The notes under the pieces were generated by a model. The model did not search any database. It worked only from the letters and a program-made list of their open reading frames with translations, and was not told the DNA's origin. A DNA stretch of 45,950 bases from a virus, in IMG/VR virus record IMGVR_UViG_3300033149_007212, positions 1-45,950 of that record; one strand, given 5' to 3'. Position numbers and translations under genes: made by a program. Positions within the stretch are counted from its first letter, which is position 1; every line of letters begins with the position of its first letter. Shown piece by piece: positions 1 to 45,950 of this stretch.

Positions 1-110
1 GGACGGGCTGGGTCCGGGCCGAGGACGGGCTGGGTCCGGGCCGAGGACGGGCTGGGTCCGGGCCGAGGACGGGCTGGGTCCGGGCCGAGGACGGGCTGGG
101 TCCGGGCCGG
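1..110. repeat. 22-bp tandem repeat array, left terminal part
   Basis: Five consecutive 22-bp units start at positions 1, 23, 45, 67 and 89. The core is GGACGGGCTGGGTCCGGGCC followed by GA. The last unit ends in CCGG and runs into CAACAGCAA. Each unit carries three GGG runs on the plus strand. The same unit closes the window at 45810-45950, so this is probably one array split by the contig break. The final unit and its CAACAGCAA tail also match an interruption inside the array at 1684-1996. Confidence 0.95.
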
Positions 111-137
111 CAACAGCAAAACAGAATAGAGCTGGTA

Positions 138-845
138 TTAATGCACATAGTTGAAAAGATTAACCTGTTGTTTGGGATTTTGTTTGCCGCTACATAATCG
201 GCACTTTTCACATGTGATCGGATTTTCAATGCCTCTTTGTTTTTGCTGTGTGTTGGGACAAAGGATAATGGGATAAGGAAAATGTTCTGGAAATTTTTTG
301 TCGCACCAAAATACTCTGAACCCCATTTTGATAGCGGTATGTGCCTCTTGTTCGTTTTCAACCGATGCCATTATTATATGGCGTAGATCAGGGCGTTCAC
401 GCCACATGTGCGTGTAACCCAAAATTATGGCGTTAGGGAAAGCTTTTCGCAGCTGAATGAAAAACGGGTTGGGAAGAAACCCGGGATCGCCGAATGTGCC
501 CAATCGAACGACAGCTACGTCGGGATCACAAAAATACTGCAACATTGTCGTATTGTTTGCTTTTTTTGCTTTTAGATAGTTCTTGCAGACACTGTAGACG
601 CTGTCTGCACGAACATAACAATCGGAGCGTCTATGGGGACATGTGTTTGGACATGCGTCCCAATAGTGTTTTCGAGTACAGCTATTTGCTTTGAACGTTT
701 TTAGCAACGCACACAGAAACGTGTTGCTAACGATATACACTTGTGGTATATTGCCGGTTTTTGTGTTCCAAGACTCCATGGTAATGATAGCCGTATGATC
801 GTAACCCACAAAATCGACATACGTTTTCGTTTTGGTAGTACTCAT
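138..845 (-). CDS. GP88-like cysteine-rich phage protein
   Basis: This 235-residue protein resembles the phage GP88 (DUF7227-type) family, whose function is unknown and which is sometimes compared with radical-SAM-like proteins. Visible landmarks are an N-terminal cysteine cluster (C65-P-N-T-C69 and the downstream DCYVR), the RLGTFGDPGF segment, YTHMWRE, and a C-terminal CPNT...CEKCRLCSG cluster. These fit a bound metal or Fe-S centre. The start follows AAGGAGGA with good spacing. It lies 31 bp after the 88-residue gene and probably shares its promoter near 1190. Transcription would continue into the terminal repeat. The gene is AT-richer than the flanking arrays and sits in a segment bracketed by related repeats, which suggests an accessory cassette. 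The family call rests on motif recall. Confidence 0.6.
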   Translation of the reverse strand: MSTTKTKTYVDFVGYDHTAIITMESWNTKTGNIPQVYIVSNTFLCALLKTFKANSCTRKHYWDACPNTCPHRRSDCYVRADSVYSVCKNYLKAKKANNTTMLQYFCDPDVAVVRLGTFGDPGFLPNPFFIQLRKAFPNAIILGYTHMWRERPDLRHIIMASVENEQEAHTAIKMGFRVFWCDKKFPEHFPYPIILCPNTQQKQRGIENPITCEKCRLCSGKQNPKQQVNLFNYVH

Positions 846-876
846 AACGTCCTCCTTATCGTACAGCGCACTTCTT

Positions 877-1143
877 TTAACAGATCTGACCCGTTTTGAT
901 TACAATGCTAATCGGCCGATTCTGTTCTTCAGGATTAGTCGGCTCAAAAACGATAACAGCATTGCCTACGAAAATCCAGCCAACTAATCTACCTTCGCTA
1001 TCGTAAATAGGTTCGTGATCAGTTGGCCGATACCGGGCCGCGGCTTTGGCTGCAACACGGCCTACTTTGTTGGCAATATCAACTAATCCGGCGTGCAACA
1101 TTAATTGGACGGCTCTTGTTTGGATTAATTGTGTGTTATTCAT
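877..1143 (-). CDS. hypothetical protein, 88 aa
   Basis: I do not recognise this small protein. The N-terminal half is helical and Ala-rich (residues 8-37). The second half looks like a beta-rich domain (residues 45-88) with alternating hydrophobics such as GWIFVGNAVIVFE. It is the first gene of the leftward pair with the GP88-like gene. Its start follows GGAGGGTTGTT, and a TATAAT box lies about 45 bp upstream. There are no cysteine motifs or membrane segments. Confidence 0.7.
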   Translation of the reverse strand: MNNTQLIQTRAVQLMLHAGLVDIANKVGRVAAKAAARYRPTDHEPIYDSEGRLVGWIFVGNAVIVFEPTNPEEQNRPISIVIKTGQIC

Positions 1144-1187
1144 AACAACCCTCCGCTTTTGTGTGATAGGTTGATCGGCCTATAACG

Positions 1188-1222
1188 ATTATAGCAAAAG
1201 TTGGGCCGGTTATTAATCGCCG
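1188..1222 (-). promoter_or_regulatory. leftward sigma70-like promoter for the left cassette
   Basis: On the minus strand a perfect TATAAT (plus-strand ATTATA at 1188-1193) is preceded at 17 nt by a weak -35, TTAATA. The position fits transcription of the 88-residue gene and the GP88-like gene. It is divergent from the promoter at 1277-1305. The -10 is convincing; the -35 is not. Confidence 0.5.
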
Positions 1223-1276
1223 ATTACGGGCCGGAAAAGTGAATAGGTTCGGTCAACGTGTCTAAAAAGTAGACGT

Positions 1277-1305
1277 TTGCGTGGTTGTATTGTGTGTAGT
1301 ATACT
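1277..1305 (+). promoter_or_regulatory. rightward sigma70 promoter
   Basis: TTGCGT at 1277-1282 and TATACT at 1300-1305 are separated by exactly 17 nt, and the gene at 1355 starts 50 nt downstream. The arrangement is back to back with the leftward promoter, typical of an independently expressed cassette. Confidence 0.65.
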
Positions 1306-1354
1306 ATGGTAGACGGGTCGAACCGAGCAACTTATTACATAGTAACGGAGGTGT

Positions 1355-1642
1355 ATGGTGTTAATCGAACAATGGGAAAAGGCAGTGAAGAAAGCTGCTC
1401 GGAAACTTGCGGCTGCGTTGAAGTTTGAACCTCTTGAAAGAGGTTCGTTTATGACGGCGGTTGCGGGAGCGATCGCCATTGTGAAGACATACCAAGGCGA
1501 ACTACCCTGGTTGTCGGTGACAGTAGAATGGGAGGATGGAAAAGAGGTGTTTGTAGGGGAAAATGTATTGGCGGTTTTGAGATCAGATTATAGTCCTTAT
1601 GGCGTATTGATACGCCATGGGACGTTTTTGGAGCGTTGTTAA
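1355..1642 (+). CDS. hypothetical protein, about 95 aa
   Basis: I do not recognise this protein. Residues 5-25 form a basic amphipathic helix, followed by a compact beta-rich domain (LSVTVEWEDGKEVFVGENV). GGAGG at 1347-1351 lies only 3 nt before the ATG at 1355, so the GTG at 1358 is an equally good start. A later ATG at 1451 follows AAGAGG and could give a 63-residue product. A perfect 9-bp inverted repeat at 1427-1446 sits just before that internal ATG. This is the only rightward gene between the two arrays and has its own sigma70 promoter. Confidence 0.65.
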   Translation: MVLIEQWEKAVKKAARKLAAALKFEPLERGSFMTAVAGAIAIVKTYQGELPWLSVTVEWEDGKEVFVGENVLAVLRSDYSPYGVLIRHGTFLERC

Positions 1643-1683
1643 TCAAAAAAAGATAGAAAAAGAGATTGACTAATCTAAATAGA

Positions 1684-1996
1684 TCCGGGCCGGTAGCGGG
1701 CTGGGTCCGGGCCGGTAACGGGTTGGGTCCGGGCCGGCAGCGGGCTGGGTCCGGGCCGGTAACGGGCTGGGCCGGGCCGAGGACGGGCTGGGTCCGGGCC
1801 GAGGACGGGCCGGGTCCGGGCCGAGGACGGGCTGGGTCCGGGCCGAGGACGGGCTGGGTCCGGGCCGAGGACGGGCTGGGTCCGGGCCGAGGACGGGCTG
1901 GGTCCGGGCCGGCAACAGCAAGGGTCCGGGCCGGCAACGGGTTGGGTCCGGGCCGGCAACGGGTTGGGTCCGGGCCGAGGACGGGCTGGGTCGGCA
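1684..1996. repeat. 22-bp tandem repeat array B (about 14 degenerate units)
   Basis: The first four units carry CCGGTAGC, CCGGTAAC or CCGGCAGC. Next comes a 21-bp unit that lacks one T (CTGGGCCGGGCCGAG), then six CCGAGGAC-type units, then an interruption CCGGCAACAGCAAG, and three more units. The central block, from the short unit to the CAACAGCAA interruption, matches what is obtained by joining the array at the end of the window to the array at its start. The plus strand is strongly G-rich with regular GGG runs. No units are separated by unique spacers, so this is not a CRISPR array. Confidence 0.95.
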
Positions 1997-2278
1997 TACG
2001 CCAACCCGCACCCGCACCCGCACCCGCGCCCGGCGCCGGCGCCCGAAGGGGGGTTGCGGCTGGGGCGGGTCGTAACTCATTACAGGCCCAGTCGTTCCTA
2101 TTCCGCTTCCTTATATACAGGAATCAAGACCCTCTAATACCGGCTACGACCCCCGGTCCCCGGCCCCAACCCCGACCCCGGTCTTAGCTTTAGTACCGGT
2201 ACCGGCCCCCGTTCCAGTTTCGGGCCTGATGCCGGTACCGTCCCGGCTCTCCCGTACCGGCCCGGCCCGGGCACCGGC

Positions 2279-2378
2279 TTTTACTGGTAAGCACCGGCCC
2301 CTATAACTGGCCCCTACTGGTAAGCACCGGCCCTTACCAGTAAGAGCCGGCGCCCCTGGCCGGTCCTTACCAGTAAAA
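2279..2378. repeat. symmetric four-box dyad (ACTGGTAAG boxes)
   Basis: ACTGGTAAG occurs at 2283-2291 and 2316-2324, and its reverse complement CTTACCAGT at 2333-2341 and 2366-2374. Start-to-start spacings are 33, 17 and 33 bp, so the set is exactly symmetric about 2328.5. The inner pair makes a perfect 10-bp stem with an 8-nt loop (2315-2342). The outer pair extends to a perfect 13-bp inverted repeat (2279-2291 with 2366-2378). This is the layout of a binding site for a dimeric or tetrameric DNA-binding protein, such as an origin-binding protein or regulator. Confidence 0.85.
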
Positions 2379-2452
2379 ACCGGCCACAGACCTCAGCCGG
2401 CGCCGGCACCACACAGGCCAGGAACAGAGGCGGTGCCCGCTATAGGAGCCGG

Positions 2453-2630
2453 CCCCAGGACGGTTCATATCAACAGATGTTCCGGTCGGACCGGTCCGGT
2501 AAGATACGGTTCTGACACCCGTTCGGCCCCTACCGGGATCGGGATCGGGATCAGGGCGGGTTCGAACAGGCGTATAGCCCCCTAACCGGACCGGGCCGGC
2601 CCGACCGGAACATCTGTTATATTTATGCCA
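2453..2630. repeat. copy of the polymerase-upstream inverted repeat
   Basis: CCCAGGACGGT and then CAACAGATGTTCCGGTCG occur at about 2454-2488. The opposite arm CGACCGGAACATCTGTT lies at about 2609-2625. The same two arms, including the CCCAGGACGGT flank, lie in reverse orientation upstream of the DNA polymerase gene at 40874-40965. Here the arms are about 120 bp apart, with divergent GC-rich sequence between them. The flank order is the same in both copies. Confidence 0.85.
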
Positions 2631-2857
2631 CTCCGCCTGTCCGCCTCGCCGATCCGCTTGCTTACCCGCCCGTCTCGGCCATTCTCGGCCCGTCTCAGCC
2701 CGCCATCGGCCCGGCCCACCGAGCCAACAGCGGACACGAGAGCGGCTCTGACGGGCTGTCAGCAAACGAGTAGCGAGCGGGTAACGGAACGGGAACGAGG
2801 TGGTTCCGCTACCTTACAGGCCAGCAGGAAAAAAAAGGCGGTCCGGTCCGCTACCTT

Positions 2858-2935
2858 ATTAAATCTTGTTCAGAATCAAAAATAGGTGTTGCTTTTTTCG
2901 GTCCGAGATCGGATATAATAATAGAGGGGGAGAGA
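2858..2935 (+). promoter_or_regulatory. late-region promoter within a duplicated polymerase-3'-end element
   Basis: TTGCTT at 2889-2894 and TATAAT at 2914-2919 are separated by 19 nt. The whole block, from ATTAAAT near 2859 to AATAGAGG near 2928, is closely similar to the minus-strand sequence 38779-38856, which holds the last codons and TAG of the DNA polymerase gene, the same promoter, and the ribosome binding site of the helicase gene. Here the reading frame before the TAG is degenerate and the helicase ATG is lost. It points towards the virion genes and may add to the promoter at 3015. Confidence 0.7.
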
Positions 2936-3014
2936 AATCGTCGCGACCCCGTGAATCCGAAAGTCAGTGCCGGGCGGTCCGGCCCAGCGGGAAGGAGGTG
3001 GGCAATAACCGGGG

Positions 3015-3043
3015 TTGACAGCGGTGGCGGTAGGTGGTATACT
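3015..3043 (+). promoter_or_regulatory. strong sigma70 promoter for the late region
   Basis: TTGACA at 3015-3020 and TATACT at 3038-3043 are separated by 17 nt, close to the bacterial sigma70 consensus. The first gene of the rightward unit starts at 3079 after AAGGAGG. This site most likely starts the long transcript covering the virion genes. Confidence 0.8.
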
Positions 3044-3078
3044 CAATCGAAACGAATCGACAGCAAGGAGGAACAGTC

Positions 3079-3438
3079 ATGAGTTTCAGTTTCATAGCTA
3101 AGACAGCCGCCATGGTCGCCACCGCCGTCGTCGTCGCCCTCATCTTCACTACCATCAGCCCCGTCTACACCCCCACCGATCTCGTCCCTGCCACCCCAAT
3201 GGGCTGGATCGGCTGGGCGCTCGTCGCCACCTTCGCCCTTTTCACCAGCTGGGCGGAGCCGTCCGAGCACGTCTACGGTTGGCTGATCCTGGCGTGGGGG
3301 CTCGCCGGCACCGTTTTCGTCCTCTACGCCGTCTACTACGTCCTCGCGCCCCTCCTCCCCTACCTCGGCGCCGCCCTCATCTTCGTCGTCGCCGCGGCCA
3401 TCTGGGGGGCGATCTACATAGGGTTTCAGACGTCATGA
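3079..3438 (+). CDS. small multi-span membrane protein
   Basis: This 119-residue protein is almost entirely hydrophobic, with four likely membrane segments near residues 8-27, 42-57, 65-90 and 94-114, and short polar loops. It is the first gene after the TTGACA promoter, and the ATG at 3079 follows AAGGAGGAACAGTC. I do not recognise the family. A holin-like role is possible from size and hydrophobicity, but the position at the head of the late transcript and the four spans do not settle it. Confidence 0.75.
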   Translation: MSFSFIAKTAAMVATAVVVALIFTTISPVYTPTDLVPATPMGWIGWALVATFALFTSWAEPSEHVYGWLILAWGLAGTVFVLYAVYYVLAPLLPYLGAALIFVVAAAIWGAIYIGFQTS

Positions 3439-3484
3439 GGAGAAGAGGAGAATGATGCAGAGAGAAAAAGAGAAGGAGGCAGCG

Positions 3485-3784
3485 GTGAGCAATGCCGACA
3501 AAACCCTGGGTTTTTTGCCCCAGAATCGCTCCGAGCGGCCCGACTCGACCCAACCCCCTTGCCCTCCGGCGCGGAGCGATTCTGGCTCGAAAATCCTGCG
3601 CGTGCGTAAGATCCGGTGCCGTCCCAGGCGGCCCGGGGAGATCACAACCCCCCTCGCCGCCATCCGGAATCACTGCATTGAGTGTATGGGCTATCAGCCC
3701 GCCCTGGTCAAGACTTGTCCGGCCCGGGAGTGTTGGCTCTGGCCGTACCGGCTCGGGCGGCGGCCGAGTGGAGAGGAGGAGTAA
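3485..3784 (+). CDS. small cysteine-cluster phage protein (HCxxCMG...WPYR type)
   Basis: The C-terminal half carries the pattern IRNHCIECMGYQ, then V-x-x-C-P, then CWLWPYRLGR. This matches a common small phage and prophage protein of unknown function whose four cysteines probably hold a metal. The N-terminal half is basic and looks disordered. I chose the GTG at 3485 because AAGGAGG lies 5 nt upstream. An ATG at 3452 or 3455 after GAGGAG is the alternative and would add about ten residues. It is followed after 2 nt by a zinc-ribbon gene. Confidence 0.7.
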   Translation: MSNADKTLGFLPQNRSERPDSTQPPCPPARSDSGSKILRVRKIRCRPRRPGEITTPLAAIRNHCIECMGYQPALVKTCPARECWLWPYRLGRRPSGEEE

Positions 3785-3786
3785 TA

Positions 3787-3972
3787 ATGATCACCATCGG
3801 ATTCTATTGCAGCCACTGTGCCTATCACGACACCTGGCGGATAGCCGGCGTCGAGCCCCAATCGGTCAGGCAGGAGGATCAAGCCCCGGCCGTCCTCTGC
3901 CCCGAGTGCCACGAACCCCTGGCCCTCTACGTCAAAGAAGAGGAGGAGAACGATGCAGACGCTACAAACTGA
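3787..3972 (+). CDS. small zinc-ribbon protein, 61 aa
   Basis: Two CxxC pairs are visible (CSHC near residue 8 and CPEC near residue 39), with an acidic C-terminal tail. This fits a small zinc ribbon of the kind common in phage genomes; its role is unknown. The start at 3787 follows GAGGAGGAGTAATA. The 3' end overlaps the methyltransferase gene by 20 bp in another frame. Confidence 0.75.
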   Translation: MITIGFYCSHCAYHDTWRIAGVEPQSVRQEDQAPAVLCPECHEPLALYVKEEEENDADATN

Positions 3973-4522
3973 ACAGCAGCTGGAGCGGCTCCGCGCCTGG
4001 TGCCACAAATACTCGGTTTTCGGGGACGTTGCCGAAATCGGTGTGTTCCAGGGCGGCTCGGCCCACGTCCTCGCCGAGGCCCGGCAGCCGGGGCGGTGGC
4101 TCTACCTCGTCGACAACGCCGCTATGCCCGGTACGAACTCGAGTATGTGGCCGGAGGCCTCGGTCGAGAACCGCTGCGTCCACGTCCTCGGCACCAGCAA
4201 GGACCTGGCCGCGGCGATCCGCACCGATAACGAGGGGTTCGAGCCGGATAGCGAGCACTGCGCCCGGCTCGGGTTCGTCCACATCGACGGCAATCACACC
4301 TATCCTGCCGTTTTGGCAGATCTCGAGGCTGTCACGCCCCTCGTGACAGTCGGTGGCGCGATCGCCTTTCACGACTGGGGCGAGCGGGGATCGGACTGTT
4401 GCGGTCCGGCGGCCGTCGACGTCGCCGTCACGGACTTCTTGCGGGACCATCCCGAATGGGAGCTGGTCTTCGCCGAGGACCACCAGGGCCTGATCGTTAA
4501 GCGAGAAGAGGGCACGGCATGA
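3953..4522 (+). CDS. class I SAM-dependent methyltransferase
   Basis: This 189-residue protein fits the Methyltransf_24/TylF-like group of Rossmann-fold methyltransferases. Motif I is VAEIGVFQGGSA (residues 26-37). The second strand ends at D54 (YLVDNA). VHIDGNHTY (109-117) is the typical post-strand-4 segment, followed by AFHDWG (138-143). The substrate cannot be told; small molecules or glycans are common in this group, which is of interest beside the three glycosyltransferase genes of this genome. The start follows GAGGAGGAGAACG, and the stop overlaps the next start by 4 bp. Confidence 0.8.
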   Translation: MQTLQTEQQLERLRAWCHKYSVFGDVAEIGVFQGGSAHVLAEARQPGRWLYLVDNAAMPGTNSSMWPEASVENRCVHVLGTSKDLAAAIRTDNEGFEPDSEHCARLGFVHIDGNHTYPAVLADLEAVTPLVTVGGAIAFHDWGERGSDCCGPAAVDVAVTDFLRDHPEWELVFAEDHQGLIVKREEGTA

Positions 4523-4992
4523 ACTGCGGCGCGACGTTCTCCGATGAGAGCTATTCGGAAAGGCTGCGGCAAAAAAAGATGAGGATTCGACAGCTGCGGC
4601 GGCAGCACCGGATCAAGCAGTTGCAGAGTATCTGGGTGCACAGTTGTGGGCACGAACTCGACGATGAGGCCGTGCTCACTCTCGTCGGGCGCGCGACGAT
4701 GGCCGCTCTGAATTGTATCTCTTTTCGGGATCTGATAGAAGCCGCTATCGGTTACGATTACGTACAGGACACGTGCTGGACCGGTAGCGGTGCCGCCCTC
4801 GTCCGCCTCTTGACGACAAAGGGCATCTATTTTGTCTTCTTCGATCTCCAGAGCGATGACGACTGGTCGCCTGAAAATGGCCAAATCGTTTGTGCCTTTT
4901 GGAAGCAGCACCAGCCAAGGCAGTTGCCGAAGGGGTATGGGCGGCTGCGTCCCATATTCAATAAATTACTGGAATGGCTCAGGGGTAATTGA
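4519..4992 (+). CDS. hypothetical protein, 157 aa
   Basis: Not recognised. A basic helical N-terminus (residues 13-37, many Arg/Lys/Gln) precedes a mixed alpha/beta domain with a hydrophobic strand near residues 103-110 (IYFVFFDL) and three scattered cysteines. It overlaps the methyltransferase stop (ATGA) and the start of the LamG protein, so it is translationally coupled within the late transcript. Confidence 0.75.
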   Translation: MNCGATFSDESYSERLRQKKMRIRQLRRQHRIKQLQSIWVHSCGHELDDEAVLTLVGRATMAALNCISFRDLIEAAIGYDYVQDTCWTGSGAALVRLLTTKGIYFVFFDLQSDDDWSPENGQIVCAFWKQHQPRQLPKGYGRLRPIFNKLLEWLRGN

Positions 4993-5891
4993 TGGTCGAC
5001 TCGGCACCGTTTTACACCAATTGGGCGATTCGATTCAGCGCCGATCACCAGGCCCTCTACGCACCAGATGATGACGTTTTCGATACCGATTCATTGACTC
5101 TCGAGTTTTGGATCCACTTTGGTGACGTTGCCGATCAAGGTTATATTTGTCACAAGGGCGAAACGAGTAACGATCTCGATTTCTACGTCTATTTCGATAA
5201 GAGTGCCGTCACGTGGTTCTGGTTTCTCGTTTATGATACCTCGGGCGGCGCATGGAGTATTGGTCTCAGACAGACTGATTGGGACGCCAACTCCGCCACC
5301 GGTTGGCACCATTTCGCTTGCGTTTTCGAATATTCGACCTCGGGCCAGATGCGGGTGCTGATCGATGGCAGCTTGGTAAAGAGTGTTAACCTTGGCGATA
5401 CGACCACGAAAGCACGACGACACAATGCAAATAGTCTTTTCTGGGGCGATCCGTCTGTCAACCACAACGGTGACTGGTGCCTTGACGAGTTGCGGATGTG
5501 GTCGGTCGCGCGCACGGATCAGCAGATTGCCGACAACTACAATAAGATACTCGATACAAGCGAAGCAGGACTAATCGGTTATTGGCGGCTCGAAGAGGGT
5601 AGCGGTGATGTTTGCGTCAATTCAAAAAATGGTAATCCAAATCTTTATCTAAATTATTACAATCCCGAGTGGGTCCCCGTGTCCGGGCTCAGCGAAGAGG
5701 AAGAGGCCGAACGCGCCCCGACTCGGCGTCGACGCGCCTCCGGTCTGGTCTGCTCCGGTACTGGGGATCAGGTACCATACGATCTCAGGAAGCTGTTGAT
5801 AAAGCAGGCACGGCGGCAGCAGGCTAAGCCGTTGATCACACCGTATCATCGTCTGAGCGGGCTCCATCCGCCGTCGTTGCCGAGGAGGTGA
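4992..5891 (+). CDS. LamG/concanavalin A-like domain protein
   Basis: This protein of about 299 residues has one LamG_3-type domain over roughly residues 10-200. Typical landmarks are LTLEFWIHF at the front, GWHHFACVFE in the middle, and CLDELRMWSVARTDQQI at the end, then GLIGYWRLEEGSGD. Such domains bind carbohydrates and occur in phage fibres and capsid decorations, so a surface or host-recognition role is likely. The C-terminal 70 residues are basic and probably flexible. The ATG at 4992 overlaps the previous TGA; a TTG at 4989 is possible. Confidence 0.75.
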   Translation: MVDSAPFYTNWAIRFSADHQALYAPDDDVFDTDSLTLEFWIHFGDVADQGYICHKGETSNDLDFYVYFDKSAVTWFWFLVYDTSGGAWSIGLRQTDWDANSATGWHHFACVFEYSTSGQMRVLIDGSLVKSVNLGDTTTKARRHNANSLFWGDPSVNHNGDWCLDELRMWSVARTDQQIADNYNKILDTSEAGLIGYWRLEEGSGDVCVNSKNGNPNLYLNYYNPEWVPVSGLSEEEEAERAPTRRRRASGLVCSGTGDQVPYDLRKLLIKQARRQQAKPLITPYHRLSGLHPPSLPRR

Positions 5892-5893
5892 CC

Positions 5894-6064
5894 ATGCCTT
5901 GGAAAGTCGTAAAACGTGGCAGTCAGTATGTTGTCGTCAATGCCGAGACGGGAAAGGTGAAGGGAAAGCACCCGACGAAGAGCGCGGCGCAGCGGCAGGT
6001 CCGTGCCCTCTACGCCAACGTGCCCGAATCGCGGCGGCCCGTGCGGCGACGGAGGAAGAAGTAG
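5894..6064 (+). CDS. small basic phage protein, 56 aa
   Basis: The frame encodes MPWKVVKRG at the start, then VVVNAETGKVKG, HPTKSAAQRQVRALYAN, and a run of Arg/Lys at the end. This pattern (a tryptophan near the start, an ETGK turn, then TKxxAxxQxxALY) is common among tiny phage structural-region proteins of unknown function. GAGGAGGTGACC precedes the ATG at 5894. The TAG at 6062 overlaps the next GTG start by 1 nt. Confidence 0.75.
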   Translation: MPWKVVKRGSQYVVVNAETGKVKGKHPTKSAAQRQVRALYANVPESRRPVRRRRKK

Positions 6065-6339
6065 TGGCGGCCTGGCAAAACGATTCGGCCTGGTTTCGAC
6101 CCCCACACCCGCGTATTGCCTATCTCGACCTCACTTTCTGCCCGTCGCCGCAGCAGGTCGAAGCGGCGGCCGAGGCGCTCGGGATCGATCCGGGCCGCGT
6201 CGTCACGATCGGGCCATGTGTTGTCCTTTTCGACAAGTCGGACCGGGCCGATTGGGAGCTTACTTTGCGGGACGAAGTGATGCAGTTTATGAACATATTT
6301 GAAGAGATAGCCGAACATGAGTTGGGACGTTCACAATAA
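6064..6339 (+). CDS. hypothetical protein, 91 aa
   Basis: Not recognised. A compact alpha/beta protein with RIAYLDLTFCPS, a helix (EAAAEALGI) and RVVTIGPCVVLFDKS strands, ending in an acidic helix. I chose the GTG at 6064 because GGAGGAAGAAGTA lies upstream and the previous stop overlaps it. It is coupled to the neighbours on both sides (22-bp overlap with the next gene). Confidence 0.65.
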   Translation: MAAWQNDSAWFRPPHPRIAYLDLTFCPSPQQVEAAAEALGIDPGRVVTIGPCVVLFDKSDRADWELTLRDEVMQFMNIFEEIAEHELGRSQ

Positions 6340-6808
6340 ATATAGGGATCTGATCGAGCGAATAATAAAAGTTGCTGGGGGTGATTCACCGGTATCTCAG
6401 CCACTCCCAGTGTACTGGACGAAACAAATTAAATACAACCTCACACAGCATCAAATAATGGTGGGAATTACAATCGATCCTGAATTCTGGCCGAATGAGA
6501 TCATAACGGCGGCCAGTTTGGCTCAAACGGATCGTGAGAATTGCTTTGAAGTTTATATTCACAATCTATGGCAGCAATATTATGGTTCGGATCCTACGAT
6601 GGCCTATTGTGGTGTGTTTGATGCCTGGACGGCTCCTTTGTCTACTTGGCCACCAATTGCGATGCTTGATCTTACGGCGGCATCATATGTAGTTCCATCA
6701 GGCTGGACCGGATATCGATGTGGTTGGGATGTAATTTGGGGCGAGGGTAAACGAATAAATGGTTGGTCATTGCCAGGTGTGGTGCTCGCATTAGCGGAGA
6801 ATAGCTAA
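6317..6808 (+). CDS. hypothetical protein, 163 aa (virion surface region)
   Basis: Not recognised. The protein is rich in Trp and Tyr (for example FDAWTAPLSTWPP and WTGYRCGWDVIWG), as seen in beta-rich phage surface proteins. It starts inside the previous gene. Base composition turns AT-richer from about 6320 to 7330, unlike the GC-rich genes on either side. Together with the LamG gene and the next gene it may form the host-recognition or decoration set; that is inference from position and composition. Confidence 0.65.
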   Translation: MSWDVHNKYRDLIERIIKVAGGDSPVSQPLPVYWTKQIKYNLTQHQIMVGITIDPEFWPNEIITAASLAQTDRENCFEVYIHNLWQQYYGSDPTMAYCGVFDAWTAPLSTWPPIAMLDLTAASYVVPSGWTGYRCGWDVIWGEGKRINGWSLPGVVLALAENS

Positions 6809-6809
6809 A

Positions 6810-7331
6810 ATGGGTAGAAATCTTTATCCTTATACAGGTGATATTGATACGGTTTATAGAGCTTTTAGCTGGGTTGAACGCAATTTTAAATCATTTTATA
6901 AAATTCAACCGGCAACAATAAATTATAGTGTACAACGAGGTATTAATGAACGAACTCTTCATTTTCACAGTTTAAATCATCTTTGTAGCTTGCGATTCAG
7001 AAAAGGTGATCAGTTTTTGCCGGCCTCTTCTGTTAGTCTTGTATGGTTCATTATGCCGTCGTATGAGGCCTTGGGCGGTCCGTGGGATTATCGCATAGTG
7101 CCCAATAACTATACCTGTATTTCTATGCCCGGTACCAGTCTCATAACGGGAGCTACCTATAATGGGGACATTAACTGGCCACATTATTGGTATGATGAAA
7201 AGGACCCGACTCTTTGGCATTTTGGATTTTTTGTGAAGAGAGATTGGCGCTGGGGGCAAGCACGATGGTTCCCCATATTTTTATTCAACATCGACGGTCA
7301 TAACCGTTGGTTTATGGGGTTGGATTATTAG
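6810..7331 (+). CDS. hypothetical protein, 173 aa, aromatic-rich
   Basis: Not recognised. It is very rich in Trp, Tyr and Phe (HYWYDEKDPTLWHFGFF, WRWGQARWFPIFLF), suggesting a beta-rich, carbohydrate- or surface-facing protein. It starts one base after the stop of the 163-residue gene and shares its AT-rich composition, so the two were probably acquired together. Confidence 0.65.
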   Translation: MGRNLYPYTGDIDTVYRAFSWVERNFKSFYKIQPATINYSVQRGINERTLHFHSLNHLCSLRFRKGDQFLPASSVSLVWFIMPSYEALGGPWDYRIVPNNYTCISMPGTSLITGATYNGDINWPHYWYDEKDPTLWHFGFFVKRDWRWGQARWFPIFLFNIDGHNRWFMGLDY

Positions 7332-7332
7332 T

Positions 7333-7746
7333 GTGGTAAAGAATAAACGGGATCTGGAGGCTGCTTGGATAGTCGAGCATATTGCCGGCCCGTTATTCGG
7401 CCAAAAAGCTGTAGAGCGGGTGCGGCGTGGCGACCCCCTCCCCACTCTCCCCACTGTCTATTTTCTACTCGGTGCCGACGACACCATCCTCTACATAGGC
7501 CAGACAAAGTTTCTGGCTAATCGGATTCGGACACATGAGCGGCGCCTGAAGAATCCAATCCCGTTTACGACAATAGAGTATTTTGTGCCGGGCATACCCA
7601 TCCTCTCGGATCGGTTACGATTGGAATCCGCCTTGATTAGTATCGTGGTTCCGCCGCGAAATGGGGCGGTCCTCTTAAAGGTGTGCCCGAAATCGAGAAC
7701 ACTTGTGGAGATTCGTTTTGGGAGACGACGTCGGCAAAAAATCTAA
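7333..7746 (+). CDS. GIY-YIG nuclease domain protein
   Basis: The 137-residue protein has a GIY-YIG core: VYFLL (residues 42-46), ILYIGQT (52-58), R64, H68, and a possible catalytic E98 in RLRLESALI. The domain cuts DNA with one metal ion. In phages such genes are often homing endonucleases, but this one has no obvious DNA-recognition extension. It lies directly before the terminase genes, where HNH or GIY-YIG nucleases sometimes help packaging. The start is a GTG with a weak ribosome binding site, and its end overlaps the small terminase. Confidence 0.7.
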   Translation: MVKNKRDLEAAWIVEHIAGPLFGQKAVERVRRGDPLPTLPTVYFLLGADDTILYIGQTKFLANRIRTHERRLKNPIPFTTIEYFVPGIPILSDRLRLESALISIVVPPRNGAVLLKVCPKSRTLVEIRFGRRRRQKI

Positions 7747-8278
7747 TCCGTACCGTAAGAAGCAGAGGCCGTCAAAGGTCCGGGTTGAGCGGCGTTTGGC
7801 CTATTCGGATCTCGGTCGGTCTTTGGCTGTGGGAAAGGCACTGCAAGAGGCGAATCTCCCTTATGCTCCTAAGACCGAAGATTGGCTGATTCTTGCTGCC
7901 GTACTCGCCGGCTCGATCGGCACCCACGAGATAGCTGAAGTGGCGGGCATGCAGGCCGGCGACGTGAAAGCCCGGCTCCTCGATCCGGCGTTCGCCCGCT
8001 GGCTCGCCGAGCGGGTCGAATTGGAATTGCCGAGCCGGCTGGGGTTGGTTGACCTCGCCGTCTACGCCCGCGCCCTCAAATCGGGTGATGTGGCTCGGGC
8101 CCGGTATTTGGCTGAGCGGTTCGGAAAGCTGCGGCGGCAACCGACGAACCCCCATTACCATCTCCATTTAAACCTTGATAAACTGAGTGAAGAGCAACTG
8201 GTACGGCTGGTGGAGGAAAAGCGGAGGTTACTTGGGCTAACACAAGATGGAACGGAAGAAGAAACCGAGTCCGAATAA
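7718..8278 (+). CDS. terminase small subunit (putative)
   Basis: This protein of about 186 residues lies directly before and overlaps the large terminase gene. The N-terminus is basic (KKSNPYRKKQRPSKVR), then comes a helix-turn-helix-like region (LAGSIGTHEIAEVAGMQAGDVKARL), a helical middle (ELELPSRLGLVDLAVYARALKSG) and an acidic tail. This layout is usual for small terminases, which recognise the packaging site and load the large subunit. The start is uncertain: TTG at 7718 follows GGAG at 7 nt, and TTG at 7703 is the alternative. The assignment rests on position and domain layout. Confidence 0.65.
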   Translation: MGDDVGKKSNPYRKKQRPSKVRVERRLAYSDLGRSLAVGKALQEANLPYAPKTEDWLILAAVLAGSIGTHEIAEVAGMQAGDVKARLLDPAFARWLAERVELELPSRLGLVDLAVYARALKSGDVARARYLAERFGKLRRQPTNPHYHLHLNLDKLSEEQLVRLVEEKRRLLGLTQDGTEEETESE

Positions 8279-9785
8279 ACGCCAATTGCTGATTCAGCAG
8301 GCCTTTTTATTGGCGGAGCTGGAACGACGTCAAAAAGAGGCCCCTATCCTCCACTTCAAACCGCACCGGCTCCAGCAGCGATTTTTTAACAGCACTGCAC
8401 CGATTGTCATGCTAAGCGGCGGGAACCGGCTTGGGAAAACGCACGCTTTGGTCGCCCTCTCCATTGCCCTTGCCTGGGGTTATCGGTTATGGGAGACGGG
8501 GCAGGCCAGCAGCGTCGACGGCAATTTCAAGCCACGTGAGGAAATGCCCGAATCGGCGTGGATCCTTCGAACCGATGGGTTACCGATTCAGGTGCCGAAT
8601 CGAATCATCTACTTGACCGGACTCACCCTCGAACGCGGGATCGGCGAAATCTTCTGGGAGAAGTTCCGGCAGTTGGTCCCCAAAGACGTGCTGGCTAAAT
8701 GCGACATCAAAACCGGAACTCTCGGGATCCCGCGCAAAGTGGTGTGGCCCAATGGATCGGAGCTCATTCTTGGCAGCGCCCAGCAGCAGAAGGCGACGCG
8801 GGATATGAGCTTCGAGGGGTTCGCTGCCGACGCCGCCTTATTTGATGAGCCGCTGGATCGTAAGACATACATCGCCGTCAAGCGTGGTTTGATTGACAGA
8901 CAAGGCCGGCTCTGGTGGTCGCTCACCCCCGTTGGTCCTAACTGTCTCTGGATCGCCTCGGATCTGTTACAAGAGGAACGGGCCGACGTCGAGCTGATCC
9001 AAGGCGACCCGCTGGAAGAGAATCCGTTTATCGATCGGGCGGCTTTTGAGGCGTTTCTCGACGATGCCGCTATGACAGATGAGGAGCGGGAGGCGCGGCG
9101 ATATGGTCGGTTCTCGATGATGAGCCGAAATATTGTCACCACATTCGGCGACCACGCTATTATCGAGCCGACAGAAATACCGCTACATATCCCGCGCGTC
9201 ATGGTCAGTGACCCCCATCATGCGCGCCCGACCGTTTCAATCTGGGCTGCGGTTTATGACGATGGTGAGCGGCTGGTCATTTACCGTGAGGATCCGGATT
9301 ATGATATGACGAAGGGGCGCAAATTTATTCCATTTTCTAATTGGGCCGCCCAGATTAAGGCGCTGGAAGGACGAGAGCCGGTGTTGTGGCGATTGGTTGA
9401 TCCCCAGTTTGGTCCGGCGAAACCCAGCGTACTCGGGCAACGTGAACAGTCATTTGTGGAGCGGGCTGCCGAATACGGACTGGTATATTGTACCGAAGTC
9501 GATAATACTATTGATGCCGGAATAGATCGGTTACGGGAAGCGTTTCGGATAAGTGACGTAACCGGTCGGCCTCGAGTACAGATTTTTAGAAGTTGCCGAA
9601 ACACCATTAGGGCTCTGCAATTGTGGTCGTATGAAGAGAGCGCGTCCGGAGTCCTAAAGGTGTCGGAAAAATATAAAGATCGGGTGGATGTCGTACGCTA
9701 TCTCCTTTCGGCACGTATCCCGTTTTATGTTGGTGCAGTAGGTGGATACAACTATTTGGAGGATAATAATGCTGAAAAACATTGA
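8247..9785 (+). CDS. terminase large subunit
   Basis: This 512-residue ATP-driven DNA packaging motor has Walker A GGNRLGKT (residues 58-65), Walker B AALFDE (196-201), a C-motif region around WSLTPVG, and a C-terminal RNase H-like nuclease domain beginning near VMVSDPHHARP (D322). The length is normal for the family. It starts within the small subunit gene (32-bp overlap) and is followed by a lipoprotein-like gene, then a glycosyltransferase and the portal. Confidence 0.93.
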   Translation: MERKKKPSPNKRQLLIQQAFLLAELERRQKEAPILHFKPHRLQQRFFNSTAPIVMLSGGNRLGKTHALVALSIALAWGYRLWETGQASSVDGNFKPREEMPESAWILRTDGLPIQVPNRIIYLTGLTLERGIGEIFWEKFRQLVPKDVLAKCDIKTGTLGIPRKVVWPNGSELILGSAQQQKATRDMSFEGFAADAALFDEPLDRKTYIAVKRGLIDRQGRLWWSLTPVGPNCLWIASDLLQEERADVELIQGDPLEENPFIDRAAFEAFLDDAAMTDEEREARRYGRFSMMSRNIVTTFGDHAIIEPTEIPLHIPRVMVSDPHHARPTVSIWAAVYDDGERLVIYREDPDYDMTKGRKFIPFSNWAAQIKALEGREPVLWRLVDPQFGPAKPSVLGQREQSFVERAAEYGLVYCTEVDNTIDAGIDRLREAFRISDVTGRPRVQIFRSCRNTIRALQLWSYEESASGVLKVSEKYKDRVDVVRYLLSARIPFYVGAVGGYNYLEDNNAEKH

Positions 9786-10134
9786 AACGTTCCTTTCTAA
9801 AGTGTGGCCGTTTCTTTTCGTCTGTCTTTTTCTCTTGGCCGCCTCATGTCGGTATTCGGAAGTCGTAACCGGCCCGGATGGGCGTCCGGCAATAGTGGTA
9901 AAAGGAGAAGATAAGACTGGCCTTCAACCGGACGAGGTGCTGGGAGTACCGGCTGAGGATGTGGTTGGTGCGGCCAAGGACGCCGTCGAAACCGTGAATC
10001 CGGTTGAGGTGGTCGAAAAGGGACAGAAGGGGGATTGGTTTGGCGTAGTCGCCGGCGTTCTCACCTTCATGGCCGTGCTTGTTGGCGGAATAGGTGTTCG
10101 ACGCAAGATCAGGAAGAAGAAGGGAGCAGTGTAA
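9769..10134 (+). CDS. putative lipoprotein with C-terminal membrane segment, 121 aa
   Basis: The N-terminus has a signal sequence with a lipobox-like end (LLAASC, Cys near residue 25). The middle is acidic and soluble. A second hydrophobic segment (VVAGVLTFMAVLVGGIGV) is followed by a basic RRKIRKKK tail. The start follows TTTGGAGGATAATA. It overlaps the terminase end and the start of another small membrane protein gene. A lysis role (outer-membrane spanin-like) or a virion membrane role is possible, but neither is shown. Confidence 0.65.
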   Translation: MLKNIETFLSKVWPFLFVCLFLLAASCRYSEVVTGPDGRPAIVVKGEDKTGLQPDEVLGVPAEDVVGAAKDAVETVNPVEVVEKGQKGDWFGVVAGVLTFMAVLVGGIGVRRKIRKKKGAV

Positions 10135-10319
10135 TGCGTGTATTGAAGGGATTGGTTGTTGGTCTCGTTGTCCTTCTTGTCCTCTATGCCGTGGCCGTGG
10201 TCGCGCCGCCCTTTTCGATCGGTGTCGGCGGCGGCATTATGACCGGCCCGAATGCGGTGCTCGGCGGCCAGGTCGTTATCCAGAAAAACGTATTGCCGGA
10301 CAAAAAGGAGCCGCTGTAG
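10134..10319 (+). CDS. small single-span membrane protein, 61 aa
   Basis: One N-terminal membrane segment (LVVGLVVLLVLYAVAVVAPPF, residues 6-26) is followed by a short Gly/Val-rich tail ending in charged residues. The ATG overlaps the TAA of the lipoprotein-like gene, and its stop overlaps the GTG of the glycosyltransferase. The pair with 9769-10134 is coupled and could act together at the membrane. No family is recognised. Confidence 0.65.
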   Translation: MRVLKGLVVGLVVLLVLYAVAVVAPPFSIGVGGGIMTGPNAVLGGQVVIQKNVLPDKKEPL

Positions 10320-11071
10320 TGCTCGATTTGATCTATATTCATTTCGGACATGAGCGCCACTCAATCCGCTACGGAATCGAATTGGGGTCGCGCTGGCTTG
10401 TCGATATGGGTATCCGGTGTCGCGGCCTGGCTGTTCTCGATCGACCGACAAAGGACGTGCGCGGCATCCTGAACGAAGCCCACCCGGAATACTGGCTCGA
10501 TATAATCGAAATTGATCGGCGACAGCTGGCCCCGGATTTCAACGGCCAGGTGATCGCCAGCCGCGACCTGGCAATGCGCCGGCTGCACGAAATCGGCGAG
10601 GACACCAAATGGGTTTGTTTTCTCGACGACGATATCCAATACGGTCCGCGCTGGCGGGCCCACATCAAGAAGGCGCTGAGTGATGATCGGATACTTGCTT
10701 GGCGTGGTGTTAGTCTCTTTCTTTGGAATAGCTGGAGCATTATCAATCTTAAGCAGGAACATCGAGTAACGCACTTCTTTCGCTACCGACCCGGCAGCCG
10801 GATGAGGCCGGATCTCGTGCTCCACCATACGGGCGACATACACGAGGAGCTCGAGGCCGAGCCGGAGCGGGCCCAGACGCTGCCCTGGTTTCTGCTCGAT
10901 CTCAGTGGCATCTGCGCCCAGGCCCGGCGGGAGATGTATGAGGCCCAGCTCCGGGCCGGAAAATATGATCCGTTTACGTTTCGATGGATTGAATCGCCGG
11001 ATCCAATCGCTCTCAATCAAGTTATAAATGAGGATCCGGAAGAGTTCTGGAGGAAGCGCTATGGCCGATAA
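10319..11071 (+). CDS. GT-A type glycosyltransferase-like protein
   Basis: A 250-residue protein with a GT-A-like layout: an N-terminal Rossmann-like strand (LIYIHFG), SRDLAMRRLHEIG before the metal site, and WVCFLDDDIQYGP with D103-D105 as the nucleotide-sugar/metal motif. The rest contains a WFLLDLSGICAQ strand and an acidic C-terminus. GTG at 10319 follows AGGAG and overlaps the previous TAG. It is one of three GT-A-like genes in this genome. Position between terminase and portal suggests modification of virion proteins or host glycans, but this is inference. Confidence 0.7.
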   Translation: MLDLIYIHFGHERHSIRYGIELGSRWLVDMGIRCRGLAVLDRPTKDVRGILNEAHPEYWLDIIEIDRRQLAPDFNGQVIASRDLAMRRLHEIGEDTKWVCFLDDDIQYGPRWRAHIKKALSDDRILAWRGVSLFLWNSWSIINLKQEHRVTHFFRYRPGSRMRPDLVLHHTGDIHEELEAEPERAQTLPWFLLDLSGICAQARREMYEAQLRAGKYDPFTFRWIESPDPIALNQVINEDPEEFWRKRYGR

Positions 11072-11246
11072 GTGCTTTCACGGCGTACCACACGACCAAC
11101 ATTGTATCTATTGTGATTTAATTCAAAAGCAAGCGGTGCGGTGTCCTGATTCTCGGTTGCGTAAAATAGCGCAGCTGCGTTGGAATCAACTACAAAAAGA
11201 AGGCGCTTTTAATCGATATGTGCTCAATAACGGAATAGAGGAGTAG
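11061..11246 (+). CDS. small cysteine/histidine-rich protein, 61 aa
   Basis: The N-terminus has CFHGVPHDQHCIYC, a likely zinc-binding cluster, followed by a basic helical tail. This tiny C-x-H-G...H-x-x-x-C-x-x-C pattern is frequent in phage proteins of unknown function. The ATG at 11061 follows GGAGG and overlaps the end of the glycosyltransferase gene. The portal gene starts 3 bp after its stop. Confidence 0.7.
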   Translation: MADKCFHGVPHDQHCIYCDLIQKQAVRCPDSRLRKIAQLRWNQLQKEGAFNRYVLNNGIEE

Positions 11247-11249
11247 AAG

Positions 11250-13256
11250 ATGCTCAATCGACTGACTAATCCAGTCTCAATTCAAGTACTGGGTGAGCTG
11301 GACTATTCTAAATTTGAAGAAGATGTCCAGAAGCTACGACAGCGCATTATACGTGATGATGATGCTCGGCACACCTGGCTTGAAGATATAAAAGAGATTC
11401 TTAATCAGCTTGATGGAAAAGATAAACGGAAACGCAAGCCGTGGGCACATGCTTCAGATATTTCGATGCCGCTGACTAAAAAGCTGCTCCGGCGTTGGAT
11501 CCCGGTCTTATACAATCTTATTGCCGGAGCCGAGCCGGTTACTTATTTTCACGCTAATGATCCACAAGCATCTATTGTCGCACCATCAGCCGAAGCATTT
11601 TTTGACTGGCTGTTTAAAGTTTATATGGATGACAGCCTCAAAGAAATACGGTATCTGATCTATAATATAGGTGCTAAGGGTTTGGCGTTTCTCGGTGTCC
11701 ATTGGGATTATCGAACCGAAACCACCACCCAGGTAATTCCCGTTGATGACATTTGGCCGGATGGTCCGCCGAACAATATTCAAGAAATCGTTTCAACATT
11801 GATTTCACATTACTTTGTAAAGCCTATTAAGCCGGAAACGCAGCGGTCAATATTAGAAGCTGCACGTAAAATAATGGATGGACAAAAATTTGTTCGGCTC
11901 ACGTATACTCAGGTTGTTGCCGATAAGCCGCGGATCCGAGCCTATCGGCCCGAAGACGTAATCGTACCGCTCGATTCGGAAGCCACGCACGATGCCGATT
12001 ACGTCTGTCTCGTTCACAAACTTTTGCCGGACCGTTTGCGGCAAATGGCCATGGATGGGATTCTTAATCCGATAGCGGTGGAAGATCTATTAGTAGGAGA
12101 GGAAAAAGAAAAGAAAGGTGAAAATGTTGCGGCCCGGGCCTCGCCGACCCGTGTAGTTGACAGCCAGGATGCCGAGCGTGACGCCGATAAAGGGCTCCAG
12201 ACCGGTCTCGGTGAAATGGACGGGCCGATCACCGTTTACCAAATTTATTGTCGGCTCGATATCAACGGTGACGGGATAGGCGAGCGGTGCGTGATGTGGT
12301 ATGCGCCGGATTACGATAAGGTCCTGGCGCTCCATCCGTATCCATACCCCTTCAATTATTGGCCGGTATTCAGATTCGATTTCGAAGACACCGACCGTAG
12401 GCCGTTTAGGAGCCGCGGTATTGGACATTTACTGAAGGATATTCAGGCACAATATAATAAGCAATACCGGGCGACGTGTGATGCAATCGATATTCAGCTC
12501 GCGCCGGTTTTCATTCGCCGGGCAGCTTCGCCGCTGATGCCCCGGACTTTCAAATGGGGGCCAGGCGCGGTCTTGGACGTATCGGTTCTCGGCGAGCTGC
12601 AGATGCTCGAAAAGACACCGCTGAATCTGCACCAGTATCTCCAAGACCGAGCCGAATTGAAAGCGTTCGGTGAGGAGCTGGTCGGTTCAATTGATGCGGC
12701 TCTTGCGGCAACCGGTCGGAAACTCGAGCGGCGCACCGCATTCGAAGTTGACAAGGTGGCCGGAATCATCGAGCAGATCACGTTTATGGATAGCGCCACG
12801 TTCCAAAGCGTGATGGGGCGCGTCTTTCAATGTATTTGGGATTTGTGGATCGCTTTCGGCCCGAATGAGATCTATTTCAATGTCGTTGGTGAGGCTGAAC
12901 CACGCGTCTTCAATAAGGCCGAATATCGGTACCGGTTCACACTCACACCGGCTGGCACACCTGGCAATACCAATCGGCGCTATATGCTGGCCTTGGCGAT
13001 GCAGGTTCTACAGCTGGTGATGCAGGTCGCGCCGGATATGGCAAACCGACCATTCTTGGTTTACTACATCGCCAACCTGCTCGATCGGCGTTTGGCCAAA
13101 AACATTTTCTTGCCGGAGCAGCAACAGGCACTCAACAAGTTCTTGCAAGGATTGGCGCAGCAGCTGACATCGGGCGAGGTGCCCGAGCTGTTGCAAGAAA
13201 TAATGGTACGTGAACCCAAAACAGAGGAGGGCAGCAGTGGAGAAGCAGGATTTTGA
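11250..13256 (+). CDS. portal protein
   Basis: This 668-residue protein has the length and character of podovirus-type portals, which form the dodecameric ring for DNA entry and exit. Supporting features are the position after the terminase and before scaffold and capsid genes, the N-terminal helical region, the RRWIPVLYNLIAGAEPV segment, FRSRGIGHLLKDIQAQYNK, and the helix-rich C-terminus. There is no fused protease or MuF domain. The start follows GAGGAGTAGAAG. The identification relies on context and general similarity. Confidence 0.8.
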   Translation: MLNRLTNPVSIQVLGELDYSKFEEDVQKLRQRIIRDDDARHTWLEDIKEILNQLDGKDKRKRKPWAHASDISMPLTKKLLRRWIPVLYNLIAGAEPVTYFHANDPQASIVAPSAEAFFDWLFKVYMDDSLKEIRYLIYNIGAKGLAFLGVHWDYRTETTTQVIPVDDIWPDGPPNNIQEIVSTLISHYFVKPIKPETQRSILEAARKIMDGQKFVRLTYTQVVADKPRIRAYRPEDVIVPLDSEATHDADYVCLVHKLLPDRLRQMAMDGILNPIAVEDLLVGEEKEKKGENVAARASPTRVVDSQDAERDADKGLQTGLGEMDGPITVYQIYCRLDINGDGIGERCVMWYAPDYDKVLALHPYPYPFNYWPVFRFDFEDTDRRPFRSRGIGHLLKDIQAQYNKQYRATCDAIDIQLAPVFIRRAASPLMPRTFKWGPGAVLDVSVLGELQMLEKTPLNLHQYLQDRAELKAFGEELVGSIDAALAATGRKLERRTAFEVDKVAGIIEQITFMDSATFQSVMGRVFQCIWDLWIAFGPNEIYFNVVGEAEPRVFNKAEYRYRFTLTPAGTPGNTNRRYMLALAMQVLQLVMQVAPDMANRPFLVYYIANLLDRRLAKNIFLPEQQQALNKFLQGLAQQLTSGEVPELLQEIMVREPKTEEGSSGEAGF

Positions 13257-13509
13257 GGAGTTGGTAAAGAACTTGGAGGTCGATAAGATAAACACGATCA
13301 TCCGGGACGGCAAGGCGTCGGATTTCGGAAAGTGGGTCGATTATCGGCTCGACCAACTGCGCGAGGCAATAGTCAGTGCGCTGGGCGCCGTTCGTGATAA
13401 AGATTCGGACGCTTGGCGGCTGATTGGTCAGTTACAGTTATTGAATGTTTTGAGAGCTTGGCTTTTTGAGGAGGTAATGACAGATGGAAGGGAACGAGCA
13501 GAGGACTGA
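13237..13509 (+). CDS. hypothetical protein, 90 aa (head region)
   Basis: Not recognised. An all-helical acidic protein with regular heptad-like hydrophobics. GTG at 13237 follows AGAGGAGGG with good spacing and lies inside the portal 3' end. The stop overlaps the scaffold gene. The position suggests a minor head assembly factor. Confidence 0.65.
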   Translation: MEKQDFEELVKNLEVDKINTIIRDGKASDFGKWVDYRLDQLREAIVSALGAVRDKDSDAWRLIGQLQLLNVLRAWLFEEVMTDGRERAED

Positions 13510-14314
13510 ACAGCAATCTCAACCGCAGGATCAGGGAGCACAGCCCCAGTCTCAACAAAAAGATAAAACCGACGATAAAAAGAGCACAATCCAGAAACGG
13601 ATAGCGCAATTATACGGCGAAAAAAAGCAGGCCGAAGAGGAGGCTCTGCTGTACAAGCAGCAGTTGCAGGAGCTGCAAGCACAACTTCAGGCGACCCAGG
13701 AAGAGTTGGCCCAGTTGCGGCTCAACTCCGGCGTCAACCCCGCGGTCAATTCACCTCTTTCCGGGATGGGTGTCGGTCCGGTTTCGGATCCAGACTCGGT
13801 GAAGAAGCTGGTTTCTGAGGCCGTCAAGGAAGTTGTTGGTCCGATCGTCGAAGAGTTTAATAAAAACAAGCAGTTCCAGCAATTGCGGCTCCAACAGCGT
13901 GAAGCCTTCAATCGTGCCGCAATGGAGTTCCCCGAGTTGGCCGATCCAACCAGCGATTTGTTCCAGGCCACGGATGAGGTGTTGCGGCGGGATCCGAAGC
14001 TTCAGACGGACCCTGACGGACCGTTTAAAGCGGCTTTGATCGCTCAGGGCATTCTTGCCCGAGCCCAAGCCCAAGACGGCCCCCAGGCGACTCCGGAGCA
14101 GAAGAAGGCAGCCGCAGCCGGCCCGCCCGGCGCCGGCATACCTCAGAGTGGACCGCGAAAACAGCTGGCGGAACTGGAACAGCAATATGACCAACTTATG
14201 GAGCGGTTGCGGCAAACCACCGATTCGACTGAAATCAGCCGAATGTGGCGGGAGCGGTCTGTTTTACTCGCACAGATTGAAGCTTTGAGAGCAGAGCAAG
14301 GTGAAACAGGATAG
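13484..14314 (+). CDS. scaffolding protein (putative)
   Basis: This 276-residue protein has a Gln-rich disordered start, a coiled coil over residues 37-82 (EEEALLYKQQLQELQ and following), a Pro/Gly linker, and a helical C-terminus (QLAELEQQYDQLMERLRQ). It sits immediately before the capsid gene, where head scaffolds are encoded. Low complexity, high charge and the coiled coil fit a scaffold that leaves the head during maturation. No protease domain is seen. Confidence 0.75.
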   Translation: MEGNEQRTEQQSQPQDQGAQPQSQQKDKTDDKKSTIQKRIAQLYGEKKQAEEEALLYKQQLQELQAQLQATQEELAQLRLNSGVNPAVNSPLSGMGVGPVSDPDSVKKLVSEAVKEVVGPIVEEFNKNKQFQQLRLQQREAFNRAAMEFPELADPTSDLFQATDEVLRRDPKLQTDPDGPFKAALIAQGILARAQAQDGPQATPEQKKAAAAGPPGAGIPQSGPRKQLAELEQQYDQLMERLRQTTDSTEISRMWRERSVLLAQIEALRAEQGETG

Positions 14315-14330
14315 GAAAAGGAGGTAAAAG

Positions 14331-15257
14331 ATGGCGGTTCTCCAGACATGGGATGAAATTGTTGCAAATACCCTGCGATCTGATAAGACCATAAGGGAGT
14401 CATTGCAGGATGCAATTTATAACGTTGCCCCCGCCGATACGCCGATCCTCTCCAGGGTTCGGCAGGTGGGAGTCAGCCATTTCTTTGTACAGTGGCTCGA
14501 GGACACCTACAGGGCTGCACAGACTAATGCCCAACTCGAGGCAATGGCCTTCACGGCGCAGACCAAGACCGTGCCGAATCGGACCTCCAACATTGCACAG
14601 ATCTTCTATGTTGGTGGGATGATTTCGGACACCCAGCGGCAGGTTGAACACGCCGGTATGGCCGATCCTCTGGCCTATTACGAAGCCAAGGACGTAATCG
14701 AGCTGAAGAAGGATATCGAGCTCGCCCTCGTCCGCGGCTCGGCAGTGACTGGCGATACTAACACCGCCCGGCAGATGAATGGGTTGCTGAATATTATCAG
14801 CACGAATAAGACCAGCATCTCTGGTATTACGTTCACTGAGAAGGTCTTCAATGACCTGATTCAGCTCACTTGGAACGTGACCCGCGAGATGCCGACTGAG
14901 GTCTACTGCTCACCTTATGTGCGTAGGACGATCTCCCTGTACAGCACGAAGGTCACCCCGTTCATCCCGGCGGAGCGGAAAGAGCAGATCCTTGCGGTCG
15001 ACACCTATCAGAACGATTTTGGTAGGTTCCGCGCCCTTCTCCACCGCGAGCTCAACAACGGCTTCAGCTCCGTCAACGAGCTGTTCGCCATCCGGCCTGA
15101 GCATCTCGCCACGGGTTGGTTGCAGCCGCTGCGGCGGGAGATACTGGCCCGCGATGGTCTGCGCGTACGGTACCAGATCAGCTGCGATTTGACTCTCCTT
15201 TATCGGAGTGAGAAGCCGTTCTTCGCAGCCGACAAGGTGTTCCCGTACTTGCCGTAA
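14331..15257 (+). CDS. major capsid protein (DUF5309/SU10-type)
   Basis: This 308-residue protein fits the SU10-like major head protein family with the HK97 fold. Landmarks are an APADTPILSRV start region, FFVQWLEDTYRAA, the NRTSNIAQIFYVGGMISDTQ segment, KKDIELALVRGSA, and a C-terminal LQPLRREILARDG part. It starts with AAAAGGAGGTAAAAG before the ATG, the best ribosome binding site in the neighbourhood, as expected for the most abundant virion protein. Confidence 0.85.
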   Translation: MAVLQTWDEIVANTLRSDKTIRESLQDAIYNVAPADTPILSRVRQVGVSHFFVQWLEDTYRAAQTNAQLEAMAFTAQTKTVPNRTSNIAQIFYVGGMISDTQRQVEHAGMADPLAYYEAKDVIELKKDIELALVRGSAVTGDTNTARQMNGLLNIISTNKTSISGITFTEKVFNDLIQLTWNVTREMPTEVYCSPYVRRTISLYSTKVTPFIPAERKEQILAVDTYQNDFGRFRALLHRELNNGFSSVNELFAIRPEHLATGWLQPLRREILARDGLRVRYQISCDLTLLYRSEKPFFAADKVFPYLP

Positions 15258-15319
15258 GGTAAGTGGACGACCTGGGCAAGTCGTTAAACTGCCCACCACC
15301 CTTTCATAGGAGGATAGCA

Positions 15320-15502
15320 ATGAATGTATACGAAGCGCTTGAGTGGATCAACCGGGTTTTGGTTTACGGGTTGATAAGTCCACGTGACCGAGCCCGCGGG
15401 CAGGAAGCCCAAAAACTGTTGACGAAAGTTATTGGAGAGTGGGAGCAGCTAAAAAAGGAGGCGGCTCGTGGCAAGGTTAAAAGATCCAAGCATTCTGATT
15501 AA
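15320..15502 (+). CDS. small helical protein, 60 aa
   Basis: Not recognised. One long helix pair (VYEALEWINRVLVYGL, then EAQKLLTKVIGEWEQLKKEA) with a basic tail. ATG at 15320 follows AGGAGGATAGCA. It overlaps the next gene. A capsid-associated or head-completion role is possible from position. Confidence 0.65.
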   Translation: MNVYEALEWINRVLVYGLISPRDRARGQEAQKLLTKVIGEWEQLKKEAARGKVKRSKHSD

Positions 15503-15785
15503 AGGTGCCGGTGTAGTTGAATGGCTCGAAATGCTGTGGAAGGCATGGTCGGAAAAATTTCCGCAGCGGGCCGCGGCTTATGCCGAATATGTTAAACGGC
15601 GTCGAGAACAGCTTTGGCGACCAACCGGCATGAGTCGTGACGGTACTATGGCCTATGAGGGAGCAATACCGGCGGATATCTATATTGTAATTACCGCCAA
15701 ATATCCGGATTTCTTCAATACACCAACTAATTACGAATTAGCATTGAAGGTGTTCTGTGGAGACCATAGACCGAAATCGAGATAG
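15468..15785 (+). CDS. hypothetical protein, 105 aa (head completion region)
   Basis: Not recognised. Mixed helix and strand, with Trp-rich segments (VVEWLEMLWKAWSEKFP). GTG at 15468 follows GGAGGCGGCTC. It lies between capsid and tail-adaptor genes, separated from the latter by the long glycosyltransferase gene. Confidence 0.65.
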   Translation: MARLKDPSILIKGAGVVEWLEMLWKAWSEKFPQRAAAYAEYVKRRREQLWRPTGMSRDGTMAYEGAIPADIYIVITAKYPDFFNTPTNYELALKVFCGDHRPKSR

Positions 15786-15799
15786 GGAGGACAGCGATA

Positions 15800-18280
15800 A
15801 TGAGGAAACGGCAACCGAAAGTACCGATTAGCCTGTGCCTAATTGGTCGGAATTGTGAGAAGGAAATTCAGCGTTTTCATCGCCAAGTCGTAAAACCGCT
15901 GCTTTTAAATGATAAAGACGAGGTAATATTTGTCGATACGGCCTCAACAGATAAAACAGTAGCAGAGGCTAAAAAACGGGGTTGGCATGTCATTGACGGT
16001 AAACGATTTGTTGAGCCACGTTTGCTCGCTCTTGCTAAACAGATAGCGCCCAAAGAGCTGGAACGTTGGATTGATCATCCACATATAAAGGGCGGAATCC
16101 TGAGATCGTTTGCTGAAGCACGAGAGCGATCATTTGCAGCGGCCCGTAATCGGGTCGTAATGTGGCTCGATTTGGACGATAAGCTGGTTGAGCCGGAAAA
16201 TTTACGGCTTTTTATCGATCACTGCTTTGGAGATCCGAAACGACACGGCGCTATATTTTTGCCTTACGATTATGCTTTCGATCAGTTCGGTAATTGCATC
16301 CTCACTCTTTGGCGTGAACGAATAGTCAGCAAAGAGGATTACGAATGGCGGGGTGCTTGTCATGAGGTGTTGTGTCCGAAGAAGGGCCGTGAAAAGTATA
16401 TAAATTTTATGGCCCGTGATCCTAACGCCCCGTTTAGAGTTCAGCACTTGAAACCGCCAGCTTCACATTTTAGTGATCTCCGTAATTATGTGATTATGTA
16501 TTACGATTGGTATATCCGCGACAATCAAGATCCGCGTACTCTTTTCTATCTCGGAAACGCTTGTCGCGGATTAGAGCGCTGGCTCGAAGCTATTAGATAT
16601 TATGAACAATTTGTCAAGCTGAGTGGCAATTTTGAAGATATCTTTATCGCTTATCTTAGCTGGGGCCAGGCATTGATGAAGCTGGGGCGTTTTTGGGAGG
16701 CTATTGATGTTGCCGATAAGGCGCAGAAAATAAAGCCCACCGACCCGCGACCGCTCTATTTCAAGGCTGAGTGCTGGTATCGTATGCGTAACTGGAAGGC
16801 GGCAATTGAATGTATACGACAGGGTGAAGGACGACCGATACCCGATACTCTTCACGCTGTCGATCCGACCGGCACACAGATGATGCCACCGATGATTGCC
16901 GCCCTTGCTGCCCGGGAAATGGGCGATGTCGAATTGGCTATGCATTACGCCACAAAAGCCCGGCAAGCAGCACCAAACGACCAGGTTTTACAACAAGCAT
17001 ATCATGATTTTATACAGTGGGCACGGGCAGAAAAGATAGTGCAAGCACAGGCTGTGGCAGTAAATACAGCTAAAGATAAAATCGACGTCGCTAAGCTGCT
17101 CGTCATCAGTCCACACGCCGCTGATAAAGGATTTGGTGTACCTGAGACTGCAGTACCTGGTGGTTACTCCGGTAAAAAGACACTGGCTATTTACTGTCCG
17201 CATACGTCAACCCGCTGGGGACCGTTGACGGACGGGCGCGGACTGGGAGCCAGCGAAAAGATGGTGTGGCTGATAGCGAAGCGGCTGGCCAAGCGGGGTT
17301 TAGCCGTAACGGTTTATTGTCGACTTGCTGACCCGCCCGGTAAATATGATGGTGTCGAATGGCGTCATTATGCCACCTATAATCCGAAACTTTATCGAGA
17401 CTATATTCTTCTTTGGCGCGCCCCGCAGCTATTGGCTCATACTCATTTTGCGTGCGGTAAGCTATATGTCTGGATGCACGATGTCGGTTTCGATACGGTG
17501 TGGACACCAGACGTATTAAAGCAGGTCAATAAAGTACTGTTTCTGAGCAAGTTTCATAGGAGCAAACACCCAAGCGTGCCGGAATCGAAAGTGTACTACA
17601 CTCGAAACGGCATCGATCTGGATCTTCATTTGTGGAATGGTGAAAAAGAAGAGAAAAAAATCGTTTATATGTCATGCCCGACCCGCGGTTGGTTGACGAC
17701 TTGTGAAATCTTCAATGAATCTAAACTTGCCGAAGAGGGCTATGAGCTCCATCTCTTTTATGGATTTACTGAAGGATTTGACGACGCCGCCAACCAGCAA
17801 ATTGCCGGCTACATACCAGATCTCGACCGAGAATACGTATTGCGAGATTATCAGGCCGAATGCCTGCGCGTAGCCGACGAGAGCCCGGGAATCGTACGGC
17901 GCGGCATGGTCAATTGGCACGAAATCGCCCAGGAATTGAAAACAGCTAAAATTTGGCTGTATCCGACGCGGTTCGATGAAATCAGTTGTGTTGCAGCAAT
18001 GGAAGCCCAAGCGGCGGGTTGCCTGATTATGGCTACCGATAGTGGTGCTTTGGCTGAAACCCTTGCTGGATATAAGCTGTGGGTTAATCCCGGCAAGATA
18101 GATGTAGAAAGGTGGGCCAAGGTTTTGCGACGACAAATAATGTGGGATCGCCGCAAGATGAGCGAGGCGGCCCGCAGGTTCGATATAGAAACTTTGGCCG
18201 ATGAGTGGATGCGCGATTTGTTTGTGGAGGTCAAACATGGCGAGTGTAAACGAATTAAGGCAAAAAGTTCAGGCTCTTGA
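15800..18280 (+). CDS. GT-A / TPR / GT-B fusion glycosyltransferase
   Basis: This 826-residue protein joins three parts. Residues 1-235 are a GT2-like domain with FVDTASTDKT (44-53) and MWLDLDD (D124, D126, D127). Residues about 240-420 are TPR repeats (LFYLGNACRGLERWLEAIRY and following). Residues about 430-826 are a GT-B fold domain with a GLGASEKMV loop and a C-terminal E-x7-E type motif in DEISCVAAMEAQAAG. Such enzymes transfer sugars to proteins or lipids, and TPRs can hold the acceptor. It lies between capsid and tail genes, so virion glycosylation is the natural guess. The start follows AGGGAGGACAGCGATA. Composition is AT-richer than the capsid gene. Confidence 0.8.
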   Translation: MRKRQPKVPISLCLIGRNCEKEIQRFHRQVVKPLLLNDKDEVIFVDTASTDKTVAEAKKRGWHVIDGKRFVEPRLLALAKQIAPKELERWIDHPHIKGGILRSFAEARERSFAAARNRVVMWLDLDDKLVEPENLRLFIDHCFGDPKRHGAIFLPYDYAFDQFGNCILTLWRERIVSKEDYEWRGACHEVLCPKKGREKYINFMARDPNAPFRVQHLKPPASHFSDLRNYVIMYYDWYIRDNQDPRTLFYLGNACRGLERWLEAIRYYEQFVKLSGNFEDIFIAYLSWGQALMKLGRFWEAIDVADKAQKIKPTDPRPLYFKAECWYRMRNWKAAIECIRQGEGRPIPDTLHAVDPTGTQMMPPMIAALAAREMGDVELAMHYATKARQAAPNDQVLQQAYHDFIQWARAEKIVQAQAVAVNTAKDKIDVAKLLVISPHAADKGFGVPETAVPGGYSGKKTLAIYCPHTSTRWGPLTDGRGLGASEKMVWLIAKRLAKRGLAVTVYCRLADPPGKYDGVEWRHYATYNPKLYRDYILLWRAPQLLAHTHFACGKLYVWMHDVGFDTVWTPDVLKQVNKVLFLSKFHRSKHPSVPESKVYYTRNGIDLDLHLWNGEKEEKKIVYMSCPTRGWLTTCEIFNESKLAEEGYELHLFYGFTEGFDDAANQQIAGYIPDLDREYVLRDYQAECLRVADESPGIVRRGMVNWHEIAQELKTAKIWLYPTRFDEISCVAAMEAQAAGCLIMATDSGALAETLAGYKLWVNPGKIDVERWAKVLRRQIMWDRRKMSEAARRFDIETLADEWMRDLFVEVKHGECKRIKAKSSGS

Positions 18281-18650
18281 AGAGCAGCTCCGTAAACTTA
18301 GGCTAACCGATAAGGCTGCCGTAGCCGTTACATTGGAAGATTATGATCGGCGAATCGCACGGCTTGAGAAAATAATGACCGATACAGTTAAGAAAGTAAA
18401 ACGGGACGTTGCTGAATTACAAGCCGATCAGCAACGGTTCTTCAGTGATCTCAGTGCTGCCTGGGAAAAGGTACGGGCGGCTGTTAAGCAGGCTGAAGAA
18501 TTGGTAGCTGTTGCTAAAGATATGAGCGCTAAAATAGAAGAGAAACAGCGCCTTCACCGACAGGATATAGAACGACTACTCAGTGACCTCGGTGTTGTAC
18601 ACGAAATAAAGGATACTGTAGAGGAATTGAAGAAGAAACTGGAGAGGTAA
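18237..18650 (+). CDS. coiled-coil protein, 137 aa
   Basis: The protein is almost one continuous coiled coil (residues 3-28, 38-60, 63-105 and 115-137), highly charged, without hydrophobic spans. ATG at 18237 follows GGAGGTCAAAC inside the end of the glycosyltransferase gene. It is followed after 1 bp by the tail adaptor gene. It may be a fibre or neck coiled coil; the function is not known. Confidence 0.7.
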   Translation: MASVNELRQKVQALEEQLRKLRLTDKAAVAVTLEDYDRRIARLEKIMTDTVKKVKRDVAELQADQQRFFSDLSAAWEKVRAAVKQAEELVAVAKDMSAKIEEKQRLHRQDIERLLSDLGVVHEIKDTVEELKKKLER

Positions 18651-18651
18651 A

Positions 18652-19614
18652 ATGGTAAACGCCACCCTCCACGAAATCATACAAGAGGTTCAGCGTATAA
18701 CTGGCCGTAACGATCCCGATTGGACGAGCCGAATTGAATCGGCAGTGCGCCGAGCTTATCGCGCGTGGGAATCGGAATTTGCTTGGCGGGATCTCCAGTT
18801 CGTTGACGAGATTACTTTTTATGGCAACGATCCGTATTTGATCCTGCCCCAAGATGTCGAGCAGGTGGTATGGATGATCGATGCCACCAACTATAACGAA
18901 ATCGAAGCGTCAGACGGCCAATGGGATCGGCGCGACCCGTGGGCAGTGGCAAAAGATTATCGAACTTATGCCTACGAATGGGAACCGGTAGGTTACAGAC
19001 CGTTTTCGACGCTCGTTTCTACGGCTACACTCACCGTTGAATACGTAGTATCCGGCGCATTGCCGACTCATACAAAAATTCTTCAAGTACGCGGCTATTG
19101 GCAGCTGAGTGGTGCGACACTCGCCAATCAAAAATATGAAGCCGTTCAGCAATATGCCATGACGACGATGTCGGCTGTCAGTACCTTTGCACTCAATGCC
19201 GTTTTGACTGACGGACTGGCCGCTAATCTTGTCACCGCCCAAACCTGCCCCGTCGTCCTCAAAACCCCCGACGGCTCGGTAGTTGGCATTATCCCACCTG
19301 GCCGGCTCGAAAGCGAATATTACTGGGTTAAGCTATTTAACATGCCCCAAAACGGCACTAAGATTAAATACGGTGCTATACGCCGTGTCGCACCAGTAAC
19401 CTATTTCTCACTCTATGCCGATGCCGTTCTACCTGGAGCCGATCCTGAATATCTCCTGTGGCAGGCCGCAGCCGATATTTTCAGCGAACTCAAAGAAGCG
19501 GAATGGGCTGTGTATGCCCTAAAACGGGCCAATGCCGCAATGCGTCGTCAACGTGAAAAAGAAGTACTATTCGGAGATCACGCCAGTAGGATTATACCGG
19601 AGGATAATACCTAA
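18652..19614 (+). CDS. head-tail adaptor / tail tubular protein A-like
   Basis: This 320-residue protein fits podovirus adaptor (gp11/gp4-like) proteins by position after the head genes and before the tail hub. The helical N-terminus (EIIQEVQRITGRNDPDWTSR) is followed by AYRAWESEFAWRDLQF, a segment typical of adaptors. A beta-rich middle and a helical end (ELKEAEWAVYALKRANAAMR) follow. It would form the ring under the portal. The family call is moderate. Confidence 0.65.
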   Translation: MVNATLHEIIQEVQRITGRNDPDWTSRIESAVRRAYRAWESEFAWRDLQFVDEITFYGNDPYLILPQDVEQVVWMIDATNYNEIEASDGQWDRRDPWAVAKDYRTYAYEWEPVGYRPFSTLVSTATLTVEYVVSGALPTHTKILQVRGYWQLSGATLANQKYEAVQQYAMTTMSAVSTFALNAVLTDGLAANLVTAQTCPVVLKTPDGSVVGIIPPGRLESEYYWVKLFNMPQNGTKIKYGAIRRVAPVTYFSLYADAVLPGADPEYLLWQAAADIFSELKEAEWAVYALKRANAAMRRQREKEVLFGDHASRIIPEDNT

Positions 19615-21293
19615 TGAAACTACTGGAGCAATACTGGTTCGGCCCCGAAGAAGGGCTGGATGCCGACACCCATCCGTTTTTGATGGGTGAGAAGAAGTGT
19701 CCGTATCTGAAGAATGTGAATCTCAGTACGGACGAGACCATCAAATGGGCCTGTGGCGACATCACCATTGGCGGCCCCTGGGGCAATCCGGCTGCATCAT
19801 ACTCATGGAAACCTATTCACGCCATCATCCCATGGTATGACATACCGAATAATAACTTTGTTGTCCACGTCCATGCCGGTAATCATCTCTGGCATAATGA
19901 TGACGCCGATCCATACCTCTTCAATTGGGTACCGATGACTCAGCTAAGTTTGGCTGATGTCGCTACGCATTGGGCTCTCACATCTTGTTATAATATCAGC
20001 AGCGGTTATTCAGATAGCTCATACGCTATTGGCATAGTCGGTATCGAACCCTACACAAACCAGACTTATCCCAATCTCGTCTTATGGAATTGCAGCACAC
20101 AAGGCGATCCATTTACCGTTCACTCCAGCTATGCCCCGAACTGGATCACTTCTTATCAAGGCCGTTTGTGGATTACCGAGCCGCCGGCCCGACTACGCTG
20201 GAGTAACATCGAGGACGGAGCCGTTTTCGATCCGTCAAACTATCTCGAAGTACAGCCGGAAGACGGCGACCGCATCGTTGCTGTCGTCCCCCTGCGTAGT
20301 ATCGAGCCGCGACTTATCATCTTCAAGCAGCGGTCGATTTATTTATTCGACGTCGTTTGGTCAAATGGGGCGCTGATCCCGACAACCGAGAACAGCATCG
20401 ATACCACAAATTCCGCCATCAAGATATTGTCGAAAGAAATCGGCTGCATCGCACCACGAACAATCCAATACGTCTCCGGCAGCGAACGGGCCGATATTTT
20501 CTTTCTGAGCGAGAAGGGTGTCTATTCGATATTGCGACTGGAGCAGGACATCGGCGGTGGCCTCTCCGAACCGCTTTCGCGCGGAATCCAGAAATATATC
20601 GATCGCATCACCCCGTCAGCAATCCATAAGGCCGTCGCCGCCGTCCACGATAACAAATACTATCTTGCCGTGCCCCTCGACGGCGCGACAGAGAACTCGG
20701 CTATTCTCGTCTTCGATTTGGTACGGAAACGCTGGGAGACCTTTCTCGATAAGGACGTCCAATCGTTCCTGCGAACCAAACTGGGCAATAAAGAATACCT
20801 ATTCGGCGCCCTCTACTCGTCGAATGTGAGCACGCCGGAAGTCGTCGTCACCACGTCCAGCGGCGCGACGCTCCTGTCCAACTGCTGGCCGGTGGTGCAA
20901 ATCGGCGCCCTATCTCCGACGACGTATGTCACGATGCCGGGCGTGGACTACACCTTTCAGGTCCACACCCCGCTCTTCAACCTCGGCGTGCCGAATCGGG
21001 CCAAGCGCTGGAAACTGGCCGAGCTCTATTACCACTACGAGCCGGTAGGCGAGCCCGCCGTATTCTACATCCGGGCTCGTACCAGCCGAGACAGTTACAC
21101 GACCGGCGACATGCCATTGCTGACCCACTTCACCCTTAGCTCGGCCCAGTTCCACAACACCCTAACGATCAACTTGGCCGACTTACGGCCATCGGAATAC
21201 ATACAGTTCGATCTCTATTCTTTCCGCCCGTTCACCCTCAAGCTGCTGGGCGCGCGGGTGGTAGGACATGTGCAAGAAGATATCTGGGAATAG
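19614..21293 (+). CDS. tail hub / nozzle protein (tail tubular protein B-like)
   Basis: This 559-residue, beta-rich protein resembles podovirus nozzle proteins such as tail tubular protein B and P22 gp10-type hub proteins. Characteristic segments are YQGRLWITEPPARLRWSNI, PEDGDRIVAVVPLRSIEPRL, IIFKQRSIYLFDVVW and KYYLAVPLDG, which look like propeller blades. It overlaps the adaptor stop by 1 nt. It would close the tail tube before ejection. Confidence 0.75.
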   Translation: MKLLEQYWFGPEEGLDADTHPFLMGEKKCPYLKNVNLSTDETIKWACGDITIGGPWGNPAASYSWKPIHAIIPWYDIPNNNFVVHVHAGNHLWHNDDADPYLFNWVPMTQLSLADVATHWALTSCYNISSGYSDSSYAIGIVGIEPYTNQTYPNLVLWNCSTQGDPFTVHSSYAPNWITSYQGRLWITEPPARLRWSNIEDGAVFDPSNYLEVQPEDGDRIVAVVPLRSIEPRLIIFKQRSIYLFDVVWSNGALIPTTENSIDTTNSAIKILSKEIGCIAPRTIQYVSGSERADIFFLSEKGVYSILRLEQDIGGGLSEPLSRGIQKYIDRITPSAIHKAVAAVHDNKYYLAVPLDGATENSAILVFDLVRKRWETFLDKDVQSFLRTKLGNKEYLFGALYSSNVSTPEVVVTTSSGATLLSNCWPVVQIGALSPTTYVTMPGVDYTFQVHTPLFNLGVPNRAKRWKLAELYYHYEPVGEPAVFYIRARTSRDSYTTGDMPLLTHFTLSSAQFHNTLTINLADLRPSEYIQFDLYSFRPFTLKLLGARVVGHVQEDIWE

Positions 21294-21301
21294 GAGGAAA
21301 A

Positions 21302-22189
21302 ATGGGACCGTTAACACTCGCCGCAATCGGACAAGCCGTCGGCGGAACCGCCGGGATCGCCGGAGGTGTCCTCCAGGGCATCAAACAGCGCAAGGCCACC
21401 AAGAAACAGCGGCGGTATCTCGAGCGGCTCATGGATCAGCTGACCAGCAAATACGAAAAGGGTTACGCAGAGGAGGCCGCAGCCGGGCTATATGGCCTCG
21501 GTCGGGCCAAGCGCGAGGCCCTCACCGCTACCCGCGCTGCCCTCAATCGGGCCCGGCTGCTCGTGGCGCAGACGTTCCTCTCCGCCCCCTACCAGGCCAT
21601 GAGCCAGTACATCGCCGAGCGGTTTCGGCAGCCGTTGCCTGAACCGCTGGCGGAAGAGTATACGAACCGACTCCGGGCGGCCCAGAAGGCCCGCGGCACC
21701 TTCTACGGCGGTGCGCCGGCGAAGGACGAGGCTGCAATGCTCACCCGTATGGCCGAACAGCAGCGGATGGCACTCCTACCCACGTTGCGGCAAATGGCCA
21801 CGGATCCGACGATGCTGCAGGTCCAGCTCGAGAACCAACTCCTGGCCCAGTTAGCGGCCACGGATCAGTTGGAGACGGCCACCTTCAACCGGCTGATCTC
21901 GGCCCGGCAGTCGGCCGCCCAGATCGCCGCGGCCCGCATTGGTCCGCTCGCCCAGATCACCATGGGTCTCGGTAGCCAGGTCCCGTTCAGCGCCGTTAGC
22001 CCGCTCGCCGGCGGCCTGCAGGCGGCCTCGGGGGCAATCAGCGGTATGAGCAGCCTGCTCGTCGACATTGCCGGCGTCCAGGCCCAGCAGCAGCAAGCGG
22101 CGGCGCTGTCGAGGATGGCGCAAGGCGGTAGCGGTAGTAGTCGATTTCAGGTCGCAGGCAAATCTCTCAACGAACTCTATAGTATTTAA
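21302..22189 (+). CDS. internal virion / ejection protein, 295 aa
   Basis: An Ala-rich helical protein with a hydrophobic glycine-rich N-terminus (LAAIGQAVGGTAGIAGGVLQ), typical of podovirus ejection proteins that enter the host membrane, and a second Gly/Ala/Ser-rich stretch (residues 225-255). It is the first of four such genes after the tail hub, like T7 gp14 in position. ATG follows TAGGAGGAAAA. Confidence 0.65.
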   Translation: MGPLTLAAIGQAVGGTAGIAGGVLQGIKQRKATKKQRRYLERLMDQLTSKYEKGYAEEAAAGLYGLGRAKREALTATRAALNRARLLVAQTFLSAPYQAMSQYIAERFRQPLPEPLAEEYTNRLRAAQKARGTFYGGAPAKDEAAMLTRMAEQQRMALLPTLRQMATDPTMLQVQLENQLLAQLAATDQLETATFNRLISARQSAAQIAAARIGPLAQITMGLGSQVPFSAVSPLAGGLQAASGAISGMSSLLVDIAGVQAQQQQAAALSRMAQGGSGSSRFQVAGKSLNELYSI

Positions 22190-22205
22190 TCATAGGAGGT
22201 AACCG

Positions 22206-23204
22206 ATGGCCTTTGCGATGAGCGAACTCGGATTCTACGGCGGAGCCCTGCCCGGATTCGGGATCCACTCCTTTCTCGGCAGCCTGGCGACTCGGTCCTT
22301 TTTCGGCCCGAGCTGGGACTGGATCCAGCCGGCGGCCACCCCGACTCTGGGGTTGCGCGATATCATAACGATGACCCTCGGCGACGTCCCCACCAGCCTG
22401 CTCCGGTCCGATATCAAGGAGAAGGCCGAGCAGCTGGCCACGGAGATCCAGGGGCTGCCGGCCGAGGAGGCGGCGAAGCGGATCCAGGAGTTCACGAGCC
22501 AGCTCGGCGGCGGCGAGACCGGTGCCCGGGCAGAGTTGGTCTACCAGCCGGAGATGCTCTCGTCCCCCTATCTCGAGGCCCCCGCCCTGGAGGAGGTGGT
22601 GCGGCAGCAACTCCAGGCCGAGAAGAAGTCACCGCTCTGGGAGCTGCTCGGGACATTCGGCGAGGAGGGAGCGCTCCGGGAACTGCAAGCGCTCCTCAGC
22701 GGCGAAGAGACCGGGGCTCTCACCGCAGCCATCACGGGTCGACAACCGACCGAAGCCGTTGACCGCGCTGTCGCCGCCCAGCTCCTGCGCGATCTTGGTC
22801 CGGTCAAGCTGGCCAGCGGCGAGATCTTCAACCCGTACTCCATGGACCTCCAGGAACTGGTGCGCGAATACCAGCTGCCCAGTGAGCTGAAAGGCCATCA
22901 GCTCATGGAATTTGGTATGGGGATGTTCTCCAAATACGATCTCGGATTGACAAAGGAACGGCTCGGTGTACTCAAGAAGGCCATGCAAACTGGGGCCGAC
23001 ACCGGTTACGGCGGCAAGAAGGGCTACCGGCTTTGGCAACCGCTCCTCGATATCGCCGAGCGGCTCGAGCCGGGTAAGGAAATAAGTCAGTCAGTCAATT
23101 ATAGCGGCCGCCCGCTCGGCTGGGCTTTTGACGTCGTCTACAGCGGCCGGGCCGGTAGCGGATTCGGTAAAGGACTGGCTGAAGTGCTGTATGGGTTAGT
23201 ATAA
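22206..23204 (+). CDS. internal virion protein, 332 aa
   Basis: Not recognised at the sequence level. Mostly helical with many Leu/Glu/Gln, a Gly/Phe-rich start, and a Gly/Tyr-rich end (SGRPLGWAFDVVYSGRAGSG). It lies between two putative ejection proteins in one transcript, each with its own GGAGG site, and is assigned by context. Confidence 0.6.
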   Translation: MAFAMSELGFYGGALPGFGIHSFLGSLATRSFFGPSWDWIQPAATPTLGLRDIITMTLGDVPTSLLRSDIKEKAEQLATEIQGLPAEEAAKRIQEFTSQLGGGETGARAELVYQPEMLSSPYLEAPALEEVVRQQLQAEKKSPLWELLGTFGEEGALRELQALLSGEETGALTAAITGRQPTEAVDRAVAAQLLRDLGPVKLASGEIFNPYSMDLQELVREYQLPSELKGHQLMEFGMGMFSKYDLGLTKERLGVLKKAMQTGADTGYGGKKGYRLWQPLLDIAERLEPGKEISQSVNYSGRPLGWAFDVVYSGRAGSGFGKGLAEVLYGLV

Positions 23205-23215
23205 AGGAGGCAACT

Positions 23216-24457
23216 ATGCCGATCGTAGGCGAACAGTATTATGGTGAAATGCGGCAGCTGGGCCAGCAGCAGTTTCAGTTCGCGATGGCCCTGAAGAAGT
23301 TGATGGAAGAGCGTGAGCGGTTCAGGCAGCAGCAAGAGCTCGCCAAAAAGCACCTTAAAGCCCAGGTCGATTATTGGAATAATCAGATTGAGCTGGAAAA
23401 ACAGCGAACGGCTTACGAGCAGCAAAAGCTCAACCTACACCAAATGGAGCATCAACAGCGGATGAAGGTGCTCGAAATGCAATATAACAAATTTAAAGCT
23501 GAAATAGATCAATTAAAAGACGAGGGAGAAATTAAAAAACGAACCAACGAGTTTATAAATCAGATGTTCAATTATCTCCAAGAGTCACCGGAAGCTATGG
23601 AGAAACTGCAGAAAGCCGCACCTGCTATTGTTGCTGGCGCTGCTGGCGCTCCGCCTGCGGTAACAACAAGTTTATTGCCAACTGAATTACTACAAACCGC
23701 AACCGGTGAACAGCCCAAGCCGATGACGAAGAGTGAGCTCGACGCCCTCGATACCGCTACAACCGGGCTGGTCAAGGGGACGTTCAATATGAAGTTGCCG
23801 GATGGTACGACCGTCAGCACACCGGAAGACGCCGCTAAAGCTTATGACCGACTTAATCGGATGACAATGACAAAAGTGAACGCACTCAATGCCGAGCTTC
23901 AGAAATATGGTCTTGATCTCTTACAAGCCCGTACATTAGAAGAGGCTGCTAACGACGCAAAAAAATTAGTAGCCAACCTGGATTCAAAAGGAGTACAGGA
24001 AAAAATTAAACAAACAGCTGGGAATTATCAAGAAGCTGTAGAAAGACTAAAGTCAATGGCAGCATCAATTCAAGAAGATTTCAGTAAATATACGAGAGCC
24101 CAAAGCGTTTTGACACGAATCAATTCGGGCGTTCGAAAAGTGATGGAAGACGCTTATTATGAAGCAAAAACCAAAGGTATCCCGCAACCGCTCGTATACG
24201 CCAGACAAAAAGTCAATCAAAAATACGGTAAGGCACTCAAACGCCTCAGCTTCTTGGCCAGCGATCCGGACGTGCAACCAATACTGGATGCTTTCTACAG
24301 TACGGCAGATAAAAAAGCCAAGCGACCCGGAAAAGAAAAACCTATTGTCGATGAACTAATGGGGCTTTTGAGAGCTAAGTTCCCCAACGATTCTAATGAA
24401 GATATCAGAGCCCTCATTGTTCTCCTCTATCAAACCCATGGCGGTTTCGGTTCATAA
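23216..24457 (+). CDS. internal virion protein with long coiled coil, 413 aa
   Basis: Residues 20-115 are a Gln/Lys/Glu-rich coiled coil (for example QQQELAKKHLKAQVDYW). A flexible Ala/Pro-rich part follows, and then a helical C-terminal domain. It precedes the 2341-residue gene by 12 bp. The position and composition match middle ejection proteins of short-tailed phages. The ATG follows AAAGGAGGCAACT. Confidence 0.6.
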   Translation: MPIVGEQYYGEMRQLGQQQFQFAMALKKLMEERERFRQQQELAKKHLKAQVDYWNNQIELEKQRTAYEQQKLNLHQMEHQQRMKVLEMQYNKFKAEIDQLKDEGEIKKRTNEFINQMFNYLQESPEAMEKLQKAAPAIVAGAAGAPPAVTTSLLPTELLQTATGEQPKPMTKSELDALDTATTGLVKGTFNMKLPDGTTVSTPEDAAKAYDRLNRMTMTKVNALNAELQKYGLDLLQARTLEEAANDAKKLVANLDSKGVQEKIKQTAGNYQEAVERLKSMAASIQEDFSKYTRAQSVLTRINSGVRKVMEDAYYEAKTKGIPQPLVYARQKVNQKYGKALKRLSFLASDPDVQPILDAFYSTADKKAKRPGKEKPIVDELMGLLRAKFPNDSNEDIRALIVLLYQTHGGFGS

Positions 24458-24469
24458 CGCGGAGGATCT

Positions 24470-27400
24470 ATGCCCGAGCTCGATATGCTTGATGAGATGT
24501 TTCGTTTAGCCGGTGTCGGTGCCGATACCGACAGCCAGCCGGAAGAACTGGTGCCACCTGAGAAGGAAAAGGAAAAACCGAAACCAACAACGGTACCACA
24601 AAAACCGGCTAATGACATGCTATCCTATATGCTCGATCGGGCACTATCCGGTAAACCTGAACCGGATCCGGCCCCGCTGCCGGAACAACCACCACCCAAT
24701 CCCGGCACCCCGCCCGAATTCGCGCGGCTGTTGCAGGATACCGGCGATTTAGAAGACGCCCTCCTCACCGAAGCCAATAACTTCTACACCTACGCCCCCG
24801 GCGGCATTACGCCAGCCGAAGCCGAGGCGGGTAAATTCAACGAGTCGGCCCGGAAACTGCTCGGCGTCCTCGAAAAGCGCGGCCTCACGATCGACCCCGA
24901 ACTCTTCGGCAGCTTTTTGAAACGAGCCCACGCGGTCGAGCAGCGGCTCCAGGCCCTTTTCGGCCCGGCCTGGGATGCCATCGCCGATCCTGAAACCGAA
25001 AAACGAATCATGGCGTTGGCCTATCTCGACCTGCTTGTCGATCAGGCCGGTTTTAAGAATCCGGAAGACTACGCCGAGGTGCGGCGAAAGGCGGCGATAC
25101 GGATAAAGGAGCGGATCCAGGACCGCAGCAAGATCGGCTATCTGAAACGAATCGTCGCCGACAAATTGGACGCTTTCCGGGCCGACGCTGTCCGCTATAT
25201 CACCGATCCCGACGCCGTCGAGGCCGAAGAAGCGGCCCGAATGGTGACGGAAATAATGACCGGCAAACAGGGAATCGACCCGAAGGCGATTGCCGCTTTC
25301 AGCCGGACCGTCACCGCCGAGCAGCAGCTGGTAATGAAACAAGAGAAGTTACGCCGGCTCGGAGTGGAGGTGCCGGACACGGCTTTCGATAAGTCCGGCC
25401 AGCTGGATTTCCGCTTACTACCTTTCTTCAAAGACGCCCGAAACCGCTACGAGTTGTTGCGGGCTTATCGTCTCCCACTCAAAAATCCGCGCTATTTCTT
25501 CAGACACGAGATTGGCCACGAGCTGAATGAGCGGGTGGCCCGGAGCCCGGATGAGGCGGCTGTTGTTTTCACCGAGATAACCGGCTTCGCGCCCGACCAA
25601 GAGACGTTCAAATGGTTTCGTAGCCTCTCCCCTCGTGATCGAGTCCGGGCGTTCCACAGGCTGTTCTCCATGCGCAGAGAGGATATCGATGTCCCCACCG
25701 GAAAAGGATTCGGGCCAGCAACACACCTCAGGCCCGATAAAAAGGTGGCGGCCATAATCCGCAACAAACTCGGTCGCGATCCGTATACCGTCTTTAAGTC
25801 GTGGACCAGCAAACGGATCGAAAACGAGCTGGCTGCTCTGCCCCAACGCCGGAAGGAGGTCAACCGTCTCCTCGATAATGATTTCGTCGACCGTGACGAA
25901 TTGTGGTCGGCACTATCAACGAACGTTCTCGAAACCCGGAACGCATACATAGAGAAGTACGTCACCGAAATCGAGAAGAAGTTGCCGGACGCCCTCTCAC
26001 CGGCTGAGGCCAAGGCCCGATTGCTCAGCGGCCACAATGTCGCCGCCTTGACGATGAAGATAATATCGTGGCCGTGGGAAGTGCTGTCCAAGGGAGTCGG
26101 TTACGTCACCTGGGGCGCCTACGATAAACAGACTGGCGACGCCGCCCTCGCCGGCATCGGCAAGCTAATCCTCGGCGCCCAGGCGGCGGTAGCCGAACCA
26201 GACCGGGTGGCGAGGGAGACCGGCGTCGCGGCCCCGGCCTTCGCGGCCACGCCCACCGAAGCCGCCCGCAAGACACTATTCGGTTCGGATTACGATCCGG
26301 ACTGGGCCGACCTCTACGACGAGTTTCACCGTGGTAACCTAAGCTGGTGGGAGCACTGGGCCCTGACGGCCCGACTCGTCTGGGAAATCCTCGAGGACAT
26401 GCCCAGCGACATCGCCCAGGCAGCAATAAACGACCCGCTCACCTTCGCCATCGGCGGCGGTATCTTGAAGGGAGCGGCTGGAATCCTCAAGATGAAAAAC
26501 GCCCCGCTGGCGGCAAAGGGTGTGGCCATGGCCACCCAGATGTTTTTCGAGCCGTGGCGGGTCGCCTCAATATTCAAGCGGGCTCTTCGCGGCGTTCGCT
26601 CCGACGTCACCATAGCCTACGGCGTTTCGGCCCGAAAGTTCCGCCGAATCCTCAACCGGATGCCGGAAAAGGTGCGGAAGGCGGAGCTGAAGAAATTCGA
26701 GGCATACAAGAAGATGCTGGCCGAGACGGGCCTCGCACCGCAGCAGAAACTCGAAACCCTCTCCAACATGCTACACGAGGCTTACCAGCGCCTCGAGCGC
26801 GGGGAAAAGGTCGGACTACCTGAGGCTCACGACCTCATGCGGCAGGGGTTGGAGACGCTCGGCGCCGAAACGGCCCGCATGGCCCTCCTGCCCGAGAAGT
26901 TGCGGTCAAAGGTGCCGGCGGTCATCAGCGACCCGATCCGACGCCGTCTGATGCTCGAACACGAATTAGAGCAGTGGGTGAAAGGCGAGGAGCTCGGCCA
27001 GCTCCCCGATAGCGTCGCCCGTGCCGTCCTCACCGCCAAAGACGCCTGGCTCAACATGGCGCCGGGTCGGTTCGTCGAGTGGTTCAGACAGATCCGGCCC
27101 CGGCTCCTCGATCCGCTACTGGAGCAGTTCGAGAAAAAGCAGGGATTCAGAGCCGCCGCCGAACGGATCCGTACTTGGGCTGATATGTTGGAAAAGCGAG
27201 CCACTCACCTGCGTGACAACATCCACTGGTTCGATCGCGGCGAGGCGGCGTTTGAGGCTTATAAGCAGCACCGGCTCCAGATCGAAGACCACATCAACAT
27301 GGCCCGCACCTTCGAGAGCCGGTTCAAAGCCGAGGCCGAAGCCGCCGAATTGGCAATCCGCTCCAAGCGAACCGAAGTAGAAGTGAAGCGGCAACAGCTC

Positions 27401-30400
27401 CAACAACTGGAAACCGAGCTGGCACGGCACGAAGCCCGGTTTGCCGAACACCGCCGCCAGATGCAGTCCAGCCAACGAGAAATAAAGCGGGCTATAAATC
27501 AAGCGGAATGGAAAAAGGCCGACATCAAGGGCAAACTGGAGTGGATCAAGGAGGAGCTGAAACGACAACAAGCCAAACTCAAAGCCGCCAAGGCCAAAAA
27601 GTCGAAGTGGGCGGTAAAATATGAGGACAAGATTCGTGAACTCCGGCAACAACAAGCGAGATTGAAAGAGGAGTTAGCGGCACGCACCAATCAAACACAG
27701 CTACTTAGAGAACAAGAACGTGGAATTCGAGAAAGTGTCGAGAAGGCGCCACAAAAACTCCAGAAACTACGCCAGCGCCGAAAACAGCTCCTCGAAGAAC
27801 TGGAACAGCTCCGACGCGAGGCCGACGAAATCTACAAATCACAACGATTTAAAATACGATTACGAAATGAGTTGCTCATCGATATTGGCCAACTGGAACA
27901 ACAACGAAAACTAAAGCTGGAGGAGCCATTACCGGGGAATTTACAACGTCCCGAAACCGGATATAAGAGCGCCCTCAGTACGGCGAGCCGCCGCTACCTC
28001 TACGCCGAGGCGGCCCGGGACTGGATCACCAGCCGGGGCACGGCCCGTTGGATCCCGGAAGCGTGGCACGAGCACATGCGGGATATCCTCAACCAGGTCG
28101 TCGACACCCGCAAGAAGACGAGCAAGCTCTATAAGGCGGCGAAGCGGATTATGGAGGGGAAATTTGACCCTAAGGATGTCGACACCATCGTCACCCACCT
28201 CACTACCGAGCTGCCGAAACGGGCTCGAATCGATATCCCACCGATGGAAGAGCTGTACTTGGAGGTGATGACCCAGCTCCGGGAACAGCTCCAGATTCTC
28301 CACAACCTCGCCCGCGATCAGCAAGCCGGCTACTTGTTTGCCGATTATCTGACACTCGACATGGACCGCGCCCCGCGCTGGCTCCTCATGGGTGTCCAGA
28401 ATCAGGCCAGCCACTTCTTAGCCGAGCCCCATAAACGCCGACTCGACAAGATGCTCGTTCGGTTGGCCGAACTGGCGCCTGAAGACCGGGCCCTGGTCGG
28501 TGAGTATCTGCGAACGGGTGAGGTACCAGACAACCCGCGCGGCGCCGTCGAACGGATCGTCGCCGACCTGGAACGAGAACGGCACGCCTTCATAGACGCC
28601 GTCGAAGAAGCCGGTCTGATCGAGCCGCGCTGGGCCGAAGAGTTGCGGCAAGCGGCGTGGCAGGAAATTTATAACTTGTCGGAGGAAGTACGGAAACTAA
28701 TGCCGGAACGGCCTGGCAAGGTCAAATACGCACCGCCACTCCTCAACTGGCCCGAATTCGGGCGCCTCAAACCACAGCGCCGCGTCGGAGAAGTGCGCGT
28801 TCTGTGGCGGGATCCGAAAACGGGAACGGTAAAAGAGAAGCGGTTCGAGGTGCCCGGAAAGGGAGAAGAAAAGTTACGACCGAAGAATATCAACCAGGCC
28901 ATGCGCGAGGCCAAGGCGTGGCTCAAAGAACAACTTGAGCTCCGCAACTTCAGGCCCGAAGACGTCTTGTTCGAGGGGCCAATTAAGCCGCGGGACTATA
29001 AAAGTCTGGCATTGAAGGGAGCGATTGGCACCGATCCCGAACTGCGAATCGAAGCCCTCAAGGCCATGTGGTCCGACCTCATCCGCAACCGAATTTACTA
29101 CAACTGGGGTCTCACCAGCGGCTGGATCAAAATGCCGGGCCCGGGCGGAGAAAAGGCCGGGCCGCCCGGGGTACCGATCGACCGCGCCGGCGAATGGAAA
29201 CTGATCGACAAAAAACAGGCATTCGGCCCGCTCGCCGGCAAATGGGTACACAAGCAGCTATTACGCGAGCTGAACGCCTGGGACGAAGGTTGGCGCGTGC
29301 TCGAAGCCGTACTGGAAGGCTTTCGTGAAGACTTTCTCGAAACCCCCACTACCTCGGTAATAACCCGGCTCTTCAGGCGCCCACTTGGCACCCTCCGCAA
29401 ATTCTTGTATCGAATCCTGATTCTCCGTAACCCGGCCACATGGTCGACTAACTGTCTGACCAACATCAGCTATGGTACGGCCATGCACGGCGGCCCCCTC
29501 GAAAAGACGTGGCGCCGCGCCTATCACGATTTCGATAAAGTGATTGAGGCGTGGGAAGATGGCCGCCTGAAAGAAGCCGTCGCAAAAGGAGAAATCAGTC
29601 CGGAATATGTCGAAGCACTAAACCGCGGTATGTTCACCGGCCAGCTCAGCCCGACCGTGGCCTCCCCTACCGCTGAAATGTTCGGCACAACTGAGGCTCG
29701 ACATTGGCGAGATATACGAAAAGCATTAAAGGATAAGTACCTACGAAAACACCGCGAGATAGAACGACAACTGGAGTACTTGGAGAGATGGGAATCCGAC
29801 CTCGTTCAAGCCATCGACGAGGGGCGAAGGCTCGGACACAAAACCACTCAGCTACAGCGCCGGCTGGCAGAGGTACAGGCGGCCAAAAAGAAGCTCGAGA
29901 AGAAAATCGTCAAAGCCTACATCCCCACCCGTCGCTCAGCGGTGTGGGACGCCATCAAAGGGATTACTGGTATTTCCGAAGACAGCGTGGTCGGAGACTA
30001 TCTCAACCGCTGGTACTCTCTTATGGACGCTCGCGCCAAGTTTGCTACAATTGTTACCCTCGCCAAAAAACTGGGGTGGGAAGAGGCTTTACAATGGAGC
30101 ATGAGCCTACATCAGCAATACGGATTTGTGCCACCGTCCGTTCGCCGTCTGCGTAATATTCCCCTTCTCGGCGCCTTCGTTCCCAGTTTCGCTTACGAGG
30201 CGCCCCGTATCCTCAAAAACGTCTTTAGACGGGCACCGTGGATGGCCGTTCGTCTCTTCGGGGTGCCGTTCACTTTCAATATGGCAACGATGTTGACATC
30301 CGGTATTACCCTCGAAGACATGGCTACCATCATGGGATCCGATAGCCCGCTTGAAACTTTCTTCAAACTGGCCACCGGCATAGTAATCCCGCTGGGGGGT

Positions 30401-31495
30401 GGCAAATTTATGTACCTCAATGTGGGAAAATACCAATTGGTCGACGTCTTCACAAATGCCGCCGGCCTCGGGCGACCAATCATCGAGCAAATAAAGAAAA
30501 CAGGTAGCTTGGGATATGCCACCAGTCTTGTCCTCTCTCCCTTTTCTCAATTTATAGGCGCCCAGCCCGAGCTCGATTGGGTTATCCGCCTCAAAACCGG
30601 TATAGATCCCTGGCAGGGCGAAGAGTTGGTATGGCGCGGTGGCGGTTTAGGAAAGATTGGAAAAGACTGGCTCACCTCTTTTCTGCCACTTATGACACCC
30701 CGAGCGGTTTCGCGAGCTTGGGAAGAATTCGTCACCCCCGAGCCGCCCTCACCCGTTACCGAACACGAACGCTATTGGTGGGAGCGGGTTCTGTCCATCA
30801 CCGCCGGCATCAGCCTCAAACACATCACCCCTAAAACCTATGCGGCGCGGGTAGCATTACAATTTCTCAGCCCCGAAGAGGTAAAGAGTTTAGTAGCCGA
30901 AGCTGAATCACCACAGATTGATATTCTAAAACGACAAGGCTGGCTGGCCCACGCCGCCCTGCTCCGGGGCGATGTGCGTTCGTTTAAGAAAATCGTCAAG
31001 GAAGCAAGTGAAGAGCTGGCCAAGAAAGATAAGCGCCAGGTCTATATCAACGGTGTATGGATTGATATATCGAGATCACCTGAAGAATGGGCCAAGAAAC
31101 TAATTAACTATGCCACCCGTAACTCCTTTGCCACCATTGATCGCGTGCCGATTAAATATTTGCCGGACCTCTGTATTCGATTATCGGCAAGCGGCGTGGC
31201 GGACAAAGAGCACGTGGAATACGCTTGGGAGCGGCTCCTCAACCCCGAACGACTCAAACGCCAGCTCGATCCAACCAAAGTATTACCGGCCCTACAACGA
31301 GCCATTCGCTATTATAAGACGACCACCAACCAAGCCGTCAAAGCCCGGTTGGCGGTCGCTGTTCAAAACCTTTACGTCCAACTGGTACGGGCACTGATCA
31401 ACGAAAAGCGCCGCAGCAAGGCCCAGGCCATCATCAAATTTCTCACCAGCCCCAGGGGTAAACAACTACGGGCTTTGGTGGACGTCATCCGATAG
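24470..31495 (+). CDS. giant internal virion protein with HExxH motif, 2341 aa
   Basis: This is the last and largest gene of the late unit. A Pro/Glu-rich flexible start (1-80) precedes a helical domain with a zincin-type motif HEIGH at residues 346-350. A GGG-rich hydrophobic segment follows (around 655-675). A long charged coiled coil lies at about 950-1150. A helical middle and further hydrophobic stretches near 1950-2000 (for example FFKLATGIVIPLGGGKFMYL) complete it. I find no lysozyme, transglycosylase or amidase motif. Proteins of this size in podoviruses are ejected ahead of the DNA and help it cross the envelope. The HExxH could mark a peptidase acting on the cell wall or on other virion proteins, but activity is unproven. 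Confidence 0.75.
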   Translation: MPELDMLDEMFRLAGVGADTDSQPEELVPPEKEKEKPKPTTVPQKPANDMLSYMLDRALSGKPEPDPAPLPEQPPPNPGTPPEFARLLQDTGDLEDALLTEANNFYTYAPGGITPAEAEAGKFNESARKLLGVLEKRGLTIDPELFGSFLKRAHAVEQRLQALFGPAWDAIADPETEKRIMALAYLDLLVDQAGFKNPEDYAEVRRKAAIRIKERIQDRSKIGYLKRIVADKLDAFRADAVRYITDPDAVEAEEAARMVTEIMTGKQGIDPKAIAAFSRTVTAEQQLVMKQEKLRRLGVEVPDTAFDKSGQLDFRLLPFFKDARNRYELLRAYRLPLKNPRYFFRHEIGHELNERVARSPDEAAVVFTEITGFAPDQETFKWFRSLSPRDRVRAFHRLFSMRREDIDVPTGKGFGPATHLRPDKKVAAIIRNKLGRDPYTVFKSWTSKRIENELAALPQRRKEVNRLLDNDFVDRDELWSALSTNVLETRNAYIEKYVTEIEKKLPDALSPAEAKARLLSGHNVAALTMKIISWPWEVLSKGVGYVTWGAYDKQTGDAALAGIGKLILGAQAAVAEPDRVARETGVAAPAFAATPTEAARKTLFGSDYDPDWADLYDEFHRGNLSWWEHWALTARLVWEILEDMPSDIAQAAINDPLTFAIGGGILKGAAGILKMKNAPLAAKGVAMATQMFFEPWRVASIFKRALRGVRSDVTIAYGVSARKFRRILNRMPEKVRKAELKKFEAYKKMLAETGLAPQQKLETLSNMLHEAYQRLERGEKVGLPEAHDLMRQGLETLGAETARMALLPEKLRSKVPAVISDPIRRRLMLEHELEQWVKGEELGQLPDSVARAVLTAKDAWLNMAPGRFVEWFRQIRPRLLDPLLEQFEKKQGFRAAAERIRTWADMLEKRATHLRDNIHWFDRGEAAFEAYKQHRLQIEDHINMARTFESRFKAEAEAAELAIRSKRTEVEVKRQQLQQLETELARHEARFAEHRRQMQSSQREIKRAINQAEWKKADIKGKLEWIKEELKRQQAKLKAAKAKKSKWAVKYEDKIRELRQQQARLKEELAARTNQTQLLREQERGIRESVEKAPQKLQKLRQRRKQLLEELEQLRREADEIYKSQRFKIRLRNELLIDIGQLEQQRKLKLEEPLPGNLQRPETGYKSALSTASRRYLYAEAARDWITSRGTARWIPEAWHEHMRDILNQVVDTRKKTSKLYKAAKRIMEGKFDPKDVDTIVTHLTTELPKRARIDIPPMEELYLEVMTQLREQLQILHNLARDQQAGYLFADYLTLDMDRAPRWLLMGVQNQASHFLAEPHKRRLDKMLVRLAELAPEDRALVGEYLRTGEVPDNPRGAVERIVADLERERHAFIDAVEEAGLIEPRWAEELRQAAWQEIYNLSEEVRKLMPERPGKVKYAPPLLNWPEFGRLKPQRRVGEVRVLWRDPKTGTVKEKRFEVPGKGEEKLRPKNINQAMREAKAWLKEQLELRNFRPEDVLFEGPIKPRDYKSLALKGAIGTDPELRIEALKAMWSDLIRNRIYYNWGLTSGWIKMPGPGGEKAGPPGVPIDRAGEWKLIDKKQAFGPLAGKWVHKQLLRELNAWDEGWRVLEAVLEGFREDFLETPTTSVITRLFRRPLGTLRKFLYRILILRNPATWSTNCLTNISYGTAMHGGPLEKTWRRAYHDFDKVIEAWEDGRLKEAVAKGEISPEYVEALNRGMFTGQLSPTVASPTAEMFGTTEARHWRDIRKALKDKYLRKHREIERQLEYLERWESDLVQAIDEGRRLGHKTTQLQRRLAEVQAAKKKLEKKIVKAYIPTRRSAVWDAIKGITGISEDSVVGDYLNRWYSLMDARAKFATIVTLAKKLGWEEALQWSMSLHQQYGFVPPSVRRLRNIPLLGAFVPSFAYEAPRILKNVFRRAPWMAVRLFGVPFTFNMATMLTSGITLEDMATIMGSDSPLETFFKLATGIVIPLGGGKFMYLNVGKYQLVDVFTNAAGLGRPIIEQIKKTGSLGYATSLVLSPFSQFIGAQPELDWVIRLKTGIDPWQGEELVWRGGGLGKIGKDWLTSFLPLMTPRAVSRAWEEFVTPEPPSPVTEHERYWWERVLSITAGISLKHITPKTYAARVALQFLSPEEVKSLVAEAESPQIDILKRQGWLAHAALLRGDVRSFKKIVKEASEELAKKDKRQVYINGVWIDISRSPEEWAKKLINYATRNSFATIDRVPIKYLPDLCIRLSASGVADKEHVEYAWERLLNPERLKRQLDPTKVLPALQRAIRYYKTTTNQAVKARLAVAVQNLYVQLVRALINEKRRSKAQAIIKFLTSPRGKQLRALVDVIR

Positions 31496-31530
31496 GCTGT
31501 TCTCCTCTCTCACCCCGGGGTTTCTATATT

Positions 31531-31565
31531 CGCCCGTCGGGTTTCGGCCCGGCGGGCATTTTTAT
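31531..31565 (+). terminator. rho-independent terminator of the late unit
   Basis: GCCCGTCGGG at 31532-31541 and CCCGGCGGGC ending at 31557 form a 10-bp stem with one mismatch and a short loop. The stem is followed by ATTTTTATT. It lies 36 bp after the 2341-residue gene, and its T-tract overlaps the stop of the convergent phosphoesterase gene. The minus strand lacks a comparable U-tract, so it mainly stops rightward transcription. Confidence 0.8.
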
Positions 31566-32239
31566 TCGAGCGTCGCCCCCTGTCGCGTTATCACCCGGAC
31601 GTCACCGCCTTCGATAATGGCGATGGCGTGACACCAGTCTGATAGTGGACTATTATAACCTTGCAAGATCTTACATAGACAGCCGATTTCGGCGTTCACA
31701 ATCTGCCGGCCGCTGGGCTGCCGCCGGACATAGACGGTGACACGGTGACTGTGACCAGACACCGTACTGCAACCAAACTTAATGTAGCGCTGGACACAGC
31801 TCTGGGAATATTTCTGGCCATGCATACAAATCACGCCCTGCTCCTCCCAGATACCGGTCGGATACGGAATAATTTTCCACGACTTCGGCAACCGGAGAAA
31901 CTCCTTGAGCTGGAGGTCGGGCAGCTCGGCCAGGGCCGGGGCCCGCTTGACGAGATAGGACTGGAGCCGCTGCTCGTGGTTGCCCAGGACGTAGACGACA
32001 TCCCGCGGCAGCCGCCGGACCAGCCGTTGATAAAAAGCCCTATACTTACGGATTTCTGTAGGGAAATTTGTCACAACCCGGCTCGGCATCGGGAACCGGC
32101 TCACGGCGTCCAGATTGATCACGTCACCGAGGAGTATGACACGGCGCGGTTGCAGCATGTCGACATACCGTAGCGCCCACCGCAACGCCGCCGGATCGTG
32201 TTTGGGGTAGTGGATATCGGGCAGTACTATCGTCCTCAT
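31562..32239 (-). CDS. calcineurin-like metallophosphoesterase
   Basis: This 225-residue enzyme has all standard motifs: PDIH (D8, H10), LLGDVIN (D39), LGNHE (N87, H88), MHG (H140) and SGHSHR (H163, H165). It would hydrolyse phosphoester bonds using two metal ions; the substrate (nucleotide, nucleic acid or protein phosphate) is not evident. It is the last gene of the leftward operon, 10 bp after the HNH gene, and ends in the bidirectional junction at 31.56 kb. The ATG follows AGAAGGTGAGTT. Confidence 0.85.
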   Translation of the reverse strand: MRTIVLPDIHYPKHDPAALRWALRYVDMLQPRRVILLGDVINLDAVSRFPMPSRVVTNFPTEIRKYRAFYQRLVRRLPRDVVYVLGNHEQRLQSYLVKRAPALAELPDLQLKEFLRLPKSWKIIPYPTGIWEEQGVICMHGQKYSQSCVQRYIKFGCSTVSGHSHRVTVYVRRQPSGRQIVNAEIGCLCKILQGYNSPLSDWCHAIAIIEGGDVRVITRQGATLE

Positions 32240-32249
32240 AACTCACCTT

Positions 32250-32741
32250 CTATAACCATTTCCAAGCTTTTCTTCTGAGAACACCATATGCTGCGTGATA
32301 TGAACATCCAATTTGTCTTGCTATTTCACAAATTTTCAGCCCACGCTGTTTAAGATTTCTAATTGTTAATACTTGTTTTTCTGACAATGTACTATTTGGA
32401 TGTCGCTCACCTCGTAAACTGCGTCCTTTTTTAACCATATCTTTCATATTATCCGCCTGAGTTCCGAGAAAAAGATGCCCCGGTCTACAATAACGACGAT
32501 TATCACATTTATGAAGTACTAACATTCCTTTAGGAATGGGACCAAACGCTAATTCATAAGCAAGTCGATGTGCTCTAAAACATCGACCACCATATTCAGG
32601 CTTATTAAAAAGCGCTTTCCCATAACCCCACACAAACGGTCCTGGCCACTCCCAACACACTTCTGGATCTAAAGATGGAATTTTTAATCGCGCCCAAAAG
32701 TCCCAAGGCCTATCATAAATCAATGGCTTTTTTCTTTTCAT
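32250..32741 (-). CDS. HNH homing endonuclease (HNH_3 type)
   Basis: The 163-residue protein has the HNH_3 core LHKCDNRRYCRPGHLFLGTQ (H77, C79, C85, H89) and N98. A C-terminal helix-turn-helix-like part (KICEIARQIGCSYHAAYGVL) probably binds DNA. This is the usual make-up of free-standing phage homing endonucleases. The gene is clearly AT-richer than the genes around it, and the AT-rich tract runs on into the 3' half of the ClpP-like gene. The start follows GGAGGTAATT. Confidence 0.85.
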   Translation of the reverse strand: MKRKKPLIYDRPWDFWARLKIPSLDPEVCWEWPGPFVWGYGKALFNKPEYGGRCFRAHRLAYELAFGPIPKGMLVLHKCDNRRYCRPGHLFLGTQADNMKDMVKKGRSLRGERHPNSTLSEKQVLTIRNLKQRGLKICEIARQIGCSYHAAYGVLRRKAWKWL

Positions 32742-32750
32742 AATTACCTC

Positions 32751-33260
32751 CTATCCAAATATCGAATCAATCAATCCATACCTTTTTGCTTCTGCTGGTT
32801 CTAAATAAAGCATTGATTTTCCTTTCAATTTTTTTCTCCACCAGGCCCGCTGTCTACCTGTTAATTCAGCAAGTAAATCATAAAAATATTTTCGTTCTTT
32901 TTCTAAAGCAAGTCGTTCTACTGCTTGTGCCGCTGGATCTTCTGTTACATCTGTTAAAAAAGGTTCATGTGCCGCTATAATCGAATACCGATGTGCGAAC
33001 CGTAATCCTTTTGACCCCATTGCAAGCAAGATAACGTATCCGCTCTCTACGTCGCCGATGGCCCGGGTCTCGAGCCGGTCGTCCGCCCGATAGTGCCGCA
33101 GCATCCCGTGCAGCGCCCGATACACCGGTGCGTCGGTCCCGGGCCCGCTCAGCCACAAGACCAGATGCACGCCCTCCGGGTTGACAGCGGCATCGAGCAC
33201 GTCACGGGTCAGCCGCGGCATCGAGAGCTCACCGAATAAAAAGATGTGTCTAATCTGCAT
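32751..33260 (-). CDS. ClpP-like serine protease
   Basis: The 169-residue protein aligns with the ClpP/crotonase fold: an early IFLFGELS strand, HLVLWLSGPG, then AIGDVESGYVILLAMG with S73, GLRFAHRYSIIAAHEP with H98, and AEAKRYGLIDSIFG at the end. The S73-H98 spacing of 25 equals that of ClpP nucleophile and histidine. The expected triad Asp falls near MLYLE and seems to be missing. The gene is GC-rich for residues 1-80 and AT-rich after that. Phage relatives may act as capsid proteases or interact with host ClpX; here it lies in the leftward operon, not the head cluster. The start follows GGAGGGAGCAAT. Confidence 0.75.
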   Translation of the reverse strand: MQIRHIFLFGELSMPRLTRDVLDAAVNPEGVHLVLWLSGPGTDAPVYRALHGMLRHYRADDRLETRAIGDVESGYVILLAMGSKGLRFAHRYSIIAAHEPFLTDVTEDPAAQAVERLALEKERKYFYDLLAELTGRQRAWWRKKLKGKSMLYLEPAEAKRYGLIDSIFG

Positions 33261-33417
33261 ATTGCTCCCTCCATCTCCTGAGCTGATAAAGTGCCTCGTT
33301 GATCCGTCGCTCCATCCGTTCTAACTGAATCCGGATCTCATCTATTTCGGCACGCAACATCCACAGCTCGTCACGAGCCGCTTCGAGAAAGTCCGTTCTC
33401 GTTTTCCTTTCGCTCAT
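33250..33417 (-). CDS. small coiled-coil protein, 55 aa
   Basis: Starting at M (33417) after GAGGAGGCGATTT, the product is one charged coiled coil (ELWMLRAEIDEIRIQLERME). It overlaps the ClpP-like gene by 11 bp and the 74-residue gene upstream by 47 bp in another frame. Not recognised. Confidence 0.6.
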   Translation of the reverse strand: MSERKTRTDFLEAARDELWMLRAEIDEIRIQLERMERRINEALYQLRRWREQYAD

Positions 33418-33595
33418 AAATCGCCTCCTCTCCTTCAAGAACACAAAGAACGTCCTGCAGTTCGTCTATGGGCTCCGAAAACACATGAGCCACATTAAAC
33501 TCCCAGCTAAAAAGCTCATCCTGAATTTGCTCCAAAGTCGACAACCATTTTTGTACCTTTTTAATCCGCTCTCTAATCATCTCGAGCCTTGTCAT
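33371..33595 (-). CDS. hypothetical protein, 74 aa
   Basis: A helical acidic protein without recognised motifs. The ATG at 33595 follows GGAGGAGCGGG. The 3' part overlaps the next gene, whose start and ribosome binding site lie inside it. Overlap of this length is unusual but occurs in this tightly packed cluster. Confidence 0.55.
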   Translation of the reverse strand: MTRLEMIRERIKKVQKWLSTLEQIQDELFSWEFNVAHVFSEPIDELQDVLCVLEGEEAIYERKENENGLSRSGS

Positions 33596-33977
33596 CCCGC
33601 TCCTCCTTTTCTACCGTCGCGGGCCGGTCATCGTATGGCCCATAGCGGAGCACACACCGCTCGTACGTCAACAGAAACAAGAGATTGGTGATGGCGTGTG
33701 CCAGATGGTGGAACCCACTCTCCGGATCCAGCCCCTCCCCCTCCCACCAGGTGAAGAGGTGCCGGAGCGCCGCCGCATACAACCGGCTGTAGTGGATGCC
33801 GCGCCGCCAAGCATGGGGCTTGTACTTCTTGGCCCCGAATCCAAGCACGTGGGCCACCTCAATGAGGGTCTCGGCTGGTAACAACGCCATCGGCGGCTTA
33901 TACCTATCATACTTCAACGACTCCGGCTCCATTTTTGTCGCCACCTGCTCGAGGTATTCACGCTTCTGCTTGCCCAT
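33573..33977 (-). CDS. dATP/dGTP diphosphohydrolase (DUF5664 type)
   Basis: This 134-residue protein has the family pattern: a start with KYDRYKPPMALLPAETL, then VAHVLGFGAKKYKPHAWRRG, AAALRHLFTWWEGEGLDPES, and HHLAHAITNLLFLL. Members are all-alpha, MazG-like enzymes that cleave deoxypurine triphosphates and alter the nucleotide pool during infection. The His/Glu/Asp residues of the helical metal site are present (E79, E81, D84, E86, H90, H91, H94). No PurZ or DatZ gene accompanies it, so a role in a modified-base genome is not supported. The start follows GGAGGGACAAA. Confidence 0.75.
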   Translation of the reverse strand: MGKQKREYLEQVATKMEPESLKYDRYKPPMALLPAETLIEVAHVLGFGAKKYKPHAWRRGIHYSRLYAAALRHLFTWWEGEGLDPESGFHHLAHAITNLLFLLTYERCVLRYGPYDDRPATVEKEERDDKARDD

Positions 33978-34137
33978 TTTGTCCCTCCTCTTTATTCACC
34001 AGTTCCTCCAAGTACTCGATCGCCTGCCGATTTCGGCACCGCTTCAGCAACCGCGCGGCCTTCTTGACCCGCCACCGATCGGGCAGTTTGATTTTGCGAT
34101 ACTGAGATTTAGGCCATGGCCAGATCACGAGGCTCAT
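33958..34137 (-). CDS. small basic protein, 59 aa
   Basis: From ATG 34137 (after AAAGGAGGTTAGT) the product is basic in the middle (WRVKKAARLLKRCRNR) with a helical acidic end. It overlaps the diphosphohydrolase gene by 20 bp. Not recognised. Confidence 0.6.
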   Translation of the reverse strand: MSLVIWPWPKSQYRKIKLPDRWRVKKAARLLKRCRNRQAIEYLEELVNKEEGQNGQAEA

Positions 34138-34358
34138 ACTAACCTCCTTTCGAAACCACACTCCTTATTCATACACACAAGCCACCTACTGTTTTCTAAC
34201 CCGTGAATAATCCGAAGCGAATCACCACATTTAGGACAAGTCGGCGACTCAAACGCCAATCGCCAGCGCCAATCGTATTCGACCTCGGGAATGAACCGGG
34301 GCCGGGGCGCGTCACCTTTACCCGGTGTCATCGCACTCGGTTCGTGTCGCATCTTCAT
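34134..34358 (-). CDS. zinc-ribbon protein, 74 aa
   Basis: Two metal-binding pairs are visible: CPKCGD near residue 41 and CMNKECGFE near residue 63. ATG 34358 follows GGGGAGGTGTTGAA. It overlaps the previous and next genes by 4 bp each. Role unknown. Confidence 0.65.
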   Translation of the reverse strand: MKMRHEPSAMTPGKGDAPRPRFIPEVEYDWRWRLAFESPTCPKCGDSLRIIHGLENSRWLVCMNKECGFERRLV

Positions 34359-35011
34359 TTCAACACCTCCCCAAGCCATCTTAACAGCTGCTTCGAAAAC
34401 ACCTCATCACGTACGGCGTACACGTGAATGATGCTGGCTTCGGGATAGTATGTCCCGATACCGTATTCTGTACCGTCCTCCAGACACCAACGCGGCACCA
34501 ATGCTGCGCCGGGTTGAAGATAGTGAACCGCCGCCCCTTCTTTCTCTACAAATTTGGTATGGCGCCCGAGCAAATCCCAATCCGGCCCCTTTACCGCCGG
34601 TTGGCGCCGGATCCGGTCTTTCGCCCGCCACCACGCGCTCCGGAAAAGAGCAAATCCGGGAGCGACATAATCAGGAGTGCCAGGAAGATGATTAGCATTT
34701 TGACGAATTCCAATAAGGGGCGCATCTTTATACAGCTCCTCATTCACTACGGCCCGAAGCCAATTGACAAACTTATCCATTTTTACCGGTACGACATCGA
34801 CGTCACACAACAAGAGGGCGTCGATATCAGGCCGAGCCAGCCGCGTATTCACCGCCGACCATACCGCCTTATCGTGATTGTCGGTGTATTCAGGAACGAT
34901 GTCGAACTCGCACTGGTAAAGAGCCCGGACCATTAAATCATTGAAAACGGCCTCTTCACTGGCACCGATCCGAGCTCCGATCGTTGTAACCGCTATTCTT
35001 TTCTTTTTCAT
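34355..35011 (-). CDS. GT-A type glycosyltransferase-like protein
   Basis: A 218-residue protein with a GT-A-like N-terminus (KRIAVTTIGARIGASEE), a DxD metal motif in LLLCDVDVVP (D70, D72), a FALFRSAWWRAKDRIR segment, and a C-terminal ASIIHVYAVRDE region. M at 35011 follows GGAGGGCGGGT and is supported by overlap with the stop of the tiny gene upstream. It is the third glycosyltransferase-like gene of this genome and the only one on the minus strand. The acceptor is unknown. Confidence 0.7.
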   Translation of the reverse strand: MKKKRIAVTTIGARIGASEEAVFNDLMVRALYQCEFDIVPEYTDNHDKAVWSAVNTRLARPDIDALLLCDVDVVPVKMDKFVNWLRAVVNEELYKDAPLIGIRQNANHLPGTPDYVAPGFALFRSAWWRAKDRIRRQPAVKGPDWDLLGRHTKFVEKEGAAVHYLQPGAALVPRWCLEDGTEYGIGTYYPEASIIHVYAVRDEVFSKQLLRWLGEVLK

Positions 35012-35145
35012 ACCCGCCCTCCATATCTCCGCCAAAAACTCTTTTCAACATAATTACGAATTGCTCGTAAATGACACCAACAGTCATATAAGAAGAACAT
35101 CGCAAACGGCGCAAAAATTGCAAACAACACATCGTCAATCAGCAT
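35008..35145 (-). CDS. tiny membrane protein, 45 aa
   Basis: The frame runs MLIDDVLFAIFAPFAMFFL, then CWCHLRAIRNYVEK and a basic tail. One membrane span lies near residues 5-20. GAGGAGGCGAGTC precedes the ATG at 35145. Both ends overlap neighbouring genes by 4-11 bp, which supports translation. Not recognised. Confidence 0.6.
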   Translation of the reverse strand: MLIDDVLFAIFAPFAMFFLYDCWCHLRAIRNYVEKSFWRRYGGRV

Positions 35146-35341
35146 GACTCGCCTCCTCTCCGTTTTGTCTCCCTCGTTGATACGCTAAATCCAGCTCGAT
35201 CCGCCGCAACCGCCGCCGTACATCTTCAACTTTACCGGCCAGGTCGTCCATCTGAACAAATACCCGATCCAATCGAGCACGAACATAGCCGACAGCAACG
35301 GCAGCGGCCACGATCACTTCAAGCAACCTGATCCAATCCAT
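35135..35341 (-). CDS. small membrane plus coiled-coil protein, 68 aa
   Basis: One N-terminal span (LLEVIVAAAVAVGYV, residues 6-20) is followed by a charged coiled coil (FVQMDDLAGKVEDVRRRLRR). ATG 35341 follows GGAGGCAATGTA and overlaps the TAA of the gene upstream. The layout resembles inner-membrane spanins and some holin-like proteins, but neighbours give no clear lysis partner. Confidence 0.65.
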   Translation of the reverse strand: MDWIRLLEVIVAAAVAVGYVRARLDRVFVQMDDLAGKVEDVRRRLRRIELDLAYQRGRQNGEEASHAD

Positions 35342-35658
35342 TACATTGCCTCCAACAATTGGCGCCGCTGCTCTCGATACCATTTCATATACAGCCGCTG
35401 TGAATAAGGCTGAAGAGGATAACCGTGATCGAGTAACCACCGTCGATATCGTGGATTGAATCGTCTATCGACCAGCTCCTCACGTTTAAGCTGTTTACGT
35501 ATCCGGTCATATCGCCGCAACACCGCCAGCTCGTCTTCGGTGAGCTCGGTACGGGCGACGCCAGCACGCAATTTACTGAGTACGAGCCGATACACAATCC
35601 GTTCTCGGGGTGTGAGCCGCGCCACCACTCTACCGCGCAAGTGTTGTTGTTTCTTCAT
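35341..35658 (-). CDS. basic helical protein, 105 aa
   Basis: From ATG 35658 (after TTGAGGAGGACAGT) the product is rich in Arg and helical, with RLTPRERIVYRLVLSKLR and TEDELAVLRRYDRIRKQLKR. It may bind nucleic acid. It lies just downstream of a terminator-like hairpin. Not recognised. Confidence 0.65.
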   Translation of the reverse strand: MKKQQHLRGRVVARLTPRERIVYRLVLSKLRAGVARTELTEDELAVLRRYDRIRKQLKREELVDRRFNPRYRRWLLDHGYPLQPYSQRLYMKWYREQRRQLLEAM

Positions 35659-35670
35659 ACTGTCCTCCTC

Positions 35671-35711
35671 AAAAAAGAGCCGGGCCGCCAGGCAGCCCAC
35701 CCCGGCCCGGT
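35671..35711 (-). terminator. leftward terminator or attenuator
   Basis: On the minus strand CCGGGCCG (plus 35703-35710) pairs perfectly over 8 bp with CGGCCCGG (plus 35680-35687). The stem is followed by CTCTTTTTTG. It lies 8 bp after the OB-fold-like gene and directly before the next ribosome binding site, so it would reduce expression of the accessory genes below. I see no clear new promoter between it and 35658. Confidence 0.75.
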
Positions 35712-35718
35712 GCCCTAA

Positions 35719-36051
35719 TTACTCTTCAGGTACGTACTTACGTGCCCGAATCCCCTTCGTTGGCCGACCACCAAACGAGGTGTCCACCGCAAACAGCTCC
35801 ACCTGCTGGCCGACCCATTCATCGGTTTCAGAGGTGCCGAAATCGGCAACCAACCGATCGAGAATCGACTTGCGAAGAATCAGCCTCTTGGGTGACTCAT
35901 CAAAGGTGAGCACCCACTTCTCCGCCTCTTCGCCCCGCTGATTACGAACCACAACCTGCTCGCAGCCGGTGATGGTCAGGACTTTAGGCCCGTGTTCAAC
36001 ATCAGCCGCAGTGAAGTAACTACCACCAGCATAGAGACTCAGGTCTACCAT
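35719..36051 (-). CDS. OB-fold-like, possibly ssDNA-binding protein, 110 aa
   Basis: The pattern SYFTAADVEHGPKVLTITG, then KWVLTFDESPKRLILRKSIL, DEWVGQQVELFAVD, and GRPTKGIRARK matches a small phage protein family thought to have an OB-like fold. It is encoded with the Cas4-like nuclease and the helicase, which fits a DNA-binding role. There is no acidic tail as in typical SSB. ATG 36051 follows CAGGAGGTGAGT. Function is inferred. Confidence 0.6.
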   Translation of the reverse strand: MVDLSLYAGGSYFTAADVEHGPKVLTITGCEQVVVRNQRGEEAEKWVLTFDESPKRLILRKSILDRLVADFGTSETDEWVGQQVELFAVDTSFGGRPTKGIRARKYVPEE

Positions 36052-36053
36052 AC

Positions 36054-36842
36054 TCACCTCCTGTTACAAATCTGGTTAAACGGACAAGTTTTACAAGCGA
36101 ACGAGGCGGCAGGCTGCCTGGGAAAAAAGCCGCTCGCTCGTGCCTTCTTCACCGCCTTAATCGTATCGGCCACCCAATTAAGTGTGGCCTGCTGTGTATG
36201 GTGATCGATTTCAGCCACAACCAACTCGGCCTGCTCTTTACGCCGTAACATCTGCACGAAACCGGCTGGTCGCTTATAGTGTACTCTATACAAATTAAGC
36301 TGTGGGTCAAAATCGATTTCAAGTTTCGATCGGCGCCGGGCCAACAACTTATAGTCAATTATCAGGTCATCCAAGACCAAATCAGCATAACCAAGCATCG
36401 GCTCCGATTCGAGAACATAAACCATCTTATCTTCGATTGCCTCTATCTTAGTAAATTTATCTTCTACCTTTTTGGTATAGATTTGTAAGGGTGGTTTACC
36501 ATCCTTAACAGTATAATCCACCGCCCGTTCTTCAGGAAGCTCTTCACCTTCGTGCTCTGTATCCTGATAACGGGTACGGATATACTCACGAGCCACCTCA
36601 AGAATTGTTTTGATAGAACTTTTTTTACCTTCTATCAACCGCAATTTGTTGTGCTCCTCTAACCCTTTATGTAAAGCCGCCCCTGATAAAGGGTTATAAC
36701 GCAACGGCTCCAGCCGGTGCTCGATATAGCGGTAGTAGTATTGCTTCGGACACCGGCTGAAAGTGTGCAACCGAGACAGCGAAAAATACGGGTCTGCCGT
36801 CTTCAGCTCTTGTTTTAGAAACTCTTTCTTGATGTCTACCAT
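36054..36842 (-). CDS. PD-(D/E)XK nuclease, Cas4/RecB-like
   Basis: The 262-residue protein has C31 in FSRCPKQYYYRYI, H58, D154 (GYADLVLDD), D163-Y-K165, and Q181...Y185 in PQLNLYR. The C-terminal CKTCPFNQIC (C250, C253, C259) with C31 gives the four cysteines of a 4Fe-4S cluster. This is the Cas4/AddB-type exonuclease layout. In a phage replication cluster it probably processes DNA ends for replication or recombination. M at 36842 follows TGGAGGGACGACTA. The composition is AT-rich. Confidence 0.85.
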   Translation of the reverse strand: MVDIKKEFLKQELKTADPYFSLSRLHTFSRCPKQYYYRYIEHRLEPLRYNPLSGAALHKGLEEHNKLRLIEGKKSSIKTILEVAREYIRTRYQDTEHEGEELPEERAVDYTVKDGKPPLQIYTKKVEDKFTKIEAIEDKMVYVLESEPMLGYADLVLDDLIIDYKLLARRRSKLEIDFDPQLNLYRVHYKRPAGFVQMLRRKEQAELVVAEIDHHTQQATLNWVADTIKAVKKARASGFFPRQPAASFACKTCPFNQICNRR

Positions 36843-37312
36843 TAGTCGTCCCTCCATTTGTGTTGAAGTTGTTTAACGATCGCCGTCACACGTTGCCGTT
36901 GTATCCCTAATTTATTAGCTATTTCTTCGTGTGTGTAGTCACAAGCCAACAACTGCGCCACTTCTTTTTCACGTTCGGTTAAGCCAACAAAGCGACTCTC
37001 TATCGTTTCTTCTATTTCTCGTTTAATATCGGCTTCGGTTGGCGTACTTTCTTTAGCTTCAGCTAACTGCCCAGCTAATTCTGAATTATAAATTATAACA
37101 GGACCGCATTTAAAAGTATGCTCGTACCAATTATAAGCATCACATTGAAGTGCTCGATAAAGAAAATGTTCAGGTGCTTTCCGAAGCACTTCGTTTTCTA
37201 AAACCTTAAGCCACAACTCCTGTTTAAGATCTTCTCGTAAATGACTATCCAATCCAGAAAATCCACTCACAACTTTACTAATTACAGCATCAATTTGTTT
37301 GTCGGTCAACAT
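36842..37312 (-). CDS. sigma70-like / HTH transcription factor
   Basis: The 156-residue protein has a region-2-like helix (DLKQELWLKVLENE) and a region-4-like helix-turn-helix at the C-terminus (LTEREKEVAQLLACDYTHEE, then IANKLGIQRQRVTAIVKQ). The spacing resembles small ECF-type or phage sigma factors. It may direct RNA polymerase to phage promoters such as the two similar 19-nt-spacer promoters at 2889 and 38820. It overlaps the helicase by 7 bp and the nuclease gene by 1 bp. A pure HTH regulator is the alternative. Confidence 0.7.
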   Translation of the reverse strand: MLTDKQIDAVISKVVSGFSGLDSHLREDLKQELWLKVLENEVLRKAPEHFLYRALQCDAYNWYEHTFKCGPVIIYNSELAGQLAEAKESTPTEADIKREIEETIESRFVGLTEREKEVAQLLACDYTHEEIANKLGIQRQRVTAIVKQLQHKWRDD

Positions 37313-38778
37313 GACAACCTCCTTTTAATAGTTCTGCCATCAACTACAAATCGTTTATGGTCCTTTGCTGCATCCAGTAACGCCTTATAAATGTCTTGTT
37401 GTTGCTTGATGAGGTGATAACGCAACGGATCGAGTTTGCTTAGCTGTGCCACCACCTCTTCTATCGGCAACTGCTTCACTTCTTTCCCGGCATCTTCAAA
37501 TACCAGCTCCAGCGCCTCACTTGCAATCGTAGCCGACTGCGCCGACGGGATAATCAACAGCGCACCAGCCGCCTGCGACACAAGCTTGGCAAAAACCGGA
37601 AACCGCCAAAATGAGAAGTCTTTTATTTTAAACTGCCCCTGTCCCCAATGCTGGTGAATATGTGCCAGCACCGTTTCGGCCACCTCTTTGCTCCGACCCC
37701 GCCATCGGTATTCGAAATCGGAATAGGCGTTAGGTCGGGGCTTGAAATTGATGAGATATGCCCGGCTCCGGAGTTCGTCCGTCAGCACCGGGTTATTGAC
37801 CGTCAAGAGATAGGTGAGGGCGTTTTGCCTGGCCGCCGTCCCGCCGTGGTGCAATCTGTAAGTCTGCAAAGTAGCAGCAGTTACGAGATCAGCCAGCGCC
37901 TCGGAAAAAAGTGGAATGAGGTTATTGTCGACGTTATCCATGAGGACGGTGTGACCGGGAGTGTTAACGAGCCGATTATAGAGCCGGTCGTCGAAGGTGA
38001 GTTTGGATCCACTCAAGCTAATCACCTGATCGAAGAAGAACGCCGCCAGGAGCTCGGCAGCGGTCGTTTTGCCAGCTCCGTTTGCCTTTGCAGCGAAGAC
38101 TATGAGCGGCGCCCGGACATCCGGGAAAGCGGCCCGCAGCGGCCACCAGTAGAGAAGCTGCTTCATCGCCCGCTTATCCCGTGGGCCGTCGAGCATCAGC
38201 TCATCTATAAATTCGTCTAATACTCCACCATGTTGCTGGGCTTTCAGCTCGGGCCCGGTGTAATAATAGTAATTTCCAGGCGCCCCTAAAACGGGAATCA
38301 GCCGCCGCCCCGGCCCCCCGATCTGCTTGAAATCGGGGTGAAAAATGACGAGCGAGCCGGCGTCAAGAATACGGCGGCGGGGCGGGCGTTCCCACATCCG
38401 GACCATTACCTTTTCGACAAAGGAAGGGCCCCATTCCCGAGGCCGAATACCTGGAATTCGAGACCTGAACGTCGTGATGAACAAGCGAATGGTGAGAGGA
38501 GATAACGTACATGGAAAAAAGAAAGGGGTGGTATCGGGACCGTTTTCAGCCTGATCGCCGAGCCACACATACCCGCCCCGCCGCTCGTAATATGCCCAGT
38601 TGGGGTCACCGTCCAAGTATGCGACCGCCTGCGCTACCGGATCCACCGGGTTCGAACCGGTAGCCTTGTGGCGCTGGATGAAGTCCCGAAACGACACGCC
38701 GCATGCGTCGCACACGGGGTGGTGTTTCGTAAACTCCCCCCTCTCGCATACCGGACATTTGAATTTTCGTTCGCTCAT
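37306..38778 (-). CDS. replicative helicase (SF3/D5-like) with N-terminal zinc finger
   Basis: The 490-residue protein starts at ATG 38778 after GAGGAGGACACA. Residues 8-26 hold a zinc finger (C8, C11, C23, C26). The ATPase core has Walker A KANGAGKTT (231-239), Walker B HTVLMDNVD (276-284), and a motif C-like YLLTVNN followed by RSRAYLINF with a candidate arginine finger. This fits the phage/virus D5-like or SF3 helicase group rather than DnaB. A primase active site is not seen. Its promoter overlaps the end of the DNA polymerase gene, so it can be expressed separately. Confidence 0.75.
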   Translation of the reverse strand: MSERKFKCPVCERGEFTKHHPVCDACGVSFRDFIQRHKATGSNPVDPVAQAVAYLDGDPNWAYYERRGGYVWLGDQAENGPDTTPFFFPCTLSPLTIRLFITTFRSRIPGIRPREWGPSFVEKVMVRMWERPPRRRILDAGSLVIFHPDFKQIGGPGRRLIPVLGAPGNYYYYTGPELKAQQHGGVLDEFIDELMLDGPRDKRAMKQLLYWWPLRAAFPDVRAPLIVFAAKANGAGKTTAAELLAAFFFDQVISLSGSKLTFDDRLYNRLVNTPGHTVLMDNVDNNLIPLFSEALADLVTAATLQTYRLHHGGTAARQNALTYLLTVNNPVLTDELRSRAYLINFKPRPNAYSDFEYRWRGRSKEVAETVLAHIHQHWGQGQFKIKDFSFWRFPVFAKLVSQAAGALLIIPSAQSATIASEALELVFEDAGKEVKQLPIEEVVAQLSKLDPLRYHLIKQQQDIYKALLDAAKDHKRFVVDGRTIKRRLSC

Positions 38779-38856
38779 TGTGTCCTCCTCTATTATTATA
38801 TCCGAGCTCAGCCCGGAAAATGCAACACCTATTTTTCTTTCTGAGCGAAATTTAAT
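38779..38856 (-). promoter_or_regulatory. leftward promoter for the helicase-sigma-nuclease group
   Basis: On the minus strand TTGCAT (plus 38820-38825) and TATAAT (plus 38795-38800) are separated by 19 nt. The -10 lies about 16 bp before the helicase ATG, so the leader is extremely short and starts close to the ribosome binding site. The element includes the last codons and TAG of the polymerase gene. A second copy of the whole block lies at 2858-2935 on the plus strand. Confidence 0.7.
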
Positions 38857-40826
38857 CCAAGCCGCTCCATTTCCACCACCCGCTCCATGGGGGTATTCTC
38901 GTCGTACACATCCGGTAACAATCCGCACGCCGTATGAAAAAGGGTGCGTTTTATCTGCTTCACTTTAATGCAAAAATCGTTTTTCGGCACCGCTACGAGA
39001 TAGGAATCATGAATGTAGGCCAGCACCTCGTGATCTTGTTCGAACAGCCACGTCAGCGCCCGCTTGGTGAGCCGGGCGGCCAACCCCTGAAACGGGGCGT
39101 TTTTGCTGATGGTGTAGTCCACGGGGAACCGGGACAGCCAACATTCGTCCTTCGACCCTATAATCACCCGCCGCTGTGCCGCCCAGCGCAGCAGCCGCGT
39201 TGTAGGCCGCCGCTTCACCAGGTCATCGAGCACCTCCGCCGGCACCCCCGACTGTGCGCGGATTGCCGACTCCACCCGCGCCCACGCCTGGGCGACGAGC
39301 TGGGGGTGGACAGGTTTACGGAAACGGAGACGTGTGAAAATCTGGAGGACGTCGATATTGTGGGTGAGCTGCGGCACCACCTCGTCTTGGAGATATTGCC
39401 GCATTTCCGGAAACGCCTGGAGCCACGCCTCCCGCAACCGCTTGGCGTCGTTTAGACTGATCACCAGGCCGTGATTGAGGCAGTGCTTGACGAAGGTACG
39501 CGGCCCCATCCCTGCCGGGAAACCGAAATTGGCACATTTCATAAGGAATCGTTCCTCTTTCGTAATCTGCTCACCCGGCACCCCGTAGAAAATGGAGCCG
39601 ACGTAACGGTGTACGTCCTGCCCGGCCCGAATCATCTCCCGAAGTTTGCCGGGTACGAGCTGGGCGAGGCAGGCCAGCTCCAGCTGCTTGTAATCGAACT
39701 CCACCAGCTCGGTACCCGGCGGGGCGACGAAGCAGGAGCGGATCCACACCTTGTCCCCGTGCTTAGGGATGTTCTGGAGATTGGGGCGGGACGAGGCGGT
39801 CCGGCCCGTGTGGAGGAGCGGCCAATACTCGGGGTGTACCCGCCCGGTTTCGGGGTCCCGATACTCCCGCCACCGCTGAACGTGGGAGCGGAGCAGCTTC
39901 TCGGCCCCCTTGTATTGGAGGTACGCCTCGATCTCGGGCACCTTGCCGGCCACCTGCTGGAGCCATTGAAGGGTATCCTTACCGATAGCGATCCGGCCCG
40001 TGGCGGTCCGCTCCAGCTGCAGGCCGTGCGCCTCTGCGAACCGCTCCAGGTCGGCCCGGAGCCGCTTCTCATCGATACGGGCCTTGTAGCGGCCCCCTCG
40101 CGGCCCCTGACGCGCCGGAAGGAACCAGCCCACCTTCTGTAGCCTCTTTGCCGCCGAGGCCATCTCGCGCTTCAGACGGGCTTCTATGCGGTCCAGCTCA
40201 TCCAAGTCTACCGGCAGCCCGTTGAGGGAGAGGTACTGGAGGGCGACAGCGGCCCGGGTGTGCTCGTGTAATGTTTTTGATTTGAAGAGGGTGCCGAGAT
40301 CGCGGCGGTTGATTTCCTGGAGCCGTGTATAGGCACTGATCAGCAACTCGACATCCCGGCGGAGGTACGCCACCTGCTCGGGAGTGAGTGGCCGGTCTCG
40401 GCGATAGCTAAGCTGGATCCGTCGCGCCTCATCGGCCCCGAACTTCGACGCCCCGGCCACCGCCTCGAGGCTGCGGAGGATCGGCTCCCCCTGACAGTCA
40501 GTGCTGGCGAGGCGGAGGAGGCCGTCATAGAGCATCGTACAGACGTAGAACCGCTGAGCAAACCCGGAATAGAGGGTGCTCCGCGCTGTGAATCCGAAGT
40601 GGTTATTGAGGACAACGAGGTCAAAGGCCAGATTGTGGCCGACGATGATGGTACCGTTCGGATTCAGGAAAAGCTTTCTGAACTCCTCAAATTGCGGATC
40701 GTTGACGTGCGCCACCTGGATAGGCTGGAGCTTGGTGTCCTTCAGCGCCCAACCGACCGCCACCAATCGCGGGATATGTCCCGGGCGGATCGGTTCGGTT
40801 TCGGTGTCTAAGAAGAGTGTGGCCAT
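38829..40826 (-). CDS. family A DNA polymerase with 3'-5' exonuclease
   Basis: This 665-residue polymerase has exonuclease motifs FLDTETE (D7, E9), GHNLAFD (D69) and YLRRD (D158), and no 5'-3' exonuclease. Polymerase motifs are TGRTASSRPNLQNIP (340-354), motif A FDYKQLELA (D378, E383), motif B RFLMKCANFGFPAGMG (K430, F434), and motif C YIHDSYL (D607). Two usual residues are changed: the tyrosine of motif B (E. coli Y766) is Ala438, and the glutamate of motif C (HDE) is Ser608. F434 is kept. It replicates the phage genome together with the helicase. ATG follows GAGGAGGCAATC. Confidence 0.92.
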   Translation of the reverse strand: MATLFLDTETEPIRPGHIPRLVAVGWALKDTKLQPIQVAHVNDPQFEEFRKLFLNPNGTIIVGHNLAFDLVVLNNHFGFTARSTLYSGFAQRFYVCTMLYDGLLRLASTDCQGEPILRSLEAVAGASKFGADEARRIQLSYRRDRPLTPEQVAYLRRDVELLISAYTRLQEINRRDLGTLFKSKTLHEHTRAAVALQYLSLNGLPVDLDELDRIEARLKREMASAAKRLQKVGWFLPARQGPRGGRYKARIDEKRLRADLERFAEAHGLQLERTATGRIAIGKDTLQWLQQVAGKVPEIEAYLQYKGAEKLLRSHVQRWREYRDPETGRVHPEYWPLLHTGRTASSRPNLQNIPKHGDKVWIRSCFVAPPGTELVEFDYKQLELACLAQLVPGKLREMIRAGQDVHRYVGSIFYGVPGEQITKEERFLMKCANFGFPAGMGPRTFVKHCLNHGLVISLNDAKRLREAWLQAFPEMRQYLQDEVVPQLTHNIDVLQIFTRLRFRKPVHPQLVAQAWARVESAIRAQSGVPAEVLDDLVKRRPTTRLLRWAAQRRVIIGSKDECWLSRFPVDYTISKNAPFQGLAARLTKRALTWLFEQDHEVLAYIHDSYLVAVPKNDFCIKVKQIKRTLFHTACGLLPDVYDENTPMERVVEMERLGLNFAQKEK

Positions 40827-40873
40827 GATTGCCTCCTCAAACTAAAAAGGTTTCTACTCCAGGGCGGTTCAAT

Positions 40874-40950
40874 TCAACAGATGTTCCGGTCGAGCCGGGC
40901 CGGTATATACCGGTACCGTACCGGTATAACTCGACCGGAACATCTGTTGA
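40874..40950. repeat. 20-bp perfect inverted repeat upstream of the polymerase gene
   Basis: TCAACAGATGTTCCGGTCGA at 40874-40893 and its exact reverse complement at 40931-40950 flank a 37-nt GC-rich centre. The centre contains the 14-bp palindrome CCGGTATATACCGG and CCGGTACCGTACCGG. The set can form a long hairpin in RNA or DNA. It lies in the 219-bp gap between the AAA+ gene and the polymerase gene. A diverged copy lies at 2453-2630. It is not followed directly by a U-tract, so it is not a simple terminator. It could be an origin, an attenuator or a regulator site. Confidence 0.9.
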
Positions 40951-41045
40951 TATGATACCGTCCTGGGACCGGTCCCTATCCCGGTGCCGGATACCGGTGT
41001 AGAGACCGGTATTAGAGATCTGCTTCGTACATGGCATTTTTACTA

Positions 41046-42305
41046 TTACCGTGTACATTTTACCTGGTCCTGGTCCTGATTCTGGTTCTGGCCCTGATCA
41101 CGGTCTTTTAACCGGTATTCGAGTCCGCGCACGATCCATTTTCGTACCCTCTCGTAATAGTAATAGTTTTTGCCGAACAAGGATTTAGCGGGAGCGAGAT
41201 ACCGTTCCGTAGTGGCATCGATATCGTTATTAAGAACCCGATCGGTAATGTGATCGAGCAAGGGTTCGAAGTACTTGAACTGCATCGTGGAATGGCGCTG
41301 TGCATAATGGAAGAGGGCGAGGGTGGCCACCTGCATTTCGACGGGTGTGGCCGCGGTGGCCTGGCGGGCCACGAACCCCACCAGTTCGGTTGCCAGGAAG
41401 TTGGTGGGCATGCTGTCGAGGAGCCGGGAGAGCCGCTTAATGGCCGCTTGTGTGATCTTGTCGGGTCGGTTACCGAACGATTCGGCCTCTTTTTGGACAC
41501 AGCTGAACCAGGAAGCGGCGAGGTTTGCGCTATTGAGATCGAAAAGGACGGCGTTGGCCTTCTCGCCAAGCACTCCCACCAGCACCTCCTCCAGTAAGCA
41601 GGTGTCCACCTTGCCGTGGAGCCGGGTGAAGAGCCGGGCGGCCCAGGCCAGGCTCCGGGGCGAGATCGTGGGGGCGACATTCCAGCGGTTGAGGGTAGCG
41701 GCGACGGCGGAAGGGTTACTGAACTCGTCCTTACCTGCTGTGTCCCGGAAAGCGGGGCTGAGCTGCCACGCTCGGAGCCGGAGACCGACGCCGGCGGCGC
41801 TTTCGGGGTCGGTTTCGGAGAGCCACTGAAACCAGCCGTCCCAATCGGGGGTGATGATGAGGTGGACGAAGCGGTTGACGAGGGCGCTGTCGAAATCGGT
41901 GACGTGGTAGACGCCGTTCGGGGGGTTGGCCGCGGCGACGATCCAGGTGTCGGGCGGGAGCGGGTGGCCGTGCAGGCGCCGCTCGGTGAGGAGCGGGAGG
42001 ATCGCCGAGAGGGTGTAGCGCGGGGCCCGGTTGATCTCGTCGAGGAAGATGATGACCCGCTCCCCCTCCTTCGGCCACCAGTCGGGGAGGGCCCAGGTGG
42101 TGCGGTCCCCGTCCCGGGTCGGGAGGCCGATCAAGTCGCCGGGCTCCTGGGTGGCGAGATAGAGTGGGCGCAGTTCCCGCCCCACCTCGTCGGCCAGGGT
42201 GTGGACCAGGGCGGTTTTGCCGATGCCGCGCTCGCCCCAGAGGAGGGGGACGAGGCCGGCCTCGCATACCTCGTGGACAATCTGTTTTGCGTCGTTCAAT
42301 TTCAT
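41046..42305 (-). CDS. MoxR-like AAA+ ATPase
   Basis: The 419-residue protein has Walker A GERGIGKT (24-31), a GDLIGLPTR segment, Walker B IIFLDE (85-90), sensor 1 N127 in AAANPPN, and the arginine finger R145 (ALVNRFVHL). This is the MoxR/AAA_5 layout. Such ATPases work as chaperones that insert metals or remodel complexes with a VWA partner, encoded here directly upstream. The C-terminus ends in a (D/N)Q dipeptide run (DQGQNQNQDQDQ) coded by a 6-bp repeat. The gene is GC-rich, unlike its AT-rich partner. Confidence 0.88.
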   Translation of the reverse strand: MKLNDAKQIVHEVCEAGLVPLLWGERGIGKTALVHTLADEVGRELRPLYLATQEPGDLIGLPTRDGDRTTWALPDWWPKEGERVIIFLDEINRAPRYTLSAILPLLTERRLHGHPLPPDTWIVAAANPPNGVYHVTDFDSALVNRFVHLIITPDWDGWFQWLSETDPESAAGVGLRLRAWQLSPAFRDTAGKDEFSNPSAVAATLNRWNVAPTISPRSLAWAARLFTRLHGKVDTCLLEEVLVGVLGEKANAVLFDLNSANLAASWFSCVQKEAESFGNRPDKITQAAIKRLSRLLDSMPTNFLATELVGFVARQATAATPVEMQVATLALFHYAQRHSTMQFKYFEPLLDHITDRVLNNDIDATTERYLAPAKSLFGKNYYYYERVRKWIVRGLEYRLKDRDQGQNQNQDQDQVKCTR

Positions 42306-42323
42306 CGTGCTACCTCCTATCTT

Positions 42324-43823
42324 TTATAGTTTAACGGGTTTATGAGGTAAGTACAGTTCGTATTTCATATTACGGATATCGAAAACGAGAACGGGGCCGA
42401 GTTTGGTCGCTTTTTGGTGAAGAGCCTTGTCATAAAGTCGATTAGCAAGCGTGCAGTTATAAGAGCCTCGGGTTAGTATAACCCAAAGTATTTGTCGGTA
42501 ATGTGGAAAAAGACGTTTAACCGTAGACGGTTTAGGATACCAACTACATTCACCATCGGTAATATATACAATAAATTCGGCATTTCGGGCCTGTTGGAAT
42601 GTCGGTTTGGGTTTATTAAAACCTTCGAAAACTTTTGTATAGCTGGTGCCACCGCTACCGTATGGCGGGCAAAAAGTTTTGATATGTTCTTTTTGTGTGA
42701 TCGGAGTAACGGTTCGTAGATATTCACCACCGTGGGCGGCGAGGAGTTTCCAGCCACGGTCAAACCAAAGTTTTAGAATTTGTTTGGCAACGTTTATATC
42801 TGCTGACTCCATGCTGCCTGATGAATCGACGATTACGAGCAATGACGGATGACTGCGATAGTGGAGGGAAACGGGAAGGTCGGGCCGGCGCCGGTCCGGA
42901 ATTAATCGGACAACGGGCGCTTCACGTTCACCGTATTCGAGGTGGCGATTGATGGCGGCGAAAAGAGGCTGGAGTTGGGAAAGGTACAGGTGTGAATCTG
43001 ATACGTTGCGGTTAAGATAAGAATCAAAAAGTTTGAGCAATAATGGCGGCATCATCGGGCTGAGTGGGGTGAAGGTTTCGAGACTAAACTTGATTTCTGA
43101 ATGGCCACAACCCTTTCCGTGAGTTGAAGTTACGTTTTTGTTGCCGAATAAATCTTCTTCGGTATTAGTATTTGATCCGTGACCGACTGCTTGCCAATGT
43201 TCGTTACCGATTTTGATGTCTTGTTTGGATTGTATCGTTTTTATAGCTCGCTCGAAAGGTGGATCAGAGGGTGGCTTTTTCTTAATTTTTTCACAAAGTA
43301 AATGATAAAGCTCATAAGCAGTGGTGTATTCGTATTCATAACTTTTAAGGTCAAGGCTGTTCAGGATATCATAAGTGACGAGACCGAGACGTTCGGGTGT
43401 CGTTAAAATGCGAGGAAATCCAGGGGCTGTATAGAGAGTCGTTAAAAAGTCGTTGACAATGATGTCAACAGCAATGTTCCACAACAAATCTTGTTGACGA
43501 AGAGATAAGTCGGTTCGAAGCTTGGGCCGATGTGTGTTGTGCCGCCAATAAATGTGTAGCGCCTCGTGAGCAAGGAAGGTGAGGCGGCCTGGAGTGGAGA
43601 ACTCAAAATATTTAGGTGTTATGATTAAATTGTACATATACCCGTTTTTGGTTTTTTTGTAAAGGACTGAAGCCGCCCACATTTTTTTCTCTTTTTCATC
43701 TTCCGGCTCAAAAAATGCTACAGGTAGATAACCCAGTACCGGAAAGTAATTGATTAAGTGCCTTATATCTTCTTGAACCGTTTTTTGTTGAGCTCTTGTG
43801 GGTTTCCATTTTTTCAGCTGCAT
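42324..43823 (-). CDS. DUF2201-type metallopeptidase/VWA protein
   Basis: The 499-residue protein joins an N-terminal zincin-like domain with HEALH (residues 86-90) to a C-terminal VWA-like domain with a complete MIDAS: DSSGS (D333-S337), GGTS (T393) and TDGE (D423). This is the DUF2201 architecture that accompanies MoxR ATPases in bacterial genomes. The pair probably forms a metal-dependent remodelling machine; targets are unknown. The gene ends 18 bp before the AAA+ start. Its composition is AT-rich compared with both neighbours. Confidence 0.88.
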   Translation of the reverse strand: MQLKKWKPTRAQQKTVQEDIRHLINYFPVLGYLPVAFFEPEDEKEKKMWAASVLYKKTKNGYMYNLIITPKYFEFSTPGRLTFLAHEALHIYWRHNTHRPKLRTDLSLRQQDLLWNIAVDIIVNDFLTTLYTAPGFPRILTTPERLGLVTYDILNSLDLKSYEYEYTTAYELYHLLCEKIKKKPPSDPPFERAIKTIQSKQDIKIGNEHWQAVGHGSNTNTEEDLFGNKNVTSTHGKGCGHSEIKFSLETFTPLSPMMPPLLLKLFDSYLNRNVSDSHLYLSQLQPLFAAINRHLEYGEREAPVVRLIPDRRRPDLPVSLHYRSHPSLLVIVDSSGSMESADINVAKQILKLWFDRGWKLLAAHGGEYLRTVTPITQKEHIKTFCPPYGSGGTSYTKVFEGFNKPKPTFQQARNAEFIVYITDGECSWYPKPSTVKRLFPHYRQILWVILTRGSYNCTLANRLYDKALHQKATKLGPVLVFDIRNMKYELYLPHKPVKL

Positions 43824-43824
43824 T

Positions 43825-44427
43825 TTAGTCTCTCCTTATTCGTTTATAAAACTCTGTTACCTTATCATACCACGTTTTATCTTTGCTGTCAAGTGTCTGG
43901 CCGATTACCCAGCCTTTATCAGTTGAGTTGACGAAGACGACGAACCCCTTCCCACCATCTTTTTTCGGCCAGGTGAGGAGGACGAAACGGGCGTCGTCGG
44001 GGAGGGCGAAGCAGAGGTGCCGCTCTTTTTTGAATGTGACGTTCCAGTGATACAGCCACGATCCACGAAAACGGAACCCGCCGCGCCCTTTCATATCGAG
44101 GCTGGTCACGACCCGGCCCCAGGCCCGCCAGTTGGGAGTCACGCCGACAGGGAGGCAAATGTGAACCTCCGTTCGGCAGCGGCGCCGGTTGGGGACGAGC
44201 AGGGCTGAGCAGAATGAGGCTGGGAGGCCGGTCATTTCCTGCTCTTCTTCCGGTTGTGGCTGCGGCTCCGGCTGCGGCGCCTTGACCACCACCTGGGTAT
44301 AGATGGCCAGGGGGGTGGCCGGTGGCCGCCAATCGGGGTCGGCCCGGAGGGCGGCCGCCGCGATCCGCTGCCGGGCGGTGGGGGTCAGGTCGGCCCAGTG
44401 AATTTCGTGCTTTTGGGTGCTCATCAT
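43825..44427 (-). CDS. hypothetical protein, 200 aa
   Basis: Not recognised. The N-terminal 40 residues are helical, followed by a Pro/Gln/Glu-rich linker (PQPEPQPQPEEEQE). A beta-rich domain follows with SWLYHWNVTFKKERHLCFAL, ARFVLLTWPKKDGGKG, and a helical end (YDKVTEFYKRIRRD). It is coupled to the 85-residue gene upstream (4-bp overlap) and lies 1 bp before the VWA gene. It may be an accessory or substrate of the MoxR/VWA pair. Confidence 0.75.
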   Translation of the reverse strand: MMSTQKHEIHWADLTPTARQRIAAAALRADPDWRPPATPLAIYTQVVVKAPQPEPQPQPEEEQEMTGLPASFCSALLVPNRRRCRTEVHICLPVGVTPNWRAWGRVVTSLDMKGRGGFRFRGSWLYHWNVTFKKERHLCFALPDDARFVLLTWPKKDGGKGFVVFVNSTDKGWVIGQTLDSKDKTWYDKVTEFYKRIRRD

Positions 44428-44681
44428 ACCACCTCCCCGTAGTCGTCGTGTTGGATTGAGTGCCGGATCTCGGCGGCGGCCAGCAGCAGTTCTTCCCGGG
44501 CCGACACCGGGCCGCGAACGAACACCTCGAGCAGCACCTGACCGAACGCGGGATCGTAGACGATCCGGGGACCGGCGGTAATTCCGTGCTGGCCGTGGAC
44601 GCGCCAGGGAGCACGATAGAAGGCGTTGAGCCGGGCCGCCGGCGGGAGTGCTTCCCGGTAGACGACGAATTCAATTTGCAT
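44424..44681 (-). CDS. hypothetical protein, 85 aa
   Basis: From ATG 44681 (after GGGAGGTGTGTC) the protein reads MQIEFVVYREALPPAARLNA and then a strand-helix pattern with RIVYDPAFGQVLLEVFVRGP. It looks like a small globular alpha/beta domain. It overlaps the HELGH peptidase gene by 11 bp. No family recognised. Confidence 0.65.
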   Translation of the reverse strand: MQIEFVVYREALPPAARLNAFYRAPWRVHGQHGITAGPRIVYDPAFGQVLLEVFVRGPVSAREELLLAAAEIRHSIQHDDYGEVV

Positions 44682-45192
44682 GACACACCTCCCGATAAGC
44701 GGTTTGGAGCTGGGCCATAATCGGACCGTAGTGGCCGAGATAGGTAGTATGGAGCGGGTGGGTAAGGGGCCGGCCGGCGAGGCGCCATATGCAGAGGGCA
44801 AAGAACTCGGCGAAGAATTCGCTGGCGTCCCGGGCTAAGCGGTCTGTGTTATAGTTGGCTGTAGCTTGGGTTTCGGCGGCGACAACGTGCCCCAATTCGT
44901 GGAGCAACAGGAAGACACCGTACCATGTTCCATTCGCCCATTCCTGTACCCCGCGCCAGAAACGGCGACAGATCACCACCTCTTCTCCGTTTTTGCATGC
45001 GGCGGCGAAGTTGGGGGGAACGTTGTAGTCCCATTTCCGGCGGTAGGGACGGACCGTCACCTGGTCGGCTCGGGGCGTGAGGGGCCGGAGTAGGCGCCGG
45101 GACCAGAGGGTGAGGGTCCGGTAGTCGTGATTGTGGAGGCCGGTATACAGGCCGGCGAGAATGCGTTGGAGGGTGTATTGTTGTTGTCTCAT
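44671..45192 (-). CDS. putative zincin metallopeptidase (HELGH), 173 aa
   Basis: HELGH at residues 98-102 in FLLLHELGHVVAAE is followed by DASEFFAEFFA, whose E126 or E129 could be the third zinc ligand. The N-terminal 90 residues are basic and helical. It is about the size of small ImmA/IrrE-like or phage zincins, but lacks a recognisable HTH. It is the second HExxH protein in this cluster, after the DUF2201 protein. ATG 45192 follows TGGAGGTGGCC. Confidence 0.75.
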   Translation of the reverse strand: MRQQQYTLQRILAGLYTGLHNHDYRTLTLWSRRLLRPLTPRADQVTVRPYRRKWDYNVPPNFAAACKNGEEVVICRRFWRGVQEWANGTWYGVFLLLHELGHVVAAETQATANYNTDRLARDASEFFAEFFALCIWRLAGRPLTHPLHTTYLGHYGPIMAQLQTAYREVCHAN

Positions 45193-45209
45193 GGCCACCT
45201 CCATTTTCA

Positions 45210-45329
45210 TTAGCTAACGAGGTCCCGTTTCCAAGTCAGACGCCGGCGCCGCCGCCGGACCCGGTCGCGGGCGGCGGCGGCAACGGCAATGAGCCAAAGG
45301 ACGGTGCAGAGGGTCTCTATTGCGGTCAT
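45210..45329 (-). CDS. tiny membrane-basic peptide, 39 aa
   Basis: The frame starts MTAIETLCTVLWLIAVAAAA and continues with a strongly arginine-rich tail. It has one short membrane segment. GGAG lies about 10 nt before the ATG at 45329. The start is 2 bp from the stop of the previous gene, and the stop lies 17 bp before the HELGH gene. Translation is plausible but not certain. Confidence 0.45.
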   Translation of the reverse strand: MTAIETLCTVLWLIAVAAAARDRVRRRRRRLTWKRDLVS

Positions 45330-45331
45330 GG

Positions 45332-45649
45332 TTACAGGGCTCCGAGATACTGTTTGGCGTTCTCGACTGCCACTTCCTCGCCGTTCACCACCAACCGGGT
45401 GTCTTCCCGGGACCAGGGGATCCAGCGGGCCCGGGTGAGGGCGACGAACGCGAGCTGGCCGGGGCTGAGGTCGGCATTTCGTTTCCGGCGGAGGACTAAC
45501 TTGTAGCCGCCGCCGGGCCGGCGCAACAGGACGCGACCTTGCTTGGTGGTGACGAAAACGGTGCGGTCGGGTTTTTCGAGAATGTCGTTCCAGTGATGGA
45601 CGACGATTCTGACGACTTCCTGGTCTCCACGTGCGCTGATCTTAGCCAT
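45332..45649 (-). CDS. hypothetical protein, 105 aa
   Basis: Not recognised. A basic beta-rich protein (RTVFVTTKQGRVLLRRPGG, YKLVLRRKR) with a helical centre and an acidic end. ATG 45649 follows GGAGGTGAATAGGT. It is the first gene on the minus strand after the terminal array. If the molecule is circular, its transcript may come from the promoter near 1190 through the array, since no convincing promoter is visible at 45650-45810. Confidence 0.65.
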   Translation of the reverse strand: MAKISARGDQEVVRIVVHHWNDILEKPDRTVFVTTKQGRVLLRRPGGGYKLVLRRKRNADLSPGQLAFVALTRARWIPWSREDTRLVVNGEEVAVENAKQYLGAL

Positions 45650-45809
45650 ACCTATTCACCTCCATGCTTGTTGTTGCCTGTCATGCTTCCAGCAAACTGT
45701 GTGCCAAACGGCGATCGGTGTTTTTGGCGTGCCGGCACCGGTATCGGGCCGGGCTGCGTTCAGTTTTTGGTTGTTGATGTCCAAAACCAAGACAGCTTCC
45801 GGGCCGGGT

Positions 45810-45950
45810 GTTGGCCCGGGCCGAGGACGGGCTGGGCCGGGCCGAGGACGGGCTGGGTCCGGGCCGAGGACGGGCTGGGTCCGGGCCGAGGACGGGCTGG
45901 GTCCGGGCCGAGGACGGGCTGGGTCCGGGCCGAGGACGGGCTGGGTCCGG
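45810..45950. repeat. 22-bp tandem repeat array, right terminal part
   Basis: About six and a half units with the same core as at 1-110. The first junction lacks one T (CTGGGCCGGGCCGAG), exactly as in the array at 1684-1996. The array ends at the window edge, out of register with the start of the window by about five bases. It belongs with 1-110 if the molecule is circular. Confidence 0.95.

Follow-up and report, generated by a model that had tools for sequence, protein, structure and literature searches.

The window, which is the whole analysed stretch of 45,950 nucleotides (positions 1 to 45,950 of the IMG/VR virus record IMGVR_UViG_3300033149_007212), holds a phage genome of roughly 46 kb whose major head protein finds its best matches in other podovirus-like phages. 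On its minus strand, a gene encoding a MoxR-type AAA+ ATPase of 419 residues (41046..42305) lies beside a gene encoding a DUF2201 protein of 499 residues with a zincin and a VWA domain (42324..43823). The two coding regions are separated by an 18-nt gap, and the ribosome-binding site is strong for the AAA+ gene (taggaggt) and reads aaggag for the VWA gene. Upstream of the pair and on the same strand follow the genes for a 200-residue orphan protein (43825..44427), an 85-residue orphan protein (44424..44681, within a TTG ORF at 44424-44801) and a 179-residue zincin with a HELGH motif (44671..45210, with an internal ATG at 45192). All five ORFs are thus located where the original prediction had them, and the DNA polymerase that it expected after the pair was found directly downstream as a family A enzyme (DNA polymerase A, 38829..40826, minus strand). 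The gene for the major head protein lies about 27 kb from the pair.

Ahead of the pair we found a sigma-70-type promoter, TTGACA-N17-TATGAT with an extended -10 (43864..43892, minus strand), which agrees with the consensus at 11 of 12 positions, has a 17-nt spacing and stops some 40 bp short of the VWA start codon. It is the sole exact match to TTGACA-N15-19-TATRAT in the window, and no such match arose in 100 shuffles. We predict that the pair has a transcription start of its own at this promoter; since this is a consensus promoter and good ribosome-binding sites precede both genes, the pair is likely transcribed on its own.

Both partners carry intact motifs

The AAA+ protein matches the Pfam families AAA_5 (E 1.9e-10) and AAA_3 (E 8.7e-8) and, among the PHROG families, phrog_1297 (E 4.4e-44, 152 bits, the second family reaching 64 bits). 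It had been described as a complete AAA+ ATPase, and the alignments bear this out: Walker A (GERGIGKT), Walker B (IIFLDE), sensor 1 (N126) and an arginine finger all fall on conserved columns. The finger itself is present as proposed, but it had been misnumbered as R145 and is R144 in the alignments. An AlphaFold model built on an alignment of viral relatives is of middling confidence overall (70.6) with a confident AAA+ core, and a fold search returned NorQ and CbbQ as its closest solved folds. In this model, a strand pair (60-64/67-71) follows a helix (54-58) and precedes the Walker B strand (83-88), and it is predicted to be the hairpin of the helix-2 insert, which lies between the two Walker motifs. 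At the sequence level, the profile of the AAA+ protein matched the AAA modules of midasin best (43.6 bits), about equal to CbbQ (38.3) and NorQ (36.9). The AAA+ protein, we infer, assembles as a ring belonging to the helix-2-insert (MoxR/midasin) clade.

The VWA protein exceeds the Pfam cut-off for DUF2201_N (E 7.4e-6) and also matches phrog_1314 (E 1.8e-16) and a family profile made without its own sequence (E 3.9e-13), so that both members of the pair have Pfam and PHROG matches; NCBIfam gave nothing relevant. Its N-terminal zincin carries HEALHIYWRH at residues 85-94 together with D119, and this part matches the minimal zincin MJ1213 (E 2.5e-4). The C-terminal VWA domain holds the MIDAS residues D332-S334-S336, T392 and D422. 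The HEALH motif and the intact MIDAS that had been read from the sequence are therefore real, as HExxHx4H and DxSxS-T-D, and H85, E86, H89, H94, D119, D332, S334, S336, T392 and D422 are invariant or nearly so in the alignments. The VWA half stays below the Pfam threshold (E 0.059) and is assigned from its modelled fold and its motif. An AlphaFold model from an alignment of viral relatives, again of middling confidence (72.5), is confident for the VWA domain. A fold search places the MIDAS domain of Rea1/midasin first for this domain (Z 12.3 and rmsd 3.7 over 182 residues), with which further VWA domains are level to within 1 Z. The zincin half is uncovered among the matches listed, which has no bearing on the fold of that half. 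From conservation, the third zinc ligand would be H94 or D119, and because this assignment is drawn from conservation only, the zincin peptidase could be inactive or serve in binding only. We note that partners of this VWA type are frequently mislabelled as HNH endonucleases.

The pair recurs as a two-gene unit in many phages

The window pair is a very divergent member of an already known two-gene module, its genes being divergent orthologues of gp24 (phrog_1297) and gp25 (phrog_1314) of phage N4. Relatives among the Schitoviridae include N4, LUZ7, G7C, EcP1, Piffle, DFL12phi1, RHph_N38, Zuri and others, and the pair also occurs in Vequintavirinae, PA5oct, Bacillus phage G, Moorella phage MTATph1, Alteromonas phage AD45-P1 and metagenomic phages; the aligned members share about 15-30% identity with the window proteins. 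Single-sequence patterns found no close relatives of the AAA+ protein, the VWA protein, the 200-residue protein or the zincin of the window in viral contigs, and profiles were therefore needed. The search with the AAA+ protein retrieved 730 public phage records at E 1e-3, while G7C gp25 retrieved 654 phage records at E 1e-5 with a host spread closely like that of the AAA+ protein. A profile scan of IMG/VR found at least 597 encoded relatives. The module, part of the core of N4-like phages, occurs in considerably more than a thousand records of viruses. A search for relatives of the whole phage by way of its DNA polymerase gave one distant locus (L128), with no pair in the stretch examined.

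The two genes travel together, as had been anticipated for the pair. A VWA partner was present at 38 of 40 IMG/VR loci retrieved with the AAA+ protein (drawn from L020-L099, each flanked on either side by 2.5 kb or more; the exceptions are L021 and L026), usually within about 150 bp and on the same strand, and at 17 of 18 loci from phage records, the exception being Vibrio phage Va1. The eight bacterial MoxR loci that served as an outgroup (L113-L120, from a weak search) turned out to be ordinary MoxR genes, none with a DUF2201 partner. Nor are the catalytic motifs broken in the relatives: HExxHx4H is kept in 88 and DxSxS in all of 90 full-length partners. In the phylum sampled, DUF2201 proteins of cellular origin are rare, exceeding the cut-off in 3 of 200 genomes; an AAA+ gene adjoins the two strongest of them and one from another genome.

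The original prediction had gone further and joined all five genes, from the zincin through the 85-residue and 200-residue proteins to the VWA and AAA+ proteins, into one system. Their close spacing, their overlaps and their common strand would agree with such a unit, but the evidence from relatives points the other way. The zincin reaches Peptidase_M78 (an M78/ImmA-like match) only below threshold (E 8.8e-4, with 19.5 bits where the cut-off is 22), and for the 85-residue, 200-residue and 105-residue proteins neither PHROG nor Pfam has a family that passes the threshold. Across the loci examined, none of these four proteins found a match at E <1, so that neither the zincin nor the two proteins whose co-occurrence with the pair had been proposed as a check (85 and 200 residues) has a relative near any pair, and the phage collection and viral contigs hold no relatives of the 200-residue protein or the zincin. 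The consensus promoter, moreover, belongs to the pair and separates it from the upstream genes. When we clustered all genes lying up to 5 kb from the AAA+ gene at 110 loci (41 dereplicated groups), AAA+ occurred in 37 groups and VWA in 31, the next commonest families, a Dda-like helicase and a dCTP deaminase, occurred in 5 of the 41 groups each, and no third family recurred beside the pair. A five-gene system is thus extremely unlikely, and the three genes upstream of the pair appear to be bystanders that lie outside the conserved module. Likewise, the third component of the VMAP/iSTAND ternary conflict system (VMAP, iSTAND or beta-propeller; PMC7159879) is absent among the window neighbours, and there is no recurrent third family in the relatives either.

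The pair is sited among replication and transcription genes

The 132 same-strand neighbours of the dereplicated pairs are revealing as to the setting of the module. The named families that recur are a Dda-like helicase, dCTP deaminase, DNA polymerase, RNA polymerase, thymidylate synthase, DNA ligase and a phosphoesterase, and the 25 commonest neighbour families contain no head or tail family, although rarer structural neighbours exist (RHph_N38). A position among replication genes indicates timing at best. Given this setting and the lack of a recurrent third family beside the pair, its client is most likely a host protein complex or a phage complex of replication or transcription, rather than a product of a neighbouring gene, with host and phage clients equally likely.

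The role proposed so far for related pairs is a different one, namely that of a chaperone and peptidase which remodels and trims structural proteins during virion assembly. Iyer and co-workers suggested this role for jumbo phages (PMC7824862), and it finds a parallel in the archaeal virus ATV, in which p618 and p892 interact and p618 is present in the virion and linked to tail development (PMC4124505). Structural genes also lie near the pair in the N4-like phage RPP1 (PMC4193335) and in RHph_N38; in both phages they form a second structural module beside the pair, an arrangement that would accord with a function in building virions. Against this stand the commonest neighbour families with their replication, nucleotide and transcription functions, the middle transcription of the N4 genes (PMC4193335) and, in the window, the position of the pair next to the DNA polymerase gene and far from the major head protein gene. 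Siting with replication and transcription genes speaks against simply assuming a role in virion assembly, which we consider unlikely here; it favours a client in the replication and transcription phase over one in late virion assembly, position being weak evidence.

A client on the host side could also mean that the pair breaks up or proteolyses a host complex, such as defence machinery, RNA polymerase or nucleoid proteins, early in infection. The patchy distribution of the pair over unrelated phages with many hosts, its siting with early and middle genes, its highly divergent sequences and the lack of a phage client among its neighbours would all suit such a counter-host function. Yet the genes are near-universal core genes of the Schitoviridae (PMC4193335), which suggests housekeeping rather than an accessory gene in an arms race, and a PADLOC search for defence families gave no meaningful match, its single hit being a chance P-loop match. 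We therefore regard this function as doubtful.

The likeness of the AAA+ fold to NorQ raises a third candidate role, since NorQD inserts iron (PMC13036017): the pair might act as a maturase of the NorQD/CobST type that inserts metal into a metalloenzyme, with a zincin that binds metal without cleavage. There is, however, no metalloenzyme that recurs around most pairs, and the retention of HExxHx4H, including its catalytic glutamate, in 88 of the 90 partners suggests catalysis. Metal insertion thus appears very unlikely.

We favour a remodeller that is driven by ATP, equipped with a peptidase and active in the middle phase, which would work mechanically like NorQD or midasin and probably acts on a protein complex of the replication and transcription phase. 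In the cryo-EM structures of NorQD, the VWA partner puts a finger into the pore of the ring and binds the ring through its C-terminus, ATP-driven rotation stretches a linker and, as proposed, the client, and the MIDAS is believed to hold the client (PMC13036017). By analogy, the VWA protein of the phage pair would dock onto the AAA+ ring and its MIDAS metal site would grip an acidic residue of the client. ATP hydrolysis would then twist or pull the VWA protein and so remodel the complex, and the zincin domain in the same polypeptide might cut the client or an exposed loop.

A bolder version of this remodeller model takes the likeness to midasin literally. The pair would then be a split midasin with its own protease, widespread in phages, that disassembles or edits a nucleoprotein complex at the switch to replication and middle transcription; the unrelated upstream zincin and the 200-residue protein may in that case be lineage-specific helpers. 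This version is speculative and, in our estimation, rather improbable, but if true it would be a mode of remodelling host or phage complexes so far unrecorded in tailed phages.

Comparison with known systems

The closest known system is the gp24/gp25 module of the Schitoviridae, with which the window pair shares its families, its motifs and the adjacency of its genes. In LUZ7 and EcP1 the pair precedes a helicase and the DNA polymerase, and the window pair precedes the DNA polymerase. The proteins are only about 20-27% identical to those of the N4 module, and the window has the VWA gene first, which is the reverse of the N4 order and the same as in Alteromonas phage AD45-P1. A comparison of N4-like phages in 2014 listed gp24 ("unknown") and gp25 ("vWFA domain") among 14 core genes (PMC4193335), and the jumbo-phage pair has been published as well (PMC7824862), so the system is not an undescribed one. 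The literature searched contained no functional study of MoxR in N4-like phages or Schitoviridae. Our survey adds that the pair forms a strict two-gene unit, keeps its catalytic residues and is placed among genes of replication and transcription, so that the question of its client can be tested directly in the laboratory phage N4.

Iyer and co-workers reported in 2021 that jumbo phages of group 2.2 carry a MoxR/metallopeptidase-vWA pair, for which they suggested a role in virion assembly that involves peptidolysis (PMC7824862). Its architecture is the same, with a MoxR AAA+ protein and, as partner, a vWA protein that has a metallopeptidase fused at its N terminus, whereas the window pair resides in a small genome by replication genes; the jumbo-phage proteins ASV44729/ASV44728 are likened to it by description only. 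ATV p618/p892 is likewise a virus-encoded MoxR/VWA pair, one whose interaction has been demonstrated (PMC4124505), but it lacks a peptidase domain (PMC7824862), and p618 is a virion component.

Beyond viruses, NorQ/NorD and CbbQ/CbbO similarly combine a MoxR AAA+ ring with a VWA partner that carries a MIDAS. Neither NorD nor CbbO is known to have a zincin domain, unlike the VWA protein of the window. Their clients are NO reductase for NorQ/NorD and rubisco for CbbQ/CbbO (PMC13036017, PMC4660213). Midasin/Rea1, finally, is the top match on both sides of the pair, in fold for the VWA domain and in sequence for the AAA+ profile. It is a single giant eukaryotic protein with no known peptidase and acts on pre-60S ribosomes.

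Domain content of the VWA partner

The VWA partner of the MoxR-type AAA+ ATPase, a protein of the N4 gp25 type, carries the label 'HNH endonuclease' in PHROGs (phrog_1314) and in many GenBank/RefSeq records of gp25-type proteins. Among the relatives' loci analysed, the GenBank/RefSeq entries listed under this label include those at 9053-10225 of L004, 7995-9218 of L011, 5676-6998 of L014, and 8026-9180 of L019. A Pfam scan of eight members of the family returned DUF2201_N and the DUF2201 VWA domain, and no HNH domain. The label is therefore a propagated misannotation. In phage G7C an HNH gene is located between gp24 and gp25, and this gene is perhaps the source of the label.

Genomic context of the pair

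The AAA+ and DNA polymerase genes are separated by a gap of 219 bp containing a long inverted repeat (40869-40955; 37-nt arms, 81% complementary) accompanied by several CCGGTA motifs; the repeat is a possible regulatory site or terminator. Both contig ends (1-109 and 45816-45950) consist of a 22-bp tandem repeat, GGACGGGCTGGGTCCGGGCCGA, have 105 identical bases in common, and the repeat recurs near 1.8 kb (1684-1992). The contig may be a circular genome closed inside the repeat array, or its assembly may have halted at the array. Among the head genes lies a gene (15800-18280, plus strand) for an 826-residue protein in which TPR repeats are flanked on each side by a glycosyltransferase.

The closest relative of the AAA+ protein is encoded at the IMG/VR locus L020 (45% over 165 residues), where genes resembling a COOH-NH2 ligase and an amidotransferase (4270-6549) lie just upstream of the pair. 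In Vibrio phage Va1, the AAA+ relative is adjoined by a 379-residue protein (L003, 9154-10293) without a match to the VWA profile; this protein could be another kind of partner for the AAA+ protein, or one that has diverged strongly. The window also encodes a ClpP-like serine peptidase (32751-33260, minus strand; Pfam E 1.2e-8), sited in the early strand and not beside the head genes; in Va1 and Moorella phage MTATph1, a ClpP or HslV gene lies no more than about 5 kb from the AAA+ gene.
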